Shown here piece by piece: positions 1-64,000 of a stretch of 64,000 bases of DNA. Position 1 is the stretch's first letter. Every line of letters begins with the position of its first letter. The notes beneath the pieces were generated by a model that was not told the origin of the DNA, did not search any database, and saw only the letters and a list, made by a program, of their open reading frames with translations. Source of the stretch: Neorhizobium sp. JUb45. Its GTDB lineage: Bacteria > Pseudomonadota > Alphaproteobacteria > Rhizobiales > Rhizobiaceae. Both the position numbers and the translations under genes were made by a program. The stretch is taken from contig NZ_SLYW01000002.1 in assembly GCF_004343585.1 (NCBI RefSeq), forward strand, positions 558,001 through 622,000, in the 5' to 3' direction.

Positions 1-1506
1 ACCTTCGTTGACCAGCCACAGCCGATCGACGGTCGCCTCGATCAGGTGGCGATCATGGGAGATCAGGATGACGGCGCCGTCATAATCGTTCAGCGCCTCG
101 ATCAGCGCCCGGCGGCTGTCGATGTCGAGATGGTTGGTCGGTTCGTCAAGGATGAGCAGGTTCGGCGCATGGAAGGCGGCCAGGCCCATCAGCAGGCGGG
201 CTTTTTCACCACCGGACAGGTCCTTGGCGGCGGTGGCCATCTTTTCCGTAGCGAGACCCATCTGCGCTACGCGGGCGCGCACCTTTGCTTCCGGCGCATC
301 CGGCATCAGCCGGCGCACGTGGTCGACGGGGGATTCGTTGGGGATCAGATCATCCAGCTGGTGCTGCGCGAAAAATCCGATCGACAGCGACGGCGCCAGC
401 TTCATCTCGCCGCCATCGATCTTCAGACGGCCGGAAATCAGCTTGGCGAAGGTGGACTTGCCGTTGCCGTTGGAACCGAGCAGCGCGATACGATCGTCGG
501 CATCGATGCGCAGGGTGATATTTTTCAGGATCGGCTGGCCGGGCGTATACCCGACGCCACCCTTGGAAATGGCGACGATCGGCGAGGCCGGCTGCTTTTC
601 CGGCTCCGGAAAGGTGATCGGCTGTACGTGATCTTCGACCACGGCCGATACCGTGCCCATGCGCTCCAACGCCTTGATGCGGCTCTGCGCCTGCTTGGCC
701 TTGGAGGCCTTGTAGCGGAAACGATCGATATAACTCTGGATATGCTTTCTGGCGGCGTCGCTTTTTGCCTTCGCCTTCATCTGCAATTCGTCGTTCTCGG
801 CCTTCTGGCGCTCGAACTGGTCGTAACCGCCGCGATAGAAGGTGAGCTTCTGCTGGTCGAGATGCACGATCGAATTGACGGCATTGTTGAGCATATCGCG
901 ATCGTGGGAAATCACGATGACCGTGTGCGGATAACGCCGCACGTAATCCTCCAGCCACATCGTGCCTTCAAGGTCGAGATAGTTGGTCGGTTCGTCGAGC
1001 AGCAGCAGATCCGGCTCGGCGAAGAGAACTGCGGCCAGCGCCACGCGCATGCGCCAGCCACCGGAAAACGACGAGGCGGGCCGCAGCTGCGCTTCGGCAT
1101 TAAAGCCGAGGCCGGCCAAAATGCTGCCGGCGCGCGCTTCCGCCGAATGGGCGTCGATATCGACAAGCCGCATCTGAATTTCGGCAATGCGGTTCGGGTC
1201 GGTCGCGGTTTCGGCCTCAGCCAGAAGCGCGGTGCGCTCCTTGTCGGCGGCCATAACGATCGTGATCAGCGAGTCCTCGGTGCCCGGCGCTTCCTGCGCC
1301 ACCTGACCGATACGGGCATTTTTGGGGATCGATACCGATCCGCTTTCCGAAGCCATGTCGCCGGTGATGATCTTGAAAAGCGTCGATTTGCCGGCGCCGT
1401 TACGGCCGACAAGGCCCGCCTTGGAGCCTGCCGGAAGCGTGACGCTGGCATGGTCGAGGAGAAGGCGGCCGGCAATGCGGGCGGAAAGGTCGGTAATCGT
1501 GATCAT
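1..1506 (-). CDS. ABC-F family ATPase, two nucleotide-binding domains (3' end outside window)
   Basis: The minus strand is open from an ATG at 1506 to the window edge, giving 502 codons with no stop, so the C-terminus is missing. Two ABC cassettes are visible. The first has Walker A GRNGAGKST (residues 34-42), signature FSGGWRMR and Walker B LLLLDEPTNYLD. The second has GSNGNGKST, LSGGEKARL and LLILDEPTNHLD. There are no membrane segments, and a charged Lys/Arg/Gln-rich linker separates the domains. This is the ABC-F layout of soluble ribosome-associated ATPases (EttA/Uup/YheS type), which act in translation and not in transport. It begins like YheS but I do not assign a symbol. It ends 70 bp from the GGDEF-like gene, on the same strand. 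Confidence 0.95.
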   Translation of the reverse strand, partial: MITITDLSARIAGRLLLDHASVTLPAGSKAGLVGRNGAGKSTLFKIITGDMASESGSVSIPKNARIGQVAQEAPGTEDSLITIVMAADKERTALLAEAETATDPNRIAEIQMRLVDIDAHSAEARAGSILAGLGFNAEAQLRPASSFSGGWRMRVALAAVLFAEPDLLLLDEPTNYLDLEGTMWLEDYVRRYPHTVIVISHDRDMLNNAVNSIVHLDQQKLTFYRGGYDQFERQKAENDELQMKAKAKSDAARKHIQSYIDRFRYKASKAKQAQSRIKALERMGTVSAVVEDHVQPITFPEPEKQPASPIVAISKGGVGYTPGQPILKNITLRIDADDRIALLGSNGNGKSTFAKLISGRLKIDGGEMKLAPSLSIGFFAQHQLDDLIPNESPVDHVRRLMPDAPEAKVRARVAQMGLATEKMATAAKDLSGGEKARLLMGLAAFHAPNLLILDEPTNHLDIDSRRALIEALNDYDGAVILISHDRHLIEATVDRLWLVNEG

Positions 1507-1576
1507 GGCGGCGGTTTTGGCGCAAACCGTCGGCCCTGACAAGACGTCATGTCCAAGCCTTCAGGACAAAGTGATT

Positions 1577-2632
1577 TTAAGCCCGTGCCGTGCGTGCCAC
1601 GGCCTTGCCGCCACCGATCACCACCGGCTGGCGCGGATTTGACAGCGCGCTGTCCAATGCAACGGCGGCGCGGCTGCGCAATTCCTGCGGCGAATGGGCG
1701 TCGTCGGTCAGCGCAACGCCGATCGACAGTTCCATCGGCAGTGTCGCCGGACGGTTTTCCTCTGGAATGAGCTGCAGCCCGTTGATGATCGAATTGTTCA
1801 GACGGTCGGCAATTGCGCCGACATTTTCCTGGCCTACATTGTCGAACAGGAAGGCGAATTCGCGCGGGCCGATGCGGGCGACAAAATCGTTCTTCTTGAT
1901 GGTGTTGCGGAAGATCGAGGCTGATTTTTTGAGGACACGATTGCCCACCGTGTCGTTCGGCACCTGTGTGGCATCGAACAGACGGTTGAGAGAGACGAGG
2001 AAAAGCGCGGTGCGCCGGCCTTCCGCAGTTGCCGAATAAAGCCCTTCCAGCCTTTCGGAGAGGGCAATGTGGTTCGGCAGGGACGTCAGCCTGTCACGCA
2101 AGCTCGCTTCGCGGGCCGAGGACGTTGCCCTTTCGCTGGCCGCCAGCTTCTCGGCGCTGGTCTTCAGGGCGGAAGTCAGTTCGGTTTCGGCGGTCATCGC
2201 CTCGCTGATCGAGTTGGTCAGGTATTCGATCTCGGACAGCACGTCGGACACATTGCCGGTTCCATCGCTGCGCAGGCTGCGCGCCACGGATTCCAGCGCG
2301 CGTGCAAACGTCTGTTTCTGCGAGACGCCGCGCGCGACCTTTTCCGACAGTCCGGCGATCAGCTCGATATCGTGTTTGCGGGTCACATTGGCGGAGAGGC
2401 CCATGAAGGAGGGCAGGCGGTGGCGAAGGCCGATCTCGTCAAGCAGCATCTGCGTCGGAGACGGATTGAGCGCCATCACTTCACGTGTCAGAGCGGCGTC
2501 GCCACCGGTGATCGCCTCGTGAAACAGTTCGTAATTGCGCGGCAGGCCGGCCACGTCCAGCCGGGCCATCTGCTGGCTCACCGCCAGCAAAACCCTGTTC
2601 TTCGGTGCTGTCTTTGCTGCCTCTGCCGACAT
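1577..2632 (-). CDS. GGDEF-like protein with degenerate active site
   Basis: A 351-residue protein. Residues 1-170 are predicted mainly helical, with no obvious membrane segment or signal peptide. Residues about 178-340 match a GGDEF fold: DRLTSLPNH (cf. D-x-LTGLPN-R) and, at 255-259, GPREF in place of GGDEF. The upstream inhibitory-site position reads KKND rather than RxxD. In this family the GG(D/E)EF loop binds GTP and metal, so the protein is probably not a diguanylate cyclase and may act as a nucleotide sensor or protein-interaction module. That role is inferred from the missing residues. It lies upstream of the ABC-F gene on the same strand, and co-transcription is possible. Confidence 0.85.
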   Translation of the reverse strand: MSAEAAKTAPKNRVLLAVSQQMARLDVAGLPRNYELFHEAITGGDAALTREVMALNPSPTQMLLDEIGLRHRLPSFMGLSANVTRKHDIELIAGLSEKVARGVSQKQTFARALESVARSLRSDGTGNVSDVLSEIEYLTNSISEAMTAETELTSALKTSAEKLAASERATSSAREASLRDRLTSLPNHIALSERLEGLYSATAEGRRTALFLVSLNRLFDATQVPNDTVGNRVLKKSASIFRNTIKKNDFVARIGPREFAFLFDNVGQENVGAIADRLNNSIINGLQLIPEENRPATLPMELSIGVALTDDAHSPQELRSRAAVALDSALSNPRQPVVIGGGKAVARTARA

Positions 2633-2862
2633 GCCTGTCTCTCGGTCCCTGTGTCCTTTTGCGTGTAGGCGCCATTAAAATGCACGAGTTTTAACATCTG
2701 CTGAAAAAGCGTCCGCCAGTTCGATCGAGGGTTAACAGGGCATGGACGGGCCGCGGTAAATTCCACCGGCATACATGTACGAATGCCTGCCATGAATAAT
2801 CCTGATTGGATTTTGGCCTTCGACTGCGCTTCCATGCCCGCAGACCAAAAGAGGGAACCAGC

Positions 2863-3552
2863 ATGACCCGCATTCTCTACACGTTGCGCGGCAAGGACGA
2901 GGGCCGGCCGTTTTCGCCACATTCGTGGAAAGTGCTGATGGCGCTGTCCCACAAAGGACTGGATTTCGTAGAAAGACCGACACCTTTCACCGCCATTCCG
3001 GCATTGGAAAACGGCTTTTCCAAAACGGTGCCGATCCTGCGTGATGGTGAGGTGCTGGTGGCAGACAGTTTCGATATCGCCCTTTATCTGGAAGAGGCGT
3101 ATCCCGATCGCCCCAGCCTGTTCGGCGGCGAGGGCGGTAAGGCACTGTCGCGCTTCGTCGAACGTTTTTCGCAATCGACCATCCATCCGGCGGTCACCGC
3201 GATTGCCGTGTCCGATATTCACGACATGCTGGAGGACGAAGACCAGCGCTATTTCCGGCGCACGCGCGAAACATTTCTCGGTCGCACGCTGGAAGAGATG
3301 CGCACCGGCCGTGAAGCCGCCATCGCCGCCTTCGCGCCAAAGCTCGAGCCGTTGCGGCAGATGCTGAGCTATCAGCCTTTCCTCGGCGGCGGAGGCCCGC
3401 TGTTTGCCGATTACATCCTGTTCGGCGCACTGCAATGGCTGCGCATTACCACCGGAGCCGATGTTTTCAACAGCGACGATCCTGTTCGAGACTGGTTCGA
3501 GCGCTGCCTTGACCTTCATCAAGAGCTGGGCCGGCGTGTGACAGCCGCATGA
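2863..3552 (+). CDS. Glutathione S-transferase family protein
   Basis: 229 residues from an ATG at 2863, preceded by GAGGGAA at a good distance. An upstream in-frame start at 2806 lacks such a site and would add an unlikely extension. The N-terminal half looks like a thioredoxin-fold GST domain (TLRG.....FSPHSWKVLMALSHKGLDF, then VPILRDG and the SNAIL-like ADSFDIALYLEE). The rest is the helical C-terminal domain. The first domain resembles beta-etherase/LigE-like GSTs with an FSPH..K segment, but the substrate cannot be told. Cytosolic, no signal peptide. It is followed 101 bp later by ndk, which has its own Shine-Dalgarno site. Confidence 0.88.
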   Translation: MTRILYTLRGKDEGRPFSPHSWKVLMALSHKGLDFVERPTPFTAIPALENGFSKTVPILRDGEVLVADSFDIALYLEEAYPDRPSLFGGEGGKALSRFVERFSQSTIHPAVTAIAVSDIHDMLEDEDQRYFRRTRETFLGRTLEEMRTGREAAIAAFAPKLEPLRQMLSYQPFLGGGGPLFADYILFGALQWLRITTGADVFNSDDPVRDWFERCLDLHQELGRRVTAA

Positions 3553-3653
3553 ATTTGGCGCCCGCCAGATGAACAATGACGCGAACCCCCTTGTTTCCGG
3601 CGCTTGGGGCGGGTAAACACCGCCCACTTTTCCGCAAAACAAAGGATAGAGAC

Positions 3654-4076
3654 ATGGCGATTGAACGCACCTTCTCGATGATCAAGCCGGACGCAACGAA
3701 GCGCAACCTGACCGGCGCCATCACCAAGGTATTCGAAGACAACGGCCTGCGCATCATCGCCTCCAAGCGCGTATGGATGTCGACCCGCGAAGCCGAAGGC
3801 TTTTACGCTGTTCACAAGGAACGCCCGTTCTTTGGCGAACTGGTTGAAGGCATGACGTCTGGCCCGACCATCGTTCAGGTTCTGGAAGGCGAAGGCGCCA
3901 TCCTGAAGAACCGCGAAATCATGGGCGCGACCAACCCGGCCAACGCTGACGAAGGCACGATCCGCAAGCAGTTCGCCCTGTCGATCGGTGAAAACTCGGT
4001 TCACGGTTCGGACGCTCCGGAAACCGCTGCGCAGGAAATCGCCTACTGGTTCGCTGAAACCGAAATCGTCGGCTGA
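3654..4076 (+). CDS. ndk: Nucleoside diphosphate kinase
   Basis: 140 residues, the usual length for bacterial Ndk. It transfers the gamma phosphate of ATP to nucleoside diphosphates through a phosphohistidine. The catalytic histidine is H117 in NSVHGSD. Other family marks are the N-terminal [11 protein letters not shown] and the RIIASKRV strand. The start at 3654 follows AGGATAGAGAC. A start at 3576 would add residues not found in the family. A strong rho-independent terminator lies 29 bp after the stop, so the gene is probably a single unit or the end of a short one. Confidence 0.98.
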
Positions 4077-4104
4077 TTGCCGGATTGACGTTTTGAACTG
4101 ATGG

Positions 4105-4135
4105 AAAAGCCGGTGCGCAAGCGCCGGCTTTTTTT
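4105..4135 (+). terminator. Rho-independent terminator of ndk
   Basis: An AGCCGGTGC / GCGCCGGCT stem (one G-T pair) with a short GCA loop is preceded by AAAA and followed by a run of seven T on the plus strand. It sits just after the ndk stop. Confidence 0.9.
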
Positions 4136-4292
4136 GTGTTTCGGGACTGGGATGGAAACGCCGTTGCGTACGGTTGCCGGCATCCGGCCGCTTGTTTTCT
4201 TGTCTGCCGTGCGGCACATGCGGTTATGGTCTTGCTGCATCGCAGCATGAAACAGAGGCCATCCAAACGCGCCCATTACAGGATCTGCCGTC

Positions 4293-4910
4293 TTGAAATA
4301 TTTCCGCCTTCTCGCACTCGCCGCTCTTCTGTCCTCGCCCGCATTTGCGGCTGAAAACCCGGCACCTGCACCGTCTGGCCATTACGTGTCCGACCCCGCC
4401 CATTCGAGCGTCTTCTGGAAGGTAAAGCGTCTTCGCCTTTCCAACTATACCGCCCGTTTCACGCGCATGACGGCGGATCTGGAATGGAACGCCGAAAACC
4501 CCAGTGCCTCCAAGGTCACGGCAACCATCGATCCGCTATCGGTGCGCACCGAATATCCGTTCCCGGAAAAGGAAAATTTCGACGAGGAAATCGGCAAGAC
4601 CGAGCGGTTCCTGAATGCTCAGCCAATCAGCTTCGTATCGACATCCGTCACCATCACCGGCGATAACCGTGGCGAAGTGATCGGCGATCTCACATTTCGC
4701 GGGCAGACCCGTAAAACGACGCTCGACGTGACCTTCAACGGCTCGATGGCCGAGCAGCCGGGTACGAAAAAGCCCAAGATCGGATTTTCCGCCGTCGCCA
4801 CGCTGAAGCGCAGCGAATGGGGGCTGGCCCCGAGCATCAAGTCGATCGGTGAAGACGTGACCGTCATCATCGAAACCGAGTTTCAGCCGGCCGATAGCGG
4901 CCAGAAATAA
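4293..4910 (+). CDS. YceI family periplasmic protein
   Basis: 205 residues from a TTG start at 4293, preceded by AGGA. The start is supported because the first residues after it (KYFRLLALAALLSSPAFAAE) form a classical Sec signal peptide with an AFA-A cleavage site. The mature part has the YceI lipocalin-like pattern: YVSDPAHSSVFWKVKRL near the start, then repeated beta-strand segments and DLTFRGQTRKTTLDVTF in the middle. The family binds polyisoprenoid or other amphiphiles in the periplasm. The native ligand here is unknown. It converges with moaE, whose stop is only 7 bp away. Confidence 0.9.
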   Translation: MKYFRLLALAALLSSPAFAAENPAPAPSGHYVSDPAHSSVFWKVKRLRLSNYTARFTRMTADLEWNAENPSASKVTATIDPLSVRTEYPFPEKENFDEEIGKTERFLNAQPISFVSTSVTITGDNRGEVIGDLTFRGQTRKTTLDVTFNGSMAEQPGTKKPKIGFSAVATLKRSEWGLAPSIKSIGEDVTVIIETEFQPADSGQK

Positions 4911-4916
4911 GCCTGC

Positions 4917-5381
4917 TCAGCTCCACTTGTCCCGCGCACTGTCATCGGCATCTTTTGCCGCCACCCAGTCGCGGGGCTGGCCGTCGACGCCATGTTCCTT
5001 TTTCCAGAACGGCGCCGATGTTTTCAGGAAATCCATGACGAAATTCGCGCCGTCGAAGGCGGCCTGCCGATGCGGCGAGGCGGCGATGACGAGCACGATG
5101 TTTTCCCCCGGCGCGATCTTGCCGTAACGGTGTACGGCGGTCAGGCCCATGAGGTCGAAGCGCTCGATCGCAAGTCCGGCGATACGCTGCATCTCGGCTT
5201 CCGCCATGCCCGGATAATGTTCCAGCTCAAGCGCCGACAGCGTGTTCTGCTCTCCACGGCACAGGCCGACGAAGGAGACGATGGCGCCGATATCGGTGCG
5301 GCCATCGGTCAGCACGTCGATTTCGGATTGCAGGTCGAAGTCGTCGGACTGGACGCGGATTGTGGGGGTAGGGCGTGTCAT
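4917..5381 (-). CDS. moaE: Molybdopterin synthase catalytic subunit
   Basis: 154 residues from the ATG at 5381, the normal MoaE length. A longer in-frame reading to 5477 runs into a palindromic repeat and is rejected. With MoaD it converts precursor Z (cPMP) to molybdopterin. Family features are the GAIVSFVGLCR segment, the ELEHYPGMAE region, HRYGKIAPGE and the lysine-rich FLKTSAPFWKKE near the C-terminus that carries the active-site lysines. It lies downstream of pgsA-moaD on the same strand, but 138 bp including a repeat separate moaD and moaE. Confidence 0.96.
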   Translation of the reverse strand: MTRPTPTIRVQSDDFDLQSEIDVLTDGRTDIGAIVSFVGLCRGEQNTLSALELEHYPGMAEAEMQRIAGLAIERFDLMGLTAVHRYGKIAPGENIVLVIAASPHRQAAFDGANFVMDFLKTSAPFWKKEHGVDGQPRDWVAAKDADDSARDKWS

Positions 5382-5474
5382 CGGTCGTCTCCGTGGAGTT
5401 GGGTCGGCGTGCTTGGGGCAGAATATGCCGCACCGTATCCCGGCCCTTCGCTTTGGCTCAGGGCGTTCGAAGCT

Positions 5475-5499
5475 CAAAACGCTCCACTGGAGCGTTTTG
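5475..5499. repeat. Palindromic intergenic repeat between moaD and moaE
   Basis: Perfect inverted repeat with 11-bp arms, CAAAACGCTCC and GGAGCGTTTTG, around a 3-bp loop (ACT). It lies in the moaD-moaE gap and interrupts an otherwise tight cluster. It looks like a small dispersed palindromic element of the kind frequent in rhizobial genomes. It lacks a clean T-run, so it is not an obvious terminator. Confidence 0.7.
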
Positions 5500-5519
5500 C
5501 CGGCTGAAGCCGTCGCTTC

Positions 5520-5777
5520 TCACCCACCCGTCATCGGTGGAAAGATGCCGATTTCATGCGCGCCGGCAATCGGTTCGTCATGCTCGACATGTTCCTGATT
5601 GACGGCAACACGGATGACGTCTGGGTATTCCAGCGCCGCTTCGTAACCATCGCCCAGTGTCTTCAGGTACGCCAGCAGATCGCCGGCCGTCACCACGCTT
5701 GCCGGAAGCTCGATCTCTTCTTCCGGCTTGTCGATGCGTTCGCGCACCCAGGCGAAATAGACGATCTTGACCATCAT
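5520..5777 (-). CDS. moaD: Molybdopterin synthase sulfur carrier subunit
   Basis: 85 residues, a ubiquitin-like small protein ending in GG (IFPPMTGG), the tail that is adenylated and thiocarboxylated to donate sulfur to MoaE. The N-terminus VKIVYFAWVRERI fits MoaD. Two adjacent ATGs (5777 and 5774) are possible. The first overlaps the pgsA stop as ATGA, which points to translational coupling to pgsA. Confidence 0.94.
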   Translation of the reverse strand: MMVKIVYFAWVRERIDKPEEEIELPASVVTAGDLLAYLKTLGDGYEAALEYPDVIRVAVNQEHVEHDEPIAGAHEIGIFPPMTGG

Positions 5778-6358
5778 TCTTCCACGATATGTTTCAGGCC
5801 GGCGCGGAAATAGTCGTAGCCGGTGTAGAAGGTCAAAATCGCAGCGATCCAAAGAAGCGTGATGCCGATCTCGGTCGTATATGGCAGATAGGCTTCGCCG
5901 GCGGGGCCGGCCAGAAGGAAGGCGATCGATACCATCTGGATCGTCGTTTTCCATTTGGCGATCTGGGTCACCGGTACAGCCACTTTCAACGCTGCCAGAT
6001 ATTCCCGCAGGCCGGAAACGAGGATTTCGCGGCACAGGATGGTGATCGCCGCCCAGAGTGACCAGCCGGCAATCGTCTGGTCGGCGGCAAGCAGCAAAAG
6101 CACGGCCGCCACCAGCAGCTTGTCGGCAATCGGGTCAAGCATACGGCCGATATTGGACGTCTGGTTCCAGATACGGGCGAGATAACCGTCGAGATAATCG
6201 GTGATCGAGGCAACGACAAAGATCCAGAAGCCGGCCCAACGGGCGAAATCCGAACTTTCAAGCTTGCCCTCGACGAAGAAGCAAAGAACGATCAGCGGCA
6301 CGGCGATAATGCGCGCATAGGTCAGAAGATTGGGAATGCTGTATGCGCGCGATGCCAT
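5774..6358 (-). CDS. pgsA: CDP-diacylglycerol--glycerol-3-phosphate 3-phosphatidyltransferase
   Basis: 194 residues with several membrane helices. It carries the CDP-alcohol phosphatidyltransferase signature DG-x2-AR-x8-G-x3-D-x3-D, read here as DGYLAR, GRMLD and IADK around residues 55-80. The enzyme makes phosphatidylglycerophosphate, the committed step to phosphatidylglycerol and cardiolipin, in the inner membrane. It lies 89 bp downstream of uvrC on the same strand and overlaps moaD by 4 bp. The order uvrC-pgsA-moaD-moaE is common in alphaproteobacteria (general knowledge). Confidence 0.96.
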   Translation of the reverse strand: MASRAYSIPNLLTYARIIAVPLIVLCFFVEGKLESSDFARWAGFWIFVVASITDYLDGYLARIWNQTSNIGRMLDPIADKLLVAAVLLLLAADQTIAGWSLWAAITILCREILVSGLREYLAALKVAVPVTQIAKWKTTIQMVSIAFLLAGPAGEAYLPYTTEIGITLLWIAAILTFYTGYDYFRAGLKHIVEE

Positions 6359-6447
6359 TTTCGACCTGTCTCTGGGGTTTGCCCCTAGTTGAGGTTTTCA
6401 ACCGCCAGCGTCAACAGGCTTTCGCGGCTTTTTTACAGGCGATTGCG

Positions 6448-8526
6448 TCAGTTCGACCGGTTCTCATGGAAATGGTTATAGACCTGCTTGGCCACCGCCT
6501 CCGAAATCCCCTCGACCGCCATCAGATCATTCAATCCCGCGCGTGAAACCGCCTTGGCCGTGCCAAAGTGCTGCAGAAGCTTGCGCTTGCGGCCCGGGCC
6601 GATGCCGGAAATCTCGTCCAGCGGGTTCTTGATCATTTCCTTCTTGCGCCGTGCCCGGTGCGAACCGATGGCAAAACGGTGCGCCTCGTCGCGCATGCGC
6701 TGGACGAAATAGAGAACCGGATCACGCGGCGGCAGCGAGAAATCGCTTTTGCCATCGGCAAAGAACCGTTCGCGGCCGGCATCGCGGTCGACGCCCTTGG
6801 CGACGCCGATGGCGGTGACGACGTCGCGGATGCCGAGTTCATCGAGAATGGCACGCACCGCCGTCATCTGGCCCTGGCCACCGTCGATCAGGATCACGTC
6901 GGGCCATGCCGGGAAGGCGGCATCGTTGATGTCGTCACTGGTCGTTTCGGCCGGTGTTTCCGCATTTGTCGGCGCCGAAATGCTGCGGTTGGGAATGCCT
7001 TCTTCCTTGATGAGGCGCGAAAACCGCCGCGTCATCACTTCCTTCATCATGCCAAAGTCGTCGCCGGGGGTAATGTCGGTCGATTTGATGTTGAACTTTC
7101 GGTACTGGCCTTTGACAAAACCTTCCGGTCCCGCAACGACCATGCCACCGACGGCATTGGTGCCCATGATGTGGGAGTTGTCGTAGATCTCGATGCGGCT
7201 CGGCACGTAAGGCAGCTTGAAGGTTTCGGCGAGACCGGCCAGCAGACGTGTCTGCGACGAGGTTTCCGCCAGTTTTCGCCCATGCGCCTCGCGCGCGTTG
7301 GCAGCGACGTGATCGACGAGATCGCGTTTTTCGCCACGTTGCGGCACGTTGATAGACACCTTGTGCCCGACCTTTTCCGAAAACGCGAGCGCCAGCAATT
7401 CCTGTTCCTCGACCGTTTCGGAAAGCAGGATCTGCTTCGGAACCGGCTTGTCGTCGTAGAACTGCGCGAGGAAGGCGTTGAGCACTTCCGAGCCCGGCAT
7501 CTGCGGGTCGGCCTTCGGGAAATAGGCGCGGTTGCCCCAGTTCTGGCCGGTGCGGAAGAAAAACACCTGAATGCAGGTCAGTCCTGCCTCATGGTAGATG
7601 GCAAAAATATCCGCTTCCTCGACGCCGGCCGGGTTGATGCCCTGATGGCTCTGGACGTGGGAAAGCGCCGCCAGACGGTCGCGATAGATCGCAGCGCGCT
7701 CGAAGTCGAGATCGTCCGAAGCCTCAGCCATCTGTTGGGCGATGACGGTTTTGACGTTCTGGCTCTGGCCGGAGAGGAAGTCCGATGCCTCTTTCACCAG
7801 TTCGGCATACCCCGCATCGCTGACCTCATGCGTGCAGGGGCCGGAACAGCGTTTGATTTGGTAGAGCAGACAGGGCCGCGTGCGTGTCTCGAAAACGCTG
7901 TCGGTGCAGGTGCGCAGCAGAAACGCCCGCTGCAGCGAATTGATCGTGCGGCCGACCGCGCTCGCCGATGCGAACGGACCGAAATACTGGCCTTTTCGCG
8001 CCCGCGCACCGCGATGTTTCAATAGGGCAGGGGCGCGGTGGTCGCCGCTGATGAGAATATAGGGAAACGACTTGTCGTCGCGCAAAAGCACGTTGAAGCG
8101 TGGGCGCAGGCGCTTGATCAGGTTGGCTTCGAGCAGCAGCGCCTCGGTTTCCGTCCGCGTCGTGACGAATTCCATATGGGTGGTTTCGCGCACCATGCGG
8201 GTCAGGCGGTTGGAATGCAGCCGCCCCTGCGCATAATTGCCGACACGCTTCTTCAGGCTGCGCGCCTTGCCGACATACATCACGTCGCCGGCCTCGTTGA
8301 ACATGCGGTAGACGCCCGGCGCATTCGGCAGGTGTTTGACGAATTCGGCAATCAGGTCGGCGCCCTTGAGGCCGGTATCGTGCTTGACGGCTTCGTTCCA
8401 GTCGATCGCCGTCGTCAGGCGTGCGACATCACCGTCCGGGGCTGGGGAGTCCAGCACGGAATCGTCCTCGTCTTCGTCGGTCTCGTCATAGAGCACACCG
8501 CCGTCGGGCAGTTTTGCAGAAGTCAT
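6448..8526 (-). CDS. uvrC: Excinuclease ABC subunit C
   Basis: 692 residues. An N-terminal acidic extension of about 60 residues is followed by the GIY-YIG nuclease ([16 protein letters not shown]), a UVR UvrB-binding motif ([20 protein letters not shown]), the RNase H-like second nuclease domain ([11 protein letters not shown]) and C-terminal helix-hairpin-helix motifs ([26 protein letters not shown]). It makes the 3' and 5' incisions in nucleotide excision repair with UvrA/UvrB. Its start codon overlaps the stop of the upstream SDR gene by 4 bp. Confidence 0.98.
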
Positions 8527-9284
8527 TCATTGATCTCCGCCACATCCGGCGTTTGCCACGCCAGATGCTGGCCGCCGTCGAGCGCGACCATCTGGCCGGT
8601 GATCGAAGGCGTATTGAACAGAAAGCGAATCGTCCGCCCGAATTCCTCCGGTGCCGGACCCTGCTTTAATATAAGGGCGGAGAGTTGGGTCTGAAAGTCC
8701 TCGTCTGTCTGTCTCGGGCTTTTGAAGCTGGGGCCGGGGCCGATCGCATTGACCCGAACGCGTGGACCATAGGCCTGCGCGAGCGTCTGCGTCGCCGTCC
8801 ACAGAGCCGATTTCGACAGCGTGTAGGAATAGAAACGCGGCGTCAGTGCCCATACGCGCTGGTCGATGATGTTGACGATCAGGCCGGATGTGTTGTCGGG
8901 CAATTGAGCAAGGAAGGCGGCCGAGAGGATCGAAGGTGCCTTCACATGGATGGCAAAATGCTGCTCGAAGGCTTCGGCGTCGAATGTTTCCGCGCTGTCC
9001 TCGCGAAAGATCGAGGCATTGTTGACCAGAAGGCCAAGCGGCCCGAGTTCGGCCGCGACTCGGGGCACGAGATTTTCTGATTCTGCAGGGTCGAGAAGAT
9101 CGGCCTGGATTGAAATCGCCTTTGCGCCGTCCTGCCGCAATCGGGCAGCCAGCGATTCAGCCTCGTCAATTGCCTCATTGGCATGAATGGCAACGGCAAA
9201 TCCGTTTGCCGCCAGATCGCTGCATATCGCAGCTCCAATCCTTCGGGCTGCTCCGGTCACAAGTACGGTTCTGGGAAATTTCAC
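8523..9284 (-). CDS. Short-chain dehydrogenase, pteridine-reductase (PTR1/FolM)-like
   Basis: About 253 residues from a GTG at 9284 ([10 protein letters not shown] follows). An ATG at 9338 would add 18 residues before the first beta strand, and neither has a strong Shine-Dalgarno site, so the start is uncertain. Seen: the Rossmann motif TGAARRIG (10-17), NNAS (89-92), YTLSK with Y154 and K158, and aspartate D141 exactly 13 residues before Y154, where classical SDRs have the catalytic serine. Asp/Tyr/Lys with this spacing, plus the RR in the NADPH loop, are marks of pteridine reductases such as PTR1 and FolM. I infer reduction of a pterin or dihydrofolate with NADPH. It is coupled to uvrC by a 4-bp overlap. 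Confidence 0.85.
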
Positions 9285-9656
9285 GGGTAAATCTACGCTT
9301 TTTGCTGCTGATCCGGCCTTTATGCTCCATATAAACATTGAGGGGGTCAAGCGGAAGACGTATCGAAATGATGCTTGCAGTCGCTGCACCAATGTTCTAT
9401 TGCGAGATGGCAATGTAATGTTGAAGATTAAAAATAATATACTTATTTAAACTTTTAGGTAAGGTTAACAAAGTGCGTGTTGCGATGAAGCAACATCAAA
9501 CTTCAGCCGCCTCGCCGCCACAAACAATTCACATTTCGGCTCTTTCATCTCCGCAATTGACCTTCAATTTCATCTCCAACGGGCGACGAACGAAAAATGT
9601 TTTGGAACCACACGGGCTCCGCAACGTTCACTGACCCGAGTACAAGGAGATTAAGT
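9285..9656. other. Intergenic region with AT-rich tract and inverted repeat upstream of porin
   Basis: 372 bp between the divergent SDR and porin genes. It holds a notably AT-rich stretch at about 9420-9475, then an inverted repeat TGTTGC-6-GCAACA (9478-9495). It also holds a long untranslated region before the porin Shine-Dalgarno sequence AAGGAGA (9643-9649). I see no ORF with coding character. It probably contains the porin promoter and its regulator sites, but no promoter hexamers stand out reliably. Confidence 0.5.
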
Positions 9657-10304
9657 ATGCGTACCATTATCGCTTCCATCATCGTTTCCGGCGTAAGCCT
9701 CATCGCAGTTTCGGCTGCCCAGGCTGCTGACGCTGTCGAGCAGATCCCGGAAGCACCGGTTGCCATGGACCAGCCGGCTCCGGCTGCTAACTGGTCGGGT
9801 TACTACCTCGGCGCCACCGGCAACTACGATTTCGCCGGCAAGGCAAGCGGCGGCGACGCCGACAGCAAGGCCGACGGTTTCGGCGGTTCGCTCTACACCG
9901 GTTACAACTGGCAGAGCGGCCAGGTCGTCTACGGCGTCGAAGCTGACGTCGGCATGGCTGACCAGAAGGGTTACGCCGGTAACGGCGTCGACATGAAGGA
10001 AGGCTGGAACGGTTCCGTTCGCGGCCGCGTCGGTTACGACCTCAGCCCGGTTCTCGTTTACGGTACGGCCGGTGTTGCTGCTGCCAACAACAAGGTATCC
10101 AACGCTGCCGGTTCTGACGACAAGACCGCAGTCGGCTACACGGTTGGCGCCGGTGTCGAAACGATGGTGACCGACAACATCACCGCTCGCGTCGAATACC
10201 GCTACACCGATTACCAGAAGAAAGACTTCAACGTCGGCGGCACCACCTACTCGCGTGGTTTTGACGACAACAGCGTCAAGGTCGGTATCGGCATGAAGTT
10301 CTGA
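9657..10304 (+). CDS. Outer-membrane beta-barrel protein (Omp25/Omp31/RopB family)
   Basis: 215 residues. The start at 9657 is set by AAGGAGA and by the signal peptide that follows, ending SAAQAAD. The mature protein begins with a Pro-rich linker, then ANWSGYYLG and GYNWQSGQVVYGVEADVG, the usual opening strands of alphaproteobacterial 8-stranded barrels. It ends in phenylalanine (GIGMKF), the beta-barrel assembly signal. Codon use is strongly biased (GGT/GTT/GAC style), suggesting high expression. It is monocistronic: its own long leader upstream and a strong terminator 25 bp downstream. RopB-type proteins are abundant outer-membrane proteins. A specific transport substrate is not known. Confidence 0.92.
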   Translation: MRTIIASIIVSGVSLIAVSAAQAADAVEQIPEAPVAMDQPAPAANWSGYYLGATGNYDFAGKASGGDADSKADGFGGSLYTGYNWQSGQVVYGVEADVGMADQKGYAGNGVDMKEGWNGSVRGRVGYDLSPVLVYGTAGVAAANNKVSNAAGSDDKTAVGYTVGAGVETMVTDNITARVEYRYTDYQKKDFNVGGTTYSRGFDDNSVKVGIGMKF

Positions 10305-10329
10305 TCCGATCCTTCGGATTGATTTTGAG

Positions 10330-10359
10330 AGGCCGGGAGCGAAAGCTCCCGGCCTTTTG
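10330..10359 (+). terminator. Rho-independent terminator of porin gene
   Basis: Perfect 11-bp stem AGGCCGGGAGC / GCTCCCGGCCT with a GAAA tetraloop, followed by TTTT. Confidence 0.92.
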
Positions 10360-10384
10360 CATGTTCGAATTCAACAAATGCGAT

Positions 10385-10470
10385 CGTCATGCTCGGGCCT
10401 GTCCCGAGCATCTGCCGCGGTGAATTTGTGGCACCGTGGTCGGATCCTCGGCACAAGGCCGAGGATGACG
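10385..10470. repeat. Rhizobial-type composite palindromic repeat
   Basis: Outer arms CGTCAT / ATGACG enclose two perfect hairpins, ATGCTCGGG-CCTGT-CCCGAGCAT (10389-10411) and ATCCTCGGC-ACAAG-GCCGAGGAT (10444-10466). It lies between two convergent genes. The structure is typical of dispersed non-coding repeats in rhizobia and is not coding. Confidence 0.75.
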
Positions 10471-10490
10471 AAGGAGCGTTTTGCCGTGGC

Positions 10491-11480
10491 TCAATCCATC
10501 TGGATATTGGCGTTCTTGACCACCGGTCCCCATTTGGCCAGTTCCGCTGTCACATGCTTGCCGAGCTCTTCCGGCGTCGAACCGACGATGGTGGCGCTGA
10601 ATTCCTTCATGCGCTCCGCCACTTTCGGGTCCTTCAACGCCGCATTGGCCGCCTCGTTGAGTTTGGCGACGGCTTCCGGCGGCGTGCCTGCCGGTGCGAA
10701 GAGCGCATTCCACGTATAGGTCTCGTAACCCGGCACGGTTTCGGCGACCGTGGCTACGTCGGGGAAGGACGGCGCACGTTCCTTGGTGGTGACACCCAGC
10801 GCCTTCAGTGTCTTGCCCTTGATGTGGCCGGAGGAGGAGGGCAGGTTATCGAACATGATCGAGATCTGGTTGCCGATCAGGTCGTTCAAGGCCGGCCCGG
10901 CACCCTTGTAGGGAACGTGCTGCATGGTGGTGCCGGTCATCGACTTGAACAGTTCGCCTGACAGATGCAGCGGCGTGCCGTTGCCGGATGAAGCGTAGGA
11001 ATATTTGTCCGGCTCCTTCTTCAGGAGATCGATCAGTTCCTGCACCGAATTGACCGGTAGTTCCGGATTGACCACCAGCACGTTCGGCACCACGACCAGT
11101 AGCGAAACAGGCGCAAAATCCTTTTCCGGATCGTATGGTTTTGTTTTCAGGATCAGCGGGTTGAGGGCATGTGTTGCGACGGTGCCCATCAGGATCGTGT
11201 AACCATCCGGTTCGGCGCGCGCCACGCGGTCGGCACCGAGATTGCCGCCGGCGCCCGCCACGTTTTCGACCACCACCTGCTGGCCGAGGATCTCGCCCAT
11301 CTTCTGCGCAACCACGCGGCCGACCACATCGGTGGAGCCACCCGCGGCAAAGGGGACCACCAGCGTTATGGTGTTGTTTGGAAAGTCTTTAGCCTGTGCG
11401 GTCGAACCGAGCGACATCAGAGCCAGTGTTGTACCGGCAAGCGCAAGCGCTGTCCGCCGCGTGAACGCAGAGTGTGTCAT
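10491..11480 (-). CDS. Tripartite tricarboxylate transporter substrate-binding protein (Bug/TctC family), orphan
   Basis: 329 residues. The start at 11480 follows GGAGGAA. An N-terminal signal peptide with a preceding RR pair (TRRTALALAGTTLALMSLGSTAQA) directs export. Bug-family marks are IVPFAAGGSTDVVGR, QQVVVENVAGAGGN, ARAEPDGYTILMGT, SYASSGNGTPLHL and HVPYKG. Such proteins bind small carboxylates in the periplasm and deliver them to TctAB membrane subunits. No TctA or TctB gene is adjacent, so this is an orphan binding protein. It is a paralogue of the protein at 57018-57983. The ligand is unknown. Confidence 0.93.
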   Translation of the reverse strand: MTHSAFTRRTALALAGTTLALMSLGSTAQAKDFPNNTITLVVPFAAGGSTDVVGRVVAQKMGEILGQQVVVENVAGAGGNLGADRVARAEPDGYTILMGTVATHALNPLILKTKPYDPEKDFAPVSLLVVVPNVLVVNPELPVNSVQELIDLLKKEPDKYSYASSGNGTPLHLSGELFKSMTGTTMQHVPYKGAGPALNDLIGNQISIMFDNLPSSSGHIKGKTLKALGVTTKERAPSFPDVATVAETVPGYETYTWNALFAPAGTPPEAVAKLNEAANAALKDPKVAERMKEFSATIVGSTPEELGKHVTAELAKWGPVVKNANIQMD

Positions 11481-11607
11481 GAAATTTCCTCCATCGCGGC
11501 CTCCCGCCGCTCACGCGATAGTAGCGGAGGAGGGGATGAGAGCAAGCTTTTGCAGCCCGCCCTCATCCTAAGGTCGTATAGAGGTCTTCAGTGAAGAGCA
11601 GGCCGGC

Positions 11608-12204
11608 TCAGCCGTTCGACTTCATCTCGTTGTAATCGCCAAAACGCTTGGCGAAGGTTTCGCGCCATGCCGCGAGAAACGGGCGATCCTCTTCCCACTG
11701 GCTGGCAAAGCGCAGGTCGAGATAACCGAGCAGCGCCGCCAGCGAAAAATGGCCGCCGTTCAGTTTTTTGCCGGTCTTCGGCAGGTTCTTTTCCAGATGA
11801 TCGAGGCCACGCGTGACCTTGCTCCACTGCTTGTCGATCCACGGCTGGTGGATCTTGTCTTCCGGGCGAAAACGGCGCTCATAGACGATGGCGAGCAGGC
11901 AATCGGTGATGCCGTCGCACAGCGCTTCCAGCACTTCCGCATCGGTGCGCTTCTCGTGCTTTTTCGGATAAAGCCGATTGCCGGACAGGCGGTCGAGATA
12001 GGACATGATGGCGACGCTGTCATACACGGCGCGGCCATCGGCCGTGAGCAGCGTCGGAATTTTTCCAAGCGGATTGTTGTCGATCAGTTCAGACGGTTCC
12101 GGCCCGGTTTCCGTCTTCACTTCTTCAACGTCGAGGCTGAGATAACGGGCGGCCATGCGGCATTTCGCCGAATAGGGAGAGGCGGGCGAATAAAGGATTT
12201 TCAT
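11608..12204 (-). CDS. Glutathione S-transferase family protein
   Basis: 198 residues. The N-terminal thioredoxin-like domain starts KILYSPASPYSAKCRM, where SPYSAKCR takes the place of the active-site loop. NNPLGKIPTLLTADGRAVYDSVAIMSYLD is the usual cis-Pro and glutathione-binding SNAIL-like region (here DSVAI). The C-terminal half is helical. It resembles the small cytosolic GSTs common in rhizobia, and the substrate is unknown. It lies 30 bp downstream of the RNase T2 gene on the same strand and could be co-transcribed. Confidence 0.9.
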   Translation of the reverse strand: MKILYSPASPYSAKCRMAARYLSLDVEEVKTETGPEPSELIDNNPLGKIPTLLTADGRAVYDSVAIMSYLDRLSGNRLYPKKHEKRTDAEVLEALCDGITDCLLAIVYERRFRPEDKIHQPWIDKQWSKVTRGLDHLEKNLPKTGKKLNGGHFSLAALLGYLDLRFASQWEEDRPFLAAWRETFAKRFGDYNEMKSNG

Positions 12205-12234
12205 TGCGAGAATACCATGTTGGAGATCAGAAAA

Positions 12235-12927
12235 TTATTGTGCCGGCGGCACGCTGACGCGGGATAGAGAGCAACTGCGCCGATCGACTTCCGGGCAGGT
12301 GCGGAAACCGAAATCCTTGGTCATGCAGATACGAACCTCTTCCAGCTTGTCCCGCTCGCAGGTGACGGCGACGCCCTGCGGCTGCATGCCGGGATTGGCC
12401 GCAATGAACGCTTCTTCGATTGCCTTGGCAGAGGTCGTCTGGGCCTTTGCCGGATCGGCGAGCCCGGCGGGCATTTTTACGCGATCATACGCGGTGCGGA
12501 TCGCGGTCAGATAATCACGCTGCGAAAGCCCGCTGCAGGCGCCATGCTTGCGCCACTGGTGGCCGATCAGCCCCATCGACGGCATGATATCGAACAGCGG
12601 TTCGCCCAGCTGGTTCGGCACGCGGCCAGCTTCGCCGGTGGTGCAGAATTCCGGATATCCGCGGTCGTATTGCGGCCACAGCCCGTGCACGATGAAGCCG
12701 AAATCCTTGTCCCCACCGCATTGTTGCGCGTTACGTCCGCCTCTTTGCGTGTCGCAGAAGGTTGGCGACCACGAAAGCGACAGGACATAGAAATCAAACA
12801 CGCCTGCTTGCCCGCGCGGGCGATTGCGCTCCTGTGACGAAACGTCTGTCGCCAGCGTCAAAACAGATGAAAATGCCAGCATTGCTGTGGCTGCGATCCG
12901 GATGGCAGCGAAAAATTTCCTCGTCAT
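12235..12927 (-). CDS. Ribonuclease T2 family protein, secreted
   Basis: 230 residues with an N-terminal signal peptide (about 1-31). Both conserved active-site blocks of the T2 family are present: HGLWPQY (CAS-1) and GHQWRKHGAC (CAS-2), with catalytic histidines and the Glu-like neighbourhood. Several cysteines (TFCDTQ, FCTTG, CSGL, CERD, CMTKD, CPEV, CSLS) can form disulfides in the periplasm. These enzymes cleave single-stranded RNA through a 2',3'-cyclic intermediate and may serve nutrient scavenging. It is transcribed away from the UPF0104 gene. Confidence 0.92.
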   Translation of the reverse strand: MTRKFFAAIRIAATAMLAFSSVLTLATDVSSQERNRPRGQAGVFDFYVLSLSWSPTFCDTQRGGRNAQQCGGDKDFGFIVHGLWPQYDRGYPEFCTTGEAGRVPNQLGEPLFDIMPSMGLIGHQWRKHGACSGLSQRDYLTAIRTAYDRVKMPAGLADPAKAQTTSAKAIEEAFIAANPGMQPQGVAVTCERDKLEEVRICMTKDFGFRTCPEVDRRSCSLSRVSVPPAQ

Positions 12928-13062
12928 GGTCGAAAAATCCCGGTCTCTGGAACATCAATGCGTGGGAAAGGTTGAATGGTTAGGAACTTGGCGGCTAAGC
13001 TGCTGCTTCGCGGGCGGCTGCACGTTGTGGCCGTGGTGAGGAGTGAAGAGCGAAACGGCTTA

Positions 13063-14028
13063 ATGACATTCAAGAAATACCTATGGCCGACCGTGGGTGC
13101 GCTGACGATAGCGCTTTCGGCATGGCTTCTCTACAAGGAATTGCGCGGCCTGTCTCTCGACGATCTGTGGGACAGTTTTATCGCCATCCCCATGATGGAC
13201 TGGTTTCTGGCGGCATTGTGCACGCTGGTCGCCTATGCGGCGCTGGCAGGCTATGACCGCATCGCGCTGATGCATCTCGGCAGGAAAATCGACTGGTGGT
13301 TCATCACCATCTGCTCCTTCACCACCTACGCCCTGTCGCACAATGTCGGCGCCTCGGTGGTTTCGGGTGCCGTCGTGCGTTACCGGGCCTATTCGACGCG
13401 TGGCATGACCCCTTCGGAGATCGGCGTGCTGATTGCCGTCTGCTCCTTCACATTCATCCTCGGCACGCTGCTTCTGGCCGGTCTGGTTCTGGTCTATGAA
13501 CCGGAGCTGATCGAACGTTTTGGTGATCTGGTGCCGGTCGAGGCGTCGGCTGCGACGGGTGTTCTCATCCTGGCGCTGATCGGTCTTTATGTCGTGGCAA
13601 GCTTCATGAAGCTGAAGCCGCTGAAGCTCGGCTCGATCAACATCTTCTATCCGGCCCCGAAGGTGGTTCTTCCGCAATTGCTGATCGCTCCCATCGAGCT
13701 GATCGGTGCTGCCGGCATCATCTATTTCGCGCTGCCGGAAGCCGGCAATCCCGGCTTCATGATCGTGCTTGGAATTTTTCTGATCTCGTTCTCGGCAGCA
13801 CTGCTTTCGCATGCGCCGGGTGGCCTGGGCGTGCTGGAACTGGTGTTCCTTATGGGCCTGCCGGACATGAACCAGGCGGATGTCATTGCTGCCCTGCTGG
13901 TCTTCCGGCTGTTCTACCTGATCATCCCGTTCATCATGGCACTGGTGGTGATCCTGATCTTCGAACGATCACAGTTCAAGGCCAACAACCCGCCGGACTT
14001 GCGGCGTGGCGAACAGCACGAGAGCTGA
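13063..14028 (+). CDS. Lysylphosphatidylglycerol synthase TM-region (UPF0104/MprF-like) membrane protein
   Basis: 321 residues from the ATG at 13063. An upstream in-frame ATG at 12976 would give an implausible Arg-rich leader. About eight hydrophobic segments span the chain. The pattern YALSHNVGASVVSGAVVRYR followed by a helix, and SHAPGGLGVLE near the C-terminus, is the conserved core of the MprF membrane (flippase-like) domain. The cytoplasmic aminoacyl-transferase domain of MprF is absent. The role is therefore probably lipid translocation or an unknown membrane function, and not lysyl-PG synthesis by itself. It converges with rlmJ across a shared terminator. Confidence 0.88.
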   Translation: MTFKKYLWPTVGALTIALSAWLLYKELRGLSLDDLWDSFIAIPMMDWFLAALCTLVAYAALAGYDRIALMHLGRKIDWWFITICSFTTYALSHNVGASVVSGAVVRYRAYSTRGMTPSEIGVLIAVCSFTFILGTLLLAGLVLVYEPELIERFGDLVPVEASAATGVLILALIGLYVVASFMKLKPLKLGSINIFYPAPKVVLPQLLIAPIELIGAAGIIYFALPEAGNPGFMIVLGIFLISFSAALLSHAPGGLGVLELVFLMGLPDMNQADVIAALLVFRLFYLIIPFIMALVVILIFERSQFKANNPPDLRRGEQHES

Positions 14029-14034
14029 ACAGAG

Positions 14035-14060
14035 AAAAGGCGCCTCCAGGGGCGCCTTTT
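14035..14060. terminator. Bidirectional terminator between convergent genes
   Basis: Perfect stem AAAAGGCGCC / GGCGCCTTTT with a 6-nt loop, lying between the stops of the UPF0104 gene and rlmJ. The A-run and T-run make it usable in both directions. Confidence 0.92.
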
Positions 14061-14062
14061 CG

Positions 14063-14947
14063 TCAGTCTTCGTCGCGTTCGATAACCTCTTCGCCGCGCA
14101 GCCAGAAGGCGCGTTGCGAGGCATAACGATCCTTCGCCATGGCCTCCTTCAGCGCTGGAAGCACCAGATGCAGCTCGTCCTTCAGCGTGAAGGGCGGGTT
14201 GACGACGATGACGCCTGAACCATTCAGCCCGGTCGCTCCACGGTCGCTGATCACCGTCAGTTCGGCGCACAGCATTTTTGGAATGTTGAGTGCCTGCAAC
14301 TGTTCGTGAAACGCCTTGATCGGCGCGCCCTTTTTCAACGGATACCACAGGCAATAGGTGCCGCCCGGAAAACGCCGGTACGCGGTGGCCAGTCCCTTGG
14401 CGAGGCGCTCGTATTCGCCTTCGATCTCGAAGGGCGGATCGACCAGCACGACACCGCGTTTTTCCTTCGGCGGCAGATGCGCGCCGAGCGCCAGCCAGCC
14501 GTCGAGTTCGGTGACGCGGGTCTGGAAATCACCTTCGAACAGGCGCGAAAGGCGGTTGAAGTCGTCGGGATGCAGTTCCATCGCCGCCAGCCTGTCCTGC
14601 GGACGAAACAGCATGCGTGAAAGTTTTGGCGAGCCGGGATAGAGTTTGAGCGTCCCGTTTTTGTCGAAATCGGGGTTCAGCTCGCGCACGGCATCCAGAT
14701 AAGGCTTCAGCACCGCAGCGACCTGCGGCGAAAATTCCGCCGCCATCACCTTGCCGATACCGTCGCGCCATTCGCCGGTCTTTTGCGCTTCTTCCGAAGA
14801 CAGGTCGTACAGGCCGATACCCGCATGCGTATCGAGCACGCGAAAGGCCTTGTCCTTCTTCTGCATATAGATGACCAGCTGCGCCAGCACCGCATGCTTG
14901 AGAACATCGGCAAAATTGCCGGCATGGTAGATGTGGCGGTAGTTCAT
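14063..14947 (-). CDS. rlmJ: 23S rRNA (adenine(2030)-N6)-methyltransferase
   Basis: 294 residues from the ATG at 14947. An earlier start at 15013 adds an unsupported leader. The N-terminus NYRHIYHAGNFADVLKH is the RlmJ signature. The SAM-binding region includes VLDTHAGIGLYDL. The N6-adenine methyltransferase catalytic motif is DPPFE, in VVLVDPPFE (DPPYE in E. coli). It methylates A2030 of 23S rRNA. It is divergent from the molybdopterin oxidoreductase gene, with 77 bp between starts. Confidence 0.96.
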   Translation of the reverse strand: MNYRHIYHAGNFADVLKHAVLAQLVIYMQKKDKAFRVLDTHAGIGLYDLSSEEAQKTGEWRDGIGKVMAAEFSPQVAAVLKPYLDAVRELNPDFDKNGTLKLYPGSPKLSRMLFRPQDRLAAMELHPDDFNRLSRLFEGDFQTRVTELDGWLALGAHLPPKEKRGVVLVDPPFEIEGEYERLAKGLATAYRRFPGGTYCLWYPLKKGAPIKAFHEQLQALNIPKMLCAELTVISDRGATGLNGSGVIVVNPPFTLKDELHLVLPALKEAMAKDRYASQRAFWLRGEEVIERDED

Positions 14948-15024
14948 GGCTGCTCCGGATGAATAAAACTGATGAGCCGCAAATCTTGCTTTTTGCGTGC
15001 CTGCCCATGCCATATAGAAATCCG

Positions 15025-17157
15025 ATGAACATTGCGACGCCCATCTCCACTCGACACCTGCCCGGCCACAATTCCGTGGCGCACACGGTCTGTCCGCACG
15101 ACTGTCCCTCCGCCTGCGCGCTCGATATCGATATCACTGCTGACGGAAAGATCGGACGGGTACGCGGCTCGGCCGACAACAGTTATACGGCCGGCGTCAT
15201 CTGCGCCAAGGTCGCGCGTTATGCCGAGCGGCTTTACCATCCCGGCCGCCTGATGGTGCCGCAGCGACGGGCAGGGGCCAAGGGCGATGGCAACTGGCAA
15301 GAGATCTCGTGGGAGGCGGCGCTCGACGAGATTGCCGACGCTTTCGTCAAGGCCGAGGCGCGCCACGGCTCGGAAGCAGTCTGGCCGTATTTTTATGCCG
15401 GCACGATGGGGCAGGTGCAGCGCGACTCGATTGAACGTCTGCGCCATGCCAAAAAGTATTCGGGCTTTTTCGGCACGATCTGCACCAACATGGCCTGGAC
15501 CGGTTATGTGATGGGCACCGGCGACCTGCGCGGCCCAGATCCGCGCGAGATCGGCAAGGCCGATTGCGTGGTGATCTGGGGCTCGAACGTCGTCTCCACG
15601 CAGGTCAACGTCATGACCCATGCGATAAAAGCCCGCAAGGAACGCGGCGCAAAAATCGTCGTCGTCGACATTTACGACAACCCGACCATGAAACAGGCCG
15701 ACATGGCGCTGACCGTGCGCCCCGGCACTGATGCGGCGCTCGCCTGCGCCGTCATGCACATCGCCTTTCGCGATGGTCATGCCGACCGCGCCTATATGGA
15801 AAAGTTTGCCGACGATCCTGCCGGTCTCGAAGCGCATTTGAAAACCCGCACGCCGGAATGGGCATCCGCCATCGCAGGTCTGTCGGTCGAAGAGATCGAG
15901 GCTTTTGCCCGGCTGATCGGCACGACCAAAAAGACCTTCTTCCGGCTCGGTTACGGTTTTGCCCGCCAGCGCAACGGCACCGCCGCCATGCATGCGGCAC
16001 TTTCCATCGCCACGGTGCTCGGCTCCTGGCAATACGAGGGCGGCGGCGCCTTTCACAACAATGGCGCCATCTATCATCTCGACAAATCGCACCTGATGGG
16101 CACGGCTTTCGTCGATCCCGATATCCGCATGCTCGACCAGTCGCAGATCGGCCGCGTCCTGACCGGCGATGCCGAGGCGCTGCGGCATCGCGGCCCGGTC
16201 GATGCGCTGCTGATCCAGAACACCAACCCGATGAATGTTGCGCCCGAACAACGCCTCGTCCGCGACGGTTTTATGCGCGATGATCTGTTCGTGGCGGTGC
16301 ACGAGCATTTCATGACCGATACGGCGAAGGTCGCCGACATCGTCCTGCCGGCCACCATGTTCGTCGAACATGACGATCTCTATCGTGGCGGCGGCCACAT
16401 GCACATTCTGCTCGGCCCCAAACTCGTCGAGCCGCCTCCGAGCGTGCGCACCAACCTCTTCGTCATCGAGGAACTGGCCAAACGCCTTGGCATCGACCAC
16501 TGTCCCGGTTTCGGTGAGGATGAGCGCAGCCATATCGACCGCATTCTCTCCGACAGCGGCTGGCCGGGTTACGACGATCTGGCGCGCGACAAATGGATCG
16601 ACGCCCAGCCGGATTTCGAAACCGCGCATTATCTCAACGGCTTCGGCTACGATGACGGCAAATTCCGCTTCAGCCCCGACTGGGCAAACGGTCCTTCACC
16701 GGACATGCCGCCGGAAAATGTCGGGCCGCTCGGGCCCGTCGCCAATCTTCCGATCTTCCCGGATCATGTCGAGCTGATCGAGGCACCGGACGAGGAGCAC
16801 CCTTTCCGCCTCGCCACGTCGCCTGCGCGAAGCTTTCTCAACTCCTCTTTCACAGAGACAAAGGGCTCTGTGCAGAAGGAGGGGCGGCCCGACGTGATGA
16901 TCGAGCCATCCGACGCCGAACGCCTCGGCATCGCTGACGGCGATATCGTGCACATCGGAAACTGCCGTGGCGATATCCGGCTGCATGCCCGCATCGTTGC
17001 GGGTGCGCGGGCGGGTGTGCTGGTGGCTGAGGGGCTGTGGCCGAATTCGGCGCATCTCGATGGCGAGGGCATCAATGTGCTGACCGGCGCCGATGCCGTT
17101 GCGCCCTATGGCGGTGCCGCATTTCACGACAATCGGGTCTGGCTCCGCAAGGGCTGA
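15025..17157 (+). CDS. Molybdopterin-dependent oxidoreductase (DMSO reductase superfamily)
   Basis: About 710 residues from the ATG at 15025. A start at 14959 adds 22 residues of no family character. Near the N-terminus is a four-cysteine iron-sulfur motif, VCPHDCPSACALD then VICAKV. The middle holds the molybdopterin-binding fold (VVIWGSNVVSTQVN, YGFARQRNGTAA, QNTNPMNVAPEQ), and the C-terminal part is a typical MGD-binding domain. No signal peptide, so probably cytoplasmic. It belongs to the BisC/anaerobic-dehydrogenase-like group, and the electron donor and substrate are not evident. The window also encodes MoaD and MoaE, which make its cofactor. Confidence 0.9.
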   Translation: MNIATPISTRHLPGHNSVAHTVCPHDCPSACALDIDITADGKIGRVRGSADNSYTAGVICAKVARYAERLYHPGRLMVPQRRAGAKGDGNWQEISWEAALDEIADAFVKAEARHGSEAVWPYFYAGTMGQVQRDSIERLRHAKKYSGFFGTICTNMAWTGYVMGTGDLRGPDPREIGKADCVVIWGSNVVSTQVNVMTHAIKARKERGAKIVVVDIYDNPTMKQADMALTVRPGTDAALACAVMHIAFRDGHADRAYMEKFADDPAGLEAHLKTRTPEWASAIAGLSVEEIEAFARLIGTTKKTFFRLGYGFARQRNGTAAMHAALSIATVLGSWQYEGGGAFHNNGAIYHLDKSHLMGTAFVDPDIRMLDQSQIGRVLTGDAEALRHRGPVDALLIQNTNPMNVAPEQRLVRDGFMRDDLFVAVHEHFMTDTAKVADIVLPATMFVEHDDLYRGGGHMHILLGPKLVEPPPSVRTNLFVIEELAKRLGIDHCPGFGEDERSHIDRILSDSGWPGYDDLARDKWIDAQPDFETAHYLNGFGYDDGKFRFSPDWANGPSPDMPPENVGPLGPVANLPIFPDHVELIEAPDEEHPFRLATSPARSFLNSSFTETKGSVQKEGRPDVMIEPSDAERLGIADGDIVHIGNCRGDIRLHARIVAGARAGVLVAEGLWPNSAHLDGEGINVLTGADAVAPYGGAAFHDNRVWLRKG

Positions 17158-17197
17158 TCCTGCATCATCATGCCCAAATGGAATCACAGGAACGGAC

Positions 17198-17818
17198 ATG
17201 ATCGACATCGACGCTTCCGAAACCGAACGCGTGCGCCTGATTGGCCGCGAAACGCTCTACAAGGGCTTTGTAAGTCTGGAAAAACTGACGTTTGAACAGC
17301 ACATGCGGGATGGCAGCCTCGTGACCGTTCATCGCGAAGTCCATGATCATGGTAGTGCCGCCGCCATTCTGCTTCATGATGCGAAGGACGACACGGTCGT
17401 TCTGGTGCGCCAGTTTCGTGCCGGCGCCTTCGTCAATGGCGATGCTGCCTTCATGCTGGAATTGCCGGCCGGACTGATCGATGAGGGTGAAAATCCTGCC
17501 GAGGCGGTTGTTCGCGAGGCAATGGAGGAAACCGGCTTCAAGATCGATGAAGTGCATCATATTTGCGAGATGTACCCGACGCCCGGTGCACTGACGGAAA
17601 AGCTGTCGCTGTTTGCCGCCAGCATCGATGCCACTCACAAGCTCGGGCAGGGCGGTGGGCTTGCCGGTGAAGGCGAGGATATCGAGGTCGTCACGCTTGG
17701 CCTTGACGAGGCCTATCGTATGATCAGCACCGGCGAGATTACCGATGCCAAGACCATCGTCGCGCTGCAATGGGCGATGATCAACCGTGCTGCGCTCTCG
17801 TCCGGCAATCTTGGCTGA
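17198..17818 (+). CDS. NUDIX hydrolase, ADP-ribose pyrophosphatase-like
   Basis: 206 residues from the ATG at 17198, with AGGAA upstream. The Nudix box is complete: G-x5-E-x7-REAMEETGF, read in GLIDEGENPAEAVVREAMEE. The preceding VLVRQFRAGAF and FMLELPAGLI strands are typical of the ADP-ribose/GDP-mannose pyrophosphatase (NudF/NudK) branch. It probably cleaves ADP-ribose or a related nucleotide sugar. It lies 40 bp after the molybdopterin oxidoreductase and may share its transcript. Confidence 0.9.
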   Translation: MIDIDASETERVRLIGRETLYKGFVSLEKLTFEQHMRDGSLVTVHREVHDHGSAAAILLHDAKDDTVVLVRQFRAGAFVNGDAAFMLELPAGLIDEGENPAEAVVREAMEETGFKIDEVHHICEMYPTPGALTEKLSLFAASIDATHKLGQGGGLAGEGEDIEVVTLGLDEAYRMISTGEITDAKTIVALQWAMINRAALSSGNLG

Positions 17819-17866
17819 GGCAAGGGCGTCTGAGTAGCGTGAGCAACTCGGGGTAAGGCTATACCA

Positions 17867-18272
17867 TCAGGCCAGCAGAATCACACCTTCCCGTGCCGCT
17901 GCCGCCCGCAGTTGTTTGTCGAGCGTGGCAAGCGGCAAGTGTAGGTCTATGGCCAGCGCGAGATAGGCGGAGTCATAGGCTGTGAGACCGTGGTGTTCGG
18001 CGAGGGTGAATTGGTTCGTCGCCTTCTATAACACGCGTGTACACCGGACGGTTGCGAACTTTTATCATCCCAGCCGTAACGGCATTGAATGTTATGCGGT
18101 TTCGCCGCCGTGCCATCATCAGCACGTTGCGCACTTCATGCCACAGCAAATCGGGCGCAGTGGCGCCCGTCAGTTCTATTCGCTCAAGAAGTGCATCTGT
18201 CGTTGGAGAAGCTTCGTCCGGCAATACCCAAGTGCAAACGACTGAGGCATCTATGACGAAACCGGCCATCAT
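17867..18272 (-). pseudogene. VapC-family PIN toxin, frameshifted
   Basis: Reading from the ATG pair at 18272/18269 (overlapping the antitoxin stop), the frame encodes a good PIN N-terminus, AGFVIDASVVCTWVLPDEAS, with the first acidic residue, followed by APDLLWHEVRNVLM. It then runs into a stop at 17973 after low-quality sequence. The VapC C-terminus, HHGLTAYDSAYLALA followed by LPLATLDKQLRAAA and a stop at 17867, is intact in another frame. The interval of 406 bp is one base more than a multiple of three, so a single-base insertion between about 18000 and 18030 would explain it. A sequencing error is the alternative. As read, the toxin loses its second half and should be inactive. Confidence 0.8.
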
Positions 18273-18514
18273 TTGCGGCCGATTGCCTTCCATTCCGCGA
18301 TCTCTTCTTGCGTCACGCGCGGCATGTTTGCCCGAAAAGCCTTGATTTCCTCAATAGCTTTTCGTCGCGCCTCCGGATCGAAAGCCGGTTGCGCTAGGCT
18401 CGTTACCTGCGCCACCGGCACGCCATCGCGGACGAGGACCACGTCCTCGCCGGCTTCCACCTTTGCCAGCAATTCATTGAGATCGGCATCGCCGACATTG
18501 ACCGTGATCGTCAT
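18269..18514 (-). CDS. Phd/YefM-type antitoxin of the VapC pair
   Basis: 81 residues from the ATG at 18514. The N-terminus TITVNVGDADLNELLAKVEAGEDVVLVRDG is the Phd/YefM DNA-binding fold, and VPVAQVTSL closes it. The acidic and Ala-rich C-terminal tail would wrap the toxin. The stop overlaps the toxin ATG (ATGA). Such antitoxins repress their own operon. With the partner toxin frameshifted, this antitoxin may be a remnant or may neutralise other VapC toxins, which is speculative. Confidence 0.88.
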   Translation of the reverse strand: MTITVNVGDADLNELLAKVEAGEDVVLVRDGVPVAQVTSLAQPAFDPEARRKAIEEIKAFRANMPRVTQEEIAEWKAIGRK

Positions 18515-18573
18515 CGCTCTGCTCCACCTGATGCCATAGGATAGAACCGGCACGAAAAACCGTCAATCGCGGC

Positions 18574-19254
18574 TCAGAGACCGGCGGAAACGATCCGCTG
18601 GTCCGCGCGGGAAACGTCCGTGCTCGCGACAGAAACGGCCTTGCCGCCTTCCATCTTCACGCGCTCTTCGGCCAGCGCCTTAAGCGTCAGCGGATAGAGC
18701 TTGTGCTCCACGGTCAGCACGCGTGCGGCCAATGTATCAGATGTGTCACCGGACAGAACCGGCACCGCCGCCTGCGCCACGATCGGGCCTTCGTCCATGC
18801 CTTCGGTGACGAAATGCACCGTGCAGCCGGCGATCTTCATGCCGGCATCGATGGCGCGCTGGTGGGTGTGCAGACCGGCGAACAGCGGCAGAAGCGAAGG
18901 GTGGATGTTGATGATCCGGCCTTCGTAACGGGAAATGAAATCACCCGAGATCAGCCGCATGTAACCGGCAAGGCAGATGATATCCGGCTTGATCACCTCG
19001 AGCGCTTCAAGGATTGCCGTTTCATGTTCGATTTTGCTGCCATAGGCCTTGCGTTCGAACACGCGGGTCATGATGCCGCGAGCGGCGGCCTTGGCGAGGC
19101 CGCCGGCATCCGGCTTGTCTGAGATGACGGCAACGATCTCGGCCGGAAAACCTTCACTCGCGCAGGCATCGGCCAGCGACACCATGTTGGAGCCACCGCC
19201 GGAGATGAACACGACGACGCGTTTGCGACCCGAAACCGTTACAGCCGATGTCAT
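18574..19254 (-). CDS. purN: Phosphoribosylglycinamide formyltransferase
   Basis: 226 residues. It transfers a formyl group from 10-formyl-THF to GAR in purine synthesis. Family marks are [12 protein letters not shown] near the N-terminus (phosphate binding), LAGYMRLIS, and the catalytic region [10 protein letters not shown], then GCTVHFV and DEGPIVAQ, which carry the Asn/His/Asp triad. Its start overlaps the purM stop by 4 bp (ATGA), so purM and purN are translationally coupled. Confidence 0.97.
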
Positions 19255-20324
19255 AGGCTAAGCGTGCCCTTGTAGACGGTGCCGGCACCGCCTTCTTCTC
19301 GGGCGATGATGCGACCGAGCTGCACGACGGTTTCGCCTTCAGCGGCCAGCGCCTCGGTCACGGTCTTTGCGTTTTCAGCCGCAACGACGACGATCATGCC
19401 GACGCCGCAGTTGAAGGTGCGCAGCATTTCGTTCGGCGCAACGCCACCCGTCTTGGCCAGCCACGAGAAGACCGGCGGAACCGGAATGTTGGAAAGTTCG
19501 ATTTCGGCGGCCAGATGGTCGGGCAGGACGCGCGGAATATTGTCCGGGAAACCTCCGCCGGTGATGTGGGCAAGCGCCTTCAGGGCGCCGGTGCTGCGGA
19601 TCGCGGCCAGAAGCGGTTTCACATAGATGCGGGTCGGTGTCAGCAGCGCTTCGCCGAGCGTCTTGCCGTCCGCGAACGGGGCAGGGGCATCCCAGCCGAG
19701 GCCGGAGAGAGAAACGATCTTGCGCACCAGCGAAAAGCCGTTGGAATGAACGCCGGAAGAGGTGAGGCCGAGAATGACGTCGCCTTCGGCCAGATCGCCG
19801 GCCGGCAGCAGCTTGCCACGTTCGGCGGCACCGACGGCAAAGCCCGCGAGGTCGTAATCGCCTTCGGAATACATGCCCGGCATTTCGGCGGTCTCGCCGC
19901 CGATCAGCGCGCAGCCTGCCTGACGGCAGCCTTCGGCAATACCGAGAACGATCGCCGCACCCTGTTCCGGGTCGAGTTTGCCGGTGGCGTAATAATCGAG
20001 GAAGAGCAGCGGCTCGGCGCCCTGCACCACGAGGTCGTTGACGCACATGGCGACGAGGTCGATGCCGACGGTGTCGTGGCGGTTGGCGTCGATGGCGATC
20101 TTCAGCTTGGTGCCGACGCCGTCATTGGCGGCCACCAGGATCGGGTCGTTGAAACCTGCGGCCTTGAGGTCGAACAGGCCGCCGAAGCCGCCGATCTCGC
20201 CGTCAGCGCCGGGACGGCGCGTCGAGCGCACTGCCGGCTTGATCTTTTCCACCATCAGATTGCCCGCATCGATATCGACGCCCGCATCGCTATAGGTGAG
20301 ACCGTTCTTGCCCGCCTCGCTCAT
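19251..20324 (-). CDS. purM: Phosphoribosylformylglycinamidine cyclo-ligase
   Basis: 357 residues from the ATG at 20324, preceded by GGAGAAC. A longer frame to 20453 gives a Cys-rich leader that is not part of the family. PurM closes the imidazole ring of AIR using ATP. Seen are the [12 protein letters not shown]-terminus, VGTKLKIA, and the AIR-synthase motif [11 protein letters not shown]. It is followed by purN with a 4-bp overlap and lies divergent to the AI-2E permease operon. Confidence 0.98.
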
Positions 20325-20603
20325 CGCATGTTCTCCACTGAAACCATCGCATGTCTGCCGGAAACGCTCACGGATAGCAAAGCGAAACCCGGTCAGGGGC
20401 ATGCATAAACAATTAGGCCCGCAATTGCACGATGGGCCGCAGGATGCAAGCACCGCACGCTTTTCCGCAGGGTTTTACAGTCCGTTCACAGGCATTTCAT
20501 GGGCGTGATCCACAGCTGTGGCCTCATACGGGTGCACAAGCTTGACCTTGGGGAGCGGCACCTTCATATCCCAAGGCATCGAACAAAGCCGAGAGGACAC
20601 CTT

Positions 20604-21767
20604 ATGGCCTATCATATCAGCGGCACCACCCTCCGGCGCCATATCTATTTCTGGCTCGGCGTGTTCGTCATGTTCGTGGTGTTCCTGTGGTTCTTCCGCT
20701 CGATCCTGCTTCCCTTCGTGGCCGGCATGGCGCTCGCCTATTTCCTCGATCCGGTCGCCGACTGGCTGGAACGTCGTGGCTTGAGCCGCATGATGGCCTC
20801 GGTACTGATCCTTGTCAGTTTCGTGCTGATCTTTGCGCTGTCGCTGATGCTGGTCATCCCCGTCATCGTCAACCAGTTCAGCCAGTTCGCCGCCGCCATG
20901 CCGGGTTATATCACCCAGCTGCAGCAGATCCTCTCCAGTCCCGAAACCTCGTTCCTTCCCGGCTGGGTCACCAGCCAGATCGAAACGGTCAAGCAGAACT
21001 TTTCCGAAGTCCTGAGCCAGGGCGCTGGTTTCATCGGCACCCTGTTCGCGCAGGTGTGGAATTCCGGCAAGGCGATCATCGATGTCGTCTCGCTTCTGAT
21101 CGTCACCCCGGTCGTTGCCTTCTACCTGCTGCTCGACTGGGACCGTATGGTCAACAAGGTCGACAGCTGGATCCCGCGCGATCAGGTGCAGGTGGTGCGC
21201 CAGCTGGCGCGTGAGATGGATCGCTCGGTTGCGGGCTTCATCCGCGGCCAGGGCTCGCTCTGCCTCATCCTAGGCATCTTTTACGCCGCTGGCCTGTCGG
21301 CGGTCGGCCTCAACTTCGGCCTGCTGATCGGTTTCGTCGCCGGCATGATCTCGTTCATCCCCTATATCGGCTCGCTGATCGGCCTTGTCCTGTCGGTCGG
21401 TGTGGCGCTCGTACAGTTCTGGCCGGAATATACCTGGATCATCGCCACGGCGGGCGTGTTCTTCCTCGGCCAGTTCATCGAGGGCAATATTCTCCAGCCA
21501 AAGCTGGTCGGCTCCAGCGTCGGCCTGCATCCAGTCTGGCTGATGTTTGCGCTGTTCGCCTTTGGCGCCATGTTCGGCTTCGTTGGGCTTCTGGTCGCCG
21601 TTCCGGCCGCCGCCATGGTCGGGGTGCTTGTCCGCTTCGTGCTGTCGCGATACCTTGACAGCGATATTTATTACGGGCGTTCCGAAACGCTGCCGTGGGA
21701 GGAAGACAAATCCCACGCGGTGGATCATGCTGGCACCGCCCAGATTACCGTCCAGAAACCAGAATGA
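20604..21767 (+). CDS. AI-2E/PerM family permease
   Basis: 387 residues from the ATG at 20604, with GAGAGGA upstream. It has the AI-2E exporter layout: two N-terminal helices (about 15-60), a long soluble middle segment, then a bundle of helices from about 210 to 345 including GFVAGMISFIPYIGS and QFIEGNILQPKLVG, the family signature. Substrate unknown; the family name does not prove autoinducer transport. Its stop overlaps the hdaA start (ATGA). The order purM / permease / hdaA / ppk is conserved in rhizobia (general knowledge). Confidence 0.92.
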   Translation: MAYHISGTTLRRHIYFWLGVFVMFVVFLWFFRSILLPFVAGMALAYFLDPVADWLERRGLSRMMASVLILVSFVLIFALSLMLVIPVIVNQFSQFAAAMPGYITQLQQILSSPETSFLPGWVTSQIETVKQNFSEVLSQGAGFIGTLFAQVWNSGKAIIDVVSLLIVTPVVAFYLLLDWDRMVNKVDSWIPRDQVQVVRQLAREMDRSVAGFIRGQGSLCLILGIFYAAGLSAVGLNFGLLIGFVAGMISFIPYIGSLIGLVLSVGVALVQFWPEYTWIIATAGVFFLGQFIEGNILQPKLVGSSVGLHPVWLMFALFAFGAMFGFVGLLVAVPAAAMVGVLVRFVLSRYLDSDIYYGRSETLPWEEDKSHAVDHAGTAQITVQKPE

Positions 21768-22483
21768 CCGAAAACGACCGGCAGACGCCAAAGCGCAGCG
21801 AGCAGCTGGCGCTATCCTTTTCCCACGATCCGGCAACGGGCCGCGATGACCTGCTGGTCTCCGGCCCGGTCAGCGCAGCCGTTGCCATTGTCGATAGCTG
21901 GCCCGCATGGCCATCGCCGGTGATCGTGCTTGCCGGCCCTGCCGGTTCCGGCAAGACGCATCTCGCCAGCATCTGGCGGCAGAAAAGCGGCGCCAGCGAC
22001 ATTCATCCGGTCCCCGGGGAGAATGCCAATCTGGTGGCGGCCGGTGGCCCGGTCCTGTTCGAGGATGTCGATCGTCGCGGTTTTGACGACACCGAGCTCT
22101 TTCACGTCATCAACAGCGTGCGGGAAAACGGCTCCAGCCTGCTGATGACCTCGCGGACATGGCCGTCGGCCTGGAATGTCACCCTGCCGGATCTGCGCTC
22201 ACGCCTGAAAGCTGCAACGATCGTCGAGATCGGCGAGCCGGATGAGGAACTGCTGGCGCAGGTGATCGTCAAATTGTTTGCGGATCGCCAGCTTAATATC
22301 GATGACAAGATTGTCGCGTATATCGTGGCGAGGATGGAACGGTCGCTGGCCGCAGCACAGCAGGTGGTGGATCAGATCGATCGGCTGGCGCTTGCCCGCG
22401 GTACCCGCATCAGTCGCAGCCTTGCTGCGGAGGTGCTGGAAACCTTCGGCGAAGACGGTGCCAGCGACGACGGGGACGGTTGA
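21764..22483 (+). CDS. hdaA: DnaA-related regulatory protein HdaA
   Basis: 239 residues, a short AAA+ protein related to DnaA. A candidate sliding-clamp-binding peptide, EQLALSF, lies at the N-terminus. The P-loop GPAGSGKTH and the Walker B-like LFEDVDRR follow, then the LLMTSRTWPSAW sensor region and a helical lid. It has no DNA-binding domain IV. In alphaproteobacteria HdaA works with the replication clamp to convert DnaA-ATP to DnaA-ADP after initiation. It is translationally coupled to the permease upstream and followed by ppk after 63 bp. Confidence 0.9.
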   Translation: MTENDRQTPKRSEQLALSFSHDPATGRDDLLVSGPVSAAVAIVDSWPAWPSPVIVLAGPAGSGKTHLASIWRQKSGASDIHPVPGENANLVAAGGPVLFEDVDRRGFDDTELFHVINSVRENGSSLLMTSRTWPSAWNVTLPDLRSRLKAATIVEIGEPDEELLAQVIVKLFADRQLNIDDKIVAYIVARMERSLAAAQQVVDQIDRLALARGTRISRSLAAEVLETFGEDGASDDGDG

Positions 22484-22501
22484 CTGTCACAGTTCCGTCG
22501 T
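22484..22501 (+). promoter_or_regulatory. Candidate Pho box upstream of ppk
   Basis: Two half-sites with the 11-bp spacing of PhoB boxes: CTGTCAC, four bases, CCGTCGT (6/7 and 5/7 matches to CTGTCAT). It starts right after the hdaA stop and 46 bp before the ppk ATG. Imperfect, so a candidate only. Confidence 0.45.
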
Positions 22502-22546
22502 CAAAACGTTATACGGCCGCAAGGCATAACATATGAGGGACGGGGC

Positions 22547-24739
22547 ATGGACCAGATCGCCGATACGCATGAAGCCAGTGAAGTAGAGGCGAGCCCGAGC
22601 TTCGAGGAGCTGATGGCCAGCCCCGAACGCTTCATCAACCGTGAATTTTCCTGGCTGCAGTTCAACCGCCGCGTCCTCGAAGAGACGTTGAACACCGATC
22701 ATCCGCTGCTGGAGCGCATCCGCTTCCTGTCGATTTCGGCTGCCAACCTCGATGAATTTTTCATGGTTCGTGTCGCCGGCCTCGAAGGTCAGGTGCGCCA
22801 GAACATTCTGGTGCGCAGCCCCGACGGCAAGACGCCTGCCGAACAGCTGGAAGAAATCCTCAAGGAAATCGACAATCTGCAGATGGAACAGCAGGCCTCG
22901 CTTGCCGTCCTGCAGCAATATCTTGCCAGGGAAGATATCCTGATTGTGCGTCCGGCAGCCCTGTCGGAAGAGGACCGGACGTGGCTTGCCACCGATTTCG
23001 AGGAGGATCTGTTCCCGGTCCTCACGCCTCTCGCCATCGATCCGGCACATCCGTTCCCGTTCATTCCGAACCTCGGCTTCACCATGGGCCTGCAGCTGGA
23101 CAGCAAGCACGGCAAGGAGCCGATGACGGGTCTGCTGCGTCTGCCCACCACGCTCGATCGTTTCATCCGTCTGCCCGATGCCGGCACGACGGTGCGCTAC
23201 ATCACGCTTGAAGACGTGGTGAGCATGTTTACCGACCGTCTTTTCCCCGGCTACGAGGTCAAGGGCGCCGGCACGTTCCGCCTCATCCGTGACAGCGATC
23301 TGGAAGTCGAGGAAGAAGCCGAAGATCTGGTGCGCTTTTTCGAAACGGCGCTGAAACGCCGCCGTCGCGGCAAGGTCATCCGCATCGAGACGGATTCGGA
23401 AATGCCGGCCTCTCTGCGCCAGTTCGTGGTGCAGGAGCTCGGCGTACCGGAAAACCGCGTCGCCGTTCTGCCGGGCCTGCTCGCCCTCAACACCATTTCC
23501 GAGATCGCCAAGGCGCCGCGCGATGACCTGCGATTTCTGCCCTACAATGCGCGATTTCCCGAACGCGTCCGCGAACACGCCGGAGACTGCCTCGCCGCCA
23601 TCCGCGAAAAGGACATGGTGGTCCATCATCCGTACGAAAGTTTCGATGTGGTGGTGCAGTTCCTTCTGCAGGCGGCCCGCGACCCCGACGTCCTCGCCAT
23701 CAAGCAAACCCTCTACAGAACCTCCAACGACAGCCCCATCGTCCGAGCCCTGATCGATGCCGCCGAAGCCGGCAAGTCGGTCACCGCTCTGGTGGAGCTG
23801 AAGGCGCGTTTCGACGAAGAGGCGAACATCCGCTGGGCGCGTGACCTTGAGCGCGCCGGTGTGCAGGTCGTGTTCGGCTTCATCGAATTGAAGACGCATG
23901 CCAAGATGTCGATGGTCGTGCGCCGTGAAGACGGCAAGCTGCGCACCTATTGCCACCTCGGCACCGGCAACTACCACCCGGTCACGGCGAAGATCTACAC
24001 CGACCTGTCCTTCTTCACCTGCAATCCGAAGATCGGCCACGACATGGCCAACATCTTCAACTTCATCACCGGCTACGGTGAACCGACCGAGAGCATGAAG
24101 CTGGCCGTTTCGCCCTATACGCTGCGTCCGCGCATCCTGCGTCACATCGAGGAAGAGATCGTTCACGCCAAGGAAGGCCGCCCGGCCGCCATCTGGATGA
24201 AGATGAACTCGCTGGTCGATCCGGAGATCATCGATGCGCTTTACCGCGCCGGCCATGCCGGTGTCGATGTCGATCTGGTCATCCGCGGCATCTGCTGCCT
24301 GCGCCCGCAGGTGAAGGGCCTGTCCGACAATATCCGGGTGAAATCGATCGTCGGCCGCTTCCTCGAGCACAGCCGCATCTTCTGCTTCGGAAATGGCTTT
24401 GGCCTGCCTTCGGAAAAGGCACTCGTCTACATCGGCTCGGCCGACATGATGCCGCGCAACCTCGACCGTCGTGTCGAAACGCTGGTGCCGCTGCTCAATC
24501 CCACCGTGCATGAACAGGTTCTTTCACAGATCATGCTGGGCAATCTCATTGACAACCAGCAGAGCTACGAGATATTGCCCGACGGCACATCGCGGCGGAT
24601 GGAGGTTCGTCATGGAGAGGAACCTTTCAACGCCCAGCAGTATTTCATGACCAACCCGTCTCTTTCTGGACGTGGGGAAGCCCTGAAGTCGAGTGCGCCG
24701 AAACTGATCGCGGGCGTCATGTCCGGACGAAAGAAATAA
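22547..24739 (+). CDS. ppk: Polyphosphate kinase 1
   Basis: 730 residues, full length for PPK1. It reversibly makes polyphosphate from ATP. The N-terminal domain starts [13 protein letters not shown], the family hallmark. The head domain carries LKTHAKMS, with the autophosphorylated histidine, and a second conserved histidine lies in [11 protein letters not shown]. Further marks are [14 protein letters not shown] and [17 protein letters not shown]. It is followed after 20 bp by ppx, so synthesis and degradation of polyphosphate are paired. A Pho-box-like site lies upstream. Confidence 0.98.
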
Positions 24740-24759
24740 GGCCCAAATTATAGGCTCGC

Positions 24760-26280
24760 ATGGTACGAACAGAAGCTCAGGGGCGCGTTCAAGGTAGCGC
24801 TCCTGTTTCCGTTATCGACATCGGCTCGAATTCCGTTCGCGTCGTCATTTACGAAGGCCTTTCCCGCGCCCCAACCACCCTTTTCAACGAAAAGGTGCTG
24901 TGTGGCCTCGGCAAGGGGCTGGGTTCGAGTGGCCGCATGGATAGCGAAGCGGTCGATCGCGCGCTTGCCGCACTGCGCCGCTTCAAGGCGCTGTCGGTGC
25001 AGGCCGGGGCAAAGGAGATTTACGTCCTTGCCACCGCCGCTGCCCGCGAAGCCTCCAACGGGCCTGAATTCATCCGCAATGTCGAGGAGATCCTCGGCCA
25101 GAAGCCGCAGGTCCTGTCCGGCGAGGAAGAGGCCTATTATTCGGCGCTCGGCGTTACCAGCGGTTTCCACCATGCCGACGGCATTGCCGGCGATCTCGGT
25201 GGCGGCTCGCTGGAACTGATCGATATCCACGACCACGAACTCGGCAAGGGCATCACCCTGCCGCTCGGCGGCCTGCGCCTGTCGGAATATTCCGGCGGTT
25301 CGATCGCCAAGGCACGCGCCTTCGCACGCAGCCAGGTCAAGTCGGCAAAGCTTCTGGCGAAGGGCGAGGGGCGCACCTTCTATGCGGTCGGCGGTACATG
25401 GCGCAACGTCGCCAAACTGCACATGGAAATGCGCGGTTATCCGCTGCACATGATGCAGGGCTACGAACTATCGCTGGCCGAAATGCAGGCCTTCCTGAAG
25501 GAAATCGTCGACGGCAGTGCCGCAAAGAGCCCGGCATGGCAGTCGGTTTCCAAAAATCGTCGCGCTCTTCTGCCCTTTGGCGCCGTCGCCATGCAGGAAG
25601 TGCTCGATATCATGAAGCCCTCGAGCATCATCGTGTCTGCCCAAGGGGTGCGCGAAGGGTATCTCTATTCAAAACTGTCGCCGGAAGAGCAGGCATCCGA
25701 TCCTCTGCTCGTCGCAGCCGACCAGCTTGCCATCCTGCGTGCCCGTTCGCCCGAACACGCGCGTGAGCTTGCCGAATGGACCGGCCGCATGGTGCCGGTG
25801 TTCGGCATTGATGAAAGCGACGAGGAGAGCCGTTACCGCCGCGCCGCCTGCCTGCTGGCAGATATCAGCTGGCGTGCGCATCCGGATTACCGCGGCCTGC
25901 AGGCGCTCAACATCATCGCGCATTCGTCCTTCACCGGCATCACCCATGCCGGCCGCGCCTATATCGCGCTTGCCAACTATTACCGTTTCGAAGGCCTGAG
26001 CGACAACGGTGCCACCGGCGCGCTGGCGGCGATCGGCACGCCACGCCTGCTGGAACTGGCAAAGCTGCTGGGCGGCCTGCTTCGGGTGGTCTACCTGTTC
26101 TCGGCCTCCATGCCGGGCCTTGTCAATCATCTCAGCTTCCGCCCCTCCGACAGGTCGGATATCGACCTCGAATTCGTGGTGCCGCACGCTTACCGCAACT
26201 TTGCCGGTGAGCGGCTGGACGGTCGCCTGCAACAGCTTGCCAAACTGACCGGCAAGCGTCTGGCTTTCCGCTACGAATAG
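24760..26280 (+). CDS. ppx: Exopolyphosphatase / pppGpp phosphohydrolase family
   Basis: 506 residues. The N-terminal actin-like ATPase fold starts SVIDIGSNSVRVVIYEG and contains YVLATAAAREASNG, GEEEAYYSALGV and GDLGGGSLELIDI, the conserved phosphate and nucleotide-binding loops of the Ppx/GppA family. The C-terminal region (about 310-500) is the helical HD-like domain of longer Ppx proteins. It hydrolyses terminal phosphates of polyphosphate, and pppGpp hydrolysis is possible in this family. It lies 20 bp after ppk. Confidence 0.96.
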   Translation: MVRTEAQGRVQGSAPVSVIDIGSNSVRVVIYEGLSRAPTTLFNEKVLCGLGKGLGSSGRMDSEAVDRALAALRRFKALSVQAGAKEIYVLATAAAREASNGPEFIRNVEEILGQKPQVLSGEEEAYYSALGVTSGFHHADGIAGDLGGGSLELIDIHDHELGKGITLPLGGLRLSEYSGGSIAKARAFARSQVKSAKLLAKGEGRTFYAVGGTWRNVAKLHMEMRGYPLHMMQGYELSLAEMQAFLKEIVDGSAAKSPAWQSVSKNRRALLPFGAVAMQEVLDIMKPSSIIVSAQGVREGYLYSKLSPEEQASDPLLVAADQLAILRARSPEHARELAEWTGRMVPVFGIDESDEESRYRRAACLLADISWRAHPDYRGLQALNIIAHSSFTGITHAGRAYIALANYYRFEGLSDNGATGALAAIGTPRLLELAKLLGGLLRVVYLFSASMPGLVNHLSFRPSDRSDIDLEFVVPHAYRNFAGERLDGRLQQLAKLTGKRLAFRYE

Positions 26281-26346
26281 AACATGGCTCTGCCCTCTTC
26301 GCAGGGGGCAGGGGTTAAGCGATTAAACTCGCGCGCAATGACAATA

Positions 26347-26361
26347 TGTGATAATGTCACA
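26347..26361. promoter_or_regulatory. CRP-like dyad upstream of the GH19-like gene
   Basis: TGTGA-5-TCACA, a near match to the CRP/FNR-family half-sites but with a 5-bp spacer instead of 6. It ends 26 bp before the ATG at 26388 and overlaps a larger imperfect dyad (AATGACA ... TGTCA, 26338-26359). Possibly an operator for the lysozyme-like gene. Confidence 0.35.
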
Positions 26362-26387
26362 TTTGTTTTTGCAAGGATCCAACTGAA

Positions 26388-27122
26388 ATGGTGCTGGTGC
26401 TGCGGGGGGCAGACTGGCGCGCGATTTTCCCGCGAGCCCCGAATGCGATCATTCAAGCCTTTCTCGACGGAGCGCCGCTGCTGGCTGCCGCCGGCATAAC
26501 ATTGAGCCGCACGCGGCTTGCCTATGCCTTGGCCAACGTCAAGCATGAGTGCGATGGCTTCAGCCTGAAAAACCTCACCGAAGATATCTATTATTCAGCA
26601 GACGGCGTGGCCAGATCTTGGCCTGGTCGTTTCCCCGATGCCGCTGCCGTCCGCAAGGCTTACGGGATGGGATACGGCTGGCAGAAAAAGGCGATCGACG
26701 ACATTTACGGCGACTGCATGGGCAATGGTCGCGGTACGAACGACGGCTCGCGTTTCATCGGACGCGGCGGGCCGCAGATTATCGGTCGTGATGAATATTG
26801 GGAAGTGGGCCAGCGTTGCGGCCTCGATCTCGTCAACCGGCCGGAACTGGCGGCTGAGCCGCGTTTCCAGCCCGCCATTCTTGCCGCTTTCTGGAACTGG
26901 AGGGGGCTTACCCCGCAGGCGGATGCCGGCAATTTCCATGGTTTCGTGGAAAAATGGAAAGGTCACCGCGTCAGCATTTCCGATCACGTGACGCGCATGA
27001 CGGGCCATGATCCGATGCTGAGCCGCCTGAACAACGTCGCAGCGCTGATGCCCGTTCTGGAGCCTATCCGCTTTGCTGCGCCTTTGCCAAGGACATTGGC
27101 AGGCCAGCGTCGTTCCGTCTGA
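26388..27122 (+). CDS. Glycoside hydrolase family 19-like protein (chitinase/endolysin-like)
   Basis: 244 residues. The start at 26388 follows AAGGATCC. The core resembles GH19-type lysozymes and chitinases: LAYALANVKHECDGF with a likely catalytic glutamate in KHECDGF, then YYSADGVARSWPGRF, YGDCMGNG, and GSRFIGRGGPQIIGRDEYW. There is no signal peptide, as in phage endolysins, which reach the wall through a holin. No holin or other phage gene is nearby. It may be a domesticated phage lysozyme or an envelope muramidase. Substrate not proven. Confidence 0.75.
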   Translation: MVLVLRGADWRAIFPRAPNAIIQAFLDGAPLLAAAGITLSRTRLAYALANVKHECDGFSLKNLTEDIYYSADGVARSWPGRFPDAAAVRKAYGMGYGWQKKAIDDIYGDCMGNGRGTNDGSRFIGRGGPQIIGRDEYWEVGQRCGLDLVNRPELAAEPRFQPAILAAFWNWRGLTPQADAGNFHGFVEKWKGHRVSISDHVTRMTGHDPMLSRLNNVAALMPVLEPIRFAAPLPRTLAGQRRSV

Positions 27123-27223
27123 CGCGGATTGACCTGCAGGGTGTGACGCCGCATGTTTGCCGCATCGCTTCTGACATGGGTTGGATAGGCGACCCCGGCA
27201 TGGCGCCGATCGGCAAGGGGATG

Positions 27224-27781
27224 ATGGCATTGAGACGGGGATTGGACAGGTCGATGAGGTTTGGCGCGAAAAGAATACTGCTTGTGTCCCTGCTGTCTGT
27301 CGCCGCGATTCCGATCCTGCTGATTGCCGGTTCTGTTCTCTATGATGGCTGGCGTATCAGTCGCGGCGATTACCCGCTGGCGGACAGGACCGAGGCTAAG
27401 GTCGGCGCGCTTTCCATCACGCTCGAACGATATGTCATCCATCCCTATCTTGCCGAATATCGTCGTGTCCTGACTGTCGTCATGGCGGATGGCAGCAAGC
27501 GTGTCAGCGAGCTTTCCACCGACACCGGCGGTGCGTCACGCATCGATGTCTGTGAGCTCGGTGATGGTGATCTGCGCCTGAGCGACCGTTTCGGGCATTA
27601 TCGGCTCAACCTCGCCGGCAATATCATGCCGGTTAAGACCGTCTCCGTTTCGCAAGCCGGACCCGGTGGCTTGGTCATATCGGCCGGTGTTTCGGGTGAG
27701 GCTCCACAATGCGTGCGAAATCTGGGGCGTTTCGACACGGATGCCGAACGCGGTTACATGTTCCAGCCGACCGCGATCTGA
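27224..27781 (+). CDS. Membrane-anchored protein of unknown function
   Basis: About 185 residues. The exact start is unclear: ATGs at 27221, 27224 and 27254 are all in frame, and the last has a GGACAGG-like site just upstream. One N-terminal hydrophobic segment (RILLVSLLSVAAIPILLIAG) anchors a periplasmic beta-rich domain of about 140 residues with two cysteines (VCELGDG, QCVRNLG). I do not recognise a family. It follows the GH19-like gene on the same strand with about 100 bp between them. Confidence 0.6.
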   Translation: MALRRGLDRSMRFGAKRILLVSLLSVAAIPILLIAGSVLYDGWRISRGDYPLADRTEAKVGALSITLERYVIHPYLAEYRRVLTVVMADGSKRVSELSTDTGGASRIDVCELGDGDLRLSDRFGHYRLNLAGNIMPVKTVSVSQAGPGGLVISAGVSGEAPQCVRNLGRFDTDAERGYMFQPTAI

Positions 27782-27854
27782 GCACAACGCCGATGATTTA
27801 TCGGCATCTGTCCGGGCCACGCTTCCGAGATGCGGCCCGGATGCCCGCCGCATG

Positions 27855-28862
27855 TCAGGCCGGCAGCGGCGCCTGCGGATTGACCAGACCTTCGGCGCGC
27901 AATTCCTGCCAGAAATCGGCCGGGACCTTTTCGTTGAAGGCGGCACTGTCCTCGGCAATGCGCGAGGGCTGGCTTGCTCCCGGAATGACGGCCGCGACCG
28001 CCGGGGTGGCCAGCGAAAACTGCAGCCCCGCCGCCTTCATGCTGACGCCGTGACGGTCGGCGATCGCCTTGATGCTGGCGATCTTTGCCTTCATCTCCGG
28101 CTTGATCGGTGCATATTCGAAATTCGGCCCGCCGACGAGCGCACCCGAACTGTAAGGCCCACCAACCACGACGCCGAGGCCACGCTCGGCGACGATCGGC
28201 ATCACCCGCTGCAACGCCTTGTCATGGTCGAGCAGCGTGTAACGGCCGGCCAGCAGAAAGGCGTCCGGTTTCGGTTCGTCCAGTTCCAGCACCAGTTCGA
28301 TCGGCTCGACGCGGTTGACGCCAAGACCCCAGGCCTTGATCACCCCTTCGTCGCGCAGCCGGTCCAGCGCCTTGAAGGCACCGTTGCGGGCTTCCTCGAA
28401 TTTTTCGAGCCAGCGATCGCCCCAGAAGTCCTGTGCCAGATCGTGCACGAAGGCGATCTCGATATGATCGGTCTTCAGACGCTTCAAACTGTCCTCGATG
28501 GAGCGCAGCGTCGCGTCGTGGCTGTAGTCGTTGACCACCTTGTTGGGCAGGCCGTGGCTGAACACGCCACCCTTTTCGCCCTGATCGCGGGCGCTGACAT
28601 CCTCGATCTCGTCGAGGATCACGCGTCCGACCTTGGTGGAAATCACATACTGGTCGCGCGGCTTGCCGGAGAGCGCTTCACCCATGCGGATTTCGGCAAG
28701 GCCTGCACCATAAAAGGGGGCGTTGTCGTAATAGCGGATGCCATCGTTCCAGGCGGCTTCGACAGTGGCCAGCGCCTCGTCGTCGGGAATGTCGCGGAAC
28801 ATGTTGCCGAGCGGTGCCGAGCCGAAGCCGATACGGCTTGGCAGAATATCCTTGAGGGCCAT
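27855..28862 (-). CDS. Aldo/keto reductase (D-threo-aldose/pyridoxal dehydrogenase-like)
   Basis: 335 residues with a TIM-barrel aldo/keto reductase pattern: GFGSAPLGNMF at the start, YYDNAPFYGAG with the catalytic Asp and Tyr, VISTKVG with the Lys, and EIAFVHDL with the His, completing the tetrad. VIPGASQPSRI near the C-terminus is the cofactor-phosphate region. The sequence is closest in feel to the L-fucose/D-threo-aldose 1-dehydrogenase and pyridoxal 4-dehydrogenase branch, so the physiological reaction may be oxidation of a sugar or pyridoxal with NAD(P). The substrate is an inference. Confidence 0.9.
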   Translation of the reverse strand: MALKDILPSRIGFGSAPLGNMFRDIPDDEALATVEAAWNDGIRYYDNAPFYGAGLAEIRMGEALSGKPRDQYVISTKVGRVILDEIEDVSARDQGEKGGVFSHGLPNKVVNDYSHDATLRSIEDSLKRLKTDHIEIAFVHDLAQDFWGDRWLEKFEEARNGAFKALDRLRDEGVIKAWGLGVNRVEPIELVLELDEPKPDAFLLAGRYTLLDHDKALQRVMPIVAERGLGVVVGGPYSSGALVGGPNFEYAPIKPEMKAKIASIKAIADRHGVSMKAAGLQFSLATPAVAAVIPGASQPSRIAEDSAAFNEKVPADFWQELRAEGLVNPQAPLPA

Positions 28863-29119
28863 GATGTTCTTTCCTCTTTTTCAGCGGAGTTTTTTGGGAG
28901 TGGCCGCGTAAGTGGCCCGCCCGTCCAAACTGTTGATCTCTGAACCTGAGCTTTTAGAAGTGGGGTAGCTGGTCAAGGGCGTCAACCACGTCCACATCGA
29001 CCTCAGTGCCATTGAGGAAAAATCGCTCCGGTATGTGGCCCGAGGCTGGGTGCCTGCGTTTGCAGATATTGCAGACACAGGCCGCTTTTCAGAAGTATCC
29101 CGGAGGCGCAGGCTGTGGC

Positions 29120-29563
29120 CTATTGCTCGATATTGGGCTCCACCAGCCGATGCAGGTTCGCCAGGCATTCCTGCCATCCGAGATAGCAGGATTCGGCGGG
29201 AATGAAGTCCGGCACGCCGGCCTGGGTGATATGCATTTCCGTTCCGCAGGACACGTCTTTCAGCGTCACCGTCACCTCCATCACGCCCGGCATGTTGGGG
29301 TCTTCAAAGCTGTCGGTGTAGCGCAACCGCTCACCGGGTACGAGTTCAAGGAACTCGCCGCCGAAGGCATGGATTTCACCCGTGGTAAAATTGCGGAACG
29401 ACATGCGAAACGTGCCGCCGACCTTGGCATCCAGATGATGCACGGTGCAGGTAAAGCCGTTGGGTGGAAACCATTTGGTCAGTGCGTCTGCCTCGACAAA
29501 GGCGCGGTAAACCTTTTCCGGCTTGGCGGCGAGAACGTGGTGCAGCTTGATCGTGCTTGGCAT
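29120..29563 (-). CDS. SRPBCC (AHSA1/START-like) family protein
   Basis: 147 residues. The start at 29563 is set by CAGGAGGA upstream. A longer frame exists but is unlikely. It has the hydrophobic-pocket fold of activator-of-Hsp90-like SRPBCC proteins: HHVLAAKPEKVYRAFVEADALTKWFPP, GGTFRMSF, GEFLELVPGERLRYTD, and the closing helix YLGWQECLANLHRLVEP. Ligand and role unknown. Such proteins often pair with an ArsR regulator, but none is found here. The 257 bp downstream to the aldo/keto reductase start show no gene I can support. Confidence 0.88.
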   Translation of the reverse strand: MPSTIKLHHVLAAKPEKVYRAFVEADALTKWFPPNGFTCTVHHLDAKVGGTFRMSFRNFTTGEIHAFGGEFLELVPGERLRYTDSFEDPNMPGVMEVTVTLKDVSCGTEMHITQAGVPDFIPAESCYLGWQECLANLHRLVEPNIEQ

Positions 29564-29665
29564 GGTCTGATCCTCCTGTGTTGAACCATTGCTTCCGCCC
29601 AAGGACGAAGGATAAACCGCCGGCCCGACAATGCCGCACGAATTATTTTCTGGGCCGCAAACAGA

Positions 29666-29689
29666 AACGCCCGGCTTTCACCGGGCGTT
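29666..29689 (-). terminator. Terminator of the phytase/esterase-like gene
   Basis: Perfect 9-bp stem AACGCCCGG / CCGGGCGTT with a 6-nt loop, 22 bp beyond the stop at 29711 in the direction of transcription. A short T-rich tail (TTCTGTTT) follows on the minus strand. Confidence 0.75.
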
Positions 29690-29710
29690 CCAGGTCACGA
29701 TGTCTTCGAC

Positions 29711-31066
29711 TTACTTCGCCGACAAAAACTCGCCGACTTCCAGCAGGCTGAATTCGTTGTTGTCTGCCTTGTCGACAGCCCGACCGGCGGAGAAGGGCAG
29801 GTTGTTGTCATTGCCGATGACGATATGGGTGGCATCGACCACGTCGACATTCTCGATCGTCACGAACGGCATGTCATAGACGCCATCCCTGGAGCCGGCC
29901 TTTTTCTTGTTGTCCGGATCCTTGATATTCATCAGGTCGATATAACCGATTTTGCGCACCGCTTTGCCGACATTGGCGTCGCTCATCTCGATCTTGTAGA
30001 CGCGCTTCAGCTCGGCCGGGGCATCGAAACAATCCGGCTTCGGCTGTTTCGGATCGGCGCAGACCTTGTCCTTGATGCCGGCGCCGTTGTCGCGCTCGAT
30101 GACGAGGGCGGTCGTGTCGTCGATCATGTTGAAATCGCCGATCGCCACGCCCTTTTCGGCCAGCGGATAAAGCCAGGAGCGGCCCGTCCAGTTTTTCGAA
30201 GCGATATCGAATTCGATGACGCGCAATGCGGTGCGGCCATCGGCCTGCTCCACCTTGCCGTCTTCGAGGAACAGCGGGCCTTCCAGCAGACCGTAAAGCT
30301 TGGCGCCATCTTTCGACATGGCCATGCCTTCATAACCGCCGGAGCGCTTCAAATTGAACACCGGCATCTTTGCAGTCGGGTTGGCCGGCATGGCGAGCGT
30401 CGGGTTGTCGGGAGACTTGACCGGCTTGCCGTCCACCATGGTCGGCACGACATCGGTCAGCTGGCCGAGCGCATCGACCTTGATCAGGTAAGGACCGAAT
30501 TCTTCGCCGAGCCAAAACCCGTCAGCCACCGGCTGTATCGATTCGATGTCGAAGTCGGCACCCGTCAGGTAACGCTTGTCGGAACCTTCCATGACGATCG
30601 GGAAGGGGGCGATGCGGTTCGGGTCGGACAGAAAGATATTCTTGACCACTTCGACCTTGTTGGTCGCCCAGTCGAATTTCACCTGATGCAGGAACAGCAT
30701 GGCGTCCGACGAATTCGCCTTGGAGCCAAAGCCGTTATCCGACAGCGTCCAGAACGTGCCGTCAGCCATCGTCTTGATGCCCGAAAAACCCTGGATCGGC
30801 TGGCCATCGAATGGCAGCTTGACGTCTGTTACGCGGGCGCCGTCCTTGCCATCAACGGTGCCGAGTTTTTCCGTACGCTTGCCCGGCGCCGTAAATTTGC
30901 CGGAGGTCTTCAGAAATTCGGGTGCATCCGAAGGAGCCGCCGTCACCGTGTTGGCGGGCAGGATGGCCTGGCCGGCGAGCTTTGCCGGAAATTCCTTGTC
31001 GTCTGCAAAAGCGGTTCCGGCAAACAGCGCTGCAAGCGCGACTGTGCTGAGAAGAAGTCGGGTCAT
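29711..31066 (-). CDS. Secreted esterase-like/phytase-like domain protein
   Basis: 451 residues from the ATG at 31066. The signal peptide is TRLLLSTVALAALFAGTAFA-DD. The mature chain contains GFSGIKTMADGTFWTLSDNGFG, TGADFDIESIQPVADGFWLGEEFGPYL, and GGYEGMAMSKDG with LYGLLEGPL. This is the pattern of the esterase-like activity of phytase beta-propeller family, which is periplasmic or secreted. An enzyme acting on phosphate esters would fit the Pho-box-like array just upstream (31121-31149), but catalytic activity is not established for the family in general. Monocistronic, with a terminator downstream. Confidence 0.88.
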   Translation of the reverse strand: MTRLLLSTVALAALFAGTAFADDKEFPAKLAGQAILPANTVTAAPSDAPEFLKTSGKFTAPGKRTEKLGTVDGKDGARVTDVKLPFDGQPIQGFSGIKTMADGTFWTLSDNGFGSKANSSDAMLFLHQVKFDWATNKVEVVKNIFLSDPNRIAPFPIVMEGSDKRYLTGADFDIESIQPVADGFWLGEEFGPYLIKVDALGQLTDVVPTMVDGKPVKSPDNPTLAMPANPTAKMPVFNLKRSGGYEGMAMSKDGAKLYGLLEGPLFLEDGKVEQADGRTALRVIEFDIASKNWTGRSWLYPLAEKGVAIGDFNMIDDTTALVIERDNGAGIKDKVCADPKQPKPDCFDAPAELKRVYKIEMSDANVGKAVRKIGYIDLMNIKDPDNKKKAGSRDGVYDMPFVTIENVDVVDATHIVIGNDNNLPFSAGRAVDKADNNEFSLLEVGEFLSAK

Positions 31067-31120
31067 GGGATCACCTGTGGGGGTTAAGTCTCGGACACAG
31101 GATCGGATTACGCATCGCAC

Positions 31121-31149
31121 ATGACGCGCAAGTGATCGTCATCTGACAG
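31121..31149 (-). promoter_or_regulatory. Candidate Pho box (three half-sites) upstream of the phytase-like gene
   Basis: On the minus strand three heptamers are spaced exactly 11 bp apart: CTGTCAG, CGATCAC, GCGTCAT (6/7, 4/7 and 5/7 matches to CTGTCAT). They end 55 bp upstream of the ATG at 31066. Spacing and gene function both fit PhoB, but the matches are imperfect. Confidence 0.5.
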
Positions 31150-31223
31150 TTCGATGAAGGTTTGATGGCAGGATTTTCGAAAACTTTTAAAGGGCTTGCG
31201 CAGATATTGATTGAATGCGGCCG

Positions 31224-32117
31224 TTACGGCGCATCATTGCGTAATGCCAGCCAGCGTCCCGGCGTCATGCCGAACGTTTTGCGGAAATGGCGGGTGAAAT
31301 GCGCCTGATCGGCAAAGCCGGCATCGGCTGCCGCACTCGCCAGTCCGTCACCCGCTGCCATCGCTCGTTTCGCCCGTTCCAGCCGCCGCATGATGAGATA
31401 GCGGTGCGGACTGGTGCCGAGCAGCCGGCGGAATTGTCGCGCCAGTTCGTAGCGGTCGAGCCCGGTTTCCGCCTCCAGCGTCTCGGAGCGCACCAGCTCG
31501 CCGCACTGGCTTTCGATGAAATTGCGGGCGCGCAGCACTGCTGATTGCGCCGACGTTTTGATCACCTTGCGCGGCGCTCCCGCCTGTCGGCAAAGGCCGG
31601 CGGCCACCCGCATCACCACATCGTCCATGGCGAGATCGCCGGGTTCCTCGTCCAGATCGGCGAGAATGTCGGCCAGCGCCTGCCAGAGGCCCGCATCCGC
31701 CACGATGGGATCGGCGACGAAGGGCAGGGCGGTTCGATGGCCATCGACGGCGCCGATCAGCTCCGGCGGCAGATAGATCATCCGGTAGATCAGCCCGTCC
31801 TCGGTGCCGGCCGCACCGTCATGGAGCTCGTCGGGATGCAGCACGATGACATTGCCGGGATTGCTGAACCGCTCGACGCCGCGATAGCGAAAGGTCTGCA
31901 CTCCATGCAGGGTGAGGCCGAGGGCATAGGTGTCGTGCCGGTGCGGCGAAAAGCCGTTGCCGTGAAAGCGCGCCTCGATGCGCTCGACACCGCGCGACGG
32001 CATGGCGATGCGCAGGCCGTCGGCAAAACGGGGCTTGCACGAACGTTCAAGACCACCTGCAGCGACCGGCGCTAGGTGTTCGGTTCTTTCGATACCCTGA
32101 ACGGAGTTTTCCCGCAT
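31224..32117 (-). CDS. AraC family transcriptional regulator
   Basis: About 297 residues from the ATG at 32117. A cupin-like N-terminal sensor (SPHRHDTYALGLTLHGVQTFRYRG, NVIVLHPDELHDG) precedes a C-terminal AraC DNA-binding domain with two helix-turn-helix units. The second unit includes AGFADQAHFTRHFRKTFGMTPGRW, which is the family signature. The effector is unknown. The ATG overlaps that of the divergent DUF2000 gene (CATG), so the two genes share bases at their starts. The DUF2000 gene is a likely regulatory target, by position only. Confidence 0.9.
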   Translation of the reverse strand: MRENSVQGIERTEHLAPVAAGGLERSCKPRFADGLRIAMPSRGVERIEARFHGNGFSPHRHDTYALGLTLHGVQTFRYRGVERFSNPGNVIVLHPDELHDGAAGTEDGLIYRMIYLPPELIGAVDGHRTALPFVADPIVADAGLWQALADILADLDEEPGDLAMDDVVMRVAAGLCRQAGAPRKVIKTSAQSAVLRARNFIESQCGELVRSETLEAETGLDRYELARQFRRLLGTSPHRYLIMRRLERAKRAMAAGDGLASAAADAGFADQAHFTRHFRKTFGMTPGRWLALRNDAP

Positions 32118-32523
32118 GTTCGACACCAAGATCGCGATCGTTATCCGCGATGACCTCGCCACCTGGCAGAAGCTCAACGTCACCGCCTTTCTGACAAGCG
32201 GCATCGTCGCCCAGTCGCCGGCGATCATCGGCGAACCATACCGGGATGCTGCCGGCCATGTCTACAATCCGATGAGCATCCAGCCGGTGGTGGTGCTTGC
32301 CACCGATCAGGAGACTTTGCGCAGCATCCACAAGCGTGCGCTCGACCATGAGGTGACGACGTCCGCCTATATCGAGGAAATGTTCTCGACCGGCCACGAT
32401 GCCGCCAACCGCGAAGTGTTTGCACAGTTCGGCCCCGAGGGCGCAAAGCTGGTCGGTATCGCGCTGAGGGCGGACAAGAAGGTGGTCGACAAGATCACCA
32501 AGGGTGCCAGGATGCACCCATAG
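32116..32523 (+). CDS. DUF2000 family protein
   Basis: 135 residues, cytosolic. The pattern TKIAIVIRDDLATWQKLNVTAFL, then QPVVVLATDQETLRSIHKRA and KLVGIALRADKKVVDKITKGA, matches DUF2000, a peptidyl-tRNA-hydrolase-2-like fold of unknown role. A GGAG lies upstream. It is divergent to the AraC regulator with overlapping start codons, which suggests regulation by it. Confidence 0.85.
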   Translation: MFDTKIAIVIRDDLATWQKLNVTAFLTSGIVAQSPAIIGEPYRDAAGHVYNPMSIQPVVVLATDQETLRSIHKRALDHEVTTSAYIEEMFSTGHDAANREVFAQFGPEGAKLVGIALRADKKVVDKITKGARMHP

Positions 32524-32616
32524 GGCAGTAATCCCCCTCAAAAGCCTTGGATTGCAAAGATTTTGGCCGGGGCTTATGATTTACGTCTCGGCCATTCACG
32601 GATCGGAGGTGTGACA

Positions 32617-32880
32617 ATGAATGCCATCACGATCAGAAATCTGTCTGAAGAAGCCACGCGCGAGCTCGAGGCGCGCGCGGTCGACAACGGTACGACGGTG
32701 GAGGAGGAGGCTCAGCGGATCTTGCAGGAGATACTCGGTAAAACGGCTGAGGCCGAGGATGACGAGCCTGAGGTTGGCCTTGGCACCGCTCTCCGGCGGT
32801 TGGGCGAAAAATTTCCGGAATTGGCGGATATTGATTTTTCGCGCGATCAAACTCCGGCGAGAGGTCCATCGTTTGAATGA
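32617..32880 (+). CDS. FitA-like antitoxin (ribbon-helix-helix)
   Basis: 87 residues. The start at 32617 follows GGAGGTG. The N-terminal ribbon-helix-helix ITIRNLSEEATRELEARAVDNGTTVEEEAQRIL is typical of FitA antitoxins. The acidic middle and C-terminal tail (AEAEDDEPEVG, FPELADIDFSRDQ) would bind the toxin. The stop overlaps the toxin ATG (ATGA). The pair probably autorepresses through the RHH domain. Confidence 0.9.
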   Translation: MNAITIRNLSEEATRELEARAVDNGTTVEEEAQRILQEILGKTAEAEDDEPEVGLGTALRRLGEKFPELADIDFSRDQTPARGPSFE

Positions 32881-33296
32881 TCATTCTCGATACCAATGTG
32901 ATCTCAGAAGTCGCCAAGACCGATGCGCATCATCAGGTTCAGGCATGGATCGACCGTCAGCAAAGGCGATCGCTCTATGCCACGGCCATTAGCCTCGGCG
33001 AAATCATGTTTGGTATCGAACGACTTCCCGAAGGGCACCGGAAGAGCGCTCTCCGGCAAGGGATGCAGCAGATTTTGCAGCGGTATCTTGCCGGGCGCAT
33101 CCTTTCTTTCGACGAGCGCGCGGCGCGAATTTATGGCCGAATAGTCGCATATGCGAGCGTTCACGGAAAAACCGTTCACATCGCCGACGGCCAGATCGCC
33201 GCAATCGCGCAGGCACACCACTTCACCGTCGCTACGCGCGACACCGCACCGTTCGTGGCGGCGGGTGTATCGGTCATCAATCCATGGGTTATTTAG
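32877..33296 (+). CDS. FitB/VapC-family PIN-domain toxin
   Basis: 139 residues with a complete PIN domain: IILDTNVISEVAK (first Asp), a middle glutamate in SLGEIMFGIERL, and IADGQIAAIAQAHHF plus VATRDTAPF with the remaining acidic residues. These bind Mg or Mn and cleave RNA, often tRNA. Its start overlaps the antitoxin stop by 4 bp, so translation is coupled. Unlike the pair at 17867-18514, this one looks intact. It converges with rnd, whose stop is 7 bp away. Confidence 0.92.
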   Translation: MIILDTNVISEVAKTDAHHQVQAWIDRQQRRSLYATAISLGEIMFGIERLPEGHRKSALRQGMQQILQRYLAGRILSFDERAARIYGRIVAYASVHGKTVHIADGQIAAIAQAHHFTVATRDTAPFVAAGVSVINPWVI

Positions 33297-33302
33297 GCGG
33301 CC

Positions 33303-34448
33303 TTAAAGCTCGACCGCCTCGACCTTCTTGTTGACGAAGCGCAGGGCCACGCCGCCATTGATCAGTTTCAGCGCCACATCGCCGAACAGATCGCGACGCC
33401 AGCCTGAAAGCGCGCCGACTTCGGCATTCTCGCCCTCGGCCGCGATCTTTTCGAGATCGTCGCTATTGGCGATGATCTTTGCGGCCACGCCCTGACGGTC
33501 GGATACCAGTTTCAGGAGAACCTTGAGCAGCTCCACGGCAGCGGCAGTGCCTTCCGGCACATGCACGTGTTTGGGCGCATGCGGCATGTCGGTCTTGGGC
33601 AGTGCAAGGGCTGCATTGACGGCTTCGATGATCGCCGCACCCGAAGAAGAGCGCTCCCAGCCTTTTGGAATGGTGCGCAGACGGCCGAGCGCCTCGGTGT
33701 CTTTCGGCTGCTGCTGGGCAACTTCGAAAATACCGTCATCCTTCAGAACGCGCGAGCGCGGCACATTGCGGCTGCGGGCTTCGCGTTCACGCCAGGCGGC
33801 CACGAATTTCAGGATGGCCAGTTCCGTCGGCTTGCGCAGGCGCGATTTCAGGCGCAGCCAGGCATCGTCCGGATGCATGTCATAGGTGGAGGCGCTTTCC
33901 AGCACCGCCATTTCCTCGCTCACCCAAAGCGCGCGGCCTTCACGTTCCAGCTGCTCTTTCAGCGACAGGTAGACATCGCGCAAATGTGTGACGTCGGCAG
34001 CGGCATAATCCAGCTGCTTTTCGGTCAGCGGACGGCGGCTCCAGTCGGTGAAGCGCGACGACTTGTCGATCTGCACGCCCTTGATGCGGTTGACCAGCTG
34101 GTCATAGGAAATGCTGTCGCCGAAACCGCAAACCATGGCGGCCACCTGCGTATCGAAGATCGGCTGCGGAATGAGATTGCCGAGATGGTGGATGATCTCG
34201 ATATCCTGACGCGCGGCATGAAACACCTTCACCACCGAGGTGTCGGCCATCAGCACGAAGAACGGTTTCAGGTCGATGCCCTTGGCCAGCGGATCGACGA
34301 TCACCTCCAGATCCGGGCTTGCCATCTGGATGAGGCACAGTTCCGGCCAGAACGTCGTTTCCCGCAGGAACTCCGTGTCGATGGTGATGAATTCCGACTT
34401 TGCCAGCTGGATGCAGGCTTCTTCAAGGGCAGCAGTGGTTTCGATCAT
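33303..34448 (-). CDS. rnd: Ribonuclease D
   Basis: 381 residues. The N-terminal DEDDy 3'-5' exonuclease is complete: ITIDTEFLRE (Asp and Glu), VFHAARQDIEI (Asp), and LDYAAADVTHLRDVY (Tyr and Asp). The C-terminal part (about 205-290) is the HRDC domain. RNase D trims the 3' ends of tRNA precursors and other stable RNAs. Upstream, 292 bp separate it from the divergent bestrophin-like gene. Confidence 0.96.
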   Translation of the reverse strand: MIETTAALEEACIQLAKSEFITIDTEFLRETTFWPELCLIQMASPDLEVIVDPLAKGIDLKPFFVLMADTSVVKVFHAARQDIEIIHHLGNLIPQPIFDTQVAAMVCGFGDSISYDQLVNRIKGVQIDKSSRFTDWSRRPLTEKQLDYAAADVTHLRDVYLSLKEQLEREGRALWVSEEMAVLESASTYDMHPDDAWLRLKSRLRKPTELAILKFVAAWREREARSRNVPRSRVLKDDGIFEVAQQQPKDTEALGRLRTIPKGWERSSSGAAIIEAVNAALALPKTDMPHAPKHVHVPEGTAAAVELLKVLLKLVSDRQGVAAKIIANSDDLEKIAAEGENAEVGALSGWRRDLFGDVALKLINGGVALRFVNKKVEAVEL

Positions 34449-34740
34449 GGTCTTCGTCAGGCGGGGAAATAAAGGATCAACCTTCCTTTCCCTTTCAACC
34501 GCTTATGTCAACCACAAGCGGTGCCGATGTGATGTGAAACTGCCATAAGGCGTCACGAACTCACTATAAACAGACGAAACCTGCGGTTTCGACGGTCATC
34601 TGTGCCTGGATGAACGCGGTAAGCGCACTCTGCATATAACACCGAATTTAATCGGAATATTGCATCGCACCTCGTTCTTGCTGCATTGCACACTATGTTC
34701 GAACATTCGAATGTAATGTCGGTGAATGAGGAAGCGTTTC

Positions 34741-35640
34741 ATGGTCTTGCCCCAATCCGCCCGTCTGCATCGTATGCTCGGTTACATCGGCTGGCCGCTT
34801 GCGCTGCTGTTCGTATGGGATATCGCCGTCACGCTGGCTTATGTCTATCTGCCGCATCCGTGGCTCAACCTGCCGGTCCTGCCCATGAGCCTTCTGGGTT
34901 CGGCACTCGCCCTGTTTCTCGGCTTTCGCAACAACAATGCCTATAACCGTTGGTGGGAAGGGCGCACGCTCTGGGGCGCCATGGTCAATGCCTCACGCTC
35001 CTATGGCCGTGAGGTCATGCATCTGATCGACGACAGGCCGGAAAGCCAGCGCTTGCGTCACGATCTTGTCCTGCGTCAGATTGCTTATGTCCAGGCGCTG
35101 CGCTGTCATTTGCGCGGACAGCCTGTCGGCGAAGAAATCGCCGATTTTCTACCAGATGACGAATGCGAAAAATTGCAGAATTTTTCCAACATCCCCAATG
35201 CCATTCTCAACGGCACAGGCGCCATGCTGGCGGAAGCGGAAAAGAACGGCTGGATCGACAGCTTCCGTCGTGTCCAGATCGAGCGTATTCTGGTCGACAT
35301 GAGCAATGCCCAAGGTGGCATGGAGCGGATCAAGAACACGCCGCTGCCGCGCGAATACGGCTATTACCCGACGCTGTTCGTGCATTTCTTCTGCATCCTT
35401 CTGCCGATCGGTCTGGTCGACAGCCTCACCATCTTCACGCCGCTCGCCTCCACCGCCGTCGGTTTCATGCTGCTGGCCATGGACCGCATTGGCGCCGACC
35501 TGCAGAACCCGTTTGCCAACCGCGCCCACGACGTGCCGCTGACCTCGATTACGCGTACCATCCAGATCGATCTGGAGCAGTTGCTGGGCAGGACAGGGGC
35601 GTCAAAACCGGTGCAGCCGGTCGAGCACGTTCTCTGGTAG
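34741..35640 (+). CDS. Bestrophin-like (UPF0187/YneE) membrane channel protein
   Basis: About 299 residues. I prefer the ATG at 34741 because AGGAAG lies six bases upstream. An ATG at 34726 is also in frame. Hydrophobic helices lie at about 15-40 and 45-65, and two more at about 205-255. The motif FRNNNAYNRWWEGRTLWG is the hallmark of bacterial bestrophin-like proteins, which form pentameric ion channels. A 292-bp gap before it holds a TTCGAACATTCGAA-type palindromic stretch at about 34699-34712, with no gene. Confidence 0.9.
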   Translation: MVLPQSARLHRMLGYIGWPLALLFVWDIAVTLAYVYLPHPWLNLPVLPMSLLGSALALFLGFRNNNAYNRWWEGRTLWGAMVNASRSYGREVMHLIDDRPESQRLRHDLVLRQIAYVQALRCHLRGQPVGEEIADFLPDDECEKLQNFSNIPNAILNGTGAMLAEAEKNGWIDSFRRVQIERILVDMSNAQGGMERIKNTPLPREYGYYPTLFVHFFCILLPIGLVDSLTIFTPLASTAVGFMLLAMDRIGADLQNPFANRAHDVPLTSITRTIQIDLEQLLGRTGASKPVQPVEHVLW

Positions 35641-35854
35641 AATTGCAAATACCGGCCGGGTGAGGGCCTATCGTTCCTGCCCGGTCGATCGTAGCGGCGG
35701 CAACAACCGCTGCGTTACGGCACCGCCCTGCGGCCGCAACCCTTGACAAATCGGACTGCCCATGCGCTTTTCGCGCCGATTTTCCATGATTTCGGCCGGG
35801 CTGCTTCGTGCGCCCTGAAAAGGCCGTTAAAAGCATCAGTCCAGGATAAAAGAC

Positions 35855-37645
35855 ATGCATCGTTACCGTAGCCATACCTGCGCAGCCCTCCGCAAGTCGG
35901 ATGTCGGCTCCAATGTCCGCATTTCCGGCTGGGTTCATCGTGTCCGCGACCATGGCGGCGTGCTGTTCGTCGACCTGCGCGACCATTACGGCATGACCCA
36001 GGTCGTCTGTGACCCGGATAGCCCGGCCTTCAAGTCTGCCGAAATCGTCCGTGGCGAATGGGTCATCCGCATCGATGGCGTGGTCAAGGCGCGTTCGGAA
36101 GACACCGTCAACAAGACCATGGCGACCGGCGAAATCGAACTTTACGCCAAGGAAATCGAGGTTCTCTCGGCTGCCAAGGAACTTCCGCTGCCGGTGTTCG
36201 GCGAGCCGGAATATCCGGAAGACGTGCGCCTGAAGTACCGCTTCCTCGATCTGCGCCGCGAAACGCTGCACAAGAACATCGTCAAGCGCACCCAGATCAT
36301 CGCCGCCATGCGCCGCGAAATGACGGCCGGTGGCTTCACCGAATATTCGACGCCGATCCTGACCGCTTCCTCGCCGGAAGGCGCGCGCGACTTCCTCGTC
36401 CCGTCGCGTATTCATCCCGGCAAGTTCTTCGCGCTGCCGCAGGCGCCGCAGCAGTACAAGCAGCTGATGATGGTGGCCGGTTTCGACCGCTATTTCCAGA
36501 TCGCGCCGTGCTTCCGCGATGAAGACCCGCGCGCCGACCGCCTGCCGGGCGAATTCTACCAGCTCGACCTCGAAATGAGCTTCGTCACCCAGGAAGAAGT
36601 CTGGGAGACGATGGAACCGGTCATGCGCGGCATTTTTGAAGAGTTCGCCGACGGCAAGCCGGTCACCCAGGAATTCCCGCGCATCCCGTATGACGTCGCG
36701 ATCCGCAAATACGGTTCCGACAAGCCGGACCTGCGTAACCCGATCGAGATGGAAGCCGTTACCGAACATTTCGCCGGTTCCGGCTTCAAGGTGTTCGCCG
36801 GCATGATCGCGTCCAACCCGAAGGTCGAAATCTGGGCGATCCCGGCCAAGACCGGCGGTAGCCGCGCATTCTGCGACCGCATGAACGCCTGGGCGCAGGG
36901 CCAGGGTCAGCCGGGTCTCGGCTATATCTTCTGGAAGGAAGAGGACGGCAAGATCGCCGGTTCCGGCCCGCTCGCCAAGAACATCGGCGAAGAGCGTACC
37001 GAAGCCGTCCGCACCCAGCTTGGCCTCGAAGCGGGCGATGCCTGCTTCTTTGTCGCCGGCGAACCGGAAAAATTCTACAAGTTCGCAGGCGAAGCCCGTA
37101 ACCGCGCTGCCGACGAACTGGGTCTGTCCAACAAGGACCAGTTCGCGCTGTGCTGGATCGTCGACTTCCCGTTCTTCGAATACAACGAGGAAGACAAGAA
37201 GATCGACTTCGCCCACAACCCGTTCTCGATGCCGCAGGGCGGTCTCGACGCACTGGAAAACCAGGATCCGTTGACGATCAAGGCCTACCAGTACGACATG
37301 GTCTGCAACGGTTTCGAAATCGCCTCGGGCTCGATCCGTAACCAGCTGCCGGAAGTCATGGTCAAGGCTTTTGAAATGGTCGGCTTGTCTCAGCAGGACG
37401 TGGAAGACCGCTTCGGCGGCCTCTACCGCGCCTTCCAGTACGGCGCACCTCCGCACGGCGGCATGGCAGCCGGCGTCGACCGCGTCGTCATGCTTCTGAC
37501 CGGTGCCAAGAACCTGCGCGAAATCACGCTGTTCCCGATGAACCAGCAGGCGCAGGATCTGCTCATGGGTGCTCCTTCGGAAGCCCAGCCAGCCCAGCTG
37601 CGCGAACTGGCGATCCGTCCGATCCCGCCGGTCAAGAAAGACTGA
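35855..37645 (+). CDS. aspS: Aspartyl-tRNA synthetase
   Basis: 596 residues, the full length of the bacterial type with an insertion domain. The N-terminal OB-fold anticodon-binding domain starts [15 protein letters not shown] and [22 protein letters not shown]. Class II motifs follow: motif 2 around [20 protein letters not shown] and motif 3 near the C-terminus (GVDRVVMLL). The GAD insert lies between about 300 and 420. Strong codon bias fits a highly expressed housekeeping gene. It is followed by its own hairpin terminator. Confidence 0.98.
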
Positions 37646-37683
37646 CATTCGTCAGTAAATCCGACGGAATATCAAGTATTGCG

Positions 37684-37708
37684 ACGGCGGCCTTCGGGTC
37701 GCCGTTTG
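37684..37708 (+). terminator. Probable terminator of aspS
   Basis: Stem ACGGCGGCC / GGTCGCCGT (one G-T pair) with a TTCG tetraloop, followed by TTTGTG. It separates aspS from the Pho boxes and the chemoreceptor gene. Confidence 0.75.
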
Positions 37709-37732
37709 TGTATCGACAATCCCCGTTATCCA

Positions 37733-37750
37733 CTGTCATAAAACTGTCAT
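37733..37750 (+). promoter_or_regulatory. Pho box (perfect) upstream of the chemoreceptor gene
   Basis: CTGTCATAAAACTGTCAT: two perfect CTGTCAT half-sites, 11 bp from start to start, separated by AAAA. This matches the PhoB box consensus in full. A third, weaker half-site ATTTCAC follows at 37755-37761 with the same period. It lies downstream of the aspS terminator and 83 bp before the chemoreceptor start. Confidence 0.85.
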
Positions 37751-37790
37751 TGTAATTTCACCTCGGTTTTGAAGCTTCATTAAAACCTGA

Positions 37791-37808
37791 CTGTCACTAC
37801 ACTGGCAC
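37791..37808 (+). promoter_or_regulatory. Second Pho box upstream of the chemoreceptor gene
   Basis: CTGTCAC-TACA-CTGGCAC, half-sites again 11 bp apart (6/7 and 5/7). It lies 58 bp after the first box and 25 bp before the proposed TTG start at 37833, so it may be a second activator site, or it may repress by position. Confidence 0.6.
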
Positions 37809-37832
37809 ATTCAATTGCACGGGGTGTCAGCT

Positions 37833-39935
37833 TTGGCCTTTTTCTCCAATCTCCGGATTTCCCATCGTGTGATGCTTCTGGCCGTTCTGGCCCTTGCCGG
37901 CATCACCGCCATTGCCGCGATCTTTCTCGGCCAGCGCCAGATCGAAGCCGGTTACCGGTCCGCTGCCGAGGCGCTTTCGCAGCGTCAGGCCGAGGTGGCA
38001 AAAATGTCGGACAGCGTGCGCGACAGTTTGCTGTGGGAGCAATATTTCCTGCTGCACAAGGATATGGCCGCAGCCGACAAGTTTACAGCCGCCACGGTTG
38101 ATGTTCGCGGCTTTCTCGGAGGCCTGCGTTCGGCGGCAAGTCGGGAGCTTGCCGGACAGCTCGACCAACTGGACACCGGCCTGACCGCCTATGAGGCGAC
38201 TTTTGCAACGCTGGTGAAGGACAATCAAGAACTCGGCCTCGACCAGAATAGCGGCCTTGAAGGCGCCATGCGCTCCGCCGTTCATTCCATCGAGCAGCGT
38301 CTGGAAACCGTCGAGGATGCTCGCATCCGTGCCAGCATGCTGATGCTGCGTCGTCATGAGAAGGATTTCATCCTGCGCGGCACGCCATCCTATCTGGAAA
38401 AACATGCGGCGGAGGCCGAAACGTTTACGGCGCTGATCAAGGAAGCCTTTCGCCCCGGCGCGCAGCGCAGTCGCGTCATGGATGCTTTGGAAGTCTACCG
38501 CTCGGCCTTCCGGTTCTATGCCGAGGCCAGCCTGAAGGAAGCGCAGAGCCAGAAGAGTGTATCGGCTGCCTATCAGGCGCTGGAACCGCAGGTTCAGGCT
38601 GTCAGCTCTGCTTATGAAGCCAAGCGGGATGCGACACTTGCCGAAAATGCCCGTGTTGCCGCGCGCAATCTGATGATCGCCGCCGGCCTCATCGGTGCTG
38701 CCGTTATCCTTCTCGGCCTCGGTGTCTGGCTGATCGGCCGTTCGATCACCCGACCGGTCGTTGCCATGACGGCCGCCATGCGCAGGCTTGCCGGCGGCGA
38801 AACCGCGCTGGTGATCCCCTCGCTCAACTGTCGCAACGAGTTTGGCGCCATGGCCGGCGCACTCGACACCTTTCGCGAAGCCGCGATCGCCAACCGGCGT
38901 CTGGAAGAAGAAGCGGCCGACGCCCGCGCCAATGCCGAGGGCGAGCGTCTTCGCCTGCAACAACAGGCCGAGGCCGAAGCGCGTGCACGCCTGATGCAGG
39001 CCACCGAAGGTCTGGCAGAAGGCCTGCGCCGCCTCGCCGCCGGTGATCTCGCCTTCGAACTGACCGAACCTTTTGCGCCGGATTTCGAAAACCTGCGTCG
39101 TGATCTCAACCAGACCGTCGCCCGTCTCGGCGAAGTCATGGCGTCTATCGCCCATGCTGCCCATGCGATCGACGGCGGCAGCCGCGAAATCGCCGGCAGC
39201 GCCAACGATCTCTCCAGCCGTACCGAACAGCAGGCCGCCTCGCTGGAAGAAACAGCGTCGGCGCTGGAACAGATCACCGCAAATGTCCGAAATTCGTCAA
39301 AGCGCTCGCAAGATGCCAATCGCATTGCCGGTGAAGCCAACGTCTCGGCCGGCAAGACACGGGTTCTCGTCACCGAAGCGCTGGAAGCCATGGGCCGCAT
39401 CGAGGCGTCGTCCTCACGCATTGCCGGCATTATCGGCGTCATCGACGAGATCGCGTTCCAGACCAACCTTCTGGCACTCAATGCCGGCGTCGAGGCCGCA
39501 CGGGCAGGCGAGGCCGGTCGTGGTTTCGCCGTCGTCGCGCAGGAAGTACGGGCACTCGCCGGTCGTTCTGCCGATGCGGCGCGCGAGATCAAGGAACTGA
39601 TCCGCGTGTCGGGCGTCGAAGTGAAGGACGGCGTAAGTTCGGTTCGCGAGACCGGCGAGGCCCTGACCGGCATCGGCAGTCGTGTCGAGGCCATCAATAT
39701 CGAAGTGGAAGCGATCGCGCTGTCCGCCCGCGAACAGTCGGTCGGTCTTGGCGAGATCAATACCGCCGTCAATCTTCTCGACCAGAATACCCAGCACAAC
39801 GCCGCGATGGTGGAAGAAAACAATGCGGCCAGCGCACTGCTGATGAACGAGGCCCAGCGCCTGCGCGATCTGGTCGGCATGTTCAAGCTGACGGAAGTCG
39901 AGGCCCGAGAGTTTCGCGGCAGCCGCGCGGCATAA
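37833..39935 (+). CDS. Methyl-accepting chemotaxis protein with HBM-like sensor domain
   Basis: About 700 residues. I choose the TTG at 37833 (AFFSNLRI follows) because GGGGTG lies upstream. A TTG at 37815 is also in frame. Order: TM1 (about 13-31); a helical periplasmic sensor (about 40-270) whose LRRHEKDFILRG motif is typical of helical-bimodular (HBM) domains; TM2 (about 279-302); a HAMP domain ending near 355; a second HAMP-like helix; and the signalling domain with the conserved tip IDEIAFQTNLLALNAGVEAA. No CheR-binding pentapeptide is seen at the C-terminus. Ligand unknown; HBM sensors can bind organic acids. Two Pho boxes upstream point to induction under phosphate limitation. Confidence 0.93.
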   Translation: MAFFSNLRISHRVMLLAVLALAGITAIAAIFLGQRQIEAGYRSAAEALSQRQAEVAKMSDSVRDSLLWEQYFLLHKDMAAADKFTAATVDVRGFLGGLRSAASRELAGQLDQLDTGLTAYEATFATLVKDNQELGLDQNSGLEGAMRSAVHSIEQRLETVEDARIRASMLMLRRHEKDFILRGTPSYLEKHAAEAETFTALIKEAFRPGAQRSRVMDALEVYRSAFRFYAEASLKEAQSQKSVSAAYQALEPQVQAVSSAYEAKRDATLAENARVAARNLMIAAGLIGAAVILLGLGVWLIGRSITRPVVAMTAAMRRLAGGETALVIPSLNCRNEFGAMAGALDTFREAAIANRRLEEEAADARANAEGERLRLQQQAEAEARARLMQATEGLAEGLRRLAAGDLAFELTEPFAPDFENLRRDLNQTVARLGEVMASIAHAAHAIDGGSREIAGSANDLSSRTEQQAASLEETASALEQITANVRNSSKRSQDANRIAGEANVSAGKTRVLVTEALEAMGRIEASSSRIAGIIGVIDEIAFQTNLLALNAGVEAARAGEAGRGFAVVAQEVRALAGRSADAAREIKELIRVSGVEVKDGVSSVRETGEALTGIGSRVEAINIEVEAIALSAREQSVGLGEINTAVNLLDQNTQHNAAMVEENNAASALLMNEAQRLRDLVGMFKLTEVEAREFRGSRAA

Positions 39936-39956
39936 AAGCAGCGCATGAAATAACCG

Positions 39957-39990
39957 GAGCCGCCCGCAAGTAAACCGGGCGGCTCTTTTG
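39957..39990 (+). terminator. Terminator of the chemoreceptor gene
   Basis: Stem GAGCCGCCCG / CGGGCGGCTC with a 9-nt loop, followed by TTTTG. Confidence 0.88.
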
Positions 39991-40101
39991 TATTGTGGCG
40001 TCTTTGCCTTGATATCTGTCCAAATGGGGCAGGCAGAAAAGCGGAACCATATTGGCGCAAGGGTGTTTCTACCGCAGCAATTCGCTCAAGGGAGAAGCAA
40101 T

Positions 40102-40440
40102 ATGCGCAAGTTTACCATGGCTGCTACCGCAGCATTTCTCGCTCTTTCGGCTTCGGCCTATGCACAGAGCACCGTGATCATCCAGCAGGAGCCGACCGAT
40201 CCTGTCGTCACCCAGTCGACTACCCGTGTCCTGCCCGGCGAAGTCCGCACCTATGTGATGGAGCAGCAACCGGTTGAATCGGTGCCTTACGAAGGTGACG
40301 TACTCGTCGGCCGCGTTCTGCCGGAAAGCGTCGAGGTTCGTCCTGTCGAAGGTTATAGCGATTACGGCTACACGATCGTCAACGAACGCCGCGTGATCGT
40401 TGATCCGCAGACGCATACGGTCATCCAGGTTCTGGAATAA
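40102..40440 (+). CDS. DUF1236-like small secreted protein
   Basis: 112 residues from the ATG at 40102, preceded by AAGGGAGAAG. The signal peptide is RKFTMAATAAFLALSASAYA-QS. The mature part has the DUF1236-like ending YTIVNERRVIVDPQTHTVIQVLE, a short beta-rich domain of unknown function common in rhizobial periplasmic proteins. It is monocistronic, between the chemoreceptor terminator and a GC-rich hairpin (GGCCGG / CCGGCC, 40471-40498). Confidence 0.85.
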   Translation: MRKFTMAATAAFLALSASAYAQSTVIIQQEPTDPVVTQSTTRVLPGEVRTYVMEQQPVESVPYEGDVLVGRVLPESVEVRPVEGYSDYGYTIVNERRVIVDPQTHTVIQVLE

Positions 40441-40518
40441 TTTGCTGAGAGCAGATTAAATTGAAAGTAGGGCCGGGATCGCGTCAGCGGTTCCGGCCGT
40501 CTTGCCGCAATTCGGCGT

Positions 40519-40617
40519 TCAACCGAATTTGCGGTATAGCCAATAGAAGACGAAAAGGCAGAAAATTGCTTTGCTAACTGTTGGTAGTGGAAGCAGCAAG
40601 AAGTCGATATCGGTCAT
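40519..40617 (-). CDS. Possible 32-residue membrane peptide
   Basis: A short ORF starting MTDIDFLLLPLPTVSK and ending YWLYRKFG. It is one hydrophobic helix with a positive C-terminal end. The upstream AGG is only a fair ribosome site. Its end YRKFG echoes NRKFG in the neighbouring ORF at 40638-40751, and both may derive from the same small-protein family. Support is limited to position, hydrophobicity and this similarity. Confidence 0.4.
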   Translation of the reverse strand: MTDIDFLLLPLPTVSKAIFCLFVFYWLYRKFG

Positions 40618-40637
40618 TTGGCCTGCGTAAGCGGTGA

Positions 40638-40751
40638 TCAGTCCTTGTAGCCAGGCCCGAATTTGCGGTTGACGATATAAAGCGCGACTCCCGCGAAAAG
40701 TAGGCCAGAAACAGGCATCAGTAGCATCGAAGCTATTTGCAAAAACGTCAT
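40638..40751 (-). CDS. 37-residue membrane peptide, translationally coupled
   Basis: The ORF encodes a single-helix peptide (MTFLQIASMLLMPVSG ... YIVNRKFGPGYKD). It is too short for most gene callers but has an excellent ribosome site, AGGAGG nine bases before the ATG. The ATG overlaps the stop of the 79-residue ORF upstream as ATGA. Coupling and ribosome site make it very probably translated. The function is unknown. Confidence 0.65.
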   Translation of the reverse strand: MTFLQIASMLLMPVSGLLFAGVALYIVNRKFGPGYKD

Positions 40752-40987
40752 GGTACCAACCTCCTGAGAAACCGGCTCGCCGCATAATGTAAGGCGAAAG
40801 CGCCAAGAATACAAACTGTGCTCGTGAGTAGGACAGAAACGGTTATCCCGGCTTCCGCGTAAAAGCCTGAAATCATCGGTGCCAATCCACCCACCGCGAA
40901 TGTCGCAACGCCTATCCCATTCACAAACGTCGCAAGCAGCTTCAACCGCTCGTTATTCACCAGTTTCCGCTGCGCATCCTCATCCAT
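40748..40987 (-). CDS. Small two-helix membrane protein
   Basis: 79 residues from an ATG at 40987. The N-terminal 20 residues are polar (DEDAQRKLVNNERLK), followed by two hydrophobic helices (about 23-43 and 48-66) and the basic end SRFLRRLVP. The family is not recognised; similar small proteins occur in rhizobia. It is followed by two even smaller membrane peptides. The 257 bp between it and the SulP gene show no clear feature. Confidence 0.6.
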   Translation of the reverse strand: MDEDAQRKLVNNERLKLLATFVNGIGVATFAVGGLAPMISGFYAEAGITVSVLLTSTVCILGAFALHYAASRFLRRLVP

Positions 40988-41244
40988 CACCCCATCCCCC
41001 TCCGAAATCCCCACCACACCTTATCCGCAAACCCTTCCGCCTCAAGGGCCACATCCCGCACTTGGCATTTGCCCGGTTCACCGTTATAGCTCGCTCACCA
41101 CAAGGACTCGGGTGAAACTCCCGGGTGGCTCTTCCGGCCGCCGATCCGCCGGACAACGCAAAGCATTCAGCCTTATCCAAGACAGTAGTCACACCAGGAT
41201 TTCTTCCCGGCGGATGCGCTCCCTTTTGCGAAAAATCCAAACCC

Positions 41245-42729
41245 ATGTTTTCATTGTCTGCCTACCGCCGTGAATGGTTTTCCAACATTCGTGGCGACAT
41301 CCTCTCCGGTGTCGTCGTCGCGCTTGCGTTGATCCCCGAAGCCGTCGGCTTTTCGGTCATCGCCGGTGTCGATCCCGCCGTCGGCCTTTTCGCCTCGGTG
41401 CTGATCGCCTGCGTCACCGCCATTTGCGGCGGTCGTCCGGCGATGATCTCGGCTGCCACCGCCGCCACCGCCGTGTTGATGGCGCCGCTGGTGCGCGATC
41501 ACGGCATCCAGTACCTGTTCGCCGCAACCATCCTGATGGGCATCCTCCAGATCATTGCCGGCCTGTTGAAGCTCGGTCGTTTGATGCGCTTCGTCTCGAA
41601 ATCGGTGATGACCGGTTTCGTCAATGCGCTGGCGGTGCTGATCTTCATGGCGCAGCTGCCGCAGCTCACCAATGTGCCGCACATCACCTACGCGCTGATC
41701 GCTATCGGCCTCGCCATCATCTATCTCTTTCCCTATGTGACCAAGGCCGTGCCGTCGCCGCTGGTCGCCATTGTTGTCGTCACCATCGGCGCGCTTGCCT
41801 TCGGCATCGAGGTCCGCACCGTCGCCGATCTCGGTGCCATGCCGACGGCATTGCCGGGTTTCACCTGGCCGCAGGTGCCGCTCACTTTCGAAACACTGAA
41901 AATCATCTTTCCCTATTCGCTGGCGCTCGCCGCCGTCGGCCTGCTGGAGTCGCTGCTGACCGCGCAGATCGTCGATGACATGACGGATACGACAAGCAGC
42001 AAGAGCCGTGAATGCCTGGGACAGGGCACGGCCAACATCGTTTCCGCCCTGTTCGGCGGAATGGGCGGCTGCGCCATGATCGGCCAGTCGGTCATCAACG
42101 TTTCGTCGGGCGGTCGTGGCCGTCTCTCCACCTTCGTGGCGGGCGCCTTCCTGCTCGTCCTGCTGCTGGTCCTCGACGATATCCTGCGCGTCGTGCCGGT
42201 CGCAGCCTTGGTGGCGGTGATGATCATGGTGTCGATCAACACGTTTTCATGGAAATCGATCGTCGATCTCAAACGCAATCCCGGCACATCGTCCATCGTC
42301 ATGCTGGCCACGGTCGCCACCGTGTTCGCCACGCATGATCTGTCGAAGGGCGTCATCGTCGGCGTGCTGCTATCGGGCGTGTTTTTTGCCGGCAAGGTGG
42401 CGCGCATGTTCCGCGTGTCTTCCGAGCTTTCCGAGGACGGCAGGCAGCGCACCTACCGCGTCGAAGGCCAGATCTTCTTCGCCTCGTCGCAGGCCCTTGT
42501 CGGCGGCTTCGATTTCACCGAAACGCCCGAACGTGTCGTCATCGATGTCACCCGCGCCCATCTTTGGGACATCTCTGCCGTCGGCGCACTTGATCAGGTC
42601 GTCCTCAAATTCCGCCATCGCGGCGTCGCGGTCGCGGTCGTCGGTGCCAACGAGGCGAGTGCCGGCATGATCGATCGCTTTGCCCTGCACGACAAGGATC
42701 ATGCCTCGCTCGCATCACCCACCCACTGA
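41245..42729 (+). CDS. SulP family anion transporter with STAS domain
   Basis: 494 residues from the ATG at 41245. A longer frame to 41125 is unlikely. About 10-12 hydrophobic segments follow. The motif [27 protein letters not shown] near the N-terminus is the SulP signature, and a C-terminal STAS domain (about 395-490, [39 protein letters not shown]) is present. The family moves sulfate, bicarbonate or other anions across the inner membrane. The specific anion is not known, and no carbonic anhydrase is adjacent. Confidence 0.93.
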
Positions 42730-42736
42730 AACGCAA

Positions 42737-42762
42737 AAGCCCGACAGTCGCTTGCCGGGCTT
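42737..42762 (-). terminator. Terminator between convergent sulP-like and secreted-unknown genes
   Basis: Arms AAGCCCG / CGGGCTT around a 12-nt loop. On the minus strand the stem is followed by TTTTGCG, so it best serves the gene at 42787-43977. Confidence 0.6.
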
Positions 42763-42786
42763 CTCCAACTGGTTTGAGCCAGAAGT

Positions 42787-43977
42787 TTAGTCGTTCGCGG
42801 TCACCTTGACGCCGAGAACCTGCGGGATCGTGTTCGGTGCAGCCATGGCGGCACCCATGATCGTCGGAACCGGAACGGATTTTTCCGGCTTGGCACTGAT
42901 CGTAAAGCTGCCCGGCTTGTCGAGATAGGCGTTGAGCGCCTCCGTCAGAGCCTTCTGCAGTTCCGGCATGTTGTATTGAGCCAGCATCATCGGCGCCATG
43001 GCCTTGATCATCTGCGCCAGCTGGTCGCCGGTCGTGCCCTGCTGCTTGGCGGCAACGTCGAGCGCCTTGGTGGTGATACCGGCATCATCGAAGCGGATTT
43101 CGGCGCTGTTGAAGCTGAGCTGCTGGATCAGGCCCAGCATGGCAAGGCCTGCGGCCTGCTGTGCCTGCTCGTTATTGGCATTGGCTTCCACCTTCTTCGC
43201 CGTCTCGTTCACCGCGCGCATGAAATCGAGCGTATAGCCTGACAGGCTGAAGGCCATGTTCAGGCGGCCGATATTGGCAAAGTCGAAGGCGTATTCCTCA
43301 AGCGCCAGCGTGCCCGGAACCACGTCCCAGCTGCCGGTCATGCTCATGTTGCCGTCGATATCAGTGATGCCGAGATCGGCAACAGTCTGTCGAGCCTGCG
43401 GATCCTGGATCGTGCTGAGATCAGCTTCGATATCGGCAACCTGCACATCGAACTTCATCGACTTCTTGTCGCTGGCCACTTCCGTGCTCATCTTCGAAGA
43501 GCCGACCGATACAATGCTCTTGCCGTCCATCTTGACCTCGAACGGGCCGGCGGCGGCTTCTTCGTAGGACAGCACGGCATCGGTCGTATCGCCTTTGTTG
43601 TCGGCGGGGATGCGCATGTTGGAAATGGAAAGGTCCGAGGCCGTCACCACGAAGTTTTCCTTGGTGATGTCGATGTCATCGAAGGTGACGGTTTCGATCG
43701 TATAGGCGCCGGTATCTTCTTCGACGCCTTCAAGCTCGATGGTACCCAGCGGCAGGTTGCCCTGGCCGTTGCCGAGTTCGAAGCGGCTGTCGGCGAGCGT
43801 CACGTCCGATCCATCGACGGTGATCGATCCGGCAACGATGCCCATTCCGTTCTGTGCGTTGAGCGCGGCGTTGAGTTTGTTGACGAGATCATTGCCATCC
43901 AGCGCCAGTGCCGGCGAGGTAAAAGCAAACAGGGCAGTGCCGGCCGCAAACAACTTGGCCGAAGTCGTGTAACGCAT
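42787..43977 (-). CDS. Exported protein of unknown function
   Basis: 396 residues. The start at 43977 is supported by GAGGAGA upstream. The signal peptide is RYTTSAKLFAAGTALFAFTSPALA-LD. The mature chain is acidic, rich in Asp, Thr and Ala, with many alternating beta-like segments (GSITVDGSDVTLADSRFEL, TVTFDDIDITKENFVVTASDLSISNM). This looks like a repetitive beta structure of a periplasmic protein, followed by a helical Gln/Ala-rich part (about 245-345). No cysteines are seen. I do not recognise the family. It is divergent from parC across 207 bp. Confidence 0.8.
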   Translation of the reverse strand: MRYTTSAKLFAAGTALFAFTSPALALDGNDLVNKLNAALNAQNGMGIVAGSITVDGSDVTLADSRFELGNGQGNLPLGTIELEGVEEDTGAYTIETVTFDDIDITKENFVVTASDLSISNMRIPADNKGDTTDAVLSYEEAAAGPFEVKMDGKSIVSVGSSKMSTEVASDKKSMKFDVQVADIEADLSTIQDPQARQTVADLGITDIDGNMSMTGSWDVVPGTLALEEYAFDFANIGRLNMAFSLSGYTLDFMRAVNETAKKVEANANNEQAQQAAGLAMLGLIQQLSFNSAEIRFDDAGITTKALDVAAKQQGTTGDQLAQMIKAMAPMMLAQYNMPELQKALTEALNAYLDKPGSFTISAKPEKSVPVPTIMGAAMAAPNTIPQVLGVKVTAND

Positions 43978-44184
43978 GGATAATCTCCTCGAGAGGCAGG
44001 TATCTGCCTGAAAATTCTATGGCATTTGTGGAACGCGCCAATAAAGCGTCGATTTCTCTCTGTGAAGTCTATCTGGACGTTTTTGTGGCAGGGTCGGATA
44101 TGAGGTGATCGAAGCCCAAGGTTCTCCACAGTCTGATTCTCTGGCTTTGTTGCCGGGAATCGGGCTTTCCGCTAGTCAAGCGGC

Positions 44185-46443
44185 ATGGGAAAAAGTCTGA
44201 CACCGCCGCCAGAAGATGGCGACGACCACATTCTGCCGGTCGATCTGAAGGCGGCGCTGGAAGAGCGCTACCTCGCTTATGCGCTATCGACCATCATGCA
44301 CCGCGCATTGCCGGACGTTCGCGACGGCTTGAAACCAGTGCATCGCCGCATCATCCACGCGATGAGCGAAATGGGCATCCGGCCAAATTCGGCCTTCAAG
44401 AAATGCGCCCGTATCGTCGGTGACGTCATCGGTAAGTTCCACCCGCATGGCGACCAGTCGGTCTATGATGCGCTGGTGCGTCTCGCGCAGGATTTTTCGC
44501 AGCGTTACCCGATCGTCGATGGCCAGGGCAACTTCGGCAATATCGACGGCGATGGTGCTGCCGCCTATCGTTACACCGAAGCGCGCATGACCGAGGTGGC
44601 GGCGCTGCTTCTGGAAGGCATCGATCAGGACAGCGTCGATTTCCGCCCGACCTATAACGAGGAAGACAGCGAACCGGTCGTCATGCCCGGTGCCTTCCCG
44701 AACCTGCTGGCCAACGGTTCCTCCGGTATCGCCGTCGGCATGGCAACCTCCATTCCGCCGCACAACGCCCACGAACTTTGCGACGCCGCGCTGCACCTGA
44801 TCAAACATCCGGATGCGACGGTCGAAAAGCTGGTCGAATTCATCCCCGGTCCGGACATGCCGACCGGCGGCGTCATCATCGACAGCCGTGAATCGATCAT
44901 CGAGGCCTACAAGACCGGCCGCGGCGGTTTTCGCGTGCGCGCCAAGTGGGAGATGGAAGATCTCGGCCGTGGCGGCTACCAGATCATCGTCACCGAAATC
45001 CCCTATCAGGTGCAGAAATCGCGCCTGATCGAAAAGATCGCCGAACTGCTGATCGCCCGCAAGCTTCCGCTTCTGGAAGACGTGCGTGACGAATCGGCCG
45101 AGGACGTCCGCGTCGTGCTGGTGCCGAAAAACCGCACCGTCGATGCGACGCTTCTGATGGAATCGCTGTTCAAGCTGACGGATCTGGAAAACCGGTTCCC
45201 GCTCAACATGAACGTGCTGTCCATGGGCAAGGTGCCCAGGGTCATGGCGCTCAACGAGGTGCTGACGGAATGGCTGGCGCACCGCAAGGACGTCCTGATC
45301 CGTCGCTCCAACTTCCGTCTGGCCGCGATCGACCGTCGTCTGGAACTGCTCGGCGGTTTCCTGGTCGCCTACCTCAATATCGACGAGGTAATCCGCATCA
45401 TCCGCGAGGAGGATGAGCCGAAACAGGTGATGATCGCCCGCTTCGGGCTCACCGACATCCAGGCTGAAGCCATCCTCAACATGCGTCTGCGCTCCTTGCG
45501 CAAGCTGGAAGAGTTCGAAATCCGCAAGGAATTCGATGAGCTTACCGTGGAAAAGGCCGGCATCGAGGCGCTGCTTGGCTCCGACGAACAGCAGTGGAAG
45601 GTCGTGGAGACCGAGATCCAGAAGGTCCGCAAGGACTTTGCCAAGGGCAAGGGCAAGCCGTTCGCCCGCCTGACGCAGTTTGCCGACGCGCCAGAAGCCG
45701 ATATTGAAGCCATCCAGCAGGCGATGATCGAAAAAGAACCGGTCACCATCGTCATCTCCCAGAAGGGCTGGATCCGCGCTCTCAAGGGCCATATCGCCGA
45801 TACGTCGACGCTGACCTTCAAGGAAGGCGACGGGCCGAAACTGGCCTTCCCGGCGCAGACCACCGACAAGCTGCTTTTGATCACTACCGGCGGCAAGGTC
45901 TATACGCTCGGCGCCGACAAGCTGCCGGGCGGTCGCGGCCATGGCGAGCCGATCCGCATCATGGTCGACATGGAAAACGATCAGGACGTTCTGACGGCCT
46001 TCGTTTACGACTCCTCGCGCAAACACATTCTCGCATCGACGGCCGGCAACGGTTTTGTCGTCGCCGAAAGCGAAATGATCGCCAACACCCGCAAGGGCAA
46101 GCAGATCATGAATGTCGGCATGCCTGACGAGACAAAGCTGGTCATCCCCGTTTCGGGCGATCACGTCGCCGTCGTCGGCGAAAACCGCAAGATGCTGGTC
46201 TTCCCGCTGGCGCAGCTGCCGGAAATGACCCGCGGCAAGGGCGTGCGCCTGCAGCGCTACAAGGACGGCGGCATTTCCGACGTCAAATGTTTTGCCATTG
46301 AGGCGGGCCTCACCTGGGAAGACAGTGCCGGCCGGCAGTTTAGCAAGACGAAGGACGAGCTTGTCGAATGGCAGGCCGACCGCGCCACGGCCGGTCGTAC
46401 GGTGCCAAAGGGCTTTCCGCGCAGTGGTAAGTTTGCTGGGTGA
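44185..46443 (+). CDS. parC: DNA topoisomerase IV subunit A
   Basis: 752 residues, the length of ParC rather than GyrA (which is longer and carries a GyrA box). The catalytic tyrosine is Y130 in YRYTEARMT. The breakage-reunion domain includes [17 protein letters not shown] and [13 protein letters not shown] shorter C-terminal beta-pinwheel region follows. The enzyme decatenates daughter chromosomes with ParE. At the position equivalent to Ser80 of E. coli ParC this protein has glutamine (Q91 in HPHGDQS), and Asp95 replaces Glu84. Confidence 0.96.
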
Positions 46444-46483
46444 TTGACACCGTTATGTGAGGCCTCCGCGTTCTCCTCACTGT

Positions 46484-46605
46484 CTTCTCCCCATCGGGGA
46501 GAAGGTGGCCCGAAGGGTCGGATGAGGGGGATCGTTAGGCGACCGGCTGAGCAGCCCCCTCATCGCCTCGCTATCGCTCCGGCACTTCTCCCCGATGGGG
46601 AGAAG
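46484..46605. repeat. Composite palindromic repeat in the parC-bpt intergenic region
   Basis: Two hairpins of the same type, CTTCTCCCC-ATC-GGGGAGAAG-like at 46484-46504 and again at 46585-46605, flank about 80 bp containing a GGTGGCCCGAAGGGTCGGATGA segment. This arrangement is a common rhizobial dispersed repeat. The whole 333-bp gap 46444-46776 between convergent parC and bpt holds this repeat and no gene that I can support. Confidence 0.75.
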
Positions 46606-46776
46606 ATGGTGTTGCACCGGCGCTGCCTCAAGCAGCATCAACTATCCGCCAGCCTTGTCAAAACGCCATGATACTTCCGCATGCAATTCGAGCCGGCTGA
46701 TCGGCCTTCCACCCAAAAGGCTCAATCGCCTCCTTGGGAATGACGATGCGTTAATCCTCACCGATTTTGAGGGGGC

Positions 46777-47532
46777 TTACCCCTCATCCTCCGAATACAA
46801 TTCCCAGCCTCGTGCCGTCAGGTGTTCCTGTGGCTGATACCGCGTCTTGTAGCCCATCTTCGCTGAGCCCTTCACCCAATAGCCGAGATAGACATGCGGC
46901 AGGCCGAGCGTGCGGGTGCGGTTGATGTGGTCGAGGATCATGAAGGTCCCGAAGGAACGCTTTTCCAGTTCTGGATTGAAGAACGAATAGACCATCGAAA
47001 GCCCGTCGCTCATCATGTCGGTCAGTGCCACACCGACAAGCTCGCCCTTGGCGGCGCCGATGCCCGCACCCTCCACGCGCCGACGGTATTCGATCACGCG
47101 GGTGTTCACATGCGTGTCTTCCACCATGATCGCATAATCGAGCGCCGACATGTCGGACATGCCGCCGCGCTGATGGCGGCTGTCGAGATAGGTGCGGAAC
47201 AGCGAAAACTGTTCGGTGGAGGGCTGGGCCGGATAAATCTCTGCGGTGATATCGCTATTGGCGGACAACACACGGCGCATAGTCCGGCTCGGCTCGAACT
47301 GGTCGACGAGAATGCGTACCGAAACACAGGCGCGGCAGGCCTCGCAGGCCGGGCGGTAGGCGATGTTCTGCGAACGGCGGAAACCGCCCTGGGTCAGAAG
47401 GTCGTTCATCTCGGCCGCGCGTGGGCCGACGAGGTGGGTAAACACCTTGCGCTCGAATTCACCCGGAAGGTAGGGACACGCTGCCGGAGCCGTCAGATAG
47501 AACTGCGGTGATGGCGAAATCTGCGAGTTCAT
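46777..47532 (-). CDS. bpt: Aspartate/glutamate leucyltransferase (bacterial ATE-like)
   Basis: 251 residues from the ATG at 47532. It transfers leucine from Leu-tRNA to N-terminal Asp or Glu, marking proteins for ClpAP through the N-end rule. Family marks are the N-terminal [16 protein letters not shown], the Cys pair in [13 protein letters not shown], and the GNAT-like C-terminal half with [31 protein letters not shown] and [15 protein letters not shown]. Confidence 0.93.
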
Positions 47533-47674
47533 CCCTGGTCGAAGCCCTGGTTCTGACAAGTGTGCGTTGCAACGAATACCATTAGCATGACCTAAGTTCG
47601 CAAAACGTCAACATGCGGGCAGTGCTGCCCGCATGACAGGTCATCAAAAGTTTTAATTCAGGCCTGTTTAAGGC

Positions 47675-48133
47675 TCAGCTTGTGCGTGCAATCACCGTGC
47701 CGAGCAGAAAGTCATGCACCAGCCGCGAGCGGTCGGTGAACAGGCCGGCCAGCAGGATCAGCGGCGTCAGGAACGAGTTGATCAGCCAGAACAGCACCGT
47801 GTGCACCATGGCGGTCATGAAATCCATGCGACGGCCATCGAGCCGCAACATGGTGATGCCGGCGGCGCGCATGCCGGGGGAGGCCTGGGCCGGGCCGCCG
47901 AGCGTCATGCCGAAATAAAGCAGCGCCACGATGACGAACAGGGCAGGGTAAAGCATGAAACCGAGCCCCAGCGTCAGCACGCCGAGGAAAAACACGATGA
48001 TGGCGGCTGGAATGCACAACAGCAGCACGATCAGATAATCGAGGATGAAGGCGAATGAGCGCCGCATCAGCACGCCGCTATAGGCGCGCCAGTCTTCAGG
48101 TGCGACGACGGCAGTGTTGGGATCGAGGCTCAT
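47675..48133 (-). CDS. RDD family membrane protein
   Basis: 152 residues; GGAGAAG upstream of the ATG. Three or four hydrophobic helices. RRSFAFILDYLIVLL carries the first conserved Arg/Asp pair of the RDD family, and a conserved RAAGITMLRLDGRRMDF segment follows. Function unknown in general; some members are involved in ion exchange. It lies 114 bp downstream of hemB on the same strand. Confidence 0.85.
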   Translation of the reverse strand: MSLDPNTAVVAPEDWRAYSGVLMRRSFAFILDYLIVLLLCIPAAIIVFFLGVLTLGLGFMLYPALFVIVALLYFGMTLGGPAQASPGMRAAGITMLRLDGRRMDFMTAMVHTVLFWLINSFLTPLILLAGLFTDRSRLVHDFLLGTVIARTS

Positions 48134-48247
48134 GGTCTTGTCTTCTCCTTTTCCCGATACGGGATTTTACCATAACAGATATGGTGGAGAAAACCGGCGG
48201 CACAAGTCCGCCGGTCAGAGGCTCTTTGTATATATGGGAGCGCGCGC

Positions 48248-49261
48248 TCAACCCTTGGCGAGCTTTTTTGCCACGTCCACGGCAAAATAGGTCAGGATAC
48301 CATCGCAGCCGGCGCGCTTGAAACAGAGAAGCGTTTCCATCATCACCCGTTCCTCCTCGATCCAGCCCTGCATGGCAGCGGCCTTGATCTGCGAATATTC
48401 GCCGGACACCTGATAGGCATAGGTCGGAAGCCCGAACGCTTCCTTCACGCGCCAACAGATATCGAGATAGGGCAGGCCGGGCTTGACCATCAGCATGTCG
48501 GCGCCTTCCTCGACATCCAGCGCCGCATCACGCAGTGCTTCGGTGCCATTGGCGGGCGAGACGTAATAGGAATTCTTGTCGCCCTTCAGCAGGCCACCGG
48601 TATTGATCGCCTCGCGATAGGGGCCATAAAAGCCGGAGGAGAATTTCGCCGCATAGGACATGATGCCGACATCCTGATGGCCTGCCGCATCCAGCCCGCG
48701 ACGGATGGCGCCGATACGGCCGTCCATCATTTCCGACGGCGAGATGATGTCGGAGCCGGCATCGGCCTGCAGGATCGCCGCCTTCACCACCTGATCGACC
48801 GTTTCGTCGTTGAGGATCACGCCATCGCGCAAAATGCCGTCATGGCCGTGGCTGGTAAAGGGGTCGAGCGCCACATCGCTGATCACGCCGATATTGGGAA
48901 CCGACTTTTTGACCGCGCTGGTAAAGCGGTTGATCAGGTTGTTCGGGTCGAGAATGCCGGAGCCGGTCGCATCGCGCAGGTCCATTTCGATATCGGGGAA
49001 GGGGGCAACGGCGGGGATGCCGAGATCTGCTGCCTCTTTCACCGCTTCCACTGCCTTGTCGACGCTCAGGCGAAAGACGCCGGGCATGGCCTTGATCGGA
49101 TCGACGATATTGGTACCCGGAACGATGAAGATCGGCCAGATCAGGTCGTCCACCGTCACGCGGTTCTCCTGAACCATCCGACGTGTCCAGTCGGCCTTGC
49201 GGTTGCGCCGCATGCGGCGGTGTCCGGTGATTTCGTCCACCAGATGTGTCTTGTCGGACAT
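48248..49261 (-). CDS. hemB: Porphobilinogen synthase (5-aminolevulinate dehydratase)
   Basis: 337 residues from the ATG at 49261. A longer frame adds an Ile-rich leader of no family character. It condenses two 5-aminolevulinates into porphobilinogen for heme. The two active-site lysines are in YAAKFSSGFYGPYREA and MLMVKPGLPYLDI. The metal-site segment reads DVALDPFTSHGHDG, with Ala, Asp and Asp where zinc-type enzymes have three cysteines, so this is the Mg/K-dependent type known in Bradyrhizobium and Pseudomonas. Confidence 0.97.
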   Translation of the reverse strand: MSDKTHLVDEITGHRRMRRNRKADWTRRMVQENRVTVDDLIWPIFIVPGTNIVDPIKAMPGVFRLSVDKAVEAVKEAADLGIPAVAPFPDIEMDLRDATGSGILDPNNLINRFTSAVKKSVPNIGVISDVALDPFTSHGHDGILRDGVILNDETVDQVVKAAILQADAGSDIISPSEMMDGRIGAIRRGLDAAGHQDVGIMSYAAKFSSGFYGPYREAINTGGLLKGDKNSYYVSPANGTEALRDAALDVEEGADMLMVKPGLPYLDICWRVKEAFGLPTYAYQVSGEYSQIKAAAMQGWIEEERVMMETLLCFKRAGCDGILTYFAVDVAKKLAKG

Positions 49262-49418
49262 GATATGCCTCTTACTCTTCTTGATATGTTGCCGATCCCA
49301 TATCATGCGACCTGCGTTTTGCGAATTGATCTGACACCGCATCTTGTATGCACTCACGACATAGGCAGCGATCGCAGGGCTCTGGCGATCCGCGGGAACC
49401 GCGGCTATCGTCCGCAGC

Positions 49419-49850
49419 ATGGAACCTGATTCTCTGAGCCGCCCGAAACGTTCGCTGACGCAACTGCTTTACGTCGCTTTCCTGCGGCTTGTCGCCGTGT
49501 CCTGTTTCTGGTTCGGCTTGCAATACTGGGGTATGATCACCGGCTACAGTTTTGGCGGGCGCGGCCGGTTCGATCTGTTGAGCTTTCCATGGCGTGCGGC
49601 GGCCTCCACTTTGGCCATGCTTTTCCCGGTCGCGTCGCTTGGCCTGTGGCTTGCCGTGTCCTGGGGGCCGGTTCTCTGGGCGCTGGCGGCCGGCACCCAG
49701 TTGCTGATGTATCAAGTCTGGCCGGAAATCTTTGGACATGGCCTTCTCATCAGCCTCATGCATGCGCTGGTGATCGCCCTTTATGTGCTCTTTCGTGTCG
49801 CGATTTACCTCGAAACCCGCAAAAATGCCGAGCGGGTAACGACTGATTAA
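49419..49850 (+). CDS. DUF6163 family membrane protein
   Basis: 143 residues, about four hydrophobic helices (roughly 20-40, 55-85, 85-110, 112-133). Segments LRLVAVSCFWFGLQYWGMITG and SFPWRAAASTLAMLFPVASLGLWL fit the DUF6163 family of rhizobia (recalled, not searched). It is divergent from hemB and 237 bp upstream of ldtR on the same strand, which is a conserved neighbourhood in the Rhizobiaceae. Function unknown. Confidence 0.8.
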   Translation: MEPDSLSRPKRSLTQLLYVAFLRLVAVSCFWFGLQYWGMITGYSFGGRGRFDLLSFPWRAAASTLAMLFPVASLGLWLAVSWGPVLWALAAGTQLLMYQVWPEIFGHGLLISLMHALVIALYVLFRVAIYLETRKNAERVTTD

Positions 49851-50087
49851 CCAGCTTTCCCAAGCAATTTTCGTTAAAATTGGATCGAAATTTTCCGATA
49901 AGCCATTGAAAAACATAGGGCTGATTTGCTTAACGCGGCTTCTGCCCCACCCGCGCCACAATGGGGAAATGTGCGTTTACCGGCTGTTAGCCGTGTGTTT
50001 TAAGTCGAATTTTATGCGCATTCGATAGTGTCTCTCACAAGGCGGGAACAAACAAACACACCGCCAAACAAAACAGTGAGGCAAGAA

Positions 50088-50603
50088 ATGTTGAACGCAA
50101 AAATCAAGCCGCAGGCTGCGGCAGTCGCCAATCCGCATGAAGACTCTATCCGTGGTCTTTACATGGAATCCCTGCATCTGGTCGAGCGTCTTCACCGCCG
50201 CCTTCTCGATGTCATCAAGGACGAGTTCGACCGTCAGGGTCGCGACGATGTCAACGCCGTCCAGGCACTCCTGCTGTTCAACATCGGCAATTCCGAACTG
50301 ACCGCCGGCGAGCTGCGCTCGCGTGGTTATTACCTCGGCTCGAACGTTTCCTACAACGTCAAGAAGCTGGTAGACCTCGGTTTCATCAACCACCAGCGTT
50401 CGCGCATCGACCGTCGCTCGGTTCGCATCAGCCTGACCAAGGAAGGCCAGGAAATCGCTGAAACGGTTGCCAAGCTTTATGATCGCCACATCGGCTCGAT
50501 CGAAAAGGTCGGCGGCATCGGCGAAGGCGAATTTTCGCAGATGAACAAGCTGCTGCAGCGCCTCGACCGTTTCTGGAACGACTCGATCGCCTACCGCATG
50601 TAA
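50088..50603 (+). CDS. ldtR: MarR-family transcriptional regulator LdtR
   Basis: 171 residues from the ATG at 50088, with GTGAGGCAAGAA upstream. A start at 50028 adds residues outside the family. The winged-helix core contains NAVQALLLFNIGNSELTAGELRSRGYYLGSNVSYNVKKLVDLG, the recognition region, and the wing HQRSRIDRRSVRISLTKEG. LdtR of Liberibacter and Sinorhizobium controls an L,D-transpeptidase gene and stress tolerance (established for the family). A Tat-type L,D-transpeptidase in this window (60076-61428) is a likely target, but I could not confirm an operator. Confidence 0.9.
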   Translation: MLNAKIKPQAAAVANPHEDSIRGLYMESLHLVERLHRRLLDVIKDEFDRQGRDDVNAVQALLLFNIGNSELTAGELRSRGYYLGSNVSYNVKKLVDLGFINHQRSRIDRRSVRISLTKEGQEIAETVAKLYDRHIGSIEKVGGIGEGEFSQMNKLLQRLDRFWNDSIAYRM

Positions 50604-50696
50604 TCGGTCGCCATCGCGACAACTCTCTGCGCGGCCAGGCCCATCCACGGGCCGGCCACCGGCAACAAAAACAAAACACCTCCAGATGCGATCAAT

Positions 50697-50727
50697 ACCG
50701 GATGCGCCCCTGCGCCTCCGGTTTTTC
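50697..50727 (+). terminator. Terminator downstream of ldtR
   Basis: ACCGGA (50697-50702) and TCCGGT (50717-50722) pair, with an inner TGCGC / GCGC stem, followed by TTTT. Confidence 0.8.
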
Positions 50728-50808
50728 GCGTGCAGCCCGCACGCCTGACAGACATGGATTTGACGGCGTGATGGTGATATTTTCACCGTGAAACGGTGGA
50801 GAGGCTGG

Positions 50809-51009
50809 ATGCGCCAGACAATCGACATTGACGATACGCTTATCGAAGAGGCGCGGCTGCTAACGGGCACGCAAGAGAAATCGGCTTTGGTTCGTCAGGC
50901 GCTCGAAACGCTGGTGCGTGTCGAAACCGGCAAGAAGCTTGCAAGTCTTGGCGGCACGATGCCGGACGCGGAGGCGGCGCCCCGTCAACGGGTTGCTGAC
51001 ACAAGGTGA
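50809..51009 (+). CDS. VapB-type antitoxin
   Basis: 66 residues. The start at 50809 follows GGAGAGG. RQTIDIDDTLIEEARLLTGTQEKSALVRQALETLV is the ribbon-helix-helix of VapB antitoxins that target VapC. The C-terminal tail (KLASLGGTMPDAE) is the toxin-neutralising part. The stop overlaps the GTG start of the toxin. It probably autoregulates the operon. Confidence 0.9.
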   Translation: MRQTIDIDDTLIEEARLLTGTQEKSALVRQALETLVRVETGKKLASLGGTMPDAEAAPRQRVADTR

Positions 51010-51386
51010 TCCTCGTCGACACGTCGATCTGGATCGACCATTTCCGGCATGGAGAGCCGGAATTGAACAATATTCTGAAGGATGACCGGTTGCTCATCCA
51101 TCCGGCAATTATCGGCGAACTGGCGCTCGGCAGTCTGCATGATCGCAAGAATGTACTTGCTTTGCTGGCCGCTCAGCGGAAGGCGATCGTTGTTACACAT
51201 GGCGACGTTCTGACGATGATTGACCGTTTAGCTCTGTTCAGCATGGGCATCGGTTATACGGATTCTCACATTCTTGGTTCAGTTCTGTTTACCCCTCACG
51301 CAAGCTTGTGGACGCGCGATCGACGCCTTCTTTCCGCTGCCGAAAAAGGTGGGGCCCAGCTATATCGGCCGCAGATTGCGGGCTGA
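51006..51386 (+). CDS. VapC PIN-domain toxin
   Basis: 126 residues from a GTG that overlaps the antitoxin stop (GTGA). PIN motifs: ILVDTSIWIDHFR (Asp), AIIGELALGSL (Glu), and GIGYTDSHIL followed by LWTRDRRL with the remaining acidic residues. It is an Mg-dependent ribonuclease, often cutting tRNA anticodon loops. It looks intact, so this is a complete type II pair. The 246 bp that follow are moderately AT-rich and hold no gene I can support. Confidence 0.92.
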   Translation: MILVDTSIWIDHFRHGEPELNNILKDDRLLIHPAIIGELALGSLHDRKNVLALLAAQRKAIVVTHGDVLTMIDRLALFSMGIGYTDSHILGSVLFTPHASLWTRDRRLLSAAEKGGAQLYRPQIAG

Positions 51387-51632
51387 TCCATCCTGAGCGG
51401 GAACGCTTCATATCTCTCATGTCGAGGCAGAAAGAAAACGGGATGGCGTGGCGAAGAGATGATATTTCATCTTGTGTGGAAGCAACGGCTCAAAAGTGCC
51501 GATGAATTGTTTTGAGAATAATAAAAATTGCGCCGTTTATTCTGTCAATTTTCTAATTGAATTTGTGGTTTGCTCAGCAGGCTGCGGGGTATTCTGTTCG
51601 TAGCGGAAATTTTCGCAAGGGCAGGGGTGCCA

Positions 51633-52412
51633 ATGAAATTCGGCAAGAAGGGCGTATCCGAACTGGATCGACCGATCGATGATTATCGCGCCATGCGCCA
51701 GGATGCCTCGGGGGACTGGCGCCTCTCGCGCGGCGATGTGCGTTTGGCGCTCGGTGTCGCGGTAGCGGTTTTTACTGGTGTCTGTTTCTTCGCGGGCGAT
51801 GTGGTCAGGGCGTTTGCTCCGGCCAGATCGGAAGGGCCAAACATCCGGATCTTTGCTTACGAACCGGAAATGTTCGACCGTTCCTACGGACCGAATGCGC
51901 CGGACGGCCTGTTGGCGGGTCCGATGGCAATGATGGTCAAGATGACCATGACCTCGCAAGGACCCGATGCGATGGACCGCGAACTGTATGAAAGCTGCCT
52001 GACGCGCCTCAATGGCAATGCCGCACATTATGCTGCCAAACACGGTGAAGTGCCGCTGCACCCGCAAACGGCGGCGCGTTTTCTCGTCTGTTCCATGCAG
52101 GTGTTCAAAGGTCGGCTGTGTGAGACACCCTACAAGGACCGCATCGTGGCGCGTCTCGAGGATTTCGTTCGTATCCGCAGAGGCGCTGTCGATTTGCTGC
52201 CTGACATGGCGACGTCCGATCCGGCCGGGACCGAGCTTGCCATCGCCAAAACTGCCCGGCTGCCGGCGCAGATCGTGCCGCCCATCCTCGGCGAACAGTT
52301 GCGCGCCTTCTCCGAGGTGTCGCTGATCTCCAGGGCCGACTTTCAGAATGACGCACCTGAAGAGTTGAAACCCTATCTCGCCACCGATGCCGGGCCTTCG
52401 CCCTGCGTCTGA
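51633..52412 (+). CDS. Single-pass membrane protein of unknown function
   Basis: 259 residues from the ATG at 51633, with GCAGGGG upstream. A polar N-terminal 50 residues precede one hydrophobic segment (LALGVAVAVFTGVCFFAGDVV). The C-terminal part (about 75-259) is soluble, presumably periplasmic, with cysteines (SCLTRL, VCSMQVF, RLCETPY). I do not recognise a domain. It converges with the DUF4274-like gene over a perfect terminator. Confidence 0.7.
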   Translation: MKFGKKGVSELDRPIDDYRAMRQDASGDWRLSRGDVRLALGVAVAVFTGVCFFAGDVVRAFAPARSEGPNIRIFAYEPEMFDRSYGPNAPDGLLAGPMAMMVKMTMTSQGPDAMDRELYESCLTRLNGNAAHYAAKHGEVPLHPQTAARFLVCSMQVFKGRLCETPYKDRIVARLEDFVRIRRGAVDLLPDMATSDPAGTELAIAKTARLPAQIVPPILGEQLRAFSEVSLISRADFQNDAPEELKPYLATDAGPSPCV

Positions 52413-52452
52413 GGGCGCCGCACCGGGCCTGATCACACCCTGTCAAACACGA

Positions 52453-52486
52453 AAATGCCGCCCGTCAGCAATGACGGGCGGCATTT
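52453..52486. terminator. Perfect bidirectional terminator
   Basis: A 15-bp perfect stem, AAATGCCGCCCGTCA / TGACGGGCGGCATTT, with a GCAA loop, lies between two convergent unknown genes. A-rich and T-rich flanks are short. Confidence 0.88.
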
Positions 52487-52516
52487 GCATGTGAGCTTTG
52501 CGGCGCGCGCGCCGTC

Positions 52517-53119
52517 TTATTTCGGCAGTTTCAACGCGCCCTTATGCGTTTCGGAAAAATGCTGCATGGTCATGCGCAACTGTCCGCGCTCGAACACGGC
52601 ATCCTTCGCGGATATGGCTTGAGCGCCCTTGAACGGGCCGAAGGCGGCGCGCGGCAATTGCCAAAGGGATGGATTGCCGATGAGCAGGCGCTGGCGGTTG
52701 AAGGCCGCGACGCTCTGGTCGAAATTGATGGCCTGCTGCTTGGTGAAGCCGAGGCGGTTCGATGTATAGAAACCGGCGCGCCAGCGCTCCGTGATATCCC
52801 GGCACATGTCGAAAAACGCGAGATCGGAAGCAACGTAATCGGCGGCAGTCGGGTAAAGATCGCCCTCGGACAGCGCTTCAATCAGGATCCATGAGGCGGT
52901 TGCCATTTCGCAGGTCGGCTGCCGAATGATCCAGTGCAGAATATCCACCCCGGCTTCCCAGTGCCAGGTGAGCGCCGTCTCATGCCAGAAATCCGGATCG
53001 CTGCCACGCTTTTCCAGCCAGTCGATTACCTGGTCGTCGCCGCATATTCTGGAGTGTTCGTAATAGAGGTCCAGAAACGCAAAGAAGTTCCTGGAGTTTT
53101 CGCTATTTGCAAACGGCAT
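52517..53119 (-). CDS. DUF4274-like protein
   Basis: About 200 residues from the ATG at 53119. A TTG at 53176 is also in frame, and neither has a clear ribosome site. The part EKRGSDPDFWHETALTWHWEAGVDILHWIIRQPTCEMATASWILIEAL resembles the DUF4274 pattern, with a Cys-containing PTCEMATA block that matches HPDCDLGTA loosely. No signal peptide or membrane helix. It is flanked by convergent and same-strand genes of unrelated type. The family assignment is recalled and needs a profile search. Confidence 0.55.
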   Translation of the reverse strand: MPFANSENSRNFFAFLDLYYEHSRICGDDQVIDWLEKRGSDPDFWHETALTWHWEAGVDILHWIIRQPTCEMATASWILIEALSEGDLYPTAADYVASDLAFFDMCRDITERWRAGFYTSNRLGFTKQQAINFDQSVAAFNRQRLLIGNPSLWQLPRAAFGPFKGAQAISAKDAVFERGQLRMTMQHFSETHKGALKLPK

Positions 53120-53233
53120 AGAAGTGCTCGGTCCATATTCATCTACAATCAGCCGGCAGAAATACAGTCGCCGCAATAATTTAGGTTTATGAACGAATAT
53201 AAAAATTGATCTTTTATCAAGTCGGGAAATGAC

Positions 53234-54124
53234 TCATTTCGCGACAGAACCTGTCAGATAATCGACCAGTTTGCGGGCATGCACCGGAAGCGCGGCAAAG
53301 CTGCGGGCGCAGATCAGCAGGTGTCGCAAAGCCCATGGGTCCGATAGTGCGATAATCTCAAGCCCGCTTTCCTCGCGGTATTTCTGCGCATAGATCTCCG
53401 GCACGATCGCCAGTCCCACGCCGCTGCCGGTCATCGAACAGATGTCCTCGAAACTGTCGAGGCGGATGCGCAGCTTGAATGGTTTTCCTTCACGCGCCGC
53501 ATGCGTGGCCAGATGCCCCTGCAATGCGCTGTCGGCGGGCAGGCCGACGAATGGTTCGTCCAGAACCTCGCGCAGCGCCACGGATTGCCGCCTGCACAGC
53601 CTGTGGCCGTGCGGCGCGATCAGCACAAGCCTGTCCACCTCGAAAGGCCTCGTTTCCAGCGATCCTGTGTCGGTCGTGTCGGCCGCAATGCCGAGATCCG
53701 CCAGCCCACCGGCCACGGCTGCCACCACATCGACGCTCTGCCTCTCTTCGAGATCGATGTCGATCGCCGGATAATCGACCAGAAAACAACGCAGCGCACC
53801 GGGCAGGTGCGCCATGGCGGCGCGGCCGGACCACACGCGGATATGCCCGCGCAGGCCGCGCGCATAAAGCTGCAGATCGCCACGCATCTGTTCCATCTGG
53901 CCGAGCACGATGCGGGCATGGTGGGCAAGCGCCTCGCCGGGCGGTGTGGCGCGCACGCCGCGTGGACCACGGTCGAGCAGCAGAGTGCCGCTCGTCTCTT
54001 CCATGCCGCGGATGCGCGCGCTGGCCGAAGCCAGCGCCATGCCGGCCCGCTCGGCGCCTTGCGTGATACTTTCCGCCTCGACCACATGCAGAAACAGCCG
54101 CAGATCCGTCAGGTCGAAGCGCAT
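53234..54124 (-). CDS. LysR family transcriptional regulator
   Basis: 296 residues from the ATG at 54124, with GGGAGGA upstream. The N-terminal winged helix-turn-helix FDLTDLRLFLHVVEAESITQGAERAGMALASASARIRGME is the LysR DNA-binding domain. The rest is the periplasmic-binding-like effector domain. The effector is unknown. It is divergent from a tiny ORF at 54250, and the shared 125 bp could carry its operator. No obvious LysR T-N11-A box was checked. Confidence 0.93.
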   Translation of the reverse strand: MRFDLTDLRLFLHVVEAESITQGAERAGMALASASARIRGMEETSGTLLLDRGPRGVRATPPGEALAHHARIVLGQMEQMRGDLQLYARGLRGHIRVWSGRAAMAHLPGALRCFLVDYPAIDIDLEERQSVDVVAAVAGGLADLGIAADTTDTGSLETRPFEVDRLVLIAPHGHRLCRRQSVALREVLDEPFVGLPADSALQGHLATHAAREGKPFKLRIRLDSFEDICSMTGSGVGLAIVPEIYAQKYREESGLEIIALSDPWALRHLLICARSFAALPVHARKLVDYLTGSVAK

Positions 54125-54249
54125 GGTTTTCCTCCCGTCTGATGGTCCGGTTTCAGACCCTTCGGATTATCCGAAGCCTCTCCTTGTATCTTCCGCATTG
54201 TGCAAAGTCGCGGCTGGCGGACAATGGCGTCATGCTTTTTCAGGAGAGA

Positions 54250-54396
54250 ATGGTCATGAACGCTTCGGAAGGTCTGTTACGCGGCATCGCATGGAGGCTG
54301 GCTTTTCTGGTAGCGCTGGTTTTTGCCGCCCAGAACGTGCCCGACAATCGCCCGCAAATGGTGGCAGATGCGAATTACGCCATTGCCGGTCGCTGA
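54250..54396 (+). CDS. Small 48-residue membrane or secreted protein
   Basis: A short ORF from the ATG at 54250, with AGGAGAGA just before it (a second ATG lies at 54256). Sequence: VMNASEGLLRGIAWRLAFLVALVFAAQ, one hydrophobic helix, then a polar tail ending NYAIAGR. It lies divergent to the LysR regulator, which hints at a regulatory link. The family is not recognised. Translation is likely from the ribosome site, but the ORF is short. Confidence 0.5.
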   Translation: MVMNASEGLLRGIAWRLAFLVALVFAAQNVPDNRPQMVADANYAIAGR

Positions 54397-54401
54397 CGGG
54401 C

Positions 54402-54827
54402 TTAACGCTTGAGCCGGCGGATGCAGTCGAGAATATCCGTCCGGCAGACAGGCACCGCTTCACGCGCTGACGCGTCGTCCAGCCAGCGGCGATAAGCCCC
54501 CAGAATCTCCACATCCTTGTAATTGTATGTTTTTGCCTTTTGGTCTGTTCGGCTGTTGTCGAGCGCCTGGCGTGTCACCGCCATGTGGAAGGCCAGTTGC
54601 GTATAGCGCCACGGCTCCCAGCCTTTGCTGCGCTCGAACACCCGCACATGGAAATAGGGATCATCGGCCGGTTCCGGTAAAAGCTTGTAGACCGCGGCCC
54701 AACGGATGGTATTGCCCGATACCGAGAGGATGACATCCTCCTGGCGCATCTGCTGTGCCTGCACGGATACCGTGCCCATCAGCCAGACGGCGGCAAGCGC
54801 CATAGCCATCCGCAAATATCCCGGCAT
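54402..54827 (-). CDS. Small exported protein, DUF5086-like
   Basis: About 141 residues from the ATG at 54827, six bases from an AGGGAGG. A second ATG at 54833 is too close to that site. The signal peptide is PGYLRMAMALAAVWLMGTVSVQA-QQ. The mature part contains WAAVYKLLPEPADDPYFHVRVFER, then EPWRYTQLAFHMAVTRQALD, and two C-terminal cysteines (PVCRTDILDCIRR). This recalls the DUF5086 family of rhizobial exported proteins, assigned from memory. It ends 6 bp from the tiny ORF on the opposite strand. Confidence 0.6.
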   Translation of the reverse strand: MPGYLRMAMALAAVWLMGTVSVQAQQMRQEDVILSVSGNTIRWAAVYKLLPEPADDPYFHVRVFERSKGWEPWRYTQLAFHMAVTRQALDNSRTDQKAKTYNYKDVEILGAYRRWLDDASAREAVPVCRTDILDCIRRLKR

Positions 54828-55000
54828 CCTCATCCTCCCTCGCGTCCTCGTCCAAAAGCGGCATCCGCCGCCGTTGATATGGCGGAACCGGCGGCTATAT
54901 CAACATCCATGCCGCCCGCCGAAAAGCCCGTTCATGCGGCTTTTGCCAACGTGCATCGGGGCCGGCACAAGAGCCGAAAGCGCACTCTGGGAGGAACCGA

Positions 55001-56257
55001 ATGCCTGCTCCAAACATCTCTCTTCGCCGCATCCTGCTTGATACCGTCCGCATCGCTCCGGCTTTCGCTGCCGCCGCGCTGTTCGCCGGTCCACACAATG
55101 CTGCGGCCGAAGAAGCCTATCCGCATGCCGACGAGTCGATCGGTACGGTGGAGCAGGTCTATGACGGCGCACTGACGCCCGATCTTGCCGTCAGCACCTT
55201 CCGCAATATCGACCGACTGTTTCCGACCCGCACCGTCAAGGCCGGCGGCAAGCCATCGGAACTCTCCAAGTCGGACAAGCCACTCGGCAAGGTCAGCGCC
55301 GAAGTGGATGGCGAAACTTACGACCTTTTCGATTATCTTGCCCTCAATCAGGTCACAGGCCTGATCGTGCTGAAGGATGGCAAGGTCGTCTATGAAACCT
55401 ATCAGCGCGGCAATACGCAAAAGACGCGGTGGATGTCGATGTCGGTCGCCAAGTCGATTTCCTCGACGCTGGTCGGAGCCGCCGTCAAGGACGGGCTGAT
55501 CAAGAGCCTCGACGACAATGTCGTCGCTTACGTACCACGGCTGAAGGGCACCGCCTATGACGGCGTCAGTGTCCGCGATGTGTTGATGATGTCCTCCGGC
55601 GTCAAGTGGAACGAGAAATACACCGATCCCGCATCCGACCGCCGCGCCCTGTTGAAGGCGCAGATCGCCCAGAAGGCCGGTGGCGCCATGGATGTGATGG
55701 CAAAACTGCCGCGTGCGGCTGATCCTGGCACGGTCAACAATTACAGCACCGGTGAAACCCAGGTTTTGGCCGAAATCCTGCACGGCGCCATCAAGAAGCC
55801 GCTGGCCGATTACCTTTCGGAAAAGATCTGGACGCCCTACGGCATGGAAGCCGATGCCAAATGGTGGCTGGAATCGCCCGATGGCATAGAAATCGGCGGC
55901 AGCGGCCTCAGCGCCACGCTGCGCGATTTCGCCCGGTTCGGCCAGTTCCTGCTGGAAGACGGCAAGGCCGGCGGAAAAGTTGTGTTGCCGAATGGCTGGG
56001 TGAAGGAGGCGAGCACGCCGAAAACGCTGAAAGGCGGCGAGGCGCTGGAATATGGTTACATGTGGTGGACCGGCTGGACCGACGCCGCCAAGAAGGATGC
56101 AGCTTTCAGCGCCGTCGGCATCCAGGGGCAATATGTCTACATCAATCCGGCCCATAACGTGGTGATCGCCCAAACGGCGGCCGAACCAAAGCCGACCGAC
56201 AAGGAAGCGATCGACCCGATGGCGTTTTTCGACGCGATCGTTGCCAGTGTGAAGTGA
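55001..56257 (+). CDS. Serine hydrolase of the beta-lactamase/penicillin-binding (class C) superfamily
   Basis: 418 residues. GGGAGGA precedes the ATG at 55001. A Sec-type leader ends about residue 36. The catalytic SxxK is S148-V-A-K151 in the block RWMSMSVAKSIS. The second motif is NNYSTGE (Tyr, Ser region), and EIGGSGLSATLRDFARFG with the last GYMWW completes the fold. It is related to esterases, D-aminopeptidases and class C enzymes, so the substrate is not clear and it need not be a resistance enzyme. It is monocistronic, and a perfect palindrome lies downstream (56357-56384). Confidence 0.9.
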   Translation: MPAPNISLRRILLDTVRIAPAFAAAALFAGPHNAAAEEAYPHADESIGTVEQVYDGALTPDLAVSTFRNIDRLFPTRTVKAGGKPSELSKSDKPLGKVSAEVDGETYDLFDYLALNQVTGLIVLKDGKVVYETYQRGNTQKTRWMSMSVAKSISSTLVGAAVKDGLIKSLDDNVVAYVPRLKGTAYDGVSVRDVLMMSSGVKWNEKYTDPASDRRALLKAQIAQKAGGAMDVMAKLPRAADPGTVNNYSTGETQVLAEILHGAIKKPLADYLSEKIWTPYGMEADAKWWLESPDGIEIGGSGLSATLRDFARFGQFLLEDGKAGGKVVLPNGWVKEASTPKTLKGGEALEYGYMWWTGWTDAAKKDAAFSAVGIQGQYVYINPAHNVVIAQTAAEPKPTDKEAIDPMAFFDAIVASVK

Positions 56258-56356
56258 GGCGGGGGCTTTGCATGTGGCAGAGCGCTGGGGCCAGGTAAAT
56301 CTCACTCTTGAGGACAAGGTTGTCGCATATTGCGGCTTAAGGGCGGTACGTCATAT

Positions 56357-56384
56357 CCCTTCTCCCCGCCTGCGGGGAGAAGGG
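56357..56384. repeat. Perfect 13-bp palindromic repeat
   Basis: CCCTTCTCCCCGC / GCGGGGAGAAGGG with a 2-nt loop. It shares the CTTCTCCCC...GGGGAGAAG core with the element at 46484-46605. It lies in the 220-bp gap between the serine hydrolase and GNAT genes. Confidence 0.7.
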
Positions 56385-56477
56385 TCTATGCTGCATCCTG
56401 CGTGCCCATAAATGATAGCCGTCCGAAAGGGTAAGTCATGGGAGGCTTTGCCTTGTGGTACCCGCTGACTCGGCCGC

Positions 56478-56939
56478 TCACCCCACCTCATAACATTTGC
56501 ACACCGCACCCTCGGCCAGCCGGTAGGTCACAAAGCCCATTTTTTCGTAATAGGCCTGCCCCTCGGCATTTTTCTCGCCGATGAACGCTTCGATCTTTTC
56601 CAGACCAGCGGCGGCAGCTGCAAGCTCTGTCACCTCGAACAATTGTCGCCCCACACCGCGCCGCGCGGCAAGTGGCGAGACATGCGTGCCGATAATCCCC
56701 CAGCCGATCGGCGTGCCATACCGGTTGCCGTCGCGCGCAAGAACCAGCGACTGAAAACCGAGAACCGAGCCATCATCGTCCTCCGCCAACGAACAACGAA
56801 TGCCGTCGGGGTTCCCGATGTAATGCGACAGCACAAAGGCCTCGTGGGCAGGGGAGATGCGTTTGCCCGCTTGAACGAGCAATTGCAGCATGGCGCTCAT
56901 CGCGGGCGCATCGTCTGGTGTCGCGGTTCTGATTTGCAT
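56478..56939 (-). CDS. GNAT family N-acetyltransferase
   Basis: 153 residues from the ATG at 56939. It has the GNAT order: QIRTATPDDAPAMSAML at the start, a central strand, and the acetyl-CoA loop HVSPLAARRGVGRQLFEV (the R/Q-x-x-G-x-G/A motif as RRGVGR). It ends with YYEKMGFVTYRLAEGAVCKCYEV. Cytosolic; substrate unknown. It lies 78 bp downstream of an orphan Bug protein, separated by a hairpin. Confidence 0.9.
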   Translation of the reverse strand: MQIRTATPDDAPAMSAMLQLLVQAGKRISPAHEAFVLSHYIGNPDGIRCSLAEDDDGSVLGFQSLVLARDGNRYGTPIGWGIIGTHVSPLAARRGVGRQLFEVTELAAAAAGLEKIEAFIGEKNAEGQAYYEKMGFVTYRLAEGAVCKCYEVG

Positions 56940-56982
56940 GATGCCAATGTCGAACGATTGCGCGCCTGTGGTCAAGACGGGA

Positions 56983-57009
56983 ACCGGCCGGGTTTTTGGC
57001 CCGGCCGGT
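56983..57009 (-). terminator. Terminator of the Bug-type gene
   Basis: Perfect 10-bp stem ACCGGCCGGG / CCCGGCCGGT with a 7-nt loop, at the 3' side of the gene ending at 57018. The T-run after the stem is weak. Confidence 0.7.
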
Positions 57010-57017
57010 ATTGATGT

Positions 57018-57983
57018 TTATTGCAACGGAACATTCGCGGCCTTGATGACCTCGGCCCATTTCGTCGTTTCACCGGCAATGAAGGTCTTGAACTCCGCGG
57101 ATGTATTGCCGACCGGCGTGGCACCCATGCCCTTGATCTTGGCCACCATCTGCGGATCGGCAATGATCGCCTGCACTTCGCGGCTGAGCTTTTCCACGAT
57201 CTCCGGCGGCGTGTCTGCCGGTGCGAACAGGCCGTGCCAGGAGGTCGCCTCGAAACCGGGAATGGTGTCCGCCATGGTCGGCACGTCGGGCAGAAGCTCG
57301 GCTTTTTCGAGGCTGGTCACGGCCAGCGCTCGCACATTGCCGGCCTTCACCTGTTGGGCGGCGGTCGGAATGTTGTCGAACATCATGTCCACATGGCCCG
57401 CCACCACATCCATGATCGCCTGATTGCTGGCTTTATAAGGAACATGGTTCATCTTCACGCCCGCCTTGGTAGACAGAAGCTCGCCGGCCAGATGGATAGA
57501 CGTGCCGATGCCGGAAGAGGCGTAGCTGATCTCGCCGGGCTTGGTCTTCAGGAAGGCGATCAGTTCCGGCACCGTCTTTGCCTCGATCTTCGGGTTCACC
57601 ACCAGCACGTTCGGCAGGGTGGCGATCAGCGAAATCGGCGCAAAACCTTTCGCCTTGTCATAGGGCAGTTCCTTGAAAAGCGTCTGGTTGATGGCGTTGG
57701 AACTGACCGTGCCCATGCTGATCGTATAACCGTCCGGTTCGGCGCGCGCCAATTCGCCAAGCCCGATATTGCCACCGGCTCCCGGCTTGTTTTCAACGAT
57801 GAAACGTTGCCCCAGCCGCTGGTCGAGCCGCTCTCCGACCAGCCGCGCAAATGCATCGGTATTACCACCGGCCGCGAATGGTACGATGATCGTCACCGTT
57901 TTTGACGGATAATCCTGCGCGCTGGCAAAGGTGGAAAACACCGTTGCAACCGTCGCAAGCATGAAAAGACGCGAAAATTTCAT
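57018..57983 (-). CDS. Tripartite tricarboxylate transporter substrate-binding protein (Bug/TctC family), orphan
   Basis: 321 residues from the ATG at 57983, with GGGAGGG upstream. Signal peptide [23 protein letters not shown]. Bug marks: IIVPFAAGGNTDAFAR, FIVENKPGAGGNIGL, ARAEPDGYTISMGT, SYASSGIGTSIHLAG and HVPYKAS. It is a clear paralogue of the protein at 10491-11480 (shared blocks throughout). Like it, it has no TctA/TctB neighbour. The ligand, presumably a carboxylate, is unknown. Confidence 0.94.
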   Translation of the reverse strand: MKFSRLFMLATVATVFSTFASAQDYPSKTVTIIVPFAAGGNTDAFARLVGERLDQRLGQRFIVENKPGAGGNIGLGELARAEPDGYTISMGTVSSNAINQTLFKELPYDKAKGFAPISLIATLPNVLVVNPKIEAKTVPELIAFLKTKPGEISYASSGIGTSIHLAGELLSTKAGVKMNHVPYKASNQAIMDVVAGHVDMMFDNIPTAAQQVKAGNVRALAVTSLEKAELLPDVPTMADTIPGFEATSWHGLFAPADTPPEIVEKLSREVQAIIADPQMVAKIKGMGATPVGNTSAEFKTFIAGETTKWAEVIKAANVPLQ

Positions 57984-58236
57984 GAAACACCCTCCCTTTT
58001 GATGGTCATGCCTCATCTGCCCCCTCGAACTCCTCCCCGAGAGAGCGGACGCAAAAAGCACTGTCCGTGAGAATTGTGACAAATGCAAGCATAAGTCATA
58101 TTATCTCATTGTTGCCACTCGCGGGTGTGGACATGTTGTGTTTGCCGATTGTGGTGGACGCCGACTGAAACTATCTGTCAGGCGGCGAACTGCGCTGATG
58201 GATCGCGGCGCAAACCAGACACGAATAGCGACAAAC

Positions 58237-58647
58237 ATGCCGTCCACTTCACGTTCACCGATTTTACAGCGTTGGCTTTGGCTTGGACCCGCATTGGCGC
58301 TCGTCTGCGCCTTTGGCGTTTCGACGCTCCCGGCCAAAGGGCAGGCGCCTGCTGCGGATCTGCCCACGTCCGGTGCTGAAACCTGCGTCGCCGTGTTCAC
58401 GGTGATGGCTTATGCCTATGCCGACGATGACCTCAAGGAACGGCAGCTGGAGGAGAAAAAGGCGGCGGCGCGGGCCGACATCCGGCCGCAGGAGGCGGCG
58501 GTTTCCACCGACGCGCTGGCTCCCGATGATCGTATCCAGCAGACGATGGATATCCTGAGCGAAATGATGTTGGAGCGGCCGGCGCAGGTTCAGGTGATCG
58601 CCAAGGACTGCTTCCGCCAGTATCCGCCGGAAATCGAGCTGAACTGA
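58237..58647 (+). CDS. Small exported protein of unknown function
   Basis: About 136 residues from the ATG at 58237 (an ATG at 58198 is also in frame). The N-terminus PSTSRSPILQRWLWLGPALALVCAFGVSTLPAKG is a signal peptide. The mature part holds two cysteines (ETCVAVFTVM, DCFRQYP) and a charged helical middle (DDDLKERQLEEKKAAARADIRPQEAA). I do not recognise a family. It lies upstream of another unknown gene on the same strand. Confidence 0.6.
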   Translation: MPSTSRSPILQRWLWLGPALALVCAFGVSTLPAKGQAPAADLPTSGAETCVAVFTVMAYAYADDDLKERQLEEKKAAARADIRPQEAAVSTDALAPDDRIQQTMDILSEMMLERPAQVQVIAKDCFRQYPPEIELN

Positions 58648-58789
58648 TGGCAAGAGCTTTCTGCGCAGGTGTTGAGGATGAGGCGAAAAAATCTGCATTG
58701 TCATCTGCCTGAGCGGCCATAGATCATTGGCACGATTGAGAGCTGCGACGACCGCCTGCCGCATTTCATAAGCCCGGATTTTACCCGAC

Positions 58790-59842
58790 ATGCCGTATTA
58801 CGAAGACAGGTTTCCTTTATCTCCCCTCCCATCCGAAGTGGTCACCACAGACAGGATCGAACGTCTTCTGACAGCGTCCGTCATCGGTTCCAGCGGCGTC
58901 AGCGGCACACCGAGTTTCTCGATTCGGCAGAAGGAGGTGGAAGCTTACAAGGGCTTTTATGTTGCGCGTTCGATCGAAATCCGCGGTGAGGACGATGACG
59001 ACGTGACCTATGTGCTTGTGTTGGTCGGCGGCATGGTCGATGCGCGTTTTTTCGAGCGCGGTTCACGAAAATCGCCCTGGATCGAGATCGAGGGAAGGCC
59101 GCCGACCCTGGCGGAGATCCAGTCCTATTGGCGGCCTGTGACGGAACCTGCGATGCAAAAAAGGGTGGAAACTGCTTTTCTTGCCGTCGAACGGCATATC
59201 ACCCGCCATCATATGGCTGATGCCACCGAAGAGCATAAGCTTCAACACGTCAGCCGTCAGGAACTGGACTGGAACAGTCTCGGGCAATTTTGCACTGTTT
59301 TGGGCGGCAGCACCAAGGAGACGCGTGCTTTCATCGATGATCACCTGATGTTCGCCGCCTACAATCCTCAAAATTACCTGCGGACGCATGGGCTCCTTGA
59401 CAACATGACGCTGGACGATTGCCGCGAGTTTACGTGGCTATCGCTGCTTATGGACAGCGATAGCCATTTTTACAGAAGCCACCACATATGTGTCGTCGAT
59501 TGGAAGACTGAGGGTGACGAGGTGGAATTTTGCATCAATCGTCTTCTGAAGACCGAACGCCCCGATACCGAGGATCGCGTTGATCTTGGCGGTGACGGAG
59601 TCATGTCGGCCACGGATGATTGGCTGGCCAAGGCGTCGGGTCAGCTCGAAAGACTGGCACTGCAGATCCTTCTGATCGATAGCGGCGGCGACAACTATGT
59701 CTTCACTCTTGCGGACAGCCGGAAGGCAAAGAGGCTCGTATCCCTTGGGAAAATGATCGGGCTGGTGGTCGATGTCTTTCCTTCGCCGCAAGCCGGTGGA
59801 AAAGGCTGGTTCGGGCGCATCATGACGATGTTTTCCCGCTGA
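58790..59842 (+). CDS. Cytosolic protein of unknown function (possible DUF6630-like C-terminus)
   Basis: 350 residues with no signal peptide or membrane helix. The N-terminal 110 residues carry beta strands, including DDVTYVLVLVGGMVDARFFERG. The middle (about 110-230) is helical. The C-terminal 90 residues include ALQILLIDSGGDNYVFTLADSRKAKRLVSLGKMIGLVV, which resembles the DUF6630 pattern seen from memory only. There is no clear ribosome site, so the start at 58790 is provisional. It follows the small exported unknown by 142 bp and ends 233 bp before the L,D-transpeptidase gene. Confidence 0.6.
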   Translation: MPYYEDRFPLSPLPSEVVTTDRIERLLTASVIGSSGVSGTPSFSIRQKEVEAYKGFYVARSIEIRGEDDDDVTYVLVLVGGMVDARFFERGSRKSPWIEIEGRPPTLAEIQSYWRPVTEPAMQKRVETAFLAVERHITRHHMADATEEHKLQHVSRQELDWNSLGQFCTVLGGSTKETRAFIDDHLMFAAYNPQNYLRTHGLLDNMTLDDCREFTWLSLLMDSDSHFYRSHHICVVDWKTEGDEVEFCINRLLKTERPDTEDRVDLGGDGVMSATDDWLAKASGQLERLALQILLIDSGGDNYVFTLADSRKAKRLVSLGKMIGLVVDVFPSPQAGGKGWFGRIMTMFSR

Positions 59843-60075
59843 TTGACCGAAGCTCTGAAAGCCATCCAGCTTTTGACGCTGCGCCGCAGCATTTCTGTGT
59901 CCTTCCGGTCACGTCTCAACACGCCAGCGTGAGTGCAAGTTTTGCTGACACGAATCGGCCATATTGCTATGTGACCGCCAAGCTACACAAAGCCCGTCTT
60001 GCGTTTGTTTTCCGCGCCTAACCGCTGCGGCGGACGCAACGATTTTTAACCATATCCGTTTAGGGGTGTTGCCTT

Positions 60076-61428
60076 ATGCCTACGGATGAGATGGACAGGA
60101 AAATGTCGAAGAAGATTGGATCTGAACTGATTTCCCGCCGCACCATGTTGCGCACGGCGGTTTCGGCCGGTGCTGCTGCCCTTGCGGCGCCAGCACTTGC
60201 ACAATCGGCGATCGATGATCTGATCAACGCGCCGCGCCGCGGCGGCTGGGACGACCAGTTCGATGCCCGTTCGAGCACCAGCACCAGCGTCAGCACGAAC
60301 AACCCGGTTCTCGGCCCCTCTGGACCGACCAACATCCAGACAGCCATCATGGAATACCAGGGCATCGTCCAGAACGGTGGCTGGCCTGAGGTCAATTCCG
60401 GCCAGACCCTGCGTCTCGGCGTCAATGATCCGGCCGTGCAGCAGCTGCGCCAGCGTCTGATGATTTCCGGCGACCTGTCGCGTCAGGCCGGTATCTCGTC
60501 GGCATTCGACAGCTATGTCGATGGCGCGGTCAAGCGCTTCCAGTCGCGTCACGGCCTGCCTGCCGACGGCGTTCTTGGCGAATTCTCGGTCAAGGCGCTG
60601 AATATTCCGGCCCGCACGCGTCTGTCGCAGCTCGAAACCAACCTCATCCGCCTGCAGTCGATGTCGGGCGATCTCGGCAGCCGATACATGATGGTCAACA
60701 TTCCGGGCGCCTATGTGGAAGCCGTGGAAAACGATCGCGTGGCGTTGCGTAACACCGCCGTTGTCGGCCGTATCGACCGACCGACCCATGTCATCAATTC
60801 CAAGGTCTATGAGGTCATCCTCAATCCTTACTGGACAGCACCACGCTCGATCATCGTCAAGGATATCGTGCCCCTGATGCGCAAGGACCCGACATATCTG
60901 ACCCGCAACCAGATCCGTCTCTTCGACGGTCGCGGTCAGGAAGTTGCACCGGAAACGGTCGATTGGCATGCGGAAAAGGCGCCGAACCTGATGTTCCGCC
61001 AGGATCCGGGCAAGATCAACGCCATGGCGTCCACCAAAATCAACTTCCACAACCCGAACAATGAATACATGCACGACACGCCCCAGCAGGGCCTGTTCAA
61101 CAAGCTCATTCGTTTCGAATCCTCGGGCTGCATGCGTATCCAGAACGTCCGCGATCTCAATGCCTGGCTTCTGCGCGACACGCCCGGCTGGTCGCGTCAG
61201 GAAATGGAACGCGTCATCGCCACACGCCAGAACACGCCGATCAAGCTGGCGCAGGAAGTGCCGGTCTATATCGTCTACATCACCGCATGGTCAGCCAAGG
61301 ACCGTGTCGTGCAGTTCCGCGACGATATCTATCAGCAGGACGGCAGCCAGGAACTGGCCTTGCAGACCACGACCGGCGTCGAGCAACGCCAGGGTGCGCT
61401 GACCGAAAGCGATATGCTGCCGCAATAA
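60076..61428 (+). CDS. Tat-exported L,D-transpeptidase (YkuD) with peptidoglycan-binding domain
   Basis: 450 residues. A twin-arginine leader, ISRRTMLRTAVSAGAAALAAPALA (R21-R22), directs export. A PG_binding_1 domain follows (about 110-175, NDPAVQQLRQRLMISGDL, VDGAVKRFQSRHGLPADGVLG). The YkuD catalytic domain has H333 (MHDTPQQGLF) and the nucleophile C352 in SSGCMRIQN. It forms 3-3 cross-links or anchors proteins in peptidoglycan. It is a plausible target of LdtR (50088-50603), a link known in related rhizobia. The 233-bp upstream region holds no other gene. Confidence 0.93.
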   Translation: MPTDEMDRKMSKKIGSELISRRTMLRTAVSAGAAALAAPALAQSAIDDLINAPRRGGWDDQFDARSSTSTSVSTNNPVLGPSGPTNIQTAIMEYQGIVQNGGWPEVNSGQTLRLGVNDPAVQQLRQRLMISGDLSRQAGISSAFDSYVDGAVKRFQSRHGLPADGVLGEFSVKALNIPARTRLSQLETNLIRLQSMSGDLGSRYMMVNIPGAYVEAVENDRVALRNTAVVGRIDRPTHVINSKVYEVILNPYWTAPRSIIVKDIVPLMRKDPTYLTRNQIRLFDGRGQEVAPETVDWHAEKAPNLMFRQDPGKINAMASTKINFHNPNNEYMHDTPQQGLFNKLIRFESSGCMRIQNVRDLNAWLLRDTPGWSRQEMERVIATRQNTPIKLAQEVPVYIVYITAWSAKDRVVQFRDDIYQQDGSQELALQTTTGVEQRQGALTESDMLPQ

Positions 61429-61457
61429 TCGGTCGCCGATATTTGCCAATCGTCAGG

Positions 61458-61487
61458 CGCCCTTCCGTTTTTGCGGGAGGGCGTTTT
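61458..61487 (+). terminator. Terminator of the L,D-transpeptidase gene
   Basis: CGCCCTTCCG / CGGGAGGGCG stem (one T-G pair) with a TTTTTG loop, followed by TTTT. Confidence 0.85.
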
Positions 61488-61629
61488 GATTTTCGGCAGG
61501 GCTGACGGCAAAGATATGCACCGCCAATCGTCATCAGGCCTGCAAATGTCGTTCACCGTATTGCCCTGATGTCGCCAGCCCGCTAATACGCCTGACATCG
61601 CTTGCCCACCCCTTCGAGGAGCTTTGCAT

Positions 61630-62919
61630 ATGTCGACGACCGACGTTTTCTTTTCCCGCCCGCTGGCCGAAACCGATCCTGAAATCTTTGGCGCAATCGG
61701 CAAGGAGCTCGGTCGTCAGCGTCATGAGATCGAGCTGATCGCCTCGGAAAACATCGTCTCGCGCGCCGTGCTCGAAGCCCAGGGCTCGATCATGACCAAC
61801 AAGTATGCCGAGGGCTATCCGGGCAAGCGCTATTACGGCGGCTGCCAGTTCGTCGATATCGCCGAAGAACTCGCCATCGAGCGTGCCAAGAAACTGTTCG
61901 GCGTCAACTTCGCCAACGTCCAGCCGAACTCGGGTTCGCAGATGAACCAGGCCGTGTTCCTGGCGCTGCTGCAGCCGGGCGACACGTTCATGGGCCTCGA
62001 CCTCAACTCGGGTGGTCACCTGACCCACGGTTCGCCGGTCAACATGTCCGGCAAATGGTTCAACGTCGTCTCCTACGGCGTGCGCGAAGGCGACAACCTG
62101 CTCGACATGGATGAAGTCGCCCGCAAGGCCGAAGAAACCAAGCCCAAGCTGATCATTGCCGGCGGCACCGCCTATTCCCGTATCTGGGACTGGAAGCGTT
62201 TCCGCGAGATCGCAGACTCGGTCGGCGCCTACCTGATGGTCGACATGGCGCACATTGCCGGTCTCGTTGCCGGTGGCCAGCACCCGTCGCCGTTCCCGCA
62301 TTGCCACGTTGCCACCACCACGACCCACAAGTCGCTGCGTGGCCCGCGCGGTGGCGTGATCCTCACCAATGACGAGGATCTGGCAAAGAAGTTCAATTCG
62401 GCCGTTTTCCCCGGCCTGCAGGGCGGCCCGCTCATGCACATCATCGCCGCCAAGGCCGTTGCCTTCGGTGAAGCGCTGCAGCCTGATTTCAAGGATTACG
62501 CGGCCCAGATCGTCAAGAACGCCAAGGCACTGTCGGAAACGCTGGTGGCCGGCGGCCTCGACATCGTCTCGGGCGGCACCGACAACCACCTGATGCTGGT
62601 CGACCTGCGCAAGAAGAACGCCACCGGCAAGCGCGCCGAAGCTGCTCTCGGTCGCGGTTACATCACCTGCAACAAGAACGGCATCCCGTTCGATCCTGAA
62701 AAGCCCTTCGTCACCTCCGGCGTCCGCCTCGGCACGCCGGCCGGCACGACGCGCGGTTTCAAGGAAGCCGAGTTCCGCGAGATCGGCAATCTCATCGTCG
62801 AGCTTCTGGATGGCCTCAAGGTCGCCAATTCCGACGAGGGCAATGCTGCCGTCGAAGCCGGTGTGCGCGAGAAGGTCATGAAACTGACCGAACGCTTCCC
62901 CATGTACCCGTACATGTAA
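61630..62919 (+). CDS. glyA: Serine hydroxymethyltransferase
   Basis: 429 residues from the ATG at 61630, with GAGGAG upstream. The upstream TTG at 61624 is less likely. It interconverts serine and glycine with tetrahydrofolate. The PLP lysine lies in [14 protein letters not shown]. Other marks are [38 protein letters not shown] and [12 protein letters not shown]. It is followed 19 bp later by nrdR and then ribD, an order seen in many alphaproteobacteria. Confidence 0.98.
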
Positions 62920-62938
62920 TTTTGAGGACTGATCGCGA

Positions 62939-63418
62939 ATGCGCTGCCCCTTTTGCGGATCCGAAGACACGCAGGTGAAGGATAGCCGCCCGGCGGAGGA
63001 TGCAACATCCATCCGCCGGCGTCGTATCTGCCCGGATTGCGGCGGACGTTTCACAACGTTCGAACGCGTGCAGCTGCGCGAGCTGATGGTCGTCAAGAAA
63101 GCCGGCCGCAAGGCCCTGTTCGACCGCAACAAGCTGGTGCGGTCGTTCCAGATCGCACTGCGCAAACGTCCGGTCGATCCCGACCGCATCGAACGCGCCG
63201 TGTCCGGCATTGTCCGGCGTCTCGAAAGCTCCGGCGAAGCGGAAATCTCGTCGGAAGAAATCGGCCTGCAGGTCTTGGAAGCACTCAAGAGCCTCGATGA
63301 CGTGGCCTTCGTGCGTTACGCCTCGGTCTATCGCGATTTCTCGCATGCCGAGGATTTCGAAAAGGTCATCGCCGAGATCAACGCAAAGATCGGCCGCGAC
63401 AGCGTCGTGGATCCCTGA
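62939..63418 (+). CDS. nrdR: Transcriptional repressor NrdR
   Basis: 159 residues. An N-terminal zinc ribbon ([14 protein letters not shown] and [15 protein letters not shown]) is followed by an ATP-cone (about 49-139; [20 protein letters not shown]). NrdR represses ribonucleotide reductase genes in response to ATP/dATP. No NrdR box was examined in the window. It lies just upstream of ribD (2-bp gap) and after glyA. Confidence 0.97.
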
Positions 63419-63420
63419 TC

Positions 63421-64000
63421 GTGACGGCCGGCGCGAACAGCGAGGCCGAAGCGACATCGGCCGATGATCGCCGCTTCATGGAAGAAGCGATCCGGTTGTC
63501 GCGCAGGCACACCGGCCTCACCGAAACCAACCCTTCCGTCGGCTGCGTCATCGTCAGGGATGGCGCGATCGTCGGCTCGGCGGTTACCGCAATCGGTGGC
63601 CGGCCGCATGCCGAAACCCAGGCCATCGCCGTTGCGGGCGAGAAGGCGAGGGGGGCAACCGCCTATGTGACGCTGGAACCCTGCGCCCATTGGGGCCGCA
63701 CGCCGCCCTGCGCCAATGCGCTGGTCGATGCCGGCGTCGCCCGCGTCGTCGTCGCCGTCACCGATCCCGATCCGCGCGTCGCGGGGCAGGGGCTGAAAAT
63801 ACTCTCCGATGCCGGAATTACGGTCGAAACCGGATTGCTGGAGGAAGAGGGCAGGCGGGCGCTTGCCGGTTACCTCATGCGCCAGACGAACGGCCGGCCC
63901 TATGTCACTCTCAAGCTTGCTGTTTCCGCCGATGGCATGCTCGGTCGCCGCGGCGAGGAAATCTCCATTACCGGCCCGGAGGTACGTACCGAGGTTCACC
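63421..64000 (+). CDS. ribD: Riboflavin biosynthesis deaminase/reductase (5' part, cut by window end)
   Basis: The plus strand is open from a GTG at 63421 to the window edge (193 codons), so the C-terminal reductase domain is mostly missing. The N-terminal deaminase domain is complete: TNPSVGCVIV, PHAETQAIA and EPCAHWGRTPPCANAL with the zinc-binding His and Cys residues. The reductase domain begins with GRPYVTLKLAVSADG. It performs two steps of riboflavin synthesis. It starts two bases after the nrdR stop, so the genes are probably co-transcribed. Confidence 0.95.
   Translation, partial: MTAGANSEAEATSADDRRFMEEAIRLSRRHTGLTETNPSVGCVIVRDGAIVGSAVTAIGGRPHAETQAIAVAGEKARGATAYVTLEPCAHWGRTPPCANALVDAGVARVVVAVTDPDPRVAGQGLKILSDAGITVETGLLEEEGRRALAGYLMRQTNGRPYVTLKLAVSADGMLGRRGEEISITGPEVRTEVH

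Follow-up and report, generated by a model that had tools for sequence, protein, structure and literature searches.

Does the phosphate regulator PhoB control a chemoreceptor gene in Neorhizobium sp. JUb45? The question is raised by the gap between aspS and a chemoreceptor (MCP) gene in the stretch of DNA analysed here (the window; 64,000 nucleotides of contig NZ_SLYW01000002.1). An initial annotation of this gap proposed chemotaxis induced by phosphate starvation. Judged from the DNA, a conserved PhoB-type site before this HBM-fold chemoreceptor gene is real, and control by PhoB itself is likely. The genome encodes one PhoB that scores above the model cut-off, at 343.5 bits (1 of 76 matches), and its gene lies about 5.7 kb after the start of a PstS-family gene. 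The name pstS for the latter rests on its position 5.7 kb ahead of phoB and on its top-scoring family, whose model cut-off it does not reach (154.7 vs 206.6 bits).

Table 1. Features of the aspS-chemoreceptor locus, in window coordinates
Feature	Coordinates	Strand	Evidence
aspS (aspartate--tRNA ligase), upstream neighbour	35855..37645	+	ORF; NCBIfam 827 bits, cut-off 443
Hairpin after aspS, possible terminator	37684..37705	+	ACGGCG/CGCCGT by eye; similar sequence in L032-L042
Putative Pho box, half-sites 1+2, CTGTCAT-AAAA-CTGTCAT	37733..37750	+	Unique perfect genome match; matrix 20.1
Overlapping putative Pho box, half-sites 2+3, CTGTCAT-TGTA-ATTTCAC	37744..37761	+	Matrix 18.6; alignable in orthologues
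Conserved element TTGAAGCTTCATTAA, putative core promoter	37769..37783	+	TTAA at fixed distance from site
Claimed second box CTGTCAC-TACA-CTGGCAC, probably chance	37791..37808	+	Matrix 11.3; without conservation
Chemoreceptor (MCP), 700 aa, likely TTG start	37833..39935	+	HBM-fold sensor, HAMP, MCP signalling domain

A perfect Pho box and an independent PhoB matrix

The perfect Pho box CTGTCATAAAACTGTCAT lies exactly where it had been placed, as borne out by the letters and by a consensus scan, and it is the sole match without mismatches in the 6.2-Mb genome. With up to two mismatches, the genome contains 46 sites, compared to 4 for a reversed control pattern that preserves base content and not word bias. 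One such 2-mismatch site serves as a positive control, preceding phnG (L024), a classic PhoB target. The 46 sites were rejected as a regulon; among the 30 with loci, several are inside ORFs or near unrelated genes, eno, greA and xseA being examples. With up to three mismatches, the window has 8 matches where 4.1 are expected, and 6 of 100 shuffles have at least as many; imperfect boxes by themselves are therefore weak evidence. The third half-site of the initial annotation, ATTTCAC at 37755-37761, is present in 11-bp phase and scores 8.6 bits, where a perfect half-site scores 10.1.

A half-site matrix was built from the boxes found across 30 pstS and 30 phnG loci in the genus, 32 distinct 18-mers in all and no chemoreceptor sequence among them; search expressions modelled on the known consensus had picked out these training boxes, a mild circularity. 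The motif TGTCAY-N4-GTTTCAY-N4-NTGACAT is found upstream of pstS in all 30 genus loci, and 28 of the 30 phnG loci yielded a box. The second half-site of this pstS box, GTTTCAY, present in 30/30 pstS loci, is the one that ATTTCAC resembles. When both strands of the window were scanned with the PhoB matrix, the sites at 37733 and 37744 came first and second. The score of the first falls inside the range of the training boxes (14.7-22.0), and the best unrelated site in the window, at 12.9, lies where a different gene probably has its start codon. Upstream of the chemoreceptor genes of the genome (29 tested of 31 PF00015 matches), the receptor's own site is again first, followed by scores of 9.3 and 8.7. 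With the threshold set at 8.5 (99th percentile in the window), the upstreams of 2 among the 28 other MCP genes pass as well. A single score of 8-10 is therefore of little weight, and AT-rich upstreams raise the background. The arrangement of the site, tandem 7-bp half-sites with an 11-bp period, is that of the genus motif, as expected of a direct PhoB target.

The second box that had been proposed nearer the start codon did not hold up. Its letters are present, and its function as a box is unsupported: the second half scores 2.1 bits, and the total is level with other window peaks (12.9, 11.4 and 11.1). Between core and start, none of the 15 further orthologues tested in the genus scores more than 2.3. 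With a chance-level score and absence from 15 of 15 orthologues, this box was rejected.

Conservation of the site and promoter geometry

Homologues of the receptor are found in 20 of 57 genus genomes and in 30 of 297 genomes of a family sample, with the own genome counted in both. Among 48 homologous loci, 20 reach 8.5. Twelve of these are same-genus loci (of 19, counting the own one) and eight are family loci (of 29), one of which (L145) has its match at a different position and may be a chance hit; the other 28 score below 8.5. The 99th percentile of letter-shuffled orthologue upstreams, 12.9, is exceeded by 13 of the 48. Phase was assessed in a subset of 25 loci (16 genus, 9 family) that was partly chosen after viewing, with a separate 99th percentile for each spacing. 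At 11 bp, 19 of the 25 reach that level, compared to 2, 3, 0 and 3 at 9, 10, 12 and 13 bp. A spacing of 22 bp passes in 9 of 25 loci, as expected from a triple site. The pair of half-sites 2+3 is conserved more widely than pair 1+2, and in another genus (g54) the site is present in 6 of 7 species.

The initial annotation would have been refuted by boxes that are not kept in orthologous loci. The first box is kept, except in one four-species clade and in most of the diverged homologues, where the site is absent from the majority under about 40% identity. The clade (L037 and L040-L042; sensor-tree support 100/98) lacks the site and retains its pstS boxes (L158, L159, L164 and L177). A single loss in this clade is the simplest reading, and box loss with the pstS boxes intact offers a natural comparison. 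L047, L133 and L218 are also without the site, and the deep forks of the sensor tree are weak. Of 22 same-genus loci, counting the own one, 14 show aspS homology no more than 1.5 kb from the receptor (about 1.1 kb in L044); of 29 family loci, 6 do, with a distance of 0.5-0.7 kb in three. Some site carriers, such as L043 and L045, have no aspS inside 1.5 kb, so the site travels with the receptor gene and not with the neighbourhood. The aspS terminator of the initial annotation can be seen by eye as a hairpin and is missing from a simple terminator scan.

Downstream of the site, a TTAA follows the best pair of half-sites by 17-18 or 28-29 bp in all 19 site-bearing loci of the 25-locus subset; the longer distance applies where the best pair is one 11-bp turn upstream. 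Of the other 28 chemoreceptor genes tested, one (L116) also has the TTGAAGCTTCATTAA-type motif in front, and the core motif TTGA[AT]G.TT..TTAA occurs in 2 of 29 chemoreceptor upstreams, own included. Plain TTAA is found in 17 of 29 chemoreceptor upstreams, compared to a fraction of 0.19 of GC-matched window stretches, a weak comparison with coding DNA among those stretches. A search of 37600-37900 gave no sigma-70 promoter match. At the genome's own phnG, the box ends 10 bp before CTATAA, whereas 17-18 bp separate box and TTAA at the receptor gene. Either this TTAA is not a -10 element, or the geometry differs from the standard one; because of the difference in distance from phnG, it would be non-standard if TTAA were the -10.

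Other elements were considered in the same gap. A sigma-54-like TGGCAC...TTGCA at 37803-37819 was set aside, its spacing being off by one base by eye. A leader hairpin ahead of the start codon was looked for in 4 sequences, whose folding is not significant (z between -1.35 and 0.15). The letters GGGG at 37821-37824, also noted by eye, are a possible ribosome site. The orthologues align from the TTG codon at 37833, with the N-terminus MAFFSNLR, and the TTG start is seemingly retained in many of them (L031-L042). By eye, two of the chemoreceptor upstreams of the genome (L102 and L118) contain GATTAAA-N6-TTTAATC inverted repeats, perhaps a shared motility promoter element.

The receptor and its known counterparts

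The receptor matches HAMP (4.1e-8) and MCPsignal (8.8e-47) in Pfam and no sensor family. Its closest named relatives are Endobacterium cereale (84%) and Neorhizobium huautlense (82%), compared over the sensor part; one homologue, L141 (G130:C22), has an in-frame stop, from decay or assembly error. The HBM-like sensor of the initial annotation stands as a predicted fold closest to McpS, the HBM prototype, and does not stand as a Pfam HBM match. A structure model of the first 306 residues (pLDDT 89.4) has two stacked helical modules like those of McpS. McpS (2yfa/2yfb) is the top Foldseek match, with an E-value of 1.2e-5, a TM score of 0.69-0.70 by target, and 13% identity. In VIA-align, where helical bundles generally score high, McpS reaches Z 16.1 over 213 residues; two matches of 121-122 residues score higher (17.7 and 17.6), and TorS, McpZ and PilJ, at 13.4-14.0, score below it. 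By sequence, the receptor itself has no match to Pfam HBM (PF16591) at E up to 1. In two overlapping sets of homologues, weak HBM matches were found in 2 of 18 (best 0.013) and 7 of 21 (best 0.0012), and matches to CHASE3, another helical sensor family, in 3 of 18 (best 0.028) and 3 of 21 (best 2.3e-7). Sequence searches of the PDB with sensor alignments did not find McpS; the matches were coiled coils and other helical chains, including sensors of sensor kinases and HAMP proteins at E 0.004-0.006. The predicted model thus supports a receptor that is HBM-like by fold and not by sequence.

The nearest functional precedent is CtpL of Pseudomonas aeruginosa, whose gene is controlled by PhoB itself. 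CtpL is described as having an HBM sensor (PMC5126104), as raised in low phosphate (PMC9864684), and as sensing phosphate through PstS (PMC4926252, PMC9864684, PMC5126104). The receptor of the window has the same predicted type of fold, and its gene is likewise preceded by a PhoB-type site. Unlike CtpL, it is alphaproteobacterial and lacks a Pfam HBM match; the likeness is one of predicted fold type. The analogy drawn by the initial annotation is reasonable because the predicted sensor fold is HBM-type. McpS, also of Pseudomonas, belongs with McpQ and McpK to a group of organic-acid HBM receptors, for which we know of no phosphate control. The likeness of the window sensor to McpS concerns the overall predicted fold. 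Several characterised HBM receptors bind organic acids (PMC5126104), and the ligand may therefore be phosphate or an organic acid; phosphate bound through loaded PstS, as in CtpL, and an organic acid are about equally likely guesses.

In rhizobia, the PhoB regulon of Sinorhizobium meliloti is reported to include pst, phn, phoX, btaA, wgeA and SMc04317 (PMC8829014), and the site at the window receptor would follow the same target logic. The phosphate-stress genes of S. meliloti listed there and in a further source concern phosphate transport, phosphonates, iron transport, lipids and polysaccharide (PMC8829014, PMC5127829). The regulon paper also describes a co-expressed network of chemotaxis and motility under nutrient stress and chemotaxis genes in the E. 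coli PhoB regulon, and its accessible sections name no chemoreceptor as a direct PhoB target in rhizobia (PMC8829014). Phosphate control was likewise not found in the accessible sections of a review of rhizobial chemotaxis (PMC8429497). A relative, Agrobacterium GW4, does have a chemoreceptor gene, Mcp, under a response regulator, AioR (PMC7533571). Unlike the case proposed here, GW4 Mcp responds to arsenite, and its sensor is described in that text as binding As(III) and not As(V) or phosphate (PMC7533571). In the literature searched, mostly without subscription papers, no rhizobial chemoreceptor controlled by PhoB is described, and a 2006 prediction may list one. That prediction, by Yuan, was reportedly a genome-wide one for PhoB.

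Probable PhoB control, its alternatives and other candidate targets

Control of the receptor by PhoB is well supported at the sequence level by the pstS/phnG matrix, the 11-bp phase, the fixed placement of the core and the presence of the site across genera. A chance match without function is highly improbable. The excess of imperfect matches in the window, small enough for some shuffles to equal it, would fit chance, but a perfect match unique in the genome, the top matrix score, and cross-genus conservation specific to one phase do not. Less improbable, though still unlikely, is an incidental likeness to a Pho box, with the repeats bound by a motility regulator or by a response regulator of the OmpR/PhoB family other than PhoB. 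Within this family, PhoB is not alone in using direct repeats of about 10-11 bp, some relatives have less PhoB-typical half-sites (CCTTCAT, ATTTCGC) together with a CGAAATTTCG palindrome, and the repeats sit near a core that one other MCP gene has too. Against such a regulator, a matrix trained on pstS and phnG only places the box within the range of its training boxes, the genus pstS box itself contains GTTTCAY and a CGAA linker, and 9.3 is the highest score at the other 28 MCP upstreams tested.

The direction of control is a separate matter. PhoB could bind and repress, turning the receptor off under starvation, possibly via the downstream box. The closeness of the box to the core and the non-standard geometry would suit repression; the conserved site, however, lies upstream of the core, as at activated promoters, and the downstream box is without conservation. 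In P. aeruginosa, ctpH and ctpL are lowered by phosphate and raised by starvation (PMC9864684; PMC4926252). Repression is thus rather unlikely, and the PhoB-type site probably activates the HBM-fold receptor gene under phosphate shortage in a CtpL-like manner.

For activation by PhoB, we propose the following course. The three half-sites in 11-bp phase (37733, 37744 and 37755) would form a PhoB-binding site in the aspS-MCP gap. When phosphate is short, phosphorylated PhoB would bind there as one or two overlapping tandem dimers and activate the promoter, whose conserved core would start 7 bp downstream of the site. The outcome would be a higher level of one receptor among about 30 chemoreceptors. 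This receptor, presumably membrane-anchored, with a periplasmic HBM-fold sensor followed by HAMP and the signalling domain, would join the chemotaxis array, and the cells would seek phosphate or compounds that mark its scarcity. If this is true, the phosphate-starvation response is linked to steering in rhizobia. Phosphate-starved roots release organic acids, and a single gene would provide a handle on root-associated bacteria swimming to phosphate or organic acids. It is possible, if doubtful, that several Rhizobiaceae genera have kept by vertical descent an HBM receptor switched by PhoB and dedicated to reading phosphate-loaded PstS, a phosphate-seeking system on the CtpL plan in soil and root bacteria, with this receptor the sole phosphate-switched one among about 30 and one lineage secondarily uncoupled.

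By its sequence, a phytase-like esterase gene (PF13449) at 29711-31066 on the minus strand is another candidate for PhoB control in the window. Upstream of it, at 31143-31171 on the same strand, lie three half-sites in phase, CTGCCAT-CAAA-CCTTCAT-CGAA-CTGTCAG. The gene's own site scores only 8.2, and relatives in the genus have longer arrays (CCGTCAT-CAAA-GCTTCAT-CGAA-...). Scores of at least 8.5 are found at 16 of 30 loci of this gene, two of them (L230 and L231) at other sequences, and one copy (G039:C1:3025155-3026494) is split in two pieces, by decay or assembly error. Elsewhere in the own genome, ABC transporter ORFs have a box upstream, with 1 mismatch at a distance of 67 bp in L003 (C3:253917) and with 2 mismatches at 48 bp in L008 (C1:955297). 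The best NCBIfam matches of these ORFs, below cut-off, are 2-aminoethylphosphonate-type subunits, and they are candidate PhoB targets as well.
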